This document shows positions 1 through 45,348 of a DNA stretch of 45,348 nucleotides, piece by piece. How positions within the stretch are numbered: position 1 is the stretch's first letter; each line of letters begins with the position of its first letter. The notes beneath the pieces were generated by a model that worked only from the letters and a program-made list of their open reading frames with translations, was not told the origin of the DNA and ran no database searches. Made by a program: the position numbers and the translations under genes. The DNA is from Elusimicrobiota bacterium (GTDB taxonomy: Bacteria; Elusimicrobiota; Elusimicrobia; Elusimicrobiales; UBA9959), in contig JACQWV010000006.1 of the NCBI GenBank assembly GCA_016209085.1, positions 1 to 45,348 of the forward strand, read 5' to 3'.

Positions 1-453
1 CTGCAGAAGTTCAATTGTTTCAGCGTAATTGTGGTACGCGGAATCAGCGGGAGGAAAATCTTTCACATACTCGGAAAGCGGTATCTGGGAGGTGATGACG
101 TATCCTTTCTGTTTGAGTATGTTTACCGTGTTGATGTGCCCAATGCCGCCGACTTCATCGGCGCTGATTTCAATTATGTCAAAACCTGTTTCAAGAATCT
201 TGGTCCTTTCTTTTTTGTCGGCGGCTTTTACAGTCAGGTAATATCTTTTGTCGCCGGCAGGCCGGATAATGCCGGGATTCCCGTCCTCGGAAACCGGAGG
301 CAGGGAACGCATTTCATTTGCCTGTTCCTGAGCCACAGCTTTCAAAAGCTGGTCAAAAGAAATTTTTTCCTCGTCTGGAACGCTGGTAATCTGGGAAAAC
401 GCAAAATAACCCGAAAACACCAGCAAAAATAATAACACTATTGTTTTTTTCAT
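1..453 (-). CDS. M14-type zinc carboxypeptidase, N-terminal part (cut by window edge)
   Basis: The first 151 codons are visible. They start at ATG 453 behind a GGAGG ribosome site and run off the window. Residues 1-20 form a Sec signal peptide (MKKTIVLLFLLVFSGYFAFS). Residues about 55-125 look like the propeptide that precedes secreted M14 carboxypeptidases, and the last visible residues (YHNYAETIELLQ) resemble the start of the M14 catalytic domain. No zinc ligands fall within the window, so the family call rests on this N-terminal pattern and is tentative. The start overlaps the stop of the upstream DUF6714 gene (ATGA), which indicates translational coupling in one operon with the toxin-like gene. 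Residues around 33-40 (SFDQLLKAV) repeat a segment of that toxin-like protein. Confidence 0.55.
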   Translation of the reverse strand, partial: MKKTIVLLFLLVFSGYFAFSQITSVPDEEKISFDQLLKAVAQEQANEMRSLPPVSEDGNPGIIRPAGDKRYYLTVKAADKKERTKILETGFDIIEISADEVGGIGHINTVNILKQKGYVITSQIPLSEYVKDFPPADSAYHNYAETIELLQ

Positions 454-1079
454 TTTTCCTCCCGACAATGATTTGCGGATTTTCTCTTATTCTTTAAATA
501 TTCTAACCTCTTCAACCAATAATTATCTAATGCTTCCTTAATTTCACTTATCATCATATTAGTTTTTCCGTCATAATCTTTTCTATCCAAATGATAATAT
601 AAATATTCGATTATTGCTTCAACTTCTTGCAGGGTAAATAAGGAAAATCTATATGAACCATAATCCCACCATGTGGCTTCTCCATATATTGTAGGCTCAT
701 CATCAGACCATTTGTAAGAACCTTTCTCATCGTCAATTAATTTACAACCGATTCTTTGGTTTTTATTAGAATTTGTAAAATAATTACATAGATGAAAAAT
801 TACATCTACTTCTGGTAACTTGTCATCAATATGTGCAATAAGATACGCAGGCAAATAGAAACGAAAAGCTGCTTCAGAAAAAAAACTTAATGCAGATCCT
901 CCGGGCTCGTTCAAAAATTTAGCGTCTAATTTTGTCCAATCATGCTTCCCTTCAAACCCTTTTACCTCATCACGATTATATGCCCGATTACTATTACAAA
1001 GATCATAATCGGCAACATATTGGTTGTTTTTGAAGGCACTAAAAATTTTTTCTTTCAAATATGTCTTTTTTTCATCCAT
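450..1079 (-). CDS. DUF6714 family protein, possible immunity protein of the upstream toxin-like gene
   Basis: A 209-residue cytosolic protein without signal peptide. The core SFFSEAAFRFYLPAYLIAHI matches what I recall of DUF6714, a family of unknown function, and resembles FFLSPAAFHYYLPLYMIFSL in the second DUF6714 gene of this window (16294-16809). It starts 2 bp after the stop of the secreted toxin-like gene and its stop overlaps the start of the M14 gene, so the three form an operon. A small cytosolic gene directly behind a secreted, Cys-rich, toxin-like gene is the usual place of an immunity gene. That role is inference from position only. The stretch looks AT-rich compared with the neighbouring metabolic genes. 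Confidence 0.7.
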   Translation of the reverse strand: MDEKKTYLKEKIFSAFKNNQYVADYDLCNSNRAYNRDEVKGFEGKHDWTKLDAKFLNEPGGSALSFFSEAAFRFYLPAYLIAHIDDKLPEVDVIFHLCNYFTNSNKNQRIGCKLIDDEKGSYKWSDDEPTIYGEATWWDYGSYRFSLFTLQEVEAIIEYLYYHLDRKDYDGKTNMMISEIKEALDNYWLKRLEYLKNKRKSANHCREEK

Positions 1080-1081
1080 AA

Positions 1082-2164
1082 CTAATTAAATTTTATGAAT
1101 CTGAAAGCAGGGTCCGGTATTGGATCACACTTTTCTTTGATTATGTCATTACAATTTTTTTGGCCTATTAATTCATTTTTTATAGCCTCTTTATGACCAG
1201 GATCATCTCCACCATGACAACGATTATTAATAGCAACCCTTGCATTTATACAAGCCTGGAATTTTGCAACATTATTTCGCAAGGTATCGCAATCTTGTGC
1301 CTTACTACAACTTCTTTGCGATTCAGGAGTTTTACATGCAGTCTTCACTGCTTGTTTGAGTTGCTCATATTCTTCTTTTGTGCAGGTATAATCTTTTAAA
1401 AATTCACGGGCTTTTTCTATAAACAGATCAATTTTGCTTGACCAACTCCGTATTTTTTCTACAAAAGAAAACATTGTATTATCCAACTCTTTCTTGCGAA
1501 TATTAAAGCTTTCAACTTTTTGGTTATGGATATTAACTCTCTTGGTTAAATCAGCCCTCCATGCTTCAATGCGGTTAGACCAGTTAGTGCAATACTGATT
1601 GACGGGTTGACCCGCGCATTGCTGATTATAAGCTACTACTTCTGCGTTAAATTTCCCTATTTCCTGCTTTAAAGCTTCTCTCTCGTTTTGAAGCAAAACG
1701 AGTTCTTGATATAAACCGCTGTCTCTGGAATTAAGAGCATACGCCTCGTTAAGCAATGTGCCTTTAATGGCCTCTATGGAATTCCATTCCACTAATAATT
1801 GCTGGGCAACGGGATGTTCATGTTGCTGAAGCTGGGGAGGATATTTTAAAGCATATTTATAGTGCGAATTATCTAAAACCCAGGGAGGATATGGACCATG
1901 AAAATATCCGGGTCCGCCTTTTGAAAATTCTTTTTGTAAAGATAATGGCGAATTTTTAAAACTTATAGTTTTTATATCCGCATCATCAAGTTCCAAAATC
2001 AGAGCATGAAATTGTCCCTTAGTATTTTTTAAATCCTTCTGCTCCACAGCTTTCAAAAGCTGGTCAAAAGAGAGGCTGTTTTCTTTTAAACTTTTATCCT
2101 CTGCTTTAATCAAACCGACTGAAAAAAAGAACAAAACAGCCGCTAACAAAGTTTTCTTCTTCAT
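1082..2164 (-). CDS. Secreted coiled-coil protein with Cys-rich C-terminal toxin-like domain (Ntox16-like motif)
   Basis: A 360-residue protein with a Sec signal peptide (residues 1-21, ending near LIKA). It shares the segment SFDQLLKAV (near 33-41) with the downstream M14 precursor. Residues about 155-250 form a long helical segment with spaced cysteines (QQCAG, QYCTNW). The C-terminal ~90 residues are Cys-rich and contain RCHGGDDPGHKEAI followed by NCNDIIKEKC. This is close to the C-x-GGD-x-GH motif I remember from the Novel toxin 16 domain of polymorphic toxins, a predicted RNase. I cannot check the match by profile search. With a small DUF6714 gene directly downstream, the pair has the shape of an effector with immunity protein. 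An alternative is a harmless Cys-rich envelope protein. The start has an AAGG site about 10 bases upstream. Confidence 0.55.
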   Translation of the reverse strand: MKKKTLLAAVLFFFSVGLIKAEDKSLKENSLSFDQLLKAVEQKDLKNTKGQFHALILELDDADIKTISFKNSPLSLQKEFSKGGPGYFHGPYPPWVLDNSHYKYALKYPPQLQQHEHPVAQQLLVEWNSIEAIKGTLLNEAYALNSRDSGLYQELVLLQNEREALKQEIGKFNAEVVAYNQQCAGQPVNQYCTNWSNRIEAWRADLTKRVNIHNQKVESFNIRKKELDNTMFSFVEKIRSWSSKIDLFIEKAREFLKDYTCTKEEYEQLKQAVKTACKTPESQRSCSKAQDCDTLRNNVAKFQACINARVAINNRCHGGDDPGHKEAIKNELIGQKNCNDIIKEKCDPIPDPAFRFIKFN

Positions 2165-2207
2165 TAACAGAACCTTCTGATGTGCGAGTTGATATACATC
2201 AATAATA

Positions 2208-2237
2208 ATTATAGTATAGGCAGATAGTCCTAATCAA
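2208..2237 (-). promoter_or_regulatory. Predicted sigma70-type promoter of the toxin-like operon
   Basis: On the minus strand, TTGATT (2237-2232) and TATAAT (2213-2208) are separated by 18 bases, about 45 bases before the start codon. A dyad with core GGACTTTAGTCC lies just upstream at 2267-2278. Confidence 0.45.
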
Positions 2238-2266
2238 ACAAGAACCAGAAGACCCATGGGGATATG

Positions 2267-2278
2267 GGACTAAAGTCC
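2267..2278. promoter_or_regulatory. Dyad GGACTAAAGTCC upstream of the toxin-like gene
   Basis: A perfect 12-bp palindrome sits upstream of the predicted -35 box, next to a second small dyad (CCCATGGG, 2253-2260). Related G-GGACTTT-N-CCC dyads occur at 8021-8038 and 24876-24889, each also upstream of a gene for an exported protein. A shared operator is possible but unproven. Confidence 0.35.
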
Positions 2279-2322
2279 TATTTGCAAGTGTGCAAGTGGG
2301 GGTAGACATCGTGACCCTTTCG

Positions 2323-2870
2323 CTAAAAAAGCCCGCCAATACCGAGGAATAAATACCAGAGCCCTGACAGAAACAAGGCGATTCTTCCTATGCTTTTAAC
2401 CCGCTCGTTCAGCCACGGCGTGGGAAGAATCAGGGGAACCATAAAAAGAGAGGTGGAGATGAAAAATCCTGAAAAATAAAACAGTCCGTTAAAGACATCG
2501 GCTATGTCAAGAGCACAAGCGGAATTCTTCTGAAAATGCCGGGATGGGCTGAAATCCCGCATTTATCCCTGAGAAAAACGTTTGAAAAAGCCAGATACGA
2601 AAGCATGCCGACGGCAGAGAGAATCATGGCTGAAGGAAGAATCCATCCTGGAATTTTCAGCTCTACTGTTTTTCCTATAAGGCTTGCTATAACCGCAAAA
2701 ATCAGATAAGCGGCCAGTCTTCCGGATAAAAATTCAGCAAGAATCAGAAAATTCCTCTTCCAGAAATTTGAGCCTTCTACTAGGATATACGGGAGGAACA
2801 AAGGCAGACACGCGGACATGCAGTAAATTCCGGTGGAAAGCCCTAAAATGAAACCTTCTGCAAATAACAT
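2323..2870 (-). pseudogene. TauE/SafE-like membrane protein, frameshifted
   Basis: Two overlapping minus-strand frames, 2502-2870 (122 aa) and 2323-2562 (79 aa), together make one polytopic membrane protein. The first begins MLFAEGFILGLSTGIYCMSA, like the sulfite exporter TauE/SafE and DsbD-like membrane family. The second supplies the last two helices (GLFYFSGFFISTSLFMVPL). The frame changes near 2520-2560, around the Cys of RDKCG and ACALD. It may be a true inactivating mutation or a sequencing error. The neighbours, a membrane polyferredoxin and a zinc ribbon, suggest a redox or metal role. It follows 11 bp behind the zinc-ribbon gene. Confidence 0.6.
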
Positions 2871-2880
2871 GGTTAGGAGT

Positions 2881-3075
2881 TTACAGCGTCACGGCGCGGT
2901 TGCAGTGTCTGCACCAGCCGGCTGTTTTTTTCAACAATGATTTGCGGTTTAACTGCATCAGATTTTTGCAGCCGGGGCATTTCAGCTCAATTCCTGAAAA
3001 TTCAATGCTGGGATAATCTTTTTCAAAAACCGCCTTCTCAGTGTATCTTGGCGCAAGCCATTTGCCTTCTTTCAC
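2881..3075 (-). CDS. Small zinc-ribbon protein
   Basis: A 64-residue protein with two Cys pairs, CPGC (near 34-37) and WCRHC (near 54-58), the spacing of a zinc ribbon. It has no signal peptide. It lies between the polyferredoxin gene and the frameshifted TauE/SafE-like gene, and a GGAGGTGG-like ribosome site stands before its start. It may be a metal or redox accessory of these membrane genes. I do not recognise a named family. Confidence 0.6.
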   Translation of the reverse strand: MKEGKWLAPRYTEKAVFEKDYPSIEFSGIELKCPGCKNLMQLNRKSLLKKTAGWCRHCNRAVTL

Positions 3076-3110
3076 CCGTCCACCTCCTCTATCGCACCCT
3101 TCCCTAAATT

Positions 3111-3170
3111 GTAGGGGTTTGATTTATCAAACCCGTTTTCTATTGCGGGCTCAATAAATTGAGCCCCTAC
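3111..3170. repeat. Two-hairpin GTAGGGG...CCCCTAC repeat
   Basis: Bounded by GTAGGGG and CCCCTAC. It holds two hairpins, GGGTTTGAT/ATCAAACCC and GGGCTCAAT/ATTGAGCCC. The same architecture with different stems is found at 10937-10987, and related forms at 13822-13846, 33450-33560 and 45059-45109. It is a dispersed intergenic repeat. Nothing else is seen between 3076 and 3282. Confidence 0.7.
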
Positions 3171-3282
3171 ATTATTCTCCGCTCGGCGCTCTACAAGGGA
3201 AACCTATGGTTTCCCGTTTCATCGTCGCTAAGGCTTTTTCTCTTCGGTCAACGCCTACGCTGAACCCTTCCTAAGAGGTAAT

Positions 3283-4431
3283 TTACATCAGCCAATGCAT
3301 CACGTCATGAATTGCGGCAGGAACGAAGAGGGAGCCTAATGTTCCTGAAAAAATAAGAATAGAAAGAATAAAAAACGACTCGGGATTCAAAAGTTTTCCG
3401 AAACCGGACTCAACGTCTTTTGTTTTTATGCGGAAAACAGAATAATTTAAAGCGTTTTCCGGACAGGCTGAAACGCATTCCCCGCACAGATTGCAGTAAT
3501 CCAGAATTTTCAACTTTTCGCCTTTTTTGAAATCCATCGCGTACACCGGGCAGGATTGAAAACAAATTCCGCACTCAGTGCATTTTTCTTTGTCAAAACC
3601 GATTCTGAAAGGATTGATTTTCCCAAAAAAAGCCTGCCACGCGCCGAAAGGACACAGAATAGAACAGAAAGCCCTTTTCTTTAAAAGAAACGAAAGCATA
3701 ACAAGAAAGATTATCGCCGCAATCATAAGAATCATCTGAATGTTTTTTATTCCCGGGTCTATGTCCATTAATTCTCCGGTAAATTTAAAAGGGCAGAGCC
3801 ACAGGCAGTAGGAAGGCAGCATGCTGGAAAAGGACACAAGCAGGAAAAAAATCAGGAGAGCCATGGGAAAATCCCTCGCTGCAAACGCAATCTTGTCAAG
3901 CTTTAAAACCGGTTTTTTCAGGATGCCGGAGAAAAAATCGTCTATCCCGCCGTAAAAACAGGACCATGAACAAAAAGCCCTTCCGGCCGCAAGAGTGGCA
4001 AATATCCACAGGAAAGCTATTGACACGGGAGCCCAGAGCTTCCAGTTCCCGCTCATGAGAGCCAGGTACTGCTGATATAAATAGTTGAAAAAAGACGTGG
4101 CAATCGCTATGTGACAGTAAGGCGTACCCTTGAAACAGGAGGATTCAAATATTTTTGATATGAGACCGAACTTAAAATGCACGAGAAACCCGGTTGCCAT
4201 GGTTACAAAAAAACCCCTGCGGTATCCTGCGACCCTGCCGGTGAAAAACGCTGCCCAGCCCGTAAACCCGGCAAACAAGCTCCATATAAGCGCGTAAACC
4301 GGGGAGATTTCCTTTGAAACGACGTTCCCGGAGAATAAAAAAACCGGAACGAATGATAGAATGAAAAAAACGGCTGAAGGCAGGATATTGCGCTTGTTTT
4401 TATCCGGCATCAAGTTTCTGACTTCGTTCAT
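3283..4431 (-). CDS. Membrane-bound polyferredoxin (NapH/NosR-like 4Fe-4S protein)
   Basis: A 382-residue polytopic membrane protein with several hydrophobic helices (from about residue 16 onward). Two conserved CxxxC sites stand at helix ends, CSWSCFYG (near 153) and CSILCPFGAW (near 256), plus CLWLCPF. Two full 4Fe-4S ferredoxin motifs follow, CTECGICFQSCP (near 285-296) and CNLCGECVSACP (near 315-326), and a last C-terminal helix. This is the NapH/NosR/RdxA layout of membrane electron-transfer proteins. The start is 21 bp from the divergent start at 4453, so the two genes share a promoter region. The electron donor and acceptor cannot be named from the sequence. Confidence 0.85.
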   Translation of the reverse strand: MNEVRNLMPDKNKRNILPSAVFFILSFVPVFLFSGNVVSKEISPVYALIWSLFAGFTGWAAFFTGRVAGYRRGFFVTMATGFLVHFKFGLISKIFESSCFKGTPYCHIAIATSFFNYLYQQYLALMSGNWKLWAPVSIAFLWIFATLAAGRAFCSWSCFYGGIDDFFSGILKKPVLKLDKIAFAARDFPMALLIFFLLVSFSSMLPSYCLWLCPFKFTGELMDIDPGIKNIQMILMIAAIIFLVMLSFLLKKRAFCSILCPFGAWQAFFGKINPFRIGFDKEKCTECGICFQSCPVYAMDFKKGEKLKILDYCNLCGECVSACPENALNYSVFRIKTKDVESGFGKLLNPESFFILSILIFSGTLGSLFVPAAIHDVMHWLM

Positions 4432-4452
4432 CTTATTTATTATAATAAAAAT

Positions 4453-6654
4453 ATGTCTTTCTTTCTTTTTCTGTCATTCGGGTTCTTTTCTCTCATAACC
4501 CAGATTTTCCTTTTAAGGGAACTGTCTTTTCTTTTTATCGCTCACGAAATATCCCTAGCAGCCGGGCTTTCCTTCTGGATTCTCTGGACAGGAACAGGAG
4601 CGGTTCTGCCCCTGAAATCTGAGCCGTTTGGAAAACTACTTTCAAAAGATTTCTCCGGATTTTTGCTCCCCGCGTTTTCAGCGCTTATTATGAGTCTGTT
4701 CATAATTCCGGTAAGATATTCTTCTTTTTTCATTCAGAGCGGCGTTATCCCCGGATTTTTTGAAATGCTCTGGCTTACCGCGTTCCTGACGCTGATTCCC
4801 GGCGTTTTCAACGGTCTCTGCATTCACATCCTGATGACCCCACTACCCGAACAGGCAGCAAAGCTGCCTTCGGAATTGCCCGCTTGCAGCGGGCGTTCGG
4901 GTAGTGGGGTGAAAGGCAATGCGGGAAGTTTTTACATTCTTGAAACATCAGGCGCGGTAATCGCGGGGTTTTTAACAACCGCATACCTTGGATTTTTTCC
5001 GGAATTCAGCATTCTGAAAGCCCAGATATGCGCCGGCGTTCTGTTTCTAATCGTTCTTTTTGCGCATGAGAAACCGAAAACAATCTTCAAAACCGCATTC
5101 TCTCTTATCTGCCTGGCGCTCCTAGTTTTTGCCGCCAAATCAGACAAACGCTCTATGCTTTATCCGCATGAACCGGAACATCTGCATTCTATTATACAGA
5201 CGCCGTATTCCAGAATTTTGGTTATTGAAAAAAATTCGCAAAAAACATTCATTGAAAACGGTTTTGTATCCGCTCACTATCCGGACATAGAGGGAAATGA
5301 AGAGCCTGTGCACATCCCGGCGCTTTCGGTCAAAAAACCCGAAAAAATCCTTGTATCAGGCTCAAAAGGTCTTTTTTTTGCGGAACAAATAGTAAAACAC
5401 AAACCGCAAACTTTAGACCTTCTTGAAATAGACGCGGCAAAGGCGCTGGAATTCAGCCGAATAATAAAAATTTCAACGGCTTCTTATAATCTGATTGCGC
5501 GGGATTTAAGAGAATTCATAAGGGAAAATACCGGCCATAAACAATATGATTTGATAATGCAGGCCATTCCGGAGCCCATAAACGGCCTGACCAACAAATT
5601 TTTCACCCGGGAATTTTTCAAAGAAATCAAAAATATCATGTCTGAACACGGGGTTTTGAGTTTCCAGATTCCTTACTCCCAGACATATTTAGCGCCCCAG
5701 CAGCTCTTTTTTTCAGCATGCGTTTTAAACACGCTGAAAGAAGAATTCAAAAACATTCATTTCAGCCTGGGCAGACATCTTACCGTAATGGCTTCAAAAT
5801 CCAAAATGGAAATCAATCCTCAGACGCTTGCCGCGAGGTACGAAAAAAGAAAAATAAAAAACAAAGCCGTTATCCCCCGGCTATTTCCTTTTTATCTTGA
5901 CCATTACAGAATGCAATGGTTCAACGCAAATCTTGCAAAAACAAAAAATGCGGGGATAAACGCCGATTTCCATCCTCTTTCCTATTTTTACATGTGGAAA
6001 ATATGGCTTTCAATGTTCGTTTCCCCTAAATTTTTTCTTGCCTCGGCCGCTCTTTTGATAATCCTTCTTACTCTGGCGATAAAACTTGCAAAGTCCTCTC
6101 CGGTATGGATAAAACAGCCTGAAACCTGCGGAATTTTTGCATTAGGTTTCTGGGCCATGGCCTTTGAAGTAATAATATTATTCATTTTTCAGATTCACAC
6201 GGGACAGGTTTACTGGAAAATGGGAATGCTGTTTTCCTCGTTCATGACTGGAACCGCGTGCGGAGGACTGATTTTCAGGAAAACGGCGTCAAGCCGCAAT
6301 CTGTATTTAATTTTAATGTCTGCTCTGGCAATTATTTCCAGTATAGCAGGGTATGCTGCTGTTGAAAAAACGCAGATTCTAAACGCGAACATGCTTCTTG
6401 CGACATCTGCGGCATGCCTTACCTTTGCCGGAGCTATTACAGGAGGTTTTTTTGTAACAGCCGTCGGATTCGGCAGGACAGACTCTAGGAGAATTTATGC
6501 GGCGGACATGTACGGAAGTTTTGCAGGCGGTTTTTTGACTTCTTCCATCCTCATTCCCCTATCAGGAATCAAAACGAGCATGCTTTTGACGGCAATTCCG
6601 TGTTTTGCGTCAATTTTACTTTTTGTGGTATACCCTAGGGCAAAAGAGGGGTAA
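4453..6654 (+). CDS. Spermidine synthase-like protein fused to membrane domains
   Basis: A 733-residue protein. The N-terminal part (about 1-230) has multiple membrane helices. A central cytosolic Rossmann methyltransferase-like domain (about 240-470) contains VSGSKGLFFAEQIV and LLEIDAAKALE, as in spermidine synthases, and the C-terminal part (about 520-730) again has helices. Such membrane-fused homologues often lie next to 4Fe-4S or cytochrome genes, as here, and are probably not classical polyamine enzymes. A 72-bp palindrome (4838-4909) lies inside the frame and adds 24 codons at a loop near residue 130-153 without breaking it. The stop (TAA 6652-6654) abuts the mobile element at 6655, and the end overlaps the convergent ChaN-like gene. 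Confidence 0.8.
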   Translation: MSFFLFLSFGFFSLITQIFLLRELSFLFIAHEISLAAGLSFWILWTGTGAVLPLKSEPFGKLLSKDFSGFLLPAFSALIMSLFIIPVRYSSFFIQSGVIPGFFEMLWLTAFLTLIPGVFNGLCIHILMTPLPEQAAKLPSELPACSGRSGSGVKGNAGSFYILETSGAVIAGFLTTAYLGFFPEFSILKAQICAGVLFLIVLFAHEKPKTIFKTAFSLICLALLVFAAKSDKRSMLYPHEPEHLHSIIQTPYSRILVIEKNSQKTFIENGFVSAHYPDIEGNEEPVHIPALSVKKPEKILVSGSKGLFFAEQIVKHKPQTLDLLEIDAAKALEFSRIIKISTASYNLIARDLREFIRENTGHKQYDLIMQAIPEPINGLTNKFFTREFFKEIKNIMSEHGVLSFQIPYSQTYLAPQQLFFSACVLNTLKEEFKNIHFSLGRHLTVMASKSKMEINPQTLAARYEKRKIKNKAVIPRLFPFYLDHYRMQWFNANLAKTKNAGINADFHPLSYFYMWKIWLSMFVSPKFFLASAALLIILLTLAIKLAKSSPVWIKQPETCGIFALGFWAMAFEVIILFIFQIHTGQVYWKMGMLFSSFMTGTACGGLIFRKTASSRNLYLILMSALAIISSIAGYAAVEKTQILNANMLLATSAACLTFAGAITGGFFVTAVGFGRTDSRRIYAADMYGSFAGGFLTSSILIPLSGIKTSMLLTAIPCFASILLFVVYPRAKEG
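4838..4909. repeat. 72-bp palindromic element inserted in frame
   Basis: The outer arms ccccactacccgaac (4838-4852) and gttcgggtagtgggg (4895-4909) are perfectly complementary. Inside lie two more hairpins, AGGCAGC/GCTGCCT and GCCCGCT/AGCGGGC, giving a clover-leaf-like fold. The length is exactly 24 codons, so the host reading frame is kept. Confidence 0.8.
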
Positions 6655-7933
6655 GGGACCGTAAAGAAATTAGTGACATATTTGGCTGAGCTGATTTTCT
6701 TGGCGAAACAAGGAGCGAGGAGCGAGCATATCGTTGATATGTAAGCGACGAGCGACACAGTTGGAGCCGAAAAGCAGCCAGCCCCTCCGCCAGCTGGCGG
6801 AGGGGGAAGCCGATATGCGGCCATCTGCTGCGTTGCTCCTCATTCACATACCGCAAGGTATGCTCATTCGTCGCGCCTTGCATCTGACCCCATCTCGGCT
6901 TCCCAAATGTATCACTAATTTCTTTACGGTCCCTAAGCATGGTCTTCTCAGCGGAGGCTGTATGCCGCGCATACCAGACGTAATCGGCAAGGCCCTTGTC
7001 TGCTTCCTGTAAAGCGGAGGGGCAGGCGTCGGCGCCCTGCATGAAGAAGGAGACGCCACGCGCGGCAGGGGCCCGCGATTTAACCGATGCCGGTATGCCG
7101 GCATTGTAGATTACATGCCCGCTCCCTGCCACAGCAAGTCCGGCAAAATCTGGATTAGCATTAATGAAATCAGCCAAACGCGCGCCCATAGTCTCGTTCC
7201 ATGCCGACATAGCTGCAAGATAATTTTTAAACTCAAACATCTGCGATAGGTGACCCTCGAAGGATTCTTTGAGATAACTTATGTACTGTTCGTTAGTGGT
7301 GACCTGCAGATTGGAGGGCAGGTACTGCAGTTCCTCCGCTGAAAGCCCGGTAAGGCCTACTTTGGCTATTTTTGACACCACCTTCTTAGGCAAGTTGAGG
7401 GCCAGCGCCCTAAGTTCCTTTTCGCGAATGAAGTCAAAGAGGGGTTTATAGAGGTTGAAATCAAACCCCCACTCTTTCTGCCAATCTGTCCTTTTTAGGA
7501 ATTCGGCCTCAGTTATCTTCCCGGAGGCGTATTCGTCCAGCACAGGCTGCAGGGTCATGTTTAGCATTTCAAACCCGACCACAACGCTGTTACCGCGGGC
7601 ATAGTGAAGGGCTTTAAGCGCCTCAAGCTGAGCCAAGTGGTCGTTAAATTGGTCGTGCGACTCGCCCACATAGACCACGTCGCTTTCCCTGATAGCCGCC
7701 TTAAAAGCCTCTGTCTCGGGTAGAGTACTGCCATTGCTGCCGTTAAAAATGCAGAAACCGGGCGTTTCCAACGCCGGAACAGTCTGGACCGGAAAAGGAA
7801 CATGAATGTCTAAACTTCTTGAGAAATCGGCCAGTCCGTCTTTCTCATTAAAGGTCGCCGCGCCGCCCATGGTGAAAGCGCTGGGGACAAGTGAGACTGA
7901 TGTCAGCAGAGTTAAGAACGATGTTTTGATCAT
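6635..7933 (-). CDS. ChaN-like haem-binding (DUF399) secreted protein with element-derived C-terminus
   Basis: A 432-residue protein. The start at 7933 has AGGAG seven bases upstream. Signal peptide about 1-26. The domain at about 60-310 carries VVYVGESHDQFNDH, FEMLNMTLQPVLDEY, WGFDFNLYKPLFDF and VAGSGHVIYNAGIP, typical of the ChaN/Cofac_haem_bdg family, in which an outer-membrane protein cradles haem for iron uptake. From about residue 334 the frame is encoded by the inverted-repeat element at 6655-6933. Removing the element plus one TAA copy gives ...TMLTPLLP and the same stop codon, so the insertion hit the last codons and added 94. The gene appears more GC-rich than its neighbours, which may point to transfer. 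The pathway is inferred. Confidence 0.8.
   Translation of the reverse strand: MIKTSFLTLLTSVSLVPSAFTMGGAATFNEKDGLADFSRSLDIHVPFPVQTVPALETPGFCIFNGSNGSTLPETEAFKAAIRESDVVYVGESHDQFNDHLAQLEALKALHYARGNSVVVGFEMLNMTLQPVLDEYASGKITEAEFLKRTDWQKEWGFDFNLYKPLFDFIREKELRALALNLPKKVVSKIAKVGLTGLSAEELQYLPSNLQVTTNEQYISYLKESFEGHLSQMFEFKNYLAAMSAWNETMGARLADFINANPDFAGLAVAGSGHVIYNAGIPASVKSRAPAARGVSFFMQGADACPSALQEADKGLADYVWYARHTASAEKTMLRDRKEISDTFGKPRWGQMQGATNEHTLRYVNEEQRSRWPHIGFPLRQLAEGLAAFRLQLCRSSLTYQRYARSSLLVSPRKSAQPNMSLISLRSLTPLLP
6655..6933. mobile_element. 279-bp MITE-like inverted-repeat element, copy 1
   Basis: The ends are inverted repeats beginning gggaccgtaaagaaatta. They match perfectly for 22 bp and for 29 of 31 bp. 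The element is flanked by TAA on both sides (6652-6654, 6934-6936), a likely target duplication. It encodes no transposase. The inner ~230 bp is homologous, in opposite orientation, to the inner part of 29943-30219, but the terminal arms differ between copies. A lone arm of 18 bp is present at 28613-28630. It forms the 3' end of the ChaN-like gene. Confidence 0.75.
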
Positions 7934-7993
7934 TTTATCACTCCTGATTACAGCAGCGTCGGCATGTAACGAATTTTTATTTGTATTTGTAGT

Positions 7994-8038
7994 ATTATAG
8001 CCATTCCGAAGGCTGTTTGACAGGGGCGAAAGTCCCTG
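7994..8038 (-). promoter_or_regulatory. Promoter region of the ChaN-like gene with dyad
   Basis: A minus-strand -10 box TATAAT lies at 7999-7994, with no good -35 box. The dyad caggggcgaaagtccctg (8021-8038) covers the -35 position. It resembles the dyads at 2267-2278 and 24876-24889, so activator or repressor control is conceivable. Confidence 0.35.
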
Positions 8039-8064
8039 CTTTTTGTGGGAATTATGGCCCCGGG

Positions 8065-9600
8065 TTAACGGAGAGTGGATTCTTCAAAGGATTCAACGAT
8101 AAAAGTGAAAATTTTTGAATTTTTATCTTTCCAGCATTCTTTCTCAAGCCCGGCTTTCTGTGTGCATATTTCATTTAAAAAATCCGTTTTATCCGGAATC
8201 TTTTCCCACACTTGCGGAAGGAAAAGCCCGGAACGGCCGTCTCTGGCTATTATGACGCCTGATTTGCCGGGTATTATTTCATTTTCCCCATTTGCCTGCC
8301 TTATCGGGGAAAGGAGAGAAATCTCAATTTCAATTTTTTCAAATTCGTCTTTTGAAAGAGGCGCGAACCTGTGGTCATCAAAAGCTGCAGACTGAGCGGA
8401 ATGCATAACTGCGTCTCTTAAAGTCATCTGCGGCTGAATATTGCCTATGCAGCCCCGCAGGTTTTTATTTATGGTGAGCGTGACAAAAACAGCGGCCGGG
8501 AGATTAAAAACATAATCATCCGACAAATCCCCCTCTTTCCCCCTTTGTAAAAGGGGGATGAAGGGGGATTTTTCTTCAAATTTCAGCCGTATGCTTTCCC
8601 TGGCGAGTTTCAGCAATTCCTCTTTCTGTTTTGCGTTTAATTTGAGTCTAAAAGGTTTTCTCCCCTCGCCTTTTACAAAAACTCCTGCGCCGTAGCCGAC
8701 TACTCTTTCCTTTTCCGCATTTTGCGGATTGGTATCGTATGAATCAGCGTATTTGAGTTTTACAAAGCCGCCTGTGCCTAAATTTTTAAGAGCCGCAAGC
8801 CCTGCTGTCATGGCCGCCTCGCCGCAGGCAGTGGTCGCCAGTTCCGGCAGATTTTTAGCGGATAGAATCCGGTTGGCAAGCCAGAAATATTCCGGGTCCA
8901 TTGTTGAATATGCCAGGAGAACGCTCTCGTCCGCTTTTCCGGCGAGATTATGGCCGGGATAATGCGACAAATCCGAGGATATCACAAACAGGACGTTTTT
9001 GTTTTTCAAATGTTTTGCAAGCAGTTCCCCTATCTTCACAAGCTCTTCAATGTTTTCGGTATTTAACACAATCGGAAGAATCCTGAAATCATTTTTAAGC
9101 TTTTTCTGCAGAAAAGGAAGCTGAACCTCAAGGCAGTGCTCTCTTGCGTGAGCCGGAGCATTATCCTCAAACAGAGGACTTTCCTTTATGAGCGCTTCAG
9201 CCAGTTTTTCGTCTATTTTTACCTGTCCCAAAGGCGTCTCAAACGCTCCTTTTGAATAAACAGCCGCGCCTTTCACAGGCATGGTATGGGCTGCGCCGAG
9301 CAAAACAACGGTTTCGTAAGAGCCTAAAATCGCCGCGTAAGCATGAGCAGCAACCCCGCCTGAGAAAACATACCCTGCATGTGGAACGAGAATTCCCAGG
9401 ACTTTGCCTGTTTTCTTTTTTTCCGCTTTTGAAAGAACCGCGTCAATGAACCCTGAAAGTTCATTTTTCTCAGCCGGATAAAAAGCCCCTGCCACGACAG
9501 GCTGCCTTGCCTGAGCAAAAGCCGAGATAACAAGGTAATAAGGTGATAGGGTGATAAGTAAAAAAACGACATAACTCTTGAACATTTTTTCTACATACAT
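8065..9600 (-). CDS. MEMO1-AMMECR1 fusion protein (AmmeMemoRadiSam system proteins B and A)
   Basis: 511 residues. The start at 9600 follows AGGGGG. The N-terminus (about 1-31) is a signal peptide or anchor ending near AFAQA. The MEMO domain (about 34-310) shows VAGAFYPA, LVPHAGYVFSGGVAA and ISSDLSHYPGH, and the AMMECR1 domain (about 365-505) shows LRGCIGNIQP and FAPLSKDEFEKIEIEISLL. These are the partners of a radical SAM enzyme, encoded 68 bp upstream, in the AmmeMemoRadiSam set, whose substrate is unknown. The linker contains SPFIPLLQRGKEGDLS, the translation of a palindromic repeat (8525-8571) inserted in frame. A signal peptide on this normally cytosolic pair is unusual. Confidence 0.88.
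   Translation of the reverse strand: MYVEKMFKSYVVFLLITLSPYYLVISAFAQARQPVVAGAFYPAEKNELSGFIDAVLSKAEKKKTGKVLGILVPHAGYVFSGGVAAHAYAAILGSYETVVLLGAAHTMPVKGAAVYSKGAFETPLGQVKIDEKLAEALIKESPLFEDNAPAHAREHCLEVQLPFLQKKLKNDFRILPIVLNTENIEELVKIGELLAKHLKNKNVLFVISSDLSHYPGHNLAGKADESVLLAYSTMDPEYFWLANRILSAKNLPELATTACGEAAMTAGLAALKNLGTGGFVKLKYADSYDTNPQNAEKERVVGYGAGVFVKGEGRKPFRLKLNAKQKEELLKLARESIRLKFEEKSPFIPLLQRGKEGDLSDDYVFNLPAAVFVTLTINKNLRGCIGNIQPQMTLRDAVMHSAQSAAFDDHRFAPLSKDEFEKIEIEISLLSPIRQANGENEIIPGKSGVIIARDGRSGLFLPQVWEKIPDKTDFLNEICTQKAGLEKECWKDKNSKIFTFIVESFEESTLR
8525..8571. repeat. C/G-run palindromic repeat inside a coding linker
   Basis: The complementary arms aaatccccct and agggggattt enclose an inner CCCCCTTT/AAAGGGGG hairpin. 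It encodes the linker between the MEMO and AMMECR1 domains. A related repeat lies at 16914-16988. Confidence 0.7.
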
Positions 9601-9668
9601 AATTTCCCCCTTTCTTTACTTATTACCTTTTACCTTGTAACCTTGTTAACTTATAACCTTCTTCTTTA

Positions 9669-10898
9669 TTACCAGATTCCCGGTATTTTCGCGCCGTCAT
9701 AGGGACACCTGCCTTTGTTCGGCGTAAGCAGGTCTTTTAAAACAGCATACCCGTATCTTTCAATAAGAACTCTTTTGCATCTGGGGCAATACGTATGCTC
9801 GGCCGGATGACCCGTGACATTGCCGATATAAACATATTGCAATCCTTCTTTTAACGCAATGTTTCTGGCTTTTTCAAGTGTCTCAACAGGCGTTGCAGGG
9901 ATGTTCTGGAGCTGGTAATTCGGGGAGAATCTTGAAAAAAAAACAGGGACTTCTTTTCCTAAGTTTTTTTTTATCCATAAAACCATCTCTTTCATACTCT
10001 CTTCATCGTCATTGAGACCAGGCGCTACAAGATTCACAATCTCAAACAGGGCATTGTTTTTTTTTAGCTCCAATAGGGTGTTTTTAACCGGTTCAAGTTC
10101 TCCTGAAACGTATTCCTTGTAAAAGCGGCTGTTGAATCCTTTTAAATCAATTTTTACAATGTCCATATACTTTAAAAGTTCTTTGAGAGGTCCGGGATTT
10201 ATGTAGCCCGCGCTTATCATGACGTTCTTGAGACCTTTCTCCGAGGCAAGTTTAGCGGTTTCTAACATGTACTCGTAAAAAACAACCGGCTCAGAATAAG
10301 TATAAGCGATTGACCTGGATTTTGTCGCAAGACTGTAATTGACTATATCTTCCGGGGCCAGGGTTTCAACCTCTTTGTGTTCAAGACTCCCGAATATTCT
10401 CCGGGTCAAGCCGTCCATCACAAGATTGATTTTTACGGGCACGATGCTTTTTGCAGACGCTTCTTCAGGGTAAATCGTAGAGATTTCCCAGTTTTGGCAG
10501 GATTTACATCTGAGGTTGCATCCCGGCGCGGCAAGGGAATATATCAGACTTCCCGGATAGAGATGATAAACCGGCTTTTTCTCCATGGGGTCCAGATGCA
10601 CGGAAACCGCCTTTGAATAAACAAGCGTCTTCAGTTTTCCCCCCTGATTTATTCTCACCCTGCACCTGCCCCTTGTCCCCTCCGGCAGAAAGCAATTCCA
10701 CGGGCACAGCCTGCACTGCACGCCGTTGCAGATTCCGTATCCGAATTTTCCTTCTCTCACCCATGGGTTCTTTGCGGGAAACAGGGTTGAAAACGAGCCG
10801 GGCGGAGGAAATTTTGAAATAAACAGAGCGGCTCCGACATTGATGGCAAGAATCAAAGTTAAAACAAACAGACCTGCCGCCTGGTTGAATTTTTCCAT
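9669..10898 (-). CDS. AmmeMemoRadiSam system radical SAM enzyme, membrane-anchored
   Basis: 409 residues. One hydrophobic helix at about 9-30 comes first. Then comes a Cys-rich N-terminal domain (GICNGVQCRLCPWNC) and the radical SAM core with APGCNLRCKSCQNWEIS (CxxxCxxC, near 133-141), which binds the 4Fe-4S cluster. The C-terminal region has a CPRC motif (near 372). This is the AmmeMemoRadiSam radical SAM family, a PflA-like activase relative. It stands directly upstream of the MEMO-AMMECR1 fusion on the same strand, probably in one operon. The N-terminal helix is uncommon; the catalytic domain should face the cytosol, where SAM and reductant are. The ribosome site before ATG 10898 is weak. 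Confidence 0.88.
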   Translation of the reverse strand: MEKFNQAAGLFVLTLILAINVGAALFISKFPPPGSFSTLFPAKNPWVREGKFGYGICNGVQCRLCPWNCFLPEGTRGRCRVRINQGGKLKTLVYSKAVSVHLDPMEKKPVYHLYPGSLIYSLAAPGCNLRCKSCQNWEISTIYPEEASAKSIVPVKINLVMDGLTRRIFGSLEHKEVETLAPEDIVNYSLATKSRSIAYTYSEPVVFYEYMLETAKLASEKGLKNVMISAGYINPGPLKELLKYMDIVKIDLKGFNSRFYKEYVSGELEPVKNTLLELKKNNALFEIVNLVAPGLNDDEESMKEMVLWIKKNLGKEVPVFFSRFSPNYQLQNIPATPVETLEKARNIALKEGLQYVYIGNVTGHPAEHTYCPRCKRVLIERYGYAVLKDLLTPNKGRCPYDGAKIPGIW

Positions 10899-10936
10899 AA
10901 CTAGTTCAATGTAACTTAAATAATGTTATGCTGAAT

Positions 10937-10987
10937 GTAGGGGCTTGATTCATCAAGCCCGACGGGTTGGATAAATCCAACCCCTAC
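10937..10987. repeat. Two-hairpin GTAGGGG...CCCCTAC repeat
   Basis: The hairpins GGGCTTGAT/ATCAAGCCC and GGGTTGGAT/ATCCAACCC sit between GTAG and CTAC borders. It has the same architecture as 3111-3170. It lies in the gap between the LOG gene and the radical SAM gene. Confidence 0.7.
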
Positions 10988-11017
10988 ACACTGTCAAGAG
11001 ATTTTTTGGACACCACA

Positions 11018-11869
11018 CTAATGCAGAGAGTGTTTTTTGTAAAAATCAACTATTATTTTCCATGCTTCTTCGGCTGTTTCAGCGTACTGAAAAAGGCTCA
11101 AATCTTCTTCTGAAATATAACCGTGTTCGGCAACAGCCTTGAAATTTATTGCTTTTTTCCAGTATTCTTTCCCGACAAGAATGATCGGCAGTTTCCTTTT
11201 TTTCCCGGTCTGCACCAGCGTGAGAACTTCAAAAAGTTCGTCCATTGTGCCGAATCCGCCGGGAAAAACCACAAGGGCTTTCGCGCGCATGACAAAATGC
11301 ATTTTTCTTATTGCAAAATAATGGAACCTGAAGCAGAATTCAGGAGAGACGTACGGGTTCGGCCCCTGCTCCATGGGAAGCGTGATGTTGAGTCCTATGC
11401 TTTTTGAGCCTGATTCATAAGCCCCCCTGTTGGCGGCTTCCATTATGCCGGGGCCTCCGCCTGTAACCACAATAAATTTATGCCCTCCCAGACTCCCGTT
11501 TTCAGACACAAGCTCTGAAAACTTTTTAGCCTCCTCATAATAAACATGGGACTTTAAAAGTATCATGGCCGCTTTGAGCTTTTTTTTCAGACTATTATCT
11601 AAGGGATTTTTTTTGAACATTTTCCGGAGACTCTGCACCCTTTCCTCGGATTCTTCCATGGACCATATCCTTGCGCTGCCGAAAATCACTATCGTGGATT
11701 TAACGCCGTGTTCGCTTAAAATCATCTCCGGCTTGAGAAGTTCAAGGTGAAGTCTCAGAGGCCTTAACTCGTCGCGGTTAATGAATTTTGCATCCGTATA
11801 CGCTTTCCTGTAAGCGCCGGACTTTCTTAATTTTAAAACCTGTTTATATAAATCGTCTTTTGTGTTCAC
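11018..11869 (-). CDS. LOG-family protein (cytokinin riboside 5'-monophosphate phosphoribohydrolase type)
   Basis: 283 residues. It starts with GTG at 11869, preceded by AAGGAG at eight bases. The Rossmann-like LOG domain (about 58-275) has VTGGGPGIMEAANRGA, RKMHFVMRAKALVVFPGGF and the hallmark PGGFGTMDE. LOG enzymes hydrolyse nucleoside monophosphates to base and ribose 5-phosphate; many bacterial members are of uncertain substrate and were long misnamed lysine decarboxylases. The gene lies 34 bp behind dxs, with a small AAAAAGGTA/TACCTTTTT hairpin between them, and is likely cotranscribed. The N-terminal ~55 residues are an extension of helical character. Confidence 0.85.
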   Translation of the reverse strand: MNTKDDLYKQVLKLRKSGAYRKAYTDAKFINRDELRPLRLHLELLKPEMILSEHGVKSTIVIFGSARIWSMEESEERVQSLRKMFKKNPLDNSLKKKLKAAMILLKSHVYYEEAKKFSELVSENGSLGGHKFIVVTGGGPGIMEAANRGAYESGSKSIGLNITLPMEQGPNPYVSPEFCFRFHYFAIRKMHFVMRAKALVVFPGGFGTMDELFEVLTLVQTGKKRKLPIILVGKEYWKKAINFKAVAEHGYISEEDLSLFQYAETAEEAWKIIVDFYKKHSLH

Positions 11870-11903
11870 GATGGTTCTCCTTAAAAAGGTAACAGGTACC
11901 TTT

Positions 11904-13760
11904 TTAGCTTATCCAGTTTAAAATCCTTTCGCAAATTCCGGTTGAATCAAGCCTTAAATCCTTATAAAGTTCATCGGGTCTTCCATGTCCGACAAACGCA
12001 TCAGGTATGCCTAATTTCAGCATCTCCGCTTTTATGCCTTTTTCCTGCGCTGTTTCAAGCACGTAGGAGCCGAAACCTCCCAGAAGAGCGTTGTCCTCAA
12101 CAGTCACTATCCGCCCGGACATTGCAGCGGCTTCTTCAATCAGATTCAAATCAAGCGGCTTGACGAATCTCATGTCCGCCACGCCGGCGTCAATTCCTTT
12201 TTCTTTCAGGAGCTCAGCCGCTTTCAAAGCAGGATGCACCCTGTTGCCTATTGCAAGTATGTTCAAATCTTTCCCTTTTTTCAGGAAAATCCCGGTCCCG
12301 GGCTTTATGAATTTTAAATCCCCGTCTATTTCAACCCCGAAACCCTTGCCGCGCGGATATCTTATGAATACCGGCAGGTTAAATTCAAAAGCAGTCTTGA
12401 GCATATGCCTGAGTTCGTTCTCGTCCGCAGGGGCCATAATAACTATATTCGGCAGCATTCTGAATAATCCCATGTCAAACACCCCGTGGTGAGTCGGCCC
12501 GTCTTCGCCGACTATCCCGGCCCTGTCCATGGCTATTACTACCGGCAGTTTCTGCAGGCACACGTCATGCATCACCTGGTCAAACGCCCTCTGCATAAAA
12601 GACGAATATATTGCCGCAACCGGTTTGAGCCCTTGAACTGCCATGCCTGCGGCAAAAGTAACGGCATGGCCCTCTGCTATGCCCACGTCATAATATCTAT
12701 CAGGATATTTGTCCCTGAACGAGTCAAGGCCGGCGCCCTCCGGCATTGCGGCGGTTATCGCGACGATTCTGGAATCATCTTCGGCTAATTTGAGAATCGT
12801 GTCTGAAAAGACTCTGGTAAACGTCGGTATTGCGGCCGGGTCTTTATGAGCAAGGCCGGTTTCAACGTCAAATTTTCCCGCTCCGTGAAATTCTATGGGC
12901 TGGTCCTCGGCAGGGTCGTATCCCTTGCCCTTTTTTGTCACCACGTGCAGCAAAACCGGCCCTTTGAGATTTTTTACATAACCGAGGATTTCCACAAGCT
13001 CCGGTATGTTGTGCCCGTCAACGGGGCCGAAATAACTGAAACCCATTTCTTCAAATACCATGCCGGGGAAAAACAGCACTCTTGCTCTTTTTGCAACCCT
13101 CAAGAGATTTTTTCCCCAGAATTTGAACTTGCCGAGCACGATTTCCATCCGTCTTTCAGCGTTCTGGACGGTTCCCATGGTCAGAAGTTTTGTCAGGATT
13201 TTTGCGAGGGTTCCGACTCTCCTGGAGATGAACATCTGATTGTCGTTTAAAACAACCAGTATGTCCGTTCCAAGCTGGCCTATATTCTGCATTGCCTCCC
13301 AGGACATCCCGCCTGTCATACATCCGTCTGAAACCACAGCCACCACCCTGTGTCTGTATCCGTAGTAATCCCTGGCTGCGGCTATTCCGCACGCGGCAGA
13401 CAACGCGGTTGAAGCATGCCCGGCGCCGAAAACGTCGTATTCCGACTCCTCCCTTTTTAAAAATCCCGATATCCCGCCTTTCTGCCTGATGTTTTTAAAT
13501 TTGTCGTATCGTCCGGTTAATATTTTGTGAGCATAAGCCTGATGACCGGTATCAAACACTATCTTATCCAGAGGCATGTCGTAGACGTAGTGAAGCGCGA
13601 TTATTAAGTCAGTTGCGCCGAGGCTTGAAGCCAGATGACCGCCGGTTCCGCTTATCACATCCACTATCGTCTTTCTTATTTCCTTCGCCACATCCGGCAG
13701 TTTTTCCACTTTTATCTTTTTAAGGTCTGAAGGACTCTTGATATTCTGAAGAAATTTCAC
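11904..13760 (-). CDS. dxs: 1-deoxy-D-xylulose-5-phosphate synthase
   Basis: 618 residues from GTG 13760, preceded by AGGAG at eight bases; a frame extension to GTG 13769 has no better site. The enzyme joins pyruvate and glyceraldehyde 3-phosphate with thiamine diphosphate in the first step of the MEP isoprenoid pathway. Thiamine-site motifs are GTGGHLASSLG, SDGCMTGGMSWEAMQNIG and NDNQM. The pyrimidine-domain segments AMPEGAGLDSF, YDVGIAEGHAVTFAAGMA and DRAGIVGEDGPTHHGVFD are intact, and the transketolase C-terminal domain follows. The length is normal. The prenyl synthase gene lies just upstream, so substrate supply and chain elongation are linked in one cluster. Confidence 0.96.
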   Translation of the reverse strand: MKFLQNIKSPSDLKKIKVEKLPDVAKEIRKTIVDVISGTGGHLASSLGATDLIIALHYVYDMPLDKIVFDTGHQAYAHKILTGRYDKFKNIRQKGGISGFLKREESEYDVFGAGHASTALSAACGIAAARDYYGYRHRVVAVVSDGCMTGGMSWEAMQNIGQLGTDILVVLNDNQMFISRRVGTLAKILTKLLTMGTVQNAERRMEIVLGKFKFWGKNLLRVAKRARVLFFPGMVFEEMGFSYFGPVDGHNIPELVEILGYVKNLKGPVLLHVVTKKGKGYDPAEDQPIEFHGAGKFDVETGLAHKDPAAIPTFTRVFSDTILKLAEDDSRIVAITAAMPEGAGLDSFRDKYPDRYYDVGIAEGHAVTFAAGMAVQGLKPVAAIYSSFMQRAFDQVMHDVCLQKLPVVIAMDRAGIVGEDGPTHHGVFDMGLFRMLPNIVIMAPADENELRHMLKTAFEFNLPVFIRYPRGKGFGVEIDGDLKFIKPGTGIFLKKGKDLNILAIGNRVHPALKAAELLKEKGIDAGVADMRFVKPLDLNLIEEAAAMSGRIVTVEDNALLGGFGSYVLETAQEKGIKAEMLKLGIPDAFVGHGRPDELYKDLRLDSTGICERILNWIS

Positions 13761-13821
13761 GCCAATCACTCCTGCAGTTTAATTTGTAATTCTTTGTTGT
13801 TTTGCAGTTGCTGTTACTCAT

Positions 13822-13846
13822 TTGCACGCCAAGGGCGTGCAACTAC
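13822..13846. repeat. Short hairpin repeat
   Basis: The hairpin ttgcacgcc/gggcgtgcaa is followed by CTAC. The same hairpin type (GTTGCACGCCCTTGG) begins the repeat-rich gap at 33448. It lies between the prenyl synthase gene and dxs. Confidence 0.5.
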
Positions 13847-13865
13847 AAACCACTGGTTACTGTTG

Positions 13866-14813
13866 TTACCTGTCTCTCCTGCATATATACCCGGCTATTT
13901 CCTCAATCACTTTTACTTTTGAAGCCGGCCTTTTCAGCAGAGAAAGCTCCTTGCGGGTCCGGTCCAAAAGTTCCTCTGCTTTTTTCAAGGATTTTTCTAT
14001 TCCATACATGGAAACGTAAGTGAGTTTTTTGTTCCTTGCGTCGCTCCCGCTCTTCCCCAATTTCTTCTTGTCAGCCGTTACATCCAGAACATCATCCACA
14101 ATCTGGAAAGCAAGACCCATCATCCTGCCGGCATTTGAAAGAATTCTGCAGTCTTTCTCAGGAGCGTCTGCAAGAACCGCTCCGATCTGAACGCCGGCCT
14201 GAATCAAATCAGCCGTTTTATGAAGATGTATGTAATTTAAAAGCTTGCCGGCTGAAGAAAAACGCTTCTCCAGAGGATACCCCTCCGCCTCCAGGTCGGC
14301 CGCCTGCCCGCCTGCCATCCCGCCTGCGCCTGCCTTTGCAGAAAGGATTTCAACGGCCTTTAAAACGTTTCCCGGCTTTATGCCTTTTACTTTTGAATTC
14401 ATTGCAAGAACGTTGAAGGCGTTTGTCAGAAGAGCGTCGCCGGCGAGAACCGCCAGGCCTTCCCCGTAAACTTTATGGTTTGTAGGAATCCCCCTCCTGA
14501 AATTATCGTCGTCCATGGCAGGCAGATCGTCATGGATAAGCGAATAAGTGTGAATCATTTCCAGAGAACAGGCGGCCGGAAGAATTCTTCTGAAATCGGG
14601 TTTAAAAATCTCGTAAGCTGCGGTCGCAAGAACCGGACGTATGCGCTTCCCGCCCGCGTTTATTGAATAAAGCATCGCTTCAATCAGTTTAGGCTGGCCG
14701 AAATCAATATTATTGATAAATTTTTTCAACTCTCTGTCTATTATCCGGGCTCTTTTGGAGAGGAAGGATTCAATATTCACATTAAAATTATACAAATTTA
14801 CCCCGTATATCAT
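13866..14813 (-). CDS. ispA: Polyprenyl (farnesyl/geranyl) diphosphate synthase
   Basis: 315 residues. It condenses isopentenyl diphosphate with allylic diphosphates. The first Asp-rich motif is HDDLPAMDDDNFRRG (near 92-106), the second is VDDVLDV (near 238). GGKRIRPVL and the GQAADLEAE region are also present, all typical of the FPP synthase group. The compact DDxxxxD first motif suggests a short-chain product of C15-C20. The start is uncertain: ATG 14813 has no clear ribosome site, and a GTG in frame near 14783 would remove ten residues. It is followed by dxs 97 bp downstream, after a short hairpin repeat. Confidence 0.9.
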   Translation of the reverse strand: MIYGVNLYNFNVNIESFLSKRARIIDRELKKFINNIDFGQPKLIEAMLYSINAGGKRIRPVLATAAYEIFKPDFRRILPAACSLEMIHTYSLIHDDLPAMDDDNFRRGIPTNHKVYGEGLAVLAGDALLTNAFNVLAMNSKVKGIKPGNVLKAVEILSAKAGAGGMAGGQAADLEAEGYPLEKRFSSAGKLLNYIHLHKTADLIQAGVQIGAVLADAPEKDCRILSNAGRMMGLAFQIVDDVLDVTADKKKLGKSGSDARNKKLTYVSMYGIEKSLKKAEELLDRTRKELSLLKRPASKVKVIEEIAGYICRRDR

Positions 14814-14947
14814 CTTTGGTAAAAAGCAGCACAGGCAAATTCATGACTTCAATTTAAAAATTAAAAACCCGCCTAATTTGCGTCGTATTTGCCTGACACT
14901 TCTTTCCGCTGCTTTTTTGCGGAAAGACCAAAGTTGTATTACGGGGT

Positions 14948-16039
14948 TTACCAGATAAGCTGAAATCCTATTCTGTGCGTGGCGCCGAAATCGCCGTAAT
15001 TCAGGTATGCATAATCCACTCTGGCGCCGCTTATTATGTTTTCCTTTTCCGTAAACCTGTCAAGGTTCAATCCCAGCCCGCCGCTGATTTTTGAGCCTTC
15101 GTCTTTGCGGGACACATAACCCATGCGAAACTGGAAAAGCCTGAGTATGTCTGTTTCAATCCCGAAGCTCCCGTACCTGTCCTTGTCCGATTCTTTGACC
15201 ATATCGCCGATGAGCGTAAAAATCATTATGTCCCCCACCGTGTGAAAGTCTTTGGCGATTCCAAATCTTGATACGGATGAAACTTCATAGGAGGATGTAA
15301 AAAACTTCTGCTTCCCGCCCGCGTTCAGAAAGGAAGCGCCTATCTGGAAATGATGAGGAAGAACAAGCAGGGCTCCGAAGTCAAAAGTATACGTTTTGGA
15401 TGTCAAATCATCCAGTGTCTCGGCTACGCTTTTGGCGCTCGCGCCGATTGAAAATCTGTAAACCTTGGGCCGGTAGTCCGTAACCGGCTCTATTCTGGTC
15501 CAGTTGGGGGTAATTATCATGGGGTCAAGTTTTCCCCTGTCCTGGGGAAAATTGGGGAAAGACTGGGAAACTGAGAGGATTATAAACTGGTGCGAGGTGT
15601 CGGTATTGCCGAGAAGTATGTCGTCCTGGTCATAACTCGGTATGTCGCCGCTGTCAAGCATTGAAAAACCCAGCCCGACAGCGCCGTATTTTGAGCGGTA
15701 GGTTATTGCCGCGTACTCCTGCCTGATGCCGACCACGTATTGATTATGACTGCCTGAAAAACATGAATAACTTAAAAGCCCCAACCCTGCCGGATTGAAC
15801 AGAATTGAATCAGGGCTTATCATTGCGGTGTAAGACTGGCCCAGGGCGGAAGGTATGACGGCAACCGGAATTTTAAGAAAATTGGCCGAGGTGGCGCCTG
15901 TTTCAGGACCGGCATAAACATCAGTGACCAGTGACCAGTAACCAGTAACCAGTAACAGCAAAGAACAAGAGAACCATCTGCGAATCAGAGAAACTCGCGG
16001 GTTCTTCAAAGTTTGCTTTGCATTAATCCGGTTTTTCAT
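14948..16039 (-). CDS. PorV/PorQ-like outer-membrane beta-barrel protein
   Basis: About 363 residues from ATG 16039. The N-terminus has a basic stretch, a hydrophobic core (CSLLLLVTGYWSLVT) and a cleavage region near VYAG, so a Sec signal peptide is likely. The mature start GATSANFLKIPVAVIPSALGQ and LFNPAGLGLL are hallmarks of PorV/PorQ (UPF0164) proteins, FadL-like barrels linked in Bacteroidetes to type IX secretion and here perhaps a general transporter. The remainder shows alternating beta-strand pattern and ends in an aromatic residue (FQLIW), typical of barrels. It is preceded by a hairpin with U-run at 16051-16082 and a 165-bp non-coding stretch. Confidence 0.8.
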   Translation of the reverse strand: MKNRINAKQTLKNPRVSLIRRWFSCSLLLLVTGYWSLVTDVYAGPETGATSANFLKIPVAVIPSALGQSYTAMISPDSILFNPAGLGLLSYSCFSGSHNQYVVGIRQEYAAITYRSKYGAVGLGFSMLDSGDIPSYDQDDILLGNTDTSHQFIILSVSQSFPNFPQDRGKLDPMIITPNWTRIEPVTDYRPKVYRFSIGASAKSVAETLDDLTSKTYTFDFGALLVLPHHFQIGASFLNAGGKQKFFTSSYEVSSVSRFGIAKDFHTVGDIMIFTLIGDMVKESDKDRYGSFGIETDILRLFQFRMGYVSRKDEGSKISGGLGLNLDRFTEKENIISGARVDYAYLNYGDFGATHRIGFQLIW

Positions 16040-16050
16040 AAGAAAAAACA

Positions 16051-16082
16051 AAAAAACCAGCCATTAGGCTCCTGACCTAATG
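16051..16082 (-). promoter_or_regulatory. Hairpin plus U-run in the leader of the PorV-like gene (possible attenuator)
   Basis: On the minus strand CATTAGG/CCTAATG forms a seven-bp stem with loop TCAGGAG, followed by GCTGG and a T7 run, only a few bases before the start codon. It looks like a factor-independent terminator or attenuator. No full riboswitch fold was recognised upstream. Confidence 0.4.
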
Positions 16083-16162
16083 TTCTATTTATAGTATACA
16101 TCACTATATGACTTTTTCAATGTCAAAATTGTTACAAAAGTAAGCCCGCCGCAGCGACAAAA

Positions 16163-16192
16163 AAGAGGGCTGGAACCGAATCCAGCCCTCTT
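16163..16192 (-). terminator. Factor-independent terminator
   Basis: A perfect 12-bp stem aagagggctgga/tccagccctctt with a six-base loop, followed on the minus strand by a T6 run. It ends the transcript after the clostripain tail remnant (16217-16293) and the DUF6714 gene. Confidence 0.85.
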
Positions 16193-16216
16193 TTAAAAAC
16201 TCCTCTTATTTGATTT

Positions 16217-16293
16217 TTACTTAACCCACTTTATGAAGTCGTCCCATTTGGACTCCTGCGCCCATTTCAGCTCGTCATAGGCGGCGCTGTAAT
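16217..16293 (-). repeat. 77-bp duplicate of the clostripain gene 3' end
   Basis: It is identical to 17955-18031 except for one base (76/77) and includes the last 24 codons and the stop TAA of the clostripain-like gene. It follows the stop of the DUF6714 gene and precedes a terminator. The two copies bracket 1.66 kb holding an orphan tip, a CPBP gene and the DUF6714 gene, as if that block were inserted at the gene's 3' end. Confidence 0.9.
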
Positions 16294-16809
16294 TTATACG
16301 CCAAGAGAACGCTTTCTGTTAATAAAGGATTGAACATTCTCAATCGCTTCATTTAATGGATACGTAGGAAGCCAATCATTGCCATGTCTTTGCTTAATAA
16401 ATTTTAAAAAAGCTATTATAATTTGGAGCTGTCTGTCTGTCATCACTTCTAACCGTTTTCGCACATATTCAGACAACTCTATGCTGGCAGGTCGCGTTGC
16501 CATGATTATTTCCCCTGTAAACAGGTTGGCATGCTCATAGTCGGTTAGAGAAAAAATCATATAAAGAGGTAGATAATAGTGAAAGGCTGCAGGAGACAGA
16601 AAGAACAAATCACTATTAAACTTTGGATTAAGAAATTGCGAAGGTTTTTCTTTCCAATCCTGCCACTTAATGCCTTTAAAACACTCGGCCGTATCCATAG
16701 ATTCTGGGTCAATACCATCCACCAAATCATCATCCCCCGGATATGGCACATCAGCAAATGCTAATTCTATTTCCTTTTTCAGATTTATCGTTTCAGAATC
16801 CAGTGTCAA
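16294..16809 (-). CDS. DUF6714 family protein, second copy (possible orphan immunity gene)
   Basis: 171 residues from TTG 16809, chosen because AAGGAGG lies four bases upstream; the frame itself is open to 16836 and beyond. Conserved DUF6714 features are FADVPYPGDDDLVDG near the start and FFLSPAAFHYYLPLYMIFSL (near 85-104). The stop joins directly onto the duplicated clostripain tail. No toxin-like gene stands upstream, unlike the copy at 450-1079, so if the family is an immunity family this copy is an orphan. Upstream neighbours are a palindromic repeat and a CPBP gene on the same strand. The function is unknown. Confidence 0.75.
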   Translation of the reverse strand: MTLDSETINLKKEIELAFADVPYPGDDDLVDGIDPESMDTAECFKGIKWQDWKEKPSQFLNPKFNSDLFFLSPAAFHYYLPLYMIFSLTDYEHANLFTGEIIMATRPASIELSEYVRKRLEVMTDRQLQIIIAFLKFIKQRHGNDWLPTYPLNEAIENVQSFINRKRSLGV

Positions 16810-16913
16810 ATTGCCTCCTTGGAATAAAAGGCGCATCCGTTTTTAGGCAGTGTTGTTGTATAAAATTCCAACATTTTTTCGCGGCTGTCGCAGCATTCAC
16901 TGAACGCCGTTTC

Positions 16914-16988
16914 TCTCCCTTTAGTAAAGGGAGATTAAGAGGGATTTATTAAATCTCCCCTTGCCCCTCTTTACAAAAGAGGGGATTT
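16914..16988. repeat. Palindromic repeat pair (C/G-run type)
   Basis: Two hairpins, CTCCCTTT/AAAGGGAG and CCCCTCTTTT/AAAAGAGGGG, are joined by a partly palindromic linker with AAATC/GATTT arms. They are of the same kind as 8525-8571. They lie between the DUF6714 and CPBP genes. Confidence 0.65.
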
Positions 16989-17018
16989 CAGTGAGGACTT
17001 ACCCCGCGCGTAACAAAC

Positions 17019-17606
17019 TCACATAATAATCTTAGCCACAACGTTCTCAAACAGTAGTAAGGAAATATTATAAAGATAATGAATTATAATTGGAGGCAAC
17101 AAACACCTTGTATATACACGAGATATTCCAAGTATAACTCCCATAATTATTAGAGGAAATATTTTATATGGATATATATGAATTACACTAAACAAAAGAG
17201 TTGTGAATATTATAGCCAGCAAACTATTATATTTATTCCAAAGATATTTAAGCATAAAACCCCTGAAAACGATCTCTTCAGAAACTACTCCTAAAAACAT
17301 TAAAAAACTTGCGATAATTAGACCATGAAAACCAGCATTCTTAAGTTCAATAAATCCTAATAAAAATTTTGACGATGTTTCTCGGCTTAGAAACTTGTTT
17401 AAAATTTCAGGATAGATTATAAATAAAATTTTAAGAGAAAAGAAGAGAATCGCTAAACCAATAATTCCTATAAAACAATCTTTTATTATATCTGCCAAAT
17501 CTTTCTTAAATCCAAGAATATCGTTCCAATTATAACTAATTTTTTTACAATACAAATCTACAAGAACAAAAGTCAGAAAAAAACCAGACAAAACCGAAAA
17601 TAACAA
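17019..17606 (-). CDS. CPBP-family intramembrane protein (Abi/bacteriocin-immunity type), start unclear
   Basis: 195 residues from TTG 17606, a hydrophobic protein with several helices. CPBP motifs are present: SEEIVFRGFMLKYLWN (EExxxR) and VIHIYPYK (His motif), plus a C-terminal HYLYN. The family contains Rce1-like proteases and bacteriocin self-immunity proteins. The frame stays open and hydrophobic up to 17684 without any ATG, GTG or TTG before 17606 and with no ribosome site, so the 5' end may be lost or the start may be unusual. It is very AT-rich (18 G/C in 17101-17160, against 32 in 18361-18420), suggesting foreign origin. It lies downstream of orphan tip 3 and a terminator. Confidence 0.75.
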   Translation of the reverse strand: MLFSVLSGFFLTFVLVDLYCKKISYNWNDILGFKKDLADIIKDCFIGIIGLAILFFSLKILFIIYPEILNKFLSRETSSKFLLGFIELKNAGFHGLIIASFLMFLGVVSEEIVFRGFMLKYLWNKYNSLLAIIFTTLLFSVIHIYPYKIFPLIIMGVILGISRVYTRCLLPPIIIHYLYNISLLLFENVVAKIIM

Positions 17607-17701
17607 CTGATATGCATTACTTAGGAAGTTTATATGGAAAACTGCGCTGGAAATTATAGAGATAAAAAAAAGAAAACAAAAATTCTAAATACCATAAATA
17701 A

Positions 17702-17735
17702 AATCAGGCGGGAAATTATAATTTCCCGCCTGATT
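17702..17735 (-). terminator. Factor-independent terminator after orphan tip 3
   Basis: A 15-bp perfect stem aatcaggcgggaaat/atttcccgcctgatt with loop TATA, followed on the minus strand by TTTATTT. It lies 14 bases after the tip 3 stop. Confidence 0.85.
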
Positions 17736-17748
17736 AAAAAATAACTTC

Positions 17749-17953
17749 CTACTTTTTATTCCTTGTGGTAACCACATCGTAAGAATAATCCCCTTCTTGA
17801 AAATTATCAACTTCTTCATGAGGACTATTCCACCATTCTGATATGGATTCTACCGTATTACCGACTGTTTCATTGCAATTCTCATCAGATAAACAGGAAG
17901 TTACAGCGCCAGCTAATCCTATTAATAATTCTCCAGCGCCTTTGTCATTTTCG
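17749..17953 (-). pseudogene. Orphan C-terminal tip 3 (no start codon)
   Basis: A frame of about 68 codons begins right after the clostripain stop, in another frame, and has no possible start except a GTG near its end. It reads SENDKGAGELLIGLAGAVTS, then an acidic part, and ends GDYSYDVVTTRNKK. The order Lys-Gly near the junction, a small hydrophobic Gly/Ala segment with two Cys, an acidic linker and Tyr-Asp-Val near the end parallels tips 1 and 2 (23846-24120, 22618-22850). A terminator follows, then a CPBP gene. It looks like a silent tip that lost its carrier. Readthrough from the clostripain gene would need a frameshift at a non-slippery site. Confidence 0.6.
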
Positions 17954-17954
17954 C

Positions 17955-18031
17955 TTACTTAACCCACTTTATGAAGTCGTCCCATTTGGATTCCTGCGCC
18001 CATTTCAGCTCGTCATAGGCGGCGCTGTAAT
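17955..18031 (-). repeat. 77-bp direct repeat, resident copy in the clostripain gene
   Basis: It matches 16217-16293 in 76 of 77 positions and contains the C-terminal codons ...AYDELKWAQESKWDDFIKWV-K and the stop. The match begins exactly at the stop codon and ends inside the gene. Confidence 0.9.
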
Positions 18032-19223
18032 AGGAAGGCAGGTAAACAGCGAGACCGTACGCATCAGCGTATCCTGAGCCGTATGCCCTGTTATGGAGTA
18101 TGACCTCGCCTTTCATAAAACTCATGATCTCTTTTCCTTTGCTGACGACAACGCTGTTTTTGGAAGTTTCTGTCACAAGTTTCACAAAGTGATAGAGGTC
18201 TTTGTTGCTGGAATAATAAAAGTCCTGCGCCTTTGATCTCGCGTCTTTTACCACCTGAAGCTCTCCGGCTTTCATTATCTCGGAAGTCCAGTTATCAAGG
18301 AGGGCTGTTAGATTGGCCAGACTTTTTGCGTTTATTGAAGACTGGGTCGCGCCCTGGCTTATGCTCTGGTAGTGGTCCGTGTATGAATCAACAGTCGCTT
18401 TGGAAAGCTCCGCTGCCGTCATTGTCGGCTTGGCGGCAAGAGGTCCGAGAAAAGTGTTGTAAGTATACCCGTCAGCCGGTTCGGTCTCTTCGGATGCGAC
18501 GACGTAGTCGGTATAATCCTTGATTTCGTAAGCGACTTCCATCATCTGCATCAGGCACGCGTCCATTGAGAAAATGTCAATTTTCCCAGTTTCCTTCAGA
18601 GTCATGAGAAGCTGGGGAGTGGTTAAGTGATGGCCTGTTTCGTCATCGTAGGAGATTCCCTTGGCCGCTTCAAATTTCTCGTCCTTGTTCCAGCCGCTGC
18701 CGTGATTCCAGACCACGAGCATGTATTTCTTGGCCGGAAATTTTTCCATGGCCCATTTCGTAAATCCGACCAGATATTTCCAGTCGCCCATGTCGCTTTT
18801 GGCTATTTCCATGAGAACCGGAGAAGTGACTTTGGACGCGTTATTGTCTTTCTGGATAAGATACCTTTTTGAACCCGTCCAGTCCCCGTCGGACGAATCG
18901 TATCCCTTGATTCTGCCTAACTCCGCCACTACGTTGATTTTGTCGGTTGAACCTATCATTTCCATCTCATTAACGTCTTTCAAACCGTACTTCTCAAGAT
19001 TATTCTTTGCATTGACGAAAACCATTACAGTCCATTCTTTAAGGGCCTTTGTCTGCTCAACAGGCGCGAGAACATCTGAAGAATTGCCTGTTTTCTCATT
19101 TATCTGTTCCATGATTTTTGCAAGACTGCCATTCTGGTCAAAAGTCACGTTGACTTCGGAAGCGTAAGAATAGCCGCATGCAAACACGGCGCATACAACC
19201 AGACCAAGTATTGTTTTTCGCAT
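17955..19223 (-). CDS. Secreted clostripain-like cysteine peptidase (family C11)
   Basis: 422 residues with signal peptide (1-21, cleavage near YSYA). The C11 domain begins near WTVMVFVNAKNNLE (about 64). The catalytic His is in VVWNHGSGW (near 174) and the catalytic Cys in SMDACLMQMMEVAYE (near 222), with the usual spacing of about 48 residues. C11 enzymes cleave after basic residues and often mature themselves or other secreted proteins; fragipain activates a Bacteroides toxin. A consensus promoter (19263-19291) and GGAGG ribosome site precede the gene. Its last 77 bp are repeated at 16217-16293. The carrier protein at 23846-24811 has Arg-Arg just before its tip, a plausible but unproven substrate. 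Confidence 0.9.
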   Translation of the reverse strand: MRKTILGLVVCAVFACGYSYASEVNVTFDQNGSLAKIMEQINEKTGNSSDVLAPVEQTKALKEWTVMVFVNAKNNLEKYGLKDVNEMEMIGSTDKINVVAELGRIKGYDSSDGDWTGSKRYLIQKDNNASKVTSPVLMEIAKSDMGDWKYLVGFTKWAMEKFPAKKYMLVVWNHGSGWNKDEKFEAAKGISYDDETGHHLTTPQLLMTLKETGKIDIFSMDACLMQMMEVAYEIKDYTDYVVASEETEPADGYTYNTFLGPLAAKPTMTAAELSKATVDSYTDHYQSISQGATQSSINAKSLANLTALLDNWTSEIMKAGELQVVKDARSKAQDFYYSSNKDLYHFVKLVTETSKNSVVVSKGKEIMSFMKGEVILHNRAYGSGYADAYGLAVYLPSYYSAAYDELKWAQESKWDDFIKWVK

Positions 19224-19262
19224 TTACATCCTCCTTGATACCGGGTATAACAACTTCAGGTT

Positions 19263-19291
19263 AATATAATAAAATTGATATTTAATGTCAA
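19263..19291 (-). promoter_or_regulatory. Consensus sigma70-type promoter of the clostripain gene
   Basis: On the minus strand TTGACA (19291-19286), a 17-base spacer and TATATT (19268-19263) stand about 40 bases before the start codon. The match is near perfect. Confidence 0.75.
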
Positions 19292-19316
19292 GCATAAAAA
19301 AACTATAATCTGAATT

Positions 19317-20003
19317 ATGGACGAACATAAAAAACTGTTGAATTTTAAAAGACTTGAAAAATTGTCTAAAGTTCTGGAAAAGAACAGATTTGAAACCTTT
19401 TTGTCTGAGGATTCCAAATCAGCCGCAAATCATGTTTTATCTTTAATCGGCCGGAACAGCGCCTCCGGCGCTACAGGTGCCGTGAGTTATACGAACGGCC
19501 AAAACAAAAAGATAGGGCTTGGCGGAAGCCAGACAGTCCGCTCTCTGGGGCTCGTTGACGCGCTGAAAAACGCAGGCAATGAGATAATAACTCATACGCC
19601 TGAAATGGATAAACAGACGAGAATTGAAACATGGCTGAGAGCGCAGACTGCGGATTTTTATCTGGCTTCCCCGCAGGCCATAACCTTAAACGGCGAACTG
19701 ATTTTAATAGACGCCTACGGCAACAGGGCGGCAGCCGCAATTTACGGCCCCAAAAAAGTGATTTTAATTGCGGGACATAACAAGATAGTAAAGGACTTGA
19801 ATGAAGGGCTCTGGAGAATAAGAAACATAGCGGCTGTTGCAAACAACATAAGGCTTGGAAGAAAAAATCCGTGCGTAATCAGCGGGAAATGCGAGGACTG
19901 CGACATAGAGTCCAGAATCTGCAATGTGGTTTCAATCCTCTATAGAAAACCCGTCTACACGGACTACCTGATTGTTCTTGTAAACGAAGAACTGGGGTAT
20001 TAG
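19317..20003 (+). CDS. LUD-domain protein (LutC/YkgG-like)
   Basis: 228 residues covering one LUD domain (old DUF162). GLGGSQTVRSLGLVDALKN (near 63-81), ADFYLASPQAITLNGELILIDAYGNR and PKKVILIAGHNKIV are the typical blocks. LUD proteins take part in lactate oxidation (LutB/LutC), but stand-alone copies like this one, without lutA and lutB neighbours, have no assigned role. The C-terminal Cys group CVISGKCEDCDIESRIC may bind metal. It is transcribed away from the clostripain gene and converges on the K+ channel gene with a four-base overlap. Confidence 0.85.
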   Translation: MDEHKKLLNFKRLEKLSKVLEKNRFETFLSEDSKSAANHVLSLIGRNSASGATGAVSYTNGQNKKIGLGGSQTVRSLGLVDALKNAGNEIITHTPEMDKQTRIETWLRAQTADFYLASPQAITLNGELILIDAYGNRAAAAIYGPKKVILIAGHNKIVKDLNEGLWRIRNIAAVANNIRLGRKNPCVISGKCEDCDIESRICNVVSILYRKPVYTDYLIVLVNEELGY

Positions 20004-21010
20004 GAAAGATTTTTTGCGATTTCCCCCAGTTTCTTGCTGCTTCCGAGCATGATTAAAACATCGTCCTCGCTTAAAACGACATTGTCCGGAGGGTTTATCT
20101 CGTATTTGCTTTCTGCTTTTCTTTTTATCGCCACGACCACGCCGGATGAGCCGGCTATTTTTTTAAAATCGCCGATACTCTTGCTGATAATTTCCTTTTT
20201 ATCCCTTATGATTATCTCCTCAAAACGAACGTCTTCCTGACTCGTGTCCCTCAGCATTGAGTCCAGAAAATTCACTACGGTCGGTCGCACCATTTCCGAA
20301 ACCATTCTCAACCCTCCTATGAAAAAAGGGCTTATTACGATATCCACGCCGCTTCTTATCAGTTTGTTTTTTATTGAGCCGTCGGTTTCATTCTGAACGC
20401 CCGCGATTTTTATTGAAGGGTTCAGGCCTTTTGCCGTAAGGGATATAAAGGCGTTATCCTTGTCGTTTCTTAAAGTGCAGAAAATCCCGGCTGCGTTTTT
20501 GATGCCCGCTTTAATAAGCGCTTCATCTTCAGTGGCATCCCCCTCCACCACGTTAAATCCCTCCGCGATGAGTTTCTGGGCCTCTTCTCTGTTCAGCACG
20601 ATTATTACAAAATCCCTGCGGGTTTTTTTAAGCTCGAACGCTATGCTCATTCCCGTATGCGTATTGCCGCAGATTATAAAATGTCTGTTGAGACTTGCTA
20701 TGTCGTTTTCCATTTTTATTCTCCTGAAGATATTTTTTAAATGTCCTTCCACGACTATGGAAGTCAAAGTGGTAAAGATGTAAGTCATTATGCCTATCCC
20801 GCCGAGGATGAGGAATATGGTAAAAATCCGGCCCGTGCCGGAAAGGGGGTGCGTTTCCCCGTATCCCACGGTGGCAAGGGTTATGACAGTCATGTAAAGA
20901 CTGTCAAACGCATCCCATTTCTCTATAACGGAATAACCCAGTGTCCCTACGGAGAGGACGATGATTATCGCAAGGAATAAACCGATCAGTTTGTTTTTTA
21001 TTTCAGACAT
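20000..21010 (-). CDS. Potassium channel with RCK (TrkA-N) domain
   Basis: 336 residues from ATG 21010. A longer frame to TTG 21100 exists, but the promoter at 21023-21051 lies inside that extension, which favours ATG 21010. Two membrane helices flank the selectivity filter TLATVGYGETHPLSGTGR. A cytosolic TrkA-N domain (FIICGNTHTGMSIAFELKK) and a TrkA-C-like end (PPDNVVLSEDDVLIMLGS) follow. This is the MthK/Kch arrangement of a ligand-gated K+ channel. It lies inside the accessory region but its codon use looks like the core genes. Confidence 0.9.
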   Translation of the reverse strand: MSEIKNKLIGLFLAIIIVLSVGTLGYSVIEKWDAFDSLYMTVITLATVGYGETHPLSGTGRIFTIFLILGGIGIMTYIFTTLTSIVVEGHLKNIFRRIKMENDIASLNRHFIICGNTHTGMSIAFELKKTRRDFVIIVLNREEAQKLIAEGFNVVEGDATEDEALIKAGIKNAAGIFCTLRNDKDNAFISLTAKGLNPSIKIAGVQNETDGSIKNKLIRSGVDIVISPFFIGGLRMVSEMVRPTVVNFLDSMLRDTSQEDVRFEEIIIRDKKEIISKSIGDFKKIAGSSGVVVAIKRKAESKYEINPPDNVVLSEDDVLIMLGSSKKLGEIAKNLS

Positions 21011-21022
21011 TGTATTAGTAAT

Positions 21023-21051
21023 ATTATCTTTAATAATCCGCCAAAAGTCAA
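21023..21051 (-). promoter_or_regulatory. Predicted promoter of the potassium channel gene
   Basis: The minus-strand boxes TTGACT (21051-21046) and GATAAT (21028-21023) are separated by 17 bases. The predicted transcript start is within a few bases of ATG 21010, so the mRNA would be nearly leaderless. Confidence 0.55.
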
Positions 21052-21117
21052 AAAAAATCTTTCTAAGAATTGGGTAATAGCGCTTTGTAAGGAGGGACAA
21101 AGGATGTTAGAAAATTT

Positions 21118-21837
21118 TCAAATTAAAAGCGCAAAATGAATGACTCCCCAGAAATTAGCAAGCGAATGGAATATAATATTTGACGGAAGTCTTTTATGGC
21201 GTTCATAAAGATAATAAGAAAACAAACTCCATAAAAAGATAGGAAAAAAATTTACATAATGAAGGGCTGCAAAAAGAATACAAGAAAGGAAAAATGCTTT
21301 TAAAAAAGACATTTTATGTCTGAAACTTACATATAAAATTCTCTTAAAAAATATTTCCTCAGCCAATGGTATGAAAAGACATACGACATAAATTACAAAT
21401 ACAATTTCAAACGGATTGAAAATATTATTTATTATCTTGGGCGAGTAACCTCCGGGTATTATATTAGGAGGCTTGAAACCCAGGAAATCCAGTAATATAG
21501 AAACAAGAAAATACGCGGCAAAATATTTTAAACCCAGGATTGAATCATATCTTATATTTTTATTCCAATCATCCAATGCGTCCTTAAAGTTACAACCGAT
21601 TTTCCGCAAGGTTTTTAACGAGATTAAAATGACAATGCACGGATATAATCCATATAAGATTTGTTTGGCAAATTCCTGATGATTCTTAAATAGAATCAAT
21701 AAAAACACGGTTAACAGCAGAGTCACTAAATAAATAAACACAAGCCATGTAAGGCTGTCCTCTAAACTTGTGATTTTCTTGGTCTTAAAACCATCGCGTG
21801 GAAATTGAAAAAATTTCAACAGATATACATCTTTCAT
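21118..21837 (-). CDS. CPBP-family intramembrane protein (CPBP3), possible immunity protein
   Basis: 239 residues from ATG 21837, 25 bp after the stop of the preceding CPBP gene; the frame can extend to 21909, overlapping that gene. It is a polytopic hydrophobic protein with the CPBP motif AEEIFFKRILYVSFRHK and a His motif ALHYVNF. It ends with a FYYLYERHKRL-like block that closely parallels CYYLYERFQRL in CPBP1 (22985-23683), so the two are paralogues. It is the last gene of the orphan tip 2 cassette. A CPBP protein behind a secreted tip suggests self-immunity; protease activity is possible as well. Confidence 0.75.
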   Translation of the reverse strand: MKDVYLLKFFQFPRDGFKTKKITSLEDSLTWLVFIYLVTLLLTVFLLILFKNHQEFAKQILYGLYPCIVILISLKTLRKIGCNFKDALDDWNKNIRYDSILGLKYFAAYFLVSILLDFLGFKPPNIIPGGYSPKIINNIFNPFEIVFVIYVVCLFIPLAEEIFFKRILYVSFRHKMSFLKAFFLSCILFAALHYVNFFPIFLWSLFSYYLYERHKRLPSNIIFHSLANFWGVIHFALLI

Positions 21838-21862
21838 TGCTTTTGGCGGAACCGCCGGGTTT

Positions 21863-22549
21863 TCAAGATATAAATTCGCCAAAATATGATAGTGACAAGT
21901 TATAGGCAAAATGTGTCAATACTGGAACCATAAGCCCTTTGGATTTCACATAAAGCATGGTAAATATTAAACCCAAGGCAAAGGGTATAGGGACAATATA
22001 CGGATGAAGATGAGGAAGAGCGAATAAAGCCGAATTCCATATTAAAGCCTTTTTAAAGGAGTATTCCCGCCTTAAATAATTAAATATAAGCCCTCGGAAT
22101 GCCAACTCTTCAATAATGACAAGAAGCAGTATTCCGCCCCAAAGCGCCATTATGCCGGAGAATTCCCCTGTTTTTCCCCATTCAGACAGGAATTGCACAT
22201 AACTTGTATTTTTCCAAGAGGCTACTCTATCATATTCCGCAGGCAGAAGCATTTTGAAAGCGGCAGCGTACAGGCGAAGCCATAACAGACAGGCCAGTGT
22301 GCCGGAGAATAGAAGAAGAACGTTTTTTTTAAGGTCGGTTTTTTGGGGCAATTTAATGCCTATTTCGCTATAACTCATTCCAAACTTTTTTAAAAATTTA
22401 ATAATCACAGCGAACCAGATAATAAAAAGTGATATTACAACCAAAACCACCCTGACTTTTACCGGGATGCTTTCGGCGAACCATATTGCCAAAGCTGGCG
22501 CCGATGCTAATGCCAGGAAAAATAAAAAAATAAAGACATTAATTATCAT
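21863..22549 (-). CDS. CPBP-family intramembrane protein (CPBP2), possible immunity protein
   Basis: 228 residues with about seven hydrophobic helices. The CPBP motifs are IIEELAFRGLIFNYLRR (EExxxR), FALPHLHPYIVP and a C-terminal THFAYN. It is more distant from CPBP1 and CPBP3 than these are from each other. It starts 69 bp after orphan tip 2. A seven-codon leader frame with its own ribosome site overlaps the start (ATGA), which suggests translational coupling because no good ribosome site precedes the gene itself. Confidence 0.75.
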   Translation of the reverse strand: MIINVFIFLFFLALASAPALAIWFAESIPVKVRVVLVVISLFIIWFAVIIKFLKKFGMSYSEIGIKLPQKTDLKKNVLLLFSGTLACLLWLRLYAAAFKMLLPAEYDRVASWKNTSYVQFLSEWGKTGEFSGIMALWGGILLLVIIEELAFRGLIFNYLRREYSFKKALIWNSALFALPHLHPYIVPIPFALGLIFTMLYVKSKGLMVPVLTHFAYNLSLSYFGEFIS

Positions 22550-22566
22550 AATGTTATTTGAGACAT
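22546..22566 (-). CDS. Six-residue leader ORF coupled to CPBP2
   Basis: ATG 22566 reads MSQITL and stops at 22548-22546. GGAGGG (22580-22575) lies eight bases upstream. Its stop overlaps the CPBP2 start codon (ATGA). It could deliver ribosomes to CPBP2. Confidence 0.4.
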   Translation of the reverse strand: MSQITL

Positions 22567-22617
22567 TCAGCTTTCCCTCCTGTCCTGTTTTGGCGGGACA
22601 GAAAGTGGTCTCCGGGC

Positions 22618-22974
22618 TTATTTTACTTTTTTGTACACCTCATAGTTGGGGTTTGCACCGTCCATATTGTTGTGATAGGTGTCATTCTCATCATCATGAA
22701 GATTGTTTATGTAATTTACGACATCTTCCCGACACTCGTGGCTAACAATACATGCGGCAACTATACCCCACGCTGCATCTGCCAATCCAAATTTTGTCTG
22801 ATTATTCAAATTTTTTTCCTTAACTCCTTTTGCAACATCAGTCCTGCGCGCGAGTTCCTGGGTGTCCCACATCATGTCCCGTGTTTTCCAGCCTATGTCG
22901 CGACTGTAGCGGGATATGTCCATTGCAGTCCATTGTGCGTCATGACCTATCAATTTAGGGTCTATGCGCCGGAC
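22618..22974 (-). pseudogene. Orphan cassette: truncated carrier end plus alternative tip 2
   Basis: The first 131 bp (22974-22844) exactly repeat the end of the carrier gene constant region (24247-24117), in frame, ending at ELARRT. A new tip of about 72 residues follows: DVAKGVKEK, then FGLADAAWGIVAACIVSHEC, an acidic linker and the end NPNYEVYKKVK. No signal peptide and no ATG at the 5' end are present; only TTG or an internal ATG could start it. The copy begins 10 bp after the CPBP1 stop. CPBP2 and CPBP3 follow. It is best read as a silent replacement cassette that can be joined to the carrier by recombination in the repeat. Confidence 0.75.
22844..22974 (-). repeat. 131-bp perfect direct repeat, orphan copy
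   Basis: It is identical at all 131 positions to 24117-24247. The sequences diverge immediately on both sides: CPBP1 end on one side, tip 2 on the other. The perfect identity indicates a recent duplication or ongoing conversion. Confidence 0.92.
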
Positions 22975-22984
22975 TTGCTTCCTT

Positions 22985-23683
22985 TTAACTCAATCTGTAA
23001 ATCGAAATTGATAAAATTACTAAATTATTAAAAGAATGAAGAAATATAGTCAAAGAAAGTCTTTGGAATCTTTCATATAGGTAATAGCAGACAAAACTTG
23101 TAATAAAAGTCAACAACAATGCGCCGGGGTGAAATAAAGCGAAAATCAATGAGCCAAAAACAATAGATCTTTTAAAATTATACTGATGTCTTAAAGCCAC
23201 ATATAACAACCTCCTAAAAAAAATCTCCTCTACTATCGGAGTTAAAATTCCTAATGAGAAAAACCATAGAAACAATCCCAGATAATTTGTTTTGGAAATA
23301 AGTTCATTGAGGGCGTTTGTCATTTCTACTGAATGATGTTTCAAGAGCGTTCCAGTCAAATTAAAGTGTACCATTAGAAGTTCTAAAGGCACAAGAATAA
23401 TGCTCACTAAAAAACATAATGCAAAATCCCTATTAAAGCTTTTTTTCCACATATTCCAGGTGTTTTTAAAATCTACGCCAAACTTTTTAAATATCAATAT
23501 AAAAGTGAATAAAAAGATTAAACTATTCAGAATGGAAGCTATAGGTATGGGCTCACCATGCATTACCACATTACTGATAATTATATTGAGGATCAGATAC
23601 CCAACTATAAGCAAAACCCATTGATTTAAGGAGATAGTTCGTTTGCTCTCAAAATTTGTTTGCAAGAAATCAATTTTAAGCAT
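22985..23683 (-). CDS. CPBP-family intramembrane protein (CPBP1), predicted immunity partner of tip 1
   Basis: 232 residues, strongly hydrophobic, with about seven helices. Motifs: VEEIFFRRLLYVALRHQ, ALFHPGALLL and the block CYYLYERFQRLSLTIFLHS. It is a paralogue of CPBP3 (21118-21837). It lies directly downstream of the carrier gene that carries tip 1, separated by a terminator hairpin (23703-23731) whose U-run is only about 15 bases before its start. Its stop is 10 bp from the repeat that opens the orphan cassette. AT-rich. An immunity role is inferred from family knowledge and position. Confidence 0.78.
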   Translation of the reverse strand: MLKIDFLQTNFESKRTISLNQWVLLIVGYLILNIIISNVVMHGEPIPIASILNSLIFLFTFILIFKKFGVDFKNTWNMWKKSFNRDFALCFLVSIILVPLELLMVHFNLTGTLLKHHSVEMTNALNELISKTNYLGLFLWFFSLGILTPIVEEIFFRRLLYVALRHQYNFKRSIVFGSLIFALFHPGALLLTFITSFVCYYLYERFQRLSLTIFLHSFNNLVILSISIYRLS

Positions 23684-23702
23684 ATTTATGTTTTACATAA
23701 AA

Positions 23703-23731
23703 ATTCCCTGGTTATTATACTACCAGGGAAT
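23703..23731 (-). terminator. Terminator between carrier gene and CPBP1
   Basis: An 11-bp stem attccctggt(t)/(a)accagggaat with a short AT loop, followed on the minus strand by TTTT. CPBP1 starts just behind it, so readthrough or a separate start must supply CPBP1. Confidence 0.65.
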
Positions 23732-23845
23732 AAAACTTTTAAAATAAAATGAAGCAAAATTTCACATAAGAGCCTGGTAATAAATGACAGCTATTATGGG
23801 ACAATACCTTGGCTTAGATGTTTGTCTCAATGAACAAAAAATCTT

Positions 23846-24811
23846 TTATTCCTGTGTGCGTCTATATCTGTTCACGTCGTAATTTGAATCCCCGCCCTGG
23901 CCATTATAATAAGTGCTACCGGAACCACCGGCCGCACTGCTTGAGGGTTCATCTGTAGTATTTTCCGAATAATATTCATTCCATTCATCTACCACGCCTG
24001 TCCAAACTTGCCATATAGCTTGAACTAATGTATTAGCCGCTCCGGCATTGGCAGCTGGTGGTAGCGCATTTGTTGCCTGTTTTGAAATAGAATCTAATCC
24101 TTTATCCGGCTGGGTTCTGCGCGCGAGTTCCTGGGTGTCCCACATCATGTCCCGTGTTTTCCAGCCTATGTCGCGACTGTAGCGGGATATGTCCATTGCA
24201 GTCCATTGTGCGTCATGACCTATCAATTTAGGGTCTATGCGCCGGACAGTCCATTCAAGCCTCTGCGCCGCGTTCTGAACGTCAAACTGGAACCTGTTGT
24301 TTAAATCTCTCGCGTCCCATTCCATGTCCCTGGCAAGCTTGTTTAATTCTTCGGATTTCTGGGCAATATTCAGAAGATTTTTTATATCCATGGCTATGCG
24401 CTGGCTGTCGTTGTAATACCTGGACATATCCATTGACATTCTGCGCAAATCGCTGCTGAAAAAAGGACTGGACGTATTCTGCTGGGCTATCCTTGAGGCT
24501 TCTCTTTCAAGACGGTCTATGTCCATTCTGAGCCAGGTGGTGTCGCTGTCAAGACGCCAGAGGTCGTTCTTTACTCTCTGGAATTTGTAAATCACATCTT
24601 GCGGGACCTGGGGCTGAGGCTCAGGAGCGACAACAACCGGCTGTTGAGGCTCAACTACCGCAGGCTCCTGCGCCACAGGAGTCTCCCCTTCTTTAGGCAG
24701 GCTTATACTGAAATCCCCTGATTTCAAATCCTCAATTTTGCCAAAGTCTTTTGCGCAAACTAATGAAACCGCAAATATAACCGCTCCGATTCCAGATAGA
24801 ATTTTTTTCAT
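23846..24811 (-). CDS. Secreted helical carrier protein with exchangeable C-terminal tip 1
   Basis: 321 residues from ATG 24811, preceded by GGAGGG at seven bases. Signal peptide about 1-20 (ending near LVCA). A Pro/Gln/Val-rich linker (about 45-75) is followed by a helical region (about 80-235) with repeated D-hydrophobic-R units such as MSMDMSRYYNDSQRIAMD and MDISRYSRDIGW. Constant part ends ELARRT. The tip has an Ala/Pro-rich hydrophobic stretch (NALPPAANAGAANTLVQAIW), acidic and Gly/Ser parts and the end SNYDVNRYRRTQE. I know no family for the carrier. With CPBP1 downstream and a second tip cassette behind it, it has the layout of a secreted antagonistic effector or bacteriocin precursor. 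Activity is unproven. Confidence 0.7.
   Translation of the reverse strand: MKKILSGIGAVIFAVSLVCAKDFGKIEDLKSGDFSISLPKEGETPVAQEPAVVEPQQPVVVAPEPQPQVPQDVIYKFQRVKNDLWRLDSDTTWLRMDIDRLEREASRIAQQNTSSPFFSSDLRRMSMDMSRYYNDSQRIAMDIKNLLNIAQKSEELNKLARDMEWDARDLNNRFQFDVQNAAQRLEWTVRRIDPKLIGHDAQWTAMDISRYSRDIGWKTRDMMWDTQELARRTQPDKGLDSISKQATNALPPAANAGAANTLVQAIWQVWTGVVDEWNEYYSENTTDEPSSSAAGGSGSTYYNGQGGDSNYDVNRYRRTQE
24117..24247 (-). repeat. 131-bp perfect direct repeat, copy in the carrier gene
   Basis: It encodes the last part of the constant helical region, from VRRIDPKLIGH to ELARR. It is identical to 22844-22974, and the two copies lie 1273 bp apart in the same orientation. Recombination between them would delete tip 1 and CPBP1 and join tip 2 to the carrier. 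Confidence 0.92.
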
Positions 24812-24875
24812 GTTTTTTCCCTCCAAAAAAATATAATTACATTATCATTTTATCATTAATAAGCGCGCATAAAAA

Positions 24876-24889
24876 GGGACTTTTGACCC
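24876..24889. promoter_or_regulatory. Dyad upstream of the carrier gene
   Basis: GGGACTTTTGACCC, followed by CATATCC, lies about 65 bases before ATG 24811. A second half-dyad (GAGACTTTATTCCC on the minus strand) lies next to it. Similar to 2267-2278, where GATATGGGACTAAAGTCC is found. No clear -35/-10 pair could be assigned. Confidence 0.35.
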
Positions 24890-24926
24890 ATATCCGCCTG
24901 GGAATAAAGTCTCTTCTTCGCATTCG

Positions 24927-27428
24927 CTATTTCGCTACTTCGCTATGTAATATCATCATCGTTATTGCCGGGACTTCAATGCCGGAAGAAACGGCTTCTT
25001 TTTTGCCCGCATAGATACCGCCCGCGTCAAACCCTATCAGATATGAGCCTTCCGGCAGGAAAAACCTGACCGGCTTTCTTGTCGGATTTATCAGAACTAT
25101 TATTTCCTCCCACTCGTCGCCTGAATTTTTTCCGTTTATTTTATAAGCTATGCAGGGTTTTTCAACACGCAGGCCTGATTCCTCGTAAAACTTCAGGTTT
25201 TCTTTTATCTGTTCCGCAGTTTTCATCCTGAAACCCGGGTGCCATTTGCGCAAATGTATTAAGTCCCTGTAAAAAGAAAACACGCCGTAATGAGTTTTTT
25301 TCAGAGTCCAGTCAATCATGTTTACGGAATCAGGGAGGTTGTAGGAATTTTCCTCGCCGGTTTTGGTTCTTAAGAATTCCTCGCCTGAATGAAGGAACGG
25401 AATTCCCTGCGAAGTCAGAATTATCGCCTGCGCAAGCTTGTCCATCTTTATTTTTTCATTCAAAACAGCGTCTTTAGCTGACAAATCTATCCTGTCCCAG
25501 AGCGTGTGATTGTCGTGACAGCTCACATAGTTTACGGTTTCAAGCGGCGAATCAGTAAAATCACTAATGCTGCCCATAATCCCACGCATCACAGCGTCCC
25601 TGTTTTTCCCGGACTGCACGTAGCCCAGGTCCTTAATTTCAAAAACACTCCCCTTTATCGCGTCCCTGAAATTATCGTTGAAAACGGCGAATCCCTTTGA
25701 TTTCTGCGAGCCTTTTTTTATCCCGTCAACAGGCGTGGGGCCGCACGTCCACGGCTCGCCGTAAATTATGATGCCGGGTTTTATTGCATTGAGTTTTTTC
25801 ACTATTTCAAAAACGGTTTCTTTGTCAACCAGGCCCATTAAGTCAAACCTGAACCCGTCAATCCCGTATTCTTTAACCCAGTAAACCAGGCTGTCCAGAA
25901 TAAACTTCCTTGCCATGGGCGCTTCTGTCTTGAATTCATTCCCGCAGCCTGAGCCGTTCCAGTACTCCCCGTTCTCCTTTATCCTGTAATAATAGCCGGG
26001 CGCAGCCGCATTGAAATTGCGGATTTTTGAGTCAGTCTCGGCGGTGTGATTGTAAACCACGTCCATAAACACTTTTATGCCTTTCCTGTGAAAAGCGGAA
26101 ATCATTTCCTTGGCTTCTCTTATCTTTTCCTTTCTGTCAATCGCATACCATCCGTCAGGCGAATTAAAATTAACCGGCATGTAGCCCCAGTTGTATTCGC
26201 CGGAGGCCTCGTTGTTTTCAAAATCCTGAAAAGGCATTATATGAACAGCGTTGATTCCGAGCTCAATGAGGTGGTCAATGCCTGTCAAAAGCTCCTTGAA
26301 ATTTTTATGCGTTGAATTTTCTTCGGCAAGCCCCGAATATTTTCCCCTGTTTTTTACGCCTGAATTTTCGTCAATCGTAAAATCCCTGATGTGCATTTCA
26401 TAAATTATCGTTTCCGCAAGGTCAAATACCGGCGGCGGGAAAACCGAAGTTTTGTCTTTCACTATCAGAGCCTTCCCGTCATGAGAACTCGCATACCGGG
26501 CATACGGGTCAATTCCTTCAAAAACCCTGTCTCCTTCTTTCACCCGGATTTTGTAATACTTTCCAACAATGTTTTCAGTAAAAACCTTCTCCCATACTCC
26601 GTTCCCTGAATAATCCGCGGGATATTCCGAAGAATCAGCGTTTTCATCGTCGTAAAGCAAAATTGAAACGCTTTTGGCTCTCGGCGAGAAGATTCTTATT
26701 ATGGTTTTTTCTTCCTTAAAAATTACGCCTAATTCTTTATCGGTTTTAAAATAATCGCCGTACACGATATCGCCCAATCTAAGCGCAATCGGCCCGAAAT
26801 TTCTTGAATAAAGCGCCCATTTGCCTTCATTTATTTCCGGAAAACCCATTTTTGCGTCGGAATGAAGAGAAAATAGCGCCCAAGAGCCTGAATCAGCTCC
26901 GTGTTTAAAATAAATCTTTTCAGGATAATGCCTCATTATGCCGTCTGAAACATAAAATGACTGGTTTGAAATGAATTCCCTATCTACGACTCTGGTGAAG
27001 ACTATCTTTATCTGGTTGGCGTTTTCAATTTCAGCCGAGATTATCCGCGTTGAAATCTCAGGAGATATTGCATAAACCTCAGGGTCGGCTTCAACCATGA
27101 AAATTTCCTTTGCATTTTTCAACCTGAAAAACCTGTCGGAACCGTCTTTCTTTTCCCAGTTTTTGTATTTAGGCAGAAAACCCGCGTTTTTGCCTGAAAG
27201 CCCGCGCTCGTCAGCGTCAATTTTGAAAACAATTCCGAAATCGCTTTTTCCGTGCGGCGGGATTTCAAACCCTTTTTTTTTATCCTCTTCGTTCCACACC
27301 CACATGGACCAGCCTTCGTAATCGCCGTTTAAACGGTTGTAGTGAAGCGTCAATGAGTTTTGTGAATAGGAATTGAGATTCATGGAAATCACCCCGCAGA
27401 AAAATATGAAAACAACTGATTTTTTCAT
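24927..27428 (-). CDS. pulA: Secreted type I pullulanase (GH13)
   Basis: 834 residues from ATG 27428; the frame extends eight codons further but would overlap the divergent gene. Signal peptide about 1-22. An N-terminal starch-binding PUD domain (LTLHYNRLNGDYEGWSMWVW), then a CBM48-like region and the GH13 barrel follow. Pullulanase signature YNWGYMPVNFNSPDGWY lies near 414, with DVVYNHTAE near 458. The nucleophile Asp is in GFRFDLMGL (near 525), the acid/base Glu in YGEPWTCGPT (near 558), and SCHDNHTLWD is near 640. All catalytic positions are present. It debranches pullulan or starch, probably outside the cytoplasm. The divergent neighbour is another predicted glycosidase. Confidence 0.92.
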   Translation of the reverse strand: MKKSVVFIFFCGVISMNLNSYSQNSLTLHYNRLNGDYEGWSMWVWNEEDKKKGFEIPPHGKSDFGIVFKIDADERGLSGKNAGFLPKYKNWEKKDGSDRFFRLKNAKEIFMVEADPEVYAISPEISTRIISAEIENANQIKIVFTRVVDREFISNQSFYVSDGIMRHYPEKIYFKHGADSGSWALFSLHSDAKMGFPEINEGKWALYSRNFGPIALRLGDIVYGDYFKTDKELGVIFKEEKTIIRIFSPRAKSVSILLYDDENADSSEYPADYSGNGVWEKVFTENIVGKYYKIRVKEGDRVFEGIDPYARYASSHDGKALIVKDKTSVFPPPVFDLAETIIYEMHIRDFTIDENSGVKNRGKYSGLAEENSTHKNFKELLTGIDHLIELGINAVHIMPFQDFENNEASGEYNWGYMPVNFNSPDGWYAIDRKEKIREAKEMISAFHRKGIKVFMDVVYNHTAETDSKIRNFNAAAPGYYYRIKENGEYWNGSGCGNEFKTEAPMARKFILDSLVYWVKEYGIDGFRFDLMGLVDKETVFEIVKKLNAIKPGIIIYGEPWTCGPTPVDGIKKGSQKSKGFAVFNDNFRDAIKGSVFEIKDLGYVQSGKNRDAVMRGIMGSISDFTDSPLETVNYVSCHDNHTLWDRIDLSAKDAVLNEKIKMDKLAQAIILTSQGIPFLHSGEEFLRTKTGEENSYNLPDSVNMIDWTLKKTHYGVFSFYRDLIHLRKWHPGFRMKTAEQIKENLKFYEESGLRVEKPCIAYKINGKNSGDEWEEIIVLINPTRKPVRFFLPEGSYLIGFDAGGIYAGKKEAVSSGIEVPAITMMILHSEVAK

Positions 27429-27440
27429 AAAATATATTCT

Positions 27441-28622
27441 ATGATTATTCATCTTTGCTTTGCCATCTTCGTTTTGGTCATTCCGGTCATCTGTTCCCAG
27501 AACGCCCCCAAAAACCGGAAAGCCAGGTCCCCTCTGGAAGAAGTCAGAATGTCCACTTCCGCCTACGCTAAAGCTATAGCGGACAGGTCCGCTATCACGG
27601 AAGCGGTGAAGGAAAAAATCAGCTTAGAGCCGGATATAAGAGGCATTCACCTCACCAGCTGGGGCGCCGGTTCAATGAAAACCAGAAAACAGATTCTGGA
27701 AAAAATCAGTGAATCAGTCATAAATGCCGTCGTAGTAGCCGTAAAAGAGACTGACGGAAAGGTTTACATTCCTGGTGTGGAAAAAGCGCACAATTACGGC
27801 TCTTATGTCCCTGCGATATCAAAGCCGGAACACATGATTGAAGATTTCAAAAAAGCCTGTTTATACAAAATAGCGAGGATAGTCGTGTTCAAAGACAATC
27901 ACCTGCCGAAACACAGGTTGGAACTTGCGGTCAAAACTCCGGAAGGAAACGTCTGGAAAAGCTTTAACGGCGGAACATGGGTTGACCCATATAACAGGGA
28001 AATATGGGAATACAACATTGACATTGCGGTACGATGCGCCGAACTCGGTTTTGACGAGATACAATTTGACTACATACGGTTTCCCTCCGAAGGCGTAATT
28101 TCAATGTGCAGGTATTCAAGACCCCACACGGAGCAGTCAGGCATTGAGAATCTGGGAGAATTCCTCAAATACGCGGCCAAAAAACTCAAGCCTTATAAAG
28201 TGAAAATATCCGCCGCTATTTTCGGCCTGACCACGACAATAAAACACGGAATGGGTATAGGCCAGAACATTGAAACTCTGGCGCGGCATGCAGATTACAT
28301 CTACCCCATGATGTATCCCTCTCATTATGAAAAAGGAAACTACGGGATAAAAAACCCGGACGCGAAACCTTTTAAAACCATAGATTATGGTTTACGGGAC
28401 GCTTTTGAAAGATTGGGCGAAGATTACGCAAAAATGAGGCCTTATCTCCAGGATTTTTCACTCGGCCTCAGATACGGACCGCACGAAATCAGGGCGCAAA
28501 TGATAGCCGCCAAGAGGAATATGCTGAAAAACTGGATTTTATGGAATCCTTCAAACAGATACACATGGGACGCACTCACCCCCCGCTCTTACTACGGGTA
28601 CGTGTGCCCTAAGGGACCGTAA
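27441..28622 (+). CDS. Putative glycoside hydrolase (DUF4015), secreted
   Basis: 393 residues with a signal peptide (about 1-19, ending near VICS). The domain from RGIHLTSWGAGS (near 71) to about 385 matches the DUF4015 putative glycosidase family: DGKVYIPG, WVDPYNREIWEYNIDIAVRC, FDEIQFDYIRFPSEG and YIYPMMYPSHY, a TIM-barrel with likely acidic catalytic residues. Substrate unknown. The start is 12 bp from the divergent pullulanase start, so they may be co-regulated in polysaccharide use. The last codons PKGP-stop lie in an 18-bp remnant of the element arm seen at 6655 (28613-28630). Confidence 0.8.
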   Translation: MIIHLCFAIFVLVIPVICSQNAPKNRKARSPLEEVRMSTSAYAKAIADRSAITEAVKEKISLEPDIRGIHLTSWGAGSMKTRKQILEKISESVINAVVVAVKETDGKVYIPGVEKAHNYGSYVPAISKPEHMIEDFKKACLYKIARIVVFKDNHLPKHRLELAVKTPEGNVWKSFNGGTWVDPYNREIWEYNIDIAVRCAELGFDEIQFDYIRFPSEGVISMCRYSRPHTEQSGIENLGEFLKYAAKKLKPYKVKISAAIFGLTTTIKHGMGIGQNIETLARHADYIYPMMYPSHYEKGNYGIKNPDAKPFKTIDYGLRDAFERLGEDYAKMRPYLQDFSLGLRYGPHEIRAQMIAAKRNMLKNWILWNPSNRYTWDALTPRSYYGYVCPKGP

Positions 28623-28630
28623 AGAAATTA
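28613..28630. repeat. Solo arm of the inverted-repeat element
   Basis: gggaccgtaaagaaatta is identical to the first 18 bp of the element at 6655, and is also preceded by TAA. No second arm follows, so it is either a remnant or a target-like sequence. It covers the ends of two convergent genes. Confidence 0.6.
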
Positions 28631-29857
28631 TAAGTTTATTATTTCCTTATATTCTTTTTCGCAATTAAAAAATTGCGCTATTATTGAACCTGCATCCAGA
28701 AGGCCCTGATATTTGCCTGTCCTGATTCCGCCCAAATCTGCGCCAGCGCCCTTTCTTTCAGCAATCAAAGGAAGCGGTTCGTTTGAGTGGTACCCGTAAT
28801 CCTCTTTGTGCTCCATTCCGTGGTCCGCAGTAATAATCAGCAAATCCCCTTTTGAAAGCGTTTTTTCAAAAACGGGGATTATCCTGTCAATCTCCTCAAT
28901 GCACTTAACCGCGCCTTCTATGTCCCTAGTATGGCCGTAAACGCTGTCGGTGTCAACCAGATTGGCGAATATGAAAGCGCCGTTCGGCCTGTAAACGGAT
29001 TTGGCGGAAACCAGGGCGTTTATTATGCCCTGCGCCACGTACGGATTTGTGTCTTTCTTCCTGGGATGAACGAACCTGAGCCCCAATTCCGGGTCTATAA
29101 AAATCTCCCTGGTTAATTTTATTTTTTCGTGATAATTAGCGTTTACAAGTTCTAATGTTTTGCCGACAGCTACGGTCCAGACATTTTTCTCATAAAGCAA
29201 GTCAACAAGCGTTTTCTGTTCCAGAGGCAGAACAGCGTCATGCCTGTTTGAAGTTCTTATGATTTCCCCTTCAGGCGTTTTTAGGTAGCTTCTTGCAATG
29301 GCGCGGGTAAGCGGTATTTTCATTTCCATCGCAAGAGCAAAAGCCGTATCCGCTATGAAATGCTGTTCTTTGACCGGGATTACGTTCTCATTCATTGCAA
29401 TCTGTATAAGCGGGTCGCATTTGCTCGCGTAAACAATCAGATTCCCGGTTTTTTCATGCTCGTCAGCGTTTAATTCAATGGCGTCCATTCCTCCGGCCAT
29501 TTTGTTGAAAAAAGTTTTTCTGCCCGTTCTTTTTTCAAGCTCAGCCAGATAATCCTGCCCAAAACCATCGTAAAACAGGTTGTACGTCCTGTTATCCACC
29601 ACGCCCATCATTTCCCTGTGCCCCACAAGACTGTCCGCGCTCGCCGAGGCCTGTGTAACTTTGGTTACATATGATTTTCCGGAATATCCCGGAGAAAATC
29701 TCTTTTTAAATTCCGGAGAAACGATTTCTCCGATGCCCAATCTTGACAAATTCGGCATTTTTATTTTTTTGTTACATTTTGAAAGCAGATGCTCAATTGT
29801 TGAGATTCCGACCGCGTCAATTACAATCAAAAGCGTCACACGGGATTTATCGCTCAT
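28628..29857 (-). CDS. Phosphopentomutase-like metalloenzyme (DeoB-related, alkaline phosphatase superfamily)
   Basis: 409 residues. Metal-site blocks of the superfamily are VTLLIVIDAVGIS (near 7-19), ASASADSLVGHREMMG (near 70-85), ANLVDTDSVYGHTRD and ITADHGMEHKEDYGYHSNEPLPL (near 345-365). The last resembles the DeoB TADHG...THSREYVPL motif. DeoB interconverts ribose 1- and 5-phosphate. In DeoB the segment before GHWE carries a catalytic Thr; here it reads ADSLVGHRE, so Thr is absent or replaced by Ser, and a different phosphosugar substrate is possible. The gene converges with the DUF4015 gene and diverges from the peptidase at 29904. Confidence 0.75.
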   Translation of the reverse strand: MSDKSRVTLLIVIDAVGISTIEHLLSKCNKKIKMPNLSRLGIGEIVSPEFKKRFSPGYSGKSYVTKVTQASASADSLVGHREMMGVVDNRTYNLFYDGFGQDYLAELEKRTGRKTFFNKMAGGMDAIELNADEHEKTGNLIVYASKCDPLIQIAMNENVIPVKEQHFIADTAFALAMEMKIPLTRAIARSYLKTPEGEIIRTSNRHDAVLPLEQKTLVDLLYEKNVWTVAVGKTLELVNANYHEKIKLTREIFIDPELGLRFVHPRKKDTNPYVAQGIINALVSAKSVYRPNGAFIFANLVDTDSVYGHTRDIEGAVKCIEEIDRIIPVFEKTLSKGDLLIITADHGMEHKEDYGYHSNEPLPLIAERKGAGADLGGIRTGKYQGLLDAGSIIAQFFNCEKEYKEIINL

Positions 29858-29903
29858 GCTCCCTCCGATTTTTAATATTATATAAATATATGGAGGAATT
29901 TAT

Positions 29904-32900
29904 ATGAAACTACTACCGAGGGTAATGCCTGTTTTGCTCCTACTGAGGCAAACACAAATAATGTCCTACTTTGGAGGCTCAGATTTGGATTGGATGCAAG
30001 GCGCAACGAATGAGCATAGCGTAGGCTATGTGAATGAGGAGCAACGCAGCAGACGGCCAAATATGAGCCTCCCCTTTCCCGGGGGGAAAGGGGCTGGCCG
30101 CTTTTCGGCTGCGACTGCGTCGTTCGTCGCTTACATATCAACGATATGCTCGCTCCTCACTCCTTGTCTCGCTCAAAAATCGGCTCAGCCAAAGCAGATA
30201 TTATTTGTGTTTGCCTCAGTAATTAAATTGAATTTAAATGCCGGCGTAATTCATCACGACATGAAAATCAAGTTTGACTTTTCAGGGAACTCCGTTGAAG
30301 TCATTGATTCCTTCACAATTCCGGATAAAACCCCCGGTTTTTCATTTTATCTTCACAAGGGATTAAACCCGGTCCCGGCTGCGGACGGGGTTTCAATAGA
30401 ACCGCTCAAAGACGCTGAAAAAACTGAAAAAATTTTTGAGTATTATTACATTGAAGTCAAGCCCGGCGCAAAAACCGCAAAAATAAAATACAGCGGAAAG
30501 ATTTTCCACCCGTTTGAGGAGCAGGCGCAGGAATATGCCAGAAGTTTTTCCGAAACCCCGGGCATGGTCTCGGAGCAAGGGTGTTATCTTTCAGGAAGCT
30601 CCGGCTTTTACCCACGCATGGCAAAGGAACTCGTGACCTTCAGGATAGAGGCCGAACTGCCCAAGGACTACGGCATCGTGACGCAGGGAGAGAGAATCTC
30701 CGATGCGGCGCAGGGAAATTCCAGAAGAACCGTGTGGTCCGAGAAAAATCCTCAGGACGACATTGCGCTTTCATGCGGTAAATTCAAAGAATACTCTGAA
30801 AAAAAAGACCCGAGTTTTCACGTTTTCCTGAGAAACCCTGACGATTCTCTTGCAAAGAAATATCTTAAGACCACGAAACAATACGTTGAAATGTATTCAA
30901 AACTGCTCGGCCCATATCCTTACAAAAAATTCGCGCTTGTTGAAAATTTCTGGGAAACAGGCTACGGGATTCCGTCTTTCACTTTGCTGGGACCCAAAGT
31001 CATACGGCTTCCTTTCATTCTTCATTCGTCTTATCCCCATGAAATACTCCACAACTGGTGGGGAAACGGCGCGTTCGTGGATTATGAAAAAGGTAACTGG
31101 TGCGAAGGGCTGACCGCGTACCTGGCGGACTATCTCATATCGGAGCAGCGCGGGAAAGGCAGAGACTACAGAATGGCCGTTCTTCAGAAATATTCGGATT
31201 ACGTTTCAATATCAAAAGATTTCCCGATAATTGAATTCCGCTCAAGGCATTCTTCCGCCTCGGAAGCCGTGGGCTACGGCAAAACCATGATGTTTTATCA
31301 CATGCTCAGGCAGAAATTCGGGGATAAAAAATTCATTGACGCGTTAAGACATTTTTACCTGAAAAATAAATTCAGGCGCGCGGTTTTTGAAGACCTGAAA
31401 AATTCTTTTGAAAAAACAACGGATGATAATCTGGACTATTTTTTTGACCAGTGGCTGGCAAAAACCGGCGCGCCGGAGCTTGAACTCAAACATCCCATCA
31501 TTGAAAAAAGTGATGATAAATACCTTCTAAAATTTGAAATAGGGCAAAAACAGGATTATTTATACGACCTTGACATACCGGTCGTTATTCATTTTGAAAA
31601 TGAAAGCCATGCGTTCAGAACATTTATAAACACAAACCAGAAATCAGAATCGTTTGAAATGGAATTCTCGTCAAAACCCCTGATTCTTGAACTTGACCCT
31701 GAATTTGATGTTTTCAGAAAACTCCATCCGCTTGAAACGCCGTCAACGCTTTCAAAATTGCTGGGAGCGCAAAAGCCTTTGATTCTGCTTCCTTCAGAAT
31801 CTCCTGAAATGAAATTTTACGAAGAATTTGCATTAAACTGGTCAAAAGACAAAGAAAACCCTCCTGAAATAAAAAAGGACAATGAAATTTCCCGACTGCC
31901 GCGTGATAAGTCAATCTGGCTGTTAGGCAAAGAAAACAAATTTTCGGCAGAAGCCCTGAAAAACCTTGAAAAATACGGGATAAAATTCAATAAAAACCAA
32001 ACACTCATTGACAACCAAGGTTTTGACAACACCCACTCTTTTATATTTTCAGATTTTAATCCTGCCAATCCGGAGCACGGGCTCGGAATCATAATCCCTG
32101 CCAGCGCCGATGCCCTGAAACCGCTCTCAACAAAACTTCCGCATTACGGCAAATACACCTGCCTTGTGTTTGACAGCCGCATGAATTCTATAAAAACAAG
32201 CAGAAGGGAAATTACGGACTCGCCCCTGAGCTTTAAATTCGCCCAAGATTCTTTAAAGCAAACCTATCCGGAAAGAAACGCTCTTGGCCGGCTGGAATCC
32301 GAATTTTCCGCAAAAAACATAAAAAAGCATATTGAATTTCTGGCAGGCAGCCGATTAAAAGGAAGAGGCATCGGGACTCCTGAGATCGATAAAGCTGCCG
32401 ATTATATTGCAAAAAACTTTTCCTCTTACGGGCTGAAGCCTTTTGACTCAAAAAACTTTTTCCATATATGGACGGAGAACTTCGGGAACAAAACCCATAA
32501 ATTAAAAAATGTAATTGCAATGCTAAAAGGAACCGACCCGAAACTTTCAGATGAATATATAGTAATAGGAGCGCACTACGACCATGCAGGGACGGGAAAC
32601 GGAAAAATTTACTTTGGCGCTGACGATAATGCAAGCGGAGTTTCCCTGTTAATGGAACTTGCGCTGTATTTTTCAAAAAACAGGGCAAAAAGGTCCCTGA
32701 TTTTTGCGGCTTTCACGGCTGAAGAGCACGGCGAAATCGGCTCAAAACATTTTGTAAACGCTTTAACGAATGAACAGATTTCAAAAATAAACGCGATGCT
32801 GAACCTTGACACAATCGGAAGACTGCAAAATAAAAAAATTTTAATTTTAAACGCAGCCTCGTCCAAAAGCTGGATACACGTTTTCCGCGGCGCAAGCCTG

Positions 32901-33437
32901 GCAACGGGCATAGAAACCGAAATAGTACAGCAGGACATGGATTCCTCGGACCAGACAAGCTTTATTGAAAAAGGCGTGCCCGCTGTCCAGATATTCAGCG
33001 GAGCCCACGCGGATTATCATAAACCTACGGATACGGTAGATAAAATAGATATAAACGGCATTGTAAAAACAGGAGAATTAATAAAAGAAGTCATTGAATA
33101 CCTTGCAGGCGGCAGCGATTTCATCGCAAGAACTGAAGGATTTTCAAACCGGGTTGAAAAAACAAAAACAGAAAGAAAAGCCGGAGCGGGATTTATCCCT
33201 GATTTTACCTATACGGGAAAAGGCGTAAAAATCGCTGAATTAAGCGAAAATTCCACCCTGTCTGAAACAGGCGTAAAACCGGGCGACGTGATAGTAAAAA
33301 TAGACGGGAAAGAAATAAGCGGCCTGAAAGATTATTCTGAAGAACTGAAAAAACGCAAGCCCCAAGACAAAGTGAATCTCGCAATAATTTCCGGCGGCGA
33401 AGAAAAAACAATCACAATTGAACTGATTGAAAAATAA
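29904..33437 (+). CDS. Large secreted M1/M28 double peptidase with PDZ domain, N-terminus interrupted in frame
   Basis: 1177 residues. After an unusual N-terminus comes an M1-type aminopeptidase region with zinc motif SYPHEILHNWWGNG (HExxH near 378) and the Glu in NWCEGLTAYLADY. A middle domain follows, then an M28 aminopeptidase (about 790-1080) with GAHYDHAGTG, GADDNASGV, AFTAEEHGEIGSKHF, LNLDTIGR and the last His in GAHADYHKPTD. A PDZ domain closes it (about 1095-1175). Both zinc sites look complete. Residues about 14-105 are encoded by the element at 29943-30219; precise excision keeps the frame. The element part contains FVAYISTICSLLTPCLAQ, which resembles a signal peptide. ATG 29904 has GGAGG at six bases. 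Confidence 0.85.
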   Translation: MKLLPRVMPVLLLLRQTQIMSYFGGSDLDWMQGATNEHSVGYVNEEQRSRRPNMSLPFPGGKGAGRFSAATASFVAYISTICSLLTPCLAQKSAQPKQILFVFASVIKLNLNAGVIHHDMKIKFDFSGNSVEVIDSFTIPDKTPGFSFYLHKGLNPVPAADGVSIEPLKDAEKTEKIFEYYYIEVKPGAKTAKIKYSGKIFHPFEEQAQEYARSFSETPGMVSEQGCYLSGSSGFYPRMAKELVTFRIEAELPKDYGIVTQGERISDAAQGNSRRTVWSEKNPQDDIALSCGKFKEYSEKKDPSFHVFLRNPDDSLAKKYLKTTKQYVEMYSKLLGPYPYKKFALVENFWETGYGIPSFTLLGPKVIRLPFILHSSYPHEILHNWWGNGAFVDYEKGNWCEGLTAYLADYLISEQRGKGRDYRMAVLQKYSDYVSISKDFPIIEFRSRHSSASEAVGYGKTMMFYHMLRQKFGDKKFIDALRHFYLKNKFRRAVFEDLKNSFEKTTDDNLDYFFDQWLAKTGAPELELKHPIIEKSDDKYLLKFEIGQKQDYLYDLDIPVVIHFENESHAFRTFINTNQKSESFEMEFSSKPLILELDPEFDVFRKLHPLETPSTLSKLLGAQKPLILLPSESPEMKFYEEFALNWSKDKENPPEIKKDNEISRLPRDKSIWLLGKENKFSAEALKNLEKYGIKFNKNQTLIDNQGFDNTHSFIFSDFNPANPEHGLGIIIPASADALKPLSTKLPHYGKYTCLVFDSRMNSIKTSRREITDSPLSFKFAQDSLKQTYPERNALGRLESEFSAKNIKKHIEFLAGSRLKGRGIGTPEIDKAADYIAKNFSSYGLKPFDSKNFFHIWTENFGNKTHKLKNVIAMLKGTDPKLSDEYIVIGAHYDHAGTGNGKIYFGADDNASGVSLLMELALYFSKNRAKRSLIFAAFTAEEHGEIGSKHFVNALTNEQISKINAMLNLDTIGRLQNKKILILNAASSKSWIHVFRGASLATGIETEIVQQDMDSSDQTSFIEKGVPAVQIFSGAHADYHKPTDTVDKIDINGIVKTGELIKEVIEYLAGGSDFIARTEGFSNRVEKTKTERKAGAGFIPDFTYTGKGVKIAELSENSTLSETGVKPGDVIVKIDGKEISGLKDYSEELKKRKPQDKVNLAIISGGEEKTITIELIEK
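29943..30219. mobile_element. 277-bp MITE-like inverted-repeat element, copy 2, inside a coding frame
   Basis: The terminal inverted repeats begin ctgaggcaaacacaaataat (perfect over 20 bp) and are flanked by TA on both sides. The inner region is homologous to copy 1 (6655-6933) in opposite orientation (for example gcgacgaacgacgcag, and gaatgaggagcaacgcagca), but the arms are unrelated to those of copy 1. It has no transposase gene. The insert is a multiple of three and lacks stops in the host frame. Confidence 0.75.
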
Positions 33438-33709
33438 AATCGTTCTGCAGTTGCACGCCCTTGGCGCGCCATGTAGCGGCGGGATTGCTATCCCGCACTG
33501 TAGCCGCATCCCTGCGTACGCAGGGATTGCTTTGCCAAATGTAGCGGTCGCATTTATGCAGCATTGTACCCGCAGAACTGCTTTGCTCAAAATTACTGAG
33601 CTTTCACTAAATAATGGGTACATTGGAGGCTCGCCGTAAGCCATAGAAGCGATTGAACCGGTTATACTGAGCTTCGCGAAATAGGACTTGGGACAGCCGC
33701 TCTTATGGA
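33438..33709. repeat. Repeat-rich gap without a gene
   Basis: It begins with a GTTGCACGCCCTTGG hairpin, then GTAG-bounded hairpins (gcgggattgctatcccgc, and atccctgcgtacgcagggat), then non-coding sequence to the convergent ATPase gene. No gene or clear terminator was seen. Confidence 0.5.
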
Positions 33710-35014
33710 TTAAATATAATAAACCGGCGCAAAAATTATCTCTGTAGAATTACGCTTTAAATAACCCCAATATTTTTTTGTAAGAATAAGTCCGCGAGCC
33801 GGCTTGAAAGTTTCTATGAAACTCGCGAAACTTTTGGAAATTTTAGGGTTTTCAAAACTAGAGTATTTAACCTCTACCGGCAAAATACTCCCGGCAGTAT
33901 GAATGACAAAATCCACCTCGGCCCCGGCTTTTGTCCTCCAAAAATTAATTCTGCCCAAATCTTCCCGCAATGAATTAAACCGCACAAACACGGCATTTTC
34001 AATAACAGCGCCCGCGTCGGGCCGTCTTTCCGGCGGATTCATGTTTTCAATAAGATAATTCCTGAATCCCTGGTCATAAAAATATATTTTGGGATTTTTG
34101 GACAACTCTTTCTGTCTGTTCACAAAAAAGGGCCTCAGTTCCGCGCATATAAAAGTTTCCATCAGCACGTTAAGGTGTCCCTTGAGTTTTCGGAAATCAA
34201 GCATTGATTCATTTCCCAGATTTCCGTATACCACTATATTGCCCGTCTGGGCCGACAGATGCTGCGCAAGTAAAACAAGATTCCTGTCTGTGGATAACTC
34301 AAGAAGCCCTTTTATATCTTTAAGAATATAACCGCTGTAAATATCCGCCAGGACTTTTAACCGCTCACGATCCGTTGCGGAAAGAACGACCGCCGGATAA
34401 CCGCCCCACACACAGTACTTCTCATAATGCGCCTCCATTTCCTCGTTATATGCGTCTTCGCCGCATCTCCGGCGCGGGATTTTTCCCCCGGACAGCCAGT
34501 TGAAAAGCCCTGCTCTCTCTTTTTCCTGTATTCTCTCAAGCCTGCTGTCACGGGCCCGAAGATACTCCGCGAAATCAAAAGGATAAAGAAGGAAAGTTAA
34601 AATCCGACCTACCATATATCTGCCGGTCCGGGCCTTCAGTTCAAGAGAAGACGAGCCTGTGACGATTATTTTCAGGTTTTTTACCGTGTCATAGACCAGT
34701 TTCAGTTTTTGTCCGCCTTCTTCCGCATACTGGAATTCATCAATCATAAGCCATGCCGGCGTTGAGCATCCCGGCTTTGCATAAGAAGAGGCAAAAGATA
34801 CAGGTTCCCGCTCAAACTGCCGCAGAAGGCGCCTATCTTCAAAAGTTATTATATGGACATGTTTTTCGTCGTTTTTTTCCACGCTTATCAGATGTTTTTT
34901 TATGATTTCCAAAAACACGGTTTTGCCGCATTGCCGCGGGCCGAGAATGGCCAGGTATTCCTTCCTTTTCAGAAACGGTTTTATTTTCTCAAGCAGGTCT
35001 CTTTGAATAATCAT
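33710..35014 (-). CDS. AAA ATPase with DUF4143 domain
   Basis: 434 residues. The N-terminal AAA_14 domain has Walker A LGPRQCGKTVFLEII (near 23-37), Walker B LMIDEFQYAEEGG (near 88-100) and sensor IVTGSSSLELKARTGRYMVGR. The C-terminal DUF4143 domain (about 225-400) includes FWRTKAGAEVDFVI and LPVEVKYSS, a PD-(D/E)xK nuclease-like pattern (D followed by ExK). Such ATPases are very common, often near mobile or defence genes, and their function is not settled. It lies next to the CRISPR array trailer end and is transcribed in the same direction, but an AT-rich gap separates it from the array. Confidence 0.85.
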   Translation of the reverse strand: MIIQRDLLEKIKPFLKRKEYLAILGPRQCGKTVFLEIIKKHLISVEKNDEKHVHIITFEDRRLLRQFEREPVSFASSYAKPGCSTPAWLMIDEFQYAEEGGQKLKLVYDTVKNLKIIVTGSSSLELKARTGRYMVGRILTFLLYPFDFAEYLRARDSRLERIQEKERAGLFNWLSGGKIPRRRCGEDAYNEEMEAHYEKYCVWGGYPAVVLSATDRERLKVLADIYSGYILKDIKGLLELSTDRNLVLLAQHLSAQTGNIVVYGNLGNESMLDFRKLKGHLNVLMETFICAELRPFFVNRQKELSKNPKIYFYDQGFRNYLIENMNPPERRPDAGAVIENAVFVRFNSLREDLGRINFWRTKAGAEVDFVIHTAGSILPVEVKYSSFENPKISKSFASFIETFKPARGLILTKKYWGYLKRNSTEIIFAPVYYI

Positions 35015-35174
35015 TTCAACCTCACTATTATTGTAATTTATGCAATAATAGTATAACTAAAATTTTGCAGTATTTTTCAACATAAAAGGACAAAAACTTA
35101 TAAGAAGTGATTGCTGTTTTTTGTAAAGTTATCCAGCAAAGAGGAGAAACATTTTTTTTTTTTTTATAAATTTG

Positions 35175-35447
35175 CGGATCATCCCCACACTCGTGGGGAA
35201 CATAATACAGACTAATACACCAGACAACGGAAAACCGGTTCATCCCCACACTCGTGGGGAACATTAACATGCCATATTCTTTTGTAATATCTGTTGCGGT
35301 TCATCCCCACACTCGTGGGGAACATAAAAAATTGATATTCCCAAAAAAGAGGGGCAACGGTTCATCCCCACACTCGTGGGGAACATTCCATGCGCTACGA
35401 CGCTAACTGTGCCGTACGCGGTTCATCCCCACACTCGTGGGGAACAT
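35175..35447 (-). CRISPR. Type I-E CRISPR array, 5 repeats and 4 spacers
   Basis: 29-bp repeats stand at 35175-35203, 35236-35264, 35297-35325, 35358-35386 and 35419-35447, each spacer exactly 32 bp. On the plus strand the repeat begins CGGTTCATCCCCACAC and ends CGTGGGGAACAT, with the palindrome CCCCACAC/TCGTGGGG. In the usual I-E orientation it reads on the minus strand from the cas2 side. The repeat at 35175 differs by one base (GGATC for GGTTC), as expected for the distal, oldest end. Spacer targets cannot be told from the window. Confidence 0.98.
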
Positions 35448-35540
35448 ACTTCTATTTGCGTTTAAAATGCCCTATAAACGCTTTTTAGGTTTAAAATCGT
35501 CCGGTAGCCGATTTTTAGACCTACCAAATTGTCAAAGAAC
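35448..35540 (-). promoter_or_regulatory. CRISPR leader
   Basis: 93 bp between the cas2 stop and the first repeat, AT-rich. On the minus strand TTTGACAATTTGG lies near the cas2 end and two TTTTAAAC blocks are followed by the repeat. The position next to cas2 and the intact proximal repeats mark it as the leader holding array promoter and integration signals. Confidence 0.7.
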
Positions 35541-36734
<1,194 letters not shown>

Positions 36735-36738
<4 letters not shown>

Positions 36739-37565
36739 TGTTTCTTCTTCTCCAGTCTTTTGCGGCCCTCCGGTTCCGCTAAATAATTTTCAGCAGAGAC
36801 AACCCGTTTTCCGGTTTTTTTCTCAAGGTCTTTGCGCGCTTTTCCGGCCACACCTCCGCCTTTAACAGCCGCGCGACGGTTTTCAACAAAGCCATGAGCA
36901 TTGTCCGCTTTGGTGACAGCGGTCGTGGAAGCCTCTCCGAGCATTGTAAAAATCAGTTCAAGGTCGTTCATATGGTCGCGCAGATTTTCCCTTTCCAGAC
37001 CCTTGATTTTCTTATGCCCGGAGGGTGTCACCCCAAATGTGGCTTTTGCTATTTCCGCGGTCAGGATTTCATATTCTTTTGGCCGTTCAACGTCCCGTTT
37101 TTTCCATTCATCGGTCAGTTCTTCGCGTATGGCAATGCCGCGCATCCGCTTTTCAATCCACTCGTCGGAATAGCCTTTGGCACTGAAAAGGGCGCGAGTT
37201 CTTTTTGTCCCAAGTTCGGGGTTTTCTATCTCTTGTACGCGTTCATATCCGACTTTAGCCAACCAGCGCTTAAAAGGCTCGGCCTTCGGGGAAGGGATAG
37301 ATTGTATAATGCGAAATACCCCCTCCGTGTTGGCGCAATTAACTTTCTGGGGCCCGCCCTCCGTCTGGATTACAAGGGGGGTGGCAATTTGCCCCCACCC
37401 TTTGGAAAGCTCCTCATCCCGGCGGCGCATATCCTTTATATATCCGGCCGGGTCTATAGAATCAGTTAGCGCTGCTATGACATCGGAAATAACGAACCAC
37501 CATTCATTGTTATGCAGAATTCTTCTTATTCCTTTCCCTTTAAAAACTGCCATTTTCATGTCCAT
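36735..37565 (-). CDS. Bro-N domain protein inserted between cas6e and cas1
   Basis: 276 residues from ATG 37565, with AGGAG eight bases upstream; the frame can be opened further but without a site. The Bro-N domain covers about 1-110 (AVFKGKGIRRILHNNEWWFVISDVIAAL, then GWGQIATPL and ANTEGVFRIIQSIPS and KRWLAKVGYERV), as in phage antirepressors and DinD-like DNA-damage proteins. The rest is helical and Lys-rich, ending EGRKRLEKKKQ. Such proteins usually bind DNA. It is not a standard cas gene, but lies in the operon, 94 bp after cas6e and overlapping cas1 by four bases. Roles in regulating adaptation or in DNA-damage response are possible; neither is shown. Confidence 0.85.
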
Positions 37566-37659
37566 ATCGCAATCTCCTATGCCTATATCGTCCCATATAT
37601 ATAAACTCACGCTCAAACCCCTTTTGCCTAACCACGAGGTGGATTTTCAGAGGCACACT

Positions 37660-38232
37660 TTATAACCGTGCAAGAGAGAGCATTCCGCAACCGAATCCTT
37701 TCGCATGACCAACGCCTTTTTTAAACAAATCCTCAAAAGACTTCTGATTTTTAATCTCTAAAACTCCCTCGAATGTCACAGTAAGAATTTTTCCCGGATG
37801 AACGCCCTTTAAAAAGTAAAGATTATTTTTAGACTTAATTACCAAAGCTGATAAATTCACGGAATCAGATAGTTTGTCTTTGAGCCATTTAATTTGCTCA
37901 TCATCCCTGATAAAGGGCACTCTGCAACCATTATTTATAAGCCGCTTTGTCGGATTAACACGCAATAAGAATTTAAACTTTTGTCCAACCTCAAAAACGG
38001 GTTTAAATTCTTTAACTTTGTATTCCATAACAGTCTTTTGTGACGGTTTCTGCGGCTTTAACCCAGATTGCATAAGCACGAAAGACGGCAAACCGGTTTT
38101 TTGAAACTCTACCCTGAACAAAAACGGGCGAGATGATTCCGGCATGTCAGGGAACATCGTCCACAAAACCCTGTGTATTTCATACGGGTTTTTGGCGCTT
38201 TGCCAATTAATTGCTACTTTGGTTAGGAACAT
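37660..38232 (-). CDS. cas6e: crRNA-processing endoribonuclease Cas6e (CasE)
   Basis: 190 residues, slightly shorter than the E. coli protein. His20 in NPYEIHRVLWTMFP corresponds to the catalytic His. The C-terminal Gly-rich loop is KGVGHAKGFGCGMLSLARL, typical of RAMP Cas6e proteins. It cuts the repeat hairpin of the pre-crRNA and stays in Cascade. The start overlaps cas5e by 26 bp. A 94-bp gap, the largest in the downstream half of the operon, separates it from the Bro-N gene. Confidence 0.95.
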   Translation of the reverse strand: MFLTKVAINWQSAKNPYEIHRVLWTMFPDMPESSRPFLFRVEFQKTGLPSFVLMQSGLKPQKPSQKTVMEYKVKEFKPVFEVGQKFKFLLRVNPTKRLINNGCRVPFIRDDEQIKWLKDKLSDSVNLSALVIKSKNNLYFLKGVHPGKILTVTFEGVLEIKNQKSFEDLFKKGVGHAKGFGCGMLSLARL

Positions 38233-38872
38233 CTGAATCCTCCGCGTATATATACACAGTGCGCATGGAAAATTGCCGCAGTCCCTGCCTGCTTAAAACG
38301 TCGCGCACGGCCAACTTGGCTGGATCGCCTTCTTTGAACTCACTATAAACAGTGCCAGTATGTGGTGCAATAAGTTTTAAAGCGGCCAGAACATTTTCGG
38401 CGCTGACAACGCTATCAAATAACGGCAAACCTATCGGACAGGAACGCCGCCCCAAAAACGGAGTATATTTAGGATACGTAATAGCCATCTGAAGAATCGG
38501 CAGTGTGTATTTTCCTGCCCCCGAAAACTGCAATGCTACGGTAAATCTCGCATCACACAGATATTCCCGCTTAGAAACCACAGGGTTATCACTCTCAGAA
38601 CCGTCAGATTTCCTTGCCTTGTAAATTGTATGATAATCCGTAATTTTTTGTGGCGGGAAATTTTGCCTGTCAGCTCTTACCGCATAGATAAAACTTTCAG
38701 AGAGCGCAATCAATTCATTCTTCTCTTTTCTCTCTATTCCCAAACAAGCCCCAAGCAAACCGGTTAATCCGCTTCGCGTGGGGAACAGGCACGAGGGTCG
38801 GTAATCCTCATACGTATGTCCGCCCCATGCCTGCATTACACCTTGTAACCGTAAAATAAGGAATTCCAGCAT
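38207..38872 (-). CDS. cas5e: Cascade subunit Cas5e (CasD)
   Basis: 221 residues. The RAMP start LEFLILRLQGVMQAWGGHTYEDYRPS and PTRSGLTGLLGACLGIER is the Cas5e signature; further segments TDYHTIYKARKSDGSE and YTPFLGRRSCPIGLPL fit as well. It caps the 5' handle of crRNA in Cascade. It starts 5 bp after cas7e and overlaps cas6e. Confidence 0.95.
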   Translation of the reverse strand: MLEFLILRLQGVMQAWGGHTYEDYRPSCLFPTRSGLTGLLGACLGIERKEKNELIALSESFIYAVRADRQNFPPQKITDYHTIYKARKSDGSESDNPVVSKREYLCDARFTVALQFSGAGKYTLPILQMAITYPKYTPFLGRRSCPIGLPLFDSVVSAENVLAALKLIAPHTGTVYSEFKEGDPAKLAVRDVLSRQGLRQFSMRTVYIYAEDSDVPNQSSN

Positions 38873-38877
38873 AATGT

Positions 38878-40041
38878 TTATTTCCCATCCTTTTCAACCC
38901 AGTCCTCAATCTCTGACAACTTGCTTTTCTTTGGCTCAAGACTTGTATCCCAGATAGAAAAAACGGCTTTAGGGTCTTTATCAAGCCCATATGCGGCAGT
39001 TACCTTTTTATAGTAATTTTCCAACTGTTTTATTGACGGCTGGATGAAACCGCCATTTTCATCATGCTCTACGGGTTTTTCAAACGCATTCGCTGCAGAA
39101 AGCGGCAAATCCCCGAATGAAACCATCACGAGATCCGCCGGGTTATGCGCCGCAAAACTATGCTGCTTAGCGATCGGGACAATAATCGCAAGCATATGCA
39201 CTAAATGTTTTGCCGCTTTTAAAGCTTCCTCACGAGAACCCCCGATATTATCCTGTAATTGCTTGATATTAATGCTGGCATATCGGTAGAAAACACCGGC
39301 CCCAAATTCCTGAGTGTTCAGATGCCCGGCTCCAGATTCACCTTTTTCCTGTGCCAAATCATCAACCGCTGTGAACCAATCCACATCCGCGTCTACTGAA
39401 TGTGTCGTTATTACATGGGCGACAGACATGGCTCCATCAATAGATGTCATAATACCGGAAGTCGCCATACGTCCAAAAAGAGCGATATCAAGAGAATCTT
39501 TTGATAGCGCCACTTTTAGGAGTTCCGCCGGATCTTTAAGTTTTTTGTCCAATTCCTTTTTATCTTTGGTTTTCTTTGTAATTTCACAAAGCCGGCGGAC
39601 TTCCTCTATGCTCCACGGCGCAACTGCCTGCCCGGTCTTTGCGTTCTTTTCCTGTTCGGGGACATCCACTGCTTCAGAATCCGGTGTTTCAGATTTAATC
39701 TTTTTCCCCTTGCCAGTTTTTTCTTCTTTGTATGCGCCTGTTCCCGATATTCGGTCAACAATATCTGTTATGATTTTTTCGTCGAAATCCTTCCCGAGAA
39801 CTTTAATATAGTCTAATTTCAACTGCGCCAATTCCCTGGTCCGGACTGATGGGTCTCCTATTTTTTCTTTAAAATAATCACTCATTCGCATGGCGTGCTT
39901 TAGGCTCTGGCTAGAAATCCTGACTCTGCGGACTCCACCGAAAACTGCAGTTTTTTGCATATTCATATCATCCCTGTTGAGGCAGGATGGACTATGCGAT
40001 ATAAGGACATGGATATTTAAAAAGTTTTTGACATTATTCAT
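38878..40041 (-). CDS. cas7e: Cascade backbone subunit Cas7e (CasC)
   Basis: 387 residues, a little longer than the E. coli subunit. The start FLNIHVLISHSPSCLNRDDM, GGVRRVRISSQSLKHAMR, LFGRMATSGIMTSIDGAMSVAHVIT and AKQHSFAAHNPADLVMVSFG are characteristic. A charged, probably disordered insertion (about 105-140, with TGKGKKIKSETPDSEAVDVP) accounts for the extra length. Several copies bind along the crRNA. It lies 34 bp after casB. Confidence 0.96.
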   Translation of the reverse strand: MNNVKNFLNIHVLISHSPSCLNRDDMNMQKTAVFGGVRRVRISSQSLKHAMRMSDYFKEKIGDPSVRTRELAQLKLDYIKVLGKDFDEKIITDIVDRISGTGAYKEEKTGKGKKIKSETPDSEAVDVPEQEKNAKTGQAVAPWSIEEVRRLCEITKKTKDKKELDKKLKDPAELLKVALSKDSLDIALFGRMATSGIMTSIDGAMSVAHVITTHSVDADVDWFTAVDDLAQEKGESGAGHLNTQEFGAGVFYRYASINIKQLQDNIGGSREEALKAAKHLVHMLAIIVPIAKQHSFAAHNPADLVMVSFGDLPLSAANAFEKPVEHDENGGFIQPSIKQLENYYKKVTAAYGLDKDPKAVFSIWDTSLEPKKSKLSEIEDWVEKDGK

Positions 40042-40075
40042 ATTATTTTCTCCTGTGATTGCTGTTATTTTTTAA

Positions 40076-40519
40076 CTACTTGGATACTTGACTCGTGGAA
40101 TAATAGTCTTCCACAAACCGGCGTTTATTCACTTTATTCCAATAATAAAGCGAAGGGCCGAAATATTCCCAATCGGCAGAGACATCATCAGCCTGGCGGA
40201 ACAATCTGCGAAGGCACAACAAATCCTGCGGCTCATTTGAGCGCAACATTTGGAACATCCGCCTCTCGTCTATGCCAGCCCTCTTAAACTGTTCACCTAT
40301 CGGTGGCGCACCCTTTTTTTGCTTTACCCAGGGAAGTATAAAAATTACTCTTTGCCATTGCTTGCCCGGCTCAACTCCGGCGGGAAGCAAATGGTAATAT
40401 GCCGGCAATTCTGCCAAGTCATCTGGCAAAGCGACGCGCCGAATCTCTGCTCTTTGCCCAGGCGTTAACTGTTTATCAAACTTCTCTTCCAACGCCAGCC
40501 AGTTTATTTCTTCGTCCAT
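40076..40519 (-). CDS. casB: Cascade small subunit Cse2 (CasB)
   Basis: 147 residues, the right size and position for Cse2. It contains LTPGQRAEIRRVALPDDL, AYYHLLPAG and the C-terminal WEYFGPSLYYWNKVNKRRFVEDYY pattern. It is an all-helical protein that stabilises the displaced strand in the R-loop. The start overlaps the casA stop by one base (TAATG). Confidence 0.93.
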   Translation of the reverse strand: MDEEINWLALEEKFDKQLTPGQRAEIRRVALPDDLAELPAYYHLLPAGVEPGKQWQRVIFILPWVKQKKGAPPIGEQFKRAGIDERRMFQMLRSNEPQDLLCLRRLFRQADDVSADWEYFGPSLYYWNKVNKRRFVEDYYSTSQVSK

Positions 40520-42009
40520 TATCCCTCCTTTATTTTTTTGAATTCCTTGATTAAATTGCGTTTGGCCGTTGCATATGCTTTTATCATGCGCGGCTCATTT
40601 TGATACGGTCTTGTTATATCCCCAAAAATATCCCATACGAGTTTTATCAGTTTATCAACAAATTGTCCCCGCTCCTTTTTAGCTATGCGCCAATCCATAG
40701 TTCTTAGAGTATCGTGAATATATCTCTCCGAGTCCGCGTAGAATCGTTCTTCCGACCTGTTCGCCAATCCTGTAACGCCAATCGCTTTTCCAAAACCATA
40801 TATTTTCCCGCGAAAAACCTTATTTATTTTTAGCGCAATCTGAATATAATCCCTAAGCGTATCCCGATTTTCATCCCATCCGGCTGAAATCGAAAACATT
40901 TCATGCCGCCTTCCGGAAATAGAAGACTGCTTATTAAGATATCCACCTATCAACAATGTAACATCCCGCCCAAGGAAAATGTTTTTATACTGGCTTATCA
41001 GAGAAGCGGGGTTATTACCCTCGTTTGCGTCCTCTTTGGCCAACATTATATCGTTCATCTGAGTCCATGATGGCGCAGTCTTATTAAATGATAAAAATCT
41101 GTATGCCTTTTTACCATCTTCCAGCCCCCATTGAGCCGGGCTATGAGGGTGCATCCATGTCCCACTAAATTTATAGCCGGGCGTTTTTTTATTATCTATA
41201 TTCCCAAATTTTTCCGACCGGAAACCCATAAACGAAGTGTCTGTTGTGATACCACATGAATCACAAACCACATTTCTCATTTCGGAGATGAGTTCAATAT
41301 GAGCGGGTTGCCAGAATAACCCCCGCAATAATCCGACATTTTGTGCCAGGATAGTTTCCTTTACCTTAATTTTCTCAACCCAAACAGGCTTTTCATTTGG
41401 AAATTGGATTTGCGGAAAATTGTTGCTGGCAATAAAGTCCCCGGCAAGGACATTCCTCCAAATCTTTTCCCGCAAAGTCTCGCCACTGACAAGTGTGGTA
41501 ACTGGCGCCCGGCCGCGTAATCCATCATGATATCCTCCGCCAAAGCCAGGACAATTACTTGCCTGATTGAACAAAACTATGACAGAACACGAAGAACAAG
41601 ATTGTTGTACTTCATCAGGAATATTAAAAAAAGCATCATTATTTCCTGCTGGCAAGCCGACAAACAATTTCTGGATTGGCGTAACTTTTTTATCTTTCAT
41701 TCCTCGGGTTTGCATAAATGGATAATCTTTATGTTCAAGTTCAAACCAATCTATGAATTTTTCAATGCCGTCGTCAAACTCTTTTTCACCCATAGGCTTG
41801 GCAAGCCTTCCTTTTAATTCCGTGGCATTCTTAGGAGGAAAGATTACCTGCACTAGGCATATAACAATCTGCAATGTGGCCATTTCCATATCGTCCCGTG
41901 GTAATGCTATATCCCACACACCATCACGGCAAAGCGCATTTTTTAGAGTAATATGTTTAAATTTTCGATCCTCAGTAACGGGAATCCAAGCATCGGTCAA
42001 AAGGTTCAT
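40519..42009 (-). CDS. casA: Cascade large subunit Cse1 (CasA, Cas8e)
   Basis: 496 residues, the usual length. It begins MNLLTDAWIPVTEDRKFKHITLKNAL, a typical Cse1 start, and includes FFPPKNATEL-like and QKLFVGLPAGNNDAFFN, CSSCSVIVLFNQAS and GLLRGLFWQPAHIELI. Cse1 recognises the PAM and recruits Cas3. The stop overlaps casB and the start overlaps cas3 by four bases. Confidence 0.95.
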   Translation of the reverse strand: MNLLTDAWIPVTEDRKFKHITLKNALCRDGVWDIALPRDDMEMATLQIVICLVQVIFPPKNATELKGRLAKPMGEKEFDDGIEKFIDWFELEHKDYPFMQTRGMKDKKVTPIQKLFVGLPAGNNDAFFNIPDEVQQSCSSCSVIVLFNQASNCPGFGGGYHDGLRGRAPVTTLVSGETLREKIWRNVLAGDFIASNNFPQIQFPNEKPVWVEKIKVKETILAQNVGLLRGLFWQPAHIELISEMRNVVCDSCGITTDTSFMGFRSEKFGNIDNKKTPGYKFSGTWMHPHSPAQWGLEDGKKAYRFLSFNKTAPSWTQMNDIMLAKEDANEGNNPASLISQYKNIFLGRDVTLLIGGYLNKQSSISGRRHEMFSISAGWDENRDTLRDYIQIALKINKVFRGKIYGFGKAIGVTGLANRSEERFYADSERYIHDTLRTMDWRIAKKERGQFVDKLIKLVWDIFGDITRPYQNEPRMIKAYATAKRNLIKEFKKIKEG

Positions 42010-44573
42010 CTTTTCATCTCCAATCCGTAAAAATTATCATAAGTAAACTTTACGTTAGCTGTTTCAGCTATCCAATTATTCCCCTCACCTTGTCGCATTT
42101 CCAGATACCTATAGCCGGATTCATCATAGTCTGGGAAATTCCCAATCCAGCTATGGGGAACAGGGACACTATTAAGATTCATTAGTTCATCCCGCCCGAC
42201 ATCATCAGCGCTTGGCAACGCTGTCCTATCAAGAAAATACCGCTTGCCGTTAATCCGCAGGACAGGCAGCAAATTCAGACTCATTTCTCCATCACGAGTA
42301 AGCACCGCCGCCCTGCTGTCTGTATCAGCAAACGGCACTGCACCGCCCTTCATAAGTTGTATAGCACAAAGTCTTGTTCCCTCTTGCTCATTTTGAAATT
42401 TTCCATGTTGAGTGGAAATGTCTTCTGGCTCATTATCCCATTTTTCCTCATTATAAACCTTTTCCAGAAGAAGACGATATGCCTGAGGAAAAACGAGGCT
42501 GGCAGAACTTTTAAGAATTTCTTGAGTGCGCCACAAAGTCCGGATGTCCCCGTAGACATATTTATGCAAGCCATATTCATGAACTGCAGGAGCAAGAACA
42601 ATACATGATGATTTTTCCAAATTCTTTGGACGAGTATTGGTAAGGCGGTGCAATCTGCCAAGGCGCTGAAAGAGCAGATCAATTGGGCATATCTGCGTAA
42701 TCATCCGGTCAAAGTCCAAATTCAGACTTTGCTCTATCACTTGTGTAGCGACAAGAATCCGCTTGGAAGCCCTTAGCGGGCACTCACCGTAATAGCTAAT
42801 GATTTTTCTTTCCAGGACATCCCGTTCCACAAAGCGGTATCTGGAATGGAAAAGGTCTATCCCAATATTATCAGTTCCGGGCAGCCCGCGCAATGTTCTG
42901 GCTATTTTTTGTGCGTCGGCTACCAGATTACAGACTATTGCTATTAGCCCGCCATTACGCGCATCCTCCACAGCTTCAGATAAAATTTCTTTTGACGGGA
43001 GCAGGTCGTTAGTTTCAGACAATCTAATTTCAACTTCTTTTGGGGGCGGCGGCGTAACACTGGACAAATAAATTCCGCCGGCAGATGTGCAATTTGATAT
43101 TAGCGGATACGGCGCATTATCCAATTCCTTTTTCCGCGACTTATTCCAAATATCAAGAATCTGTTCACGCCTTTGGGACTGAAGTGTCGCAGACAAAAGA
43201 ATTATACTCCCTCCGACTTTAGATTGTCGCTTGATCACTTCGTCAAGGAGACCATTCATATAACTGTCATACGCATGAATTTCATCAACAATCACTACAC
43301 TTTTCTGAATACCAAAGCCACGCACAAAATTATGCCGTATTGGAAGAACAGAAAGTAATACCTGGTCTATTGTGCAAATGCCAATTTGCCCCAGAAAAAC
43401 ACGCTTCCTGCTTGTAGCAAGCCATTTCGCACACTGAACCGAGGCATCTTCTCCGGTTTGCGTTACAGTGGCAGATATTTTCTGTAAATTTCTAAACCGG
43501 TGATTATACCTGGCTTTTCCATGAGCGAGAACCGCATTCGCGCCACTCGGGAACAGTTTTCCCGCGACCTTTTCCACTCTCTCCAGCATAGCATTGGAAG
43601 TTGCTTGAGTCGGCAACGCAAAAATAATACTATCGCCAAATCCGTTTGAAAGCAAGCAGGATGCATAAGCCAATGCGGCCTCTGTTTTGCCGGAACCGGT
43701 CGGTGCTTCAATTAATGTCAAGCCATGTTGGCAGGGCAGTTTCTCAATTAGTTTTTGTATTTCATAAGGAATCTTACCAGGGAATAAATATTCCATGCCA
43801 TGTTTTGGAGAAGGTTCTTGAAAAACACCACTATCCGCAATCGCGTCATTAGCAAACTGCAATCTGGAATTAAAATATTTTTCCGGTTTAATAATTTCGG
43901 TTACGTACGGGAAGTAGTCAGCATTTGATCCCAGCCAGTCGCAAATACTGCAAAATCCCGCCAGTATAGAAGGACATGATGGAAAAGCATTGATATCTAC
44001 TCGCTTTAAAAACATTTTTTTGAGTTTAGAAACCCACTCAATGCGGGACGTTGAATCAAATGCTATAGCGGGATTGCCAGGGTGTAGAGCGGGAAGAGTT
44101 GAATCACGGGGTAAAATGCCATGGTGTCCGGCAACTGTCTGCATCCATTCCGCCGGTGACGGCACATAATCCACATTCCCAAATCCATACTTCTCTTGCT
44201 CTTTTATGAACCAAGCCCAGCCAGCTAAACCATGGGTATCTCGGTCCCAGTCCTGCCCCTCGTCAGCATCATTATCTATGGGGTATAATCTTTGAGCGAG
44301 AGCGGGTAATTTCAACTGAAAACGAGCATCAAATTTACCCAAATCATGAAGGGCGGAAAAGAACAGCATCAGAGATTTTGCTGTCTCTTCATCTGTTTTA
44401 AGTTCAGCACAGAAAACTCTACGTAAAGGCGCGTCTTTTTCCCACCAAGTTTTTGCCACCGCCGCGACATCAAGGCAGTGATAGGCAAGCAAATGATAAT
44501 TTCCCTGAGGATCGGCGCGATCGGCTTTGCCCCAGTACTTGTAATATGCCGGTGTTTCTTTTTTTGAAGCCAT
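42006..44573 (-). CDS. cas3: CRISPR-associated helicase-nuclease Cas3, type I-E
   Basis: 855 residues. The N-terminal HD nuclease domain (about 15-250) has the motif FFSALHDLGKFDARFQ. The DExD/H helicase domain has Walker A LIEAPTGSGKTEAALAYAS (near 288), Walker B VVIVDEIHAYDSYM, motif III LLSATLQSQ, then ATQVIEQSLNLDFD and QRLGRLHRLT. A C-terminal Cas3 domain follows. Both activities look intact. It unwinds and degrades DNA flagged by Cascade. It is the first gene of the operon; a degraded small gene and about 290 bp of non-coding DNA lie upstream. Confidence 0.96.
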   Translation of the reverse strand: MASKKETPAYYKYWGKADRADPQGNYHLLAYHCLDVAAVAKTWWEKDAPLRRVFCAELKTDEETAKSLMLFFSALHDLGKFDARFQLKLPALAQRLYPIDNDADEGQDWDRDTHGLAGWAWFIKEQEKYGFGNVDYVPSPAEWMQTVAGHHGILPRDSTLPALHPGNPAIAFDSTSRIEWVSKLKKMFLKRVDINAFPSCPSILAGFCSICDWLGSNADYFPYVTEIIKPEKYFNSRLQFANDAIADSGVFQEPSPKHGMEYLFPGKIPYEIQKLIEKLPCQHGLTLIEAPTGSGKTEAALAYASCLLSNGFGDSIIFALPTQATSNAMLERVEKVAGKLFPSGANAVLAHGKARYNHRFRNLQKISATVTQTGEDASVQCAKWLATSRKRVFLGQIGICTIDQVLLSVLPIRHNFVRGFGIQKSVVIVDEIHAYDSYMNGLLDEVIKRQSKVGGSIILLSATLQSQRREQILDIWNKSRKKELDNAPYPLISNCTSAGGIYLSSVTPPPPKEVEIRLSETNDLLPSKEILSEAVEDARNGGLIAIVCNLVADAQKIARTLRGLPGTDNIGIDLFHSRYRFVERDVLERKIISYYGECPLRASKRILVATQVIEQSLNLDFDRMITQICPIDLLFQRLGRLHRLTNTRPKNLEKSSCIVLAPAVHEYGLHKYVYGDIRTLWRTQEILKSSASLVFPQAYRLLLEKVYNEEKWDNEPEDISTQHGKFQNEQEGTRLCAIQLMKGGAVPFADTDSRAAVLTRDGEMSLNLLPVLRINGKRYFLDRTALPSADDVGRDELMNLNSVPVPHSWIGNFPDYDESGYRYLEMRQGEGNNWIAETANVKFTYDNFYGLEMKR

Positions 44574-44593
44574 TTTAAGTCTATTTCACCCGC

Positions 44594-44888
44594 CTATTGA
44601 ATTAATATCACTGTAACAATCCCACCACTTCCTGGACAACGGCTTTTGCCGTGCTTATTTGGCTCCGGGAAACGCAAGCCGACATCCACGCCCTCCGCGC
44701 CTTTGCGGCAGACAATCAACCGACCGTCCATTAGAACATCCTCCTGCAAGCCCCAGGGACATTCCAGCAACTCGCGGTCATTAATAAACAACCCCCTGCT
44801 CTTTGGCAAGTTTCTGCATTCCCCCTGCGCGTTTTGCAAGTTTACTGATTGCCTTTACAAGAGGCTTATAATTTGTGATTTTCGCCAT
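44594..44888 (-). pseudogene. Degraded small zinc-ribbon gene upstream of cas3
   Basis: From ATG 44888 the frame reads MAKITNYKPLVKAISKLAKR and stops at 44781 after 35 codons. A shifted frame continues with LFINDRELLECPWGLQEDVL, GLRFPEPNKHGKSRCPGSGG and ends at 44594. In the intact small family I remember (from memory only) the pattern is ECPxCGL...DTGLRF...CPxCG; here one Cys has gone at CPWGL and CPGSG has Ser for Cys. Frameshift plus lost ligands suggest a pseudogene. It might be part of the same transcript as cas3. Confidence 0.45.
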
Positions 44889-45176
44889 AATTTTATTCTA
44901 GAACAATAATACACCCGTGAAATTTATACAAATATCCTACTATACTACCACGCAGCATACTATCGCGTTTATTTTGGCTTAAAATTATTTTTTTCCGGTT
45001 GTGCGCGTAGTATTTTATTTTTGTCATTTATTTTCACATAAACATTGTATTGTATAAATGGGCAAAGTGAGCTTTGCCTTTTTGGGCAGAGTAAACTCTG
45101 CCACTACAATCCGCTTATACTGGATTCCCGCCGACAACCTGCGGGAATGGCACACTGCTGGATATGTTATACCTCT
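44889..45176. promoter_or_regulatory. Non-coding region upstream of the cas operon
   Basis: 288 bp without a gene. 44930-45020 holds several copies of the motif TAGTAT or its complement (ctactatactac, catactatcgcg, gcgcgtagtat), including an imperfect inverted repeat ATACTAtCGCG/CGCGtagtat, a possible operator for the cas operon. 45059-45109 is a two-hairpin repeat (GGCAAAG/CTTTGCC and GGCAGAG/CTCTGCC). No firm -35/-10 pair was assigned. Confidence 0.4.
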
Positions 45177-45348
45177 TTAACGCGTTGCGCTCAAATATTT
45201 TGCCAGCTTTTCTTTTGCGGTGAAGCCGATGCGTTTTTGGGGCTTCACTGGCGGAGCCATAATCTCCCTGATTGCGTCAAAAACTATTTTGAACTGCCTG
45301 TCGTATTTCTTTTCCAGCGCTTCAAGCCGGGCCGCCAAATCTTTATGC
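45177..45348 (-). CDS. ORF6N/KilA-like phage-type protein, C-terminus (cut by window edge)
   Basis: The last 56 codons are visible. They begin HKDLAARLEALEKKYDRQFK and continue IVFDAIREIMAPP, then a basic end IGFTAKEKLAKYLSATR. This is the typical C-terminal coiled coil of bacterial ORF6N-domain (phage antirepressor-like) proteins. The DNA-binding N-terminal domain lies outside the window. It is transcribed toward the cas operon, 288 bp from the zinc-ribbon remnant. A second phage-antirepressor type gene, the Bro-N gene, lies inside the operon. Confidence 0.7.
   Translation of the reverse strand, partial: HKDLAARLEALEKKYDRQFKIVFDAIREIMAPPVKPQKRIGFTAKEKLAKYLSATR

What the first reader, a model, noticed from the sequence alone, without database searches (positions are those of the whole stretch)
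21118..24811. Tip-swapping secreted effector with orphan tip-plus-immunity cassette
Seen: a secreted helical protein ends in tip 1, CPBP1 follows, then a perfect 131-bp copy of the end of its constant region (22844-22974 = 24117-24247) fused in frame to an unrelated-looking tip 2, followed by CPBP2 and CPBP3. The orphan copy has no signal peptide or proper start. Known: CPBP proteins include bacteriocin self-immunity proteins, and CDI/polymorphic toxins keep orphan tip-immunity cassettes downstream of the main gene. Inference: recombination between the repeats would delete tip 1 and CPBP1 and place tip 2 with its own immunity genes behind the carrier. I do not know a described system with this carrier, these short tips and CPBP partners.
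Basis: partly seen in the sequence, partly recalled or inferred. Interest (0 to 1): 0.92.

Follow-up and report, generated by a model that had tools for sequence, protein, structure and literature searches.

The report
Swappable toxin tips with paired immunity
In this uncultured bacterium of the Elusimicrobiota, short variable end-pieces that look like bacterial weapons, each with its own protective membrane gene, have been inserted at the ends of ordinary secreted proteins, and older versions are left behind downstream as silent spares; this appears to be a bacterial rivalry system that has not been described.

Summary
In detail: carrier–tip 1–CPBP1, then a perfect 131-bp copy of the carrier's 3' end fused in frame to tip 2, then CPBP2 and CPBP3. 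It is not isolated. In the same family of Elusimicrobiota I found 41 secreted-protein/CPBP pairs on unrelated carriers (four-helix bundle, clostripain, subtilase, small FDG-type proteins). Tip similarity predicts CPBP similarity beyond carrier similarity (partial Mantel r=0.57). All four tip 2 copies with sequenced flanks precede a CPBP2-type gene, three of them on another carrier. Tips that lack a CPBP partner, on the same N-terminal module, have other cognate membrane proteins.

The carrier family itself usually has no tip and ends ...TQP*. Tip plus immunity looks inserted at gene 3' ends: in seven cases a 58–134-bp copy of the carrier end lies behind the module, often with the natural stop codon, against 0 of 27 tipless carriers. 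Remnants with the tip lost and CPBP kept exist.

Best explanation: a polymorphic toxin–immunity system whose membrane-acting tips are blocked by CPBP proteins. Toxicity, delivery and switching are untested. The CPBP-as-sorting-protease rival fits poorly: no tip has a C-terminal sorting signal. Novelty: new variant of a known kind.

The parts
24749..24811 (-). Sec-type signal peptide of carrier B (MKKILSGIGAVIFAVSLVCA)
   Evidence: sequence inspection; the homologues have the same kind of N-terminus
24107..24811 (-). carrier B constant region (residues 1-235); residues 71-232 model as a four-helix bundle; the natural C-terminus of tipless homologues is the TQP at 24107-24115
   Evidence: homologues in 27 of 61 relatives, most ending ...TQP*; model pLDDT over 93
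23846..24106 (-). tip 1 (...AIWQVWTGVVDEWNEYYSEN...GSGSTYYNGQGGDSNYDVN...) with stop codon
   Evidence: same tail on other carriers in own C34, G070, G081, and in a short ORF of G025
22985..23683 (-). CPBP1, predicted immunity to tip 1
   Evidence: PF02517 E 1e-14; motifs intact
24117..24247 (-). upstream copy of the 131-bp direct repeat, inside the carrier
22844..22974 (-). displaced copy of the carrier 3' end, starting 10 nt behind the CPBP1 stop codon
22618..22840 (-). orphan tip 2 (...AAWGIVAACIVSHECREDVVNYINNLHDDENDTYHNN...NPNYEVYKKVK), no own start
   Evidence: 55-72% identity over the tip to the tips of G004 (two), G025 and own C18 on another carrier
21863..22549 (-). CPBP2, predicted immunity to tip 2
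   Evidence: PF02517 E 6e-17; nearest CPBPs are those behind the other tip 2 copies, normalised similarity 0.61-0.65 against 0.30 for the next class
21118..21909 (-). CPBP3, extra immunity-like gene without a tip
   Evidence: PF02517 E 5e-14; nearest relative is the CPBP of the tipped carrier B of G008
17955..19223 (-). clostripain-like carrier of a second module in the window; natural stop present
   Evidence: relative of the C33 clostripain (PF03415); paralogues in C33, G004, G021 carry tips
17749..17958 (-). tip 3, out of frame with its carrier (silent)
   Evidence: its best tip match and its CPBP's best match are the same locus, G004:C155
17019..17606 (-). CPBP of the tip 3 module
   Evidence: PF02517 E 1.5e-18
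16294..16836 (-). DUF6714 protein inside the repeat-bounded tip 3 module, probably a second immunity gene
   Evidence: PF20461 E 1.2e-15; the displaced carrier end starts right behind its stop codon
16217..16293 (-). displaced copy of the clostripain 3' end with its natural stop (77 nt, 98.7%)

Best explanation
This is a polymorphic toxin-immunity system of one Elusimicrobiota family. A short C-terminal tip (about 60-90 residues, one amphipathic or moderately hydrophobic segment plus a polar tail) is the toxic part and probably disturbs the inner membrane of a related cell. The CPBP protein encoded directly behind it sits in the producer's inner membrane and protects against that tip only. Tip plus immunity gene behave as one module. 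New modules enter at the 3' end of genes for unrelated secreted proteins, which become carriers, and the old carrier end, with or without its old tip and immunity gene, is pushed downstream as a silent cassette bounded by a direct repeat. Recombination across the repeat could remove the newer module and put the older tip back in frame. Shown here: anatomy, repeats, cognate pairing, carrier independence, nested insertions, tip loss with CPBP retention. Inferred: toxicity, membrane target, immunity, delivery to other cells, switching.
For: Cognate pairing: tip versus CPBP similarity over 41 pairs r=0.67, partial on carrier 0.57 against 0.23 for carrier given tip; still 0.43 (p<=0.0002) without the two largest classes, and the CPBP of the nearest tip relative has median rank 2 of 40. 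Tip 2: 5 copies in 3 of 295 genomes; all four with sequenced flanks precede a CPBP2-type gene, three on another carrier. Unrelated carriers: four-helix bundle, clostripain, subtilase, small FDG-type proteins. Displaced carrier ends behind seven modules against 0 of 27 tipless carriers; the displaced end of G008 is ...ERKTQP*. Two successive insertions in own C33. Tip lost or disconnected while the CPBP is kept: window 17.0-19.2 kb and G020. Tips on the same N-terminal module without CPBP have other cognate membrane-protein families. A classical toxin pair, Ntox16 plus DUF6714, lies in the same window.
Against: No tip matched a known toxin family in the libraries searched and toxicity is untested. 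The CPBP active-site motifs are kept in nearly all members, which fits a protease that acts on something. CPBP proteins elsewhere have been linked to processing or receptor roles as well as immunity (PMC9298176). No delivery system was identified. Tip 1's nearest tip relatives do not have the CPBPs closest to CPBP1. No strain with the switched state was available.
Confidence: 0.77

Rival explanations
1. The CPBP proteins are dedicated C-terminal processing or sorting proteases (in the manner of myxosortase, MrtJ or MrtS). Each cuts or anchors the tip of the protein encoded in front of it; the tips are sorting signals and not toxins.
For: CPBP motifs are intact; CPBP proteases are known to act on C-terminal sorting signals (PMC11980579); one CPBP directly behind each carrier; several tips share the tail G(S/A)GSTYHNGQGG.
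Against: 0 of 41 tips have a TM-like segment near the C-terminus as in tripartite sorting signals; a median of 47 residues follows the hydrophobic part. None of the CPBPs tested reaches the MrtJ, MrtS or myxosortase cut-offs. Orphan tip+CPBP cassettes, CPBPs kept after tip loss, and other membrane-protein partners for other tips on the same N-terminal module are not expected. The ancestral carrier end needs no CPBP.
Confidence: 0.1
2. PrsW-like release plus toxin: the tip is a toxin, but the CPBP cuts it free of the carrier during export and immunity lies elsewhere (compare the PrsW pathway proposed by Zhang 2012).
For: [quoted passage not shown] intact active-site motifs.
Against: No other consistently adjacent gene could supply immunity in the carrier B modules or C33. 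CPBP similarity follows tip class more than carrier. CPBPs persist without a tip.
Confidence: 0.07
3. The tips are peptide signals (pheromone-like) released by the neighbouring CPBP, and polymorphism reflects signalling specificity.
For: CPBP/CAAX proteases can be involved in processing quorum-sensing peptides (SilX, PMC9298176); short, polymorphic, paired modules.
Against: No receptor or regulator travels with the modules; Cys-rich tips come with small membrane proteins of other families.
Confidence: 0.03
4. The 131-bp repeat and orphan are an assembly artefact or a one-off tandem duplication without function.
For: The genome is a 140-contig draft with an unnamed source; reads could not be inspected.
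Against: Six further repeat-bounded displaced ends with different genes, repeat lengths and genomes; 0 of 27 tipless carriers have one.
Confidence: 0.03

Closest known systems
Contact-dependent inhibition (CdiA-CT/CdiI) and Rhs systems with orphan cassettes
   Same: variable C-terminal tip, immunity gene directly behind, displaced orphan tip+immunity pairs that keep a piece of the constant region, possible switching by recombination (PMC4927057)
   Different: here the carriers are small Sec-exported proteins of several unrelated families with no Rhs or haemagglutinin repeats; the tips are short and membrane-active-looking; immunity is a CPBP membrane protein
SitA/SitI lipoprotein toxins of Myxococcus
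   Same: Sec-exported polymorphic toxins with an adjacent immunity gene (PMC5562445)
   Different: SitA are lipoproteins with nuclease tips; here no evident lipobox, different carriers, CPBP immunity; TraA not looked for
Gram-positive class II bacteriocins with CPBP (Abi) self-immunity
   Same: membrane-active peptide protected by a CPBP protein (Kjos 2010, cited in PMC9298176)
   Different: those are small leader peptides exported by an ABC transporter (own knowledge); here the peptide is the tip of a Sec-exported carrier and moves between carriers
Myxosortase and other CPBP C-terminal sorting systems
   Same: CPBP protein family
   Different: no tripartite C-terminal sorting signal; family cut-offs not reached
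MafB toxins of Neisseria and other polymorphic toxins (Zhang 2012)
   Same: secreted N-terminus, swapped C-terminus, immunity gene (general polymorphic toxin logic)
   Different: no match of tips or carriers to toxin families in Pfam; the immunity family differs

Membership tests
Polymorphic toxin systems (general kind) | constant N-terminal part with variable C-terminal tips | tested here: met
   same tip classes on different carriers and different tips on one carrier
Polymorphic toxin systems (general kind) | cognate immunity gene directly downstream | tested here: met
   positional and statistical pairing; protection itself not testable here
Polymorphic toxin systems (general kind) | orphan tip-immunity cassettes downstream of the main gene | tested here: met
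   window 22974-21118; own C33 2584-3803
Polymorphic toxin systems (general kind) | the tip is toxic to cells lacking the immunity gene | not testable with these tools
   needs expression experiments
Contact-dependent inhibition (CdiBAI) | large CdiA haemagglutinin-repeat carrier (with CdiB transporter) | tested here: not met
   carrier is 321 aa, no Pfam or NCBIfam match over cut-off; CdiB itself was not searched for
SitA/SitI outer-membrane-exchange toxins | type II (lipoprotein) signal sequence | tested here: inconclusive
   the N-terminus lacks an evident lipobox by inspection; no signal-peptide predictor available
SitA/SitI outer-membrane-exchange toxins | TraA-dependent transfer | not tested
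   TraA was not searched for
CPBP family (PF02517) | Pfam match with EExxxR, FxxxH and HxxxN motifs | tested here: met
CPBP sorting systems (MrtX, MrtJ, MrtS) | family score above curated cut-off | tested here: not met
   best MrtJ 36 of 75 bits, MrtS 32 of 130, Mrt_core 22 of 100
CPBP sorting systems (MrtX, MrtJ, MrtS) | tripartite C-terminal signal (motif, TM helix, basic end) on the substrate | tested here: not met
   0 of 41 tips
Class II bacteriocin with CPBP immunity | short double-glycine leader peptide with dedicated ABC exporter | tested here: not met
   the precursor is a 321-aa protein with a Sec-type signal and no exporter gene lies next to it

The most novel reading that the evidence does not exclude
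Toxin-tip plus immunity modules act as insertable units that capture the natural 3' ends of unrelated genes for exported proteins, including protease-family proteins. Each insertion leaves a 58-134-bp copy of the captured gene's end, often with its stop codon, behind the immunity gene, so that clean excision would restore the original gene. In one Elusimicrobiota family this joins with a widespread signal-peptide plus 'xDFDG' N-terminal module to form a large arsenal of membrane-acting tips protected by CPBP and several new families of small membrane immunity proteins.
Probability: 0.6. Interest if true: 0.86.

Novelty: new variant of a known kind. Interest (0 to 1): 0.8.

Why it matters
It would extend polymorphic toxin systems to a little-studied, largely uncultured phylum, with tips and immunity proteins that current family libraries miss. 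It would give CPBP proteins, whose bacterial roles are disputed (immunity, processing, receptor), a large natural set of cognate pairs in which the role can be tested. The repeat-bounded insertions make a general question directly testable: how do C-terminal toxin modules move between unrelated carrier genes?

Tried and rejected
Assembly artefact: rejected because similar repeat-bounded displaced ends occur at other loci and genomes. CPBP as sorting protease: tested through C-terminal architecture and family cut-offs, not met. AlphaFold of the orphan alone was uninformative (mean pLDDT 43.5); fold search of the carrier gave no significant PDB match (best E 9.6e-3). Padloc and PHROGs gave nothing useful. 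A separate conserved secreted-protein/CPBP pair in genus g4 (FSVDFLVGNIYQQGG... with CPBP MEEKNPFEGIKTYD...) was left out of the statistics because both partners are conserved, not polymorphic. A weak tip-tail hit outside the family (G136, E 7e-4) lies in a protein with no CPBP-like ORF in the fetched flanks and was discounted. The tip-2-type CPBP in own C40 was first read as orphan immunity; it starts 176 nt from a contig end and may belong to the interrupted tip 2 gene at the end of own C18, so it is not used as evidence.
Full report
What is in the sequence. On the minus strand lie the carrier (24811-23846), CPBP1 (23683-22985), a displaced copy of the carrier end fused to tip 2 (22974-22618), CPBP2 (22549-21863) and CPBP3 (21909-21118). 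The exact repeat is 131 bp, 22844-22974 = 24117-24247 (134 bp at 99%), and begins 10 nt behind the CPBP1 stop. The orphan frame has no ATG and no signal peptide. The window is contig C135 of a 2.35-Mb, 140-contig genome. Named relatives with the same carrier are Elusimicrobia/Elusimicrobiota MAGs.

The carrier. Homologues were found in 27 of 61 genomes searched (the own genome included), all in the same family. Nearly all end at ...KTQP* (or a close variant) with no CPBP match behind. Tip 1 starts directly after TQP, and the tip of G008 does the same. The constant part models as a four-helix bundle (residues 71-232, pLDDT over 93), with the tip as a low-confidence appendage. So the tip is an addition to an otherwise plain exported protein.

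The tip-CPBP pairs. PF02517 matched in 43 of 59 genomes of the family. I fetched 89 loci around hits in the other genomes and added nine hits of the own genome. In 41 cases a protein, usually exported, with a variable C-terminus ends just before the CPBP. Carriers are the four-helix protein, clostripain (PF03415), subtilase (PF00082), small proteins starting with a signal peptide and an xDFDG motif, and others. Tip 2 occurs in 3 of 295 genomes of the phylum; behind all four copies with sequenced flanks lies a CPBP2-type gene, three of them on the small DFDG carrier. Over the 41 pairs tip similarity correlates with CPBP similarity (r=0.67). Controlling for the carrier it stays at 0.57, whereas carrier versus CPBP controlling for the tip drops to 0.23. 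Leaving out the two largest tip classes, r is 0.43. The 'tip' here is the last 70 residues, a crude boundary, and for at least one locus (L114) the automatic choice of upstream gene was not the short tip ORF.

Insertion scars. Seven modules have a copy of the carrier's 3' end behind the immunity gene: window carrier B (134 bp, followed by tip 2), window clostripain (77 bp, natural stop), own C33 twice (58 and 62 bp, nested), G008 carrier B (61 bp, natural stop ...ERKTQP*), G004 clostripain (58 bp, natural stop), G026 subtilase (78 bp, natural stop). In four of them the copy starts within 11 nt of the CPBP stop codon or overlaps it; in the window clostripain module it starts right behind the DUF6714 stop. 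None of 27 tipless carrier B genes has such a copy. No shared motif was evident at the junctions (by eye), so the entry mechanism is open; homologous plus illegitimate recombination is one possibility. In own C33 an outer module was inserted into a gene that already carried a tip-CPBP module, giving the order of events.

Decay states. In the window clostripain gene (17955-19223) the natural stop is present and tip 3 lies out of frame behind it, while the CPBP (17019-17606) is intact. In G020 the subtilase has its natural end, a remnant of a tip end, and an intact CPBP. Loss of the tip with retention of the CPBP is expected for immunity and not for a dedicated processing enzyme.

More than CPBP. 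An HMM of the small carriers hits over a hundred places in 39 of 59 family genomes, many only through the N-terminal ~64 residues, and almost nothing outside the family (2 of 31 matching genomes). Several of these have cysteine-rich tips followed by other membrane proteins: a 56-70-aa family (L143, L159, L163, L165, L167), a second small family (L141, L168), and a 168-185-aa family (L146, L149, L161, L176), mostly with related tips. The partner therefore varies with the tip.

Most likely mechanism. The tip is a membrane-acting toxin carried by an exported protein; the membrane protein behind it gives specific protection; modules are swapped, and old ones are kept as silent cassettes. The anatomy, pairing, insertion scars and decay states are shown; toxicity, target, delivery and switching are inferred. 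The main rival, CPBP as sorting or releasing protease, is weakened by the lack of a C-terminal sorting signal in all 41 tips, scores below the sorting-family cut-offs, the orphan cassettes and the other partners. It is not excluded, since the active-site motifs are kept and CPBP roles in the literature include processing.

Comparison. The logic is that of CDI and Rhs with orphan cassettes (PMC4927057) and of polymorphic toxins in general (PMC3482391), but the carriers, tips and immunity family differ, and this carrier is not a CdiA. CPBP immunity is known from Gram-positive bacteriocins. No description of this combination was found in the open papers searched. That library lacks most subscription journals.

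Noticed in passing
window 450-2164: Sec-exported protein with a C-terminal Ntox16 domain (PF15523, E 1.9e-15) followed by a DUF6714 protein (PF20461): a classical polymorphic toxin-immunity pair. DUF6714 also sits inside the tip 3 module at 16294-16836, which suggests DUF6714 is an immunity family.
   Followed up: partly
window 16217-19223: Clostripain-like gene with natural stop, silent out-of-frame tip 3, CPBP and DUF6714, closed by a 77-bp copy of the clostripain 3' end: a second module of the same kind in the window.
   Followed up: yes
L032 (own C33) 406-3990: Two nested insertions in one clostripain gene: tip a+CPBP, then displaced end with tip b+CPBP, then the natural gene end; the middle copy has a small deletion that breaks its frame.
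   Followed up: yes
L157 (own C18) near the contig end; L033 (own C40) 1-860: A second tip 2 on the small DFDG carrier is cut off near its end by foreign sequence that may be an insertion element, at a contig end; a CPBP2-type gene lies at the start of contig C40. The two may be one interrupted locus.
   Followed up: partly
L127-L176: Signal peptide plus xDFDG N-terminal module shared by over a hundred otherwise different proteins in this family; clostripain and subtilase carriers show a similar mature start (V/I-x-F-D). Possibly a family-specific export tag.
   Followed up: partly
L159, L143, L163, L165, L167; L141, L168; L146, L149, L161, L176: Three new-looking families of membrane proteins directly behind cysteine-rich or VGDxVS-type tips, candidate immunity families.
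   Followed up: partly
L047, L050, L052, L059, L064, L076, L121, L123: Carrier class with an internal LPxGxG...hydrophobic...RKK stretch followed by a long variable tail and a CPBP; resembles a sorting motif but is not at the C-terminus.
   Followed up: no
L055, L068, L077, L086, L104 and similar (genus g4): Conserved secreted protein (...FSVDFLVGNIYQQGG...) followed by a conserved CPBP (MEEKNPFEGIKTYD...); both partners are conserved, so it is probably a different function.
   Followed up: no
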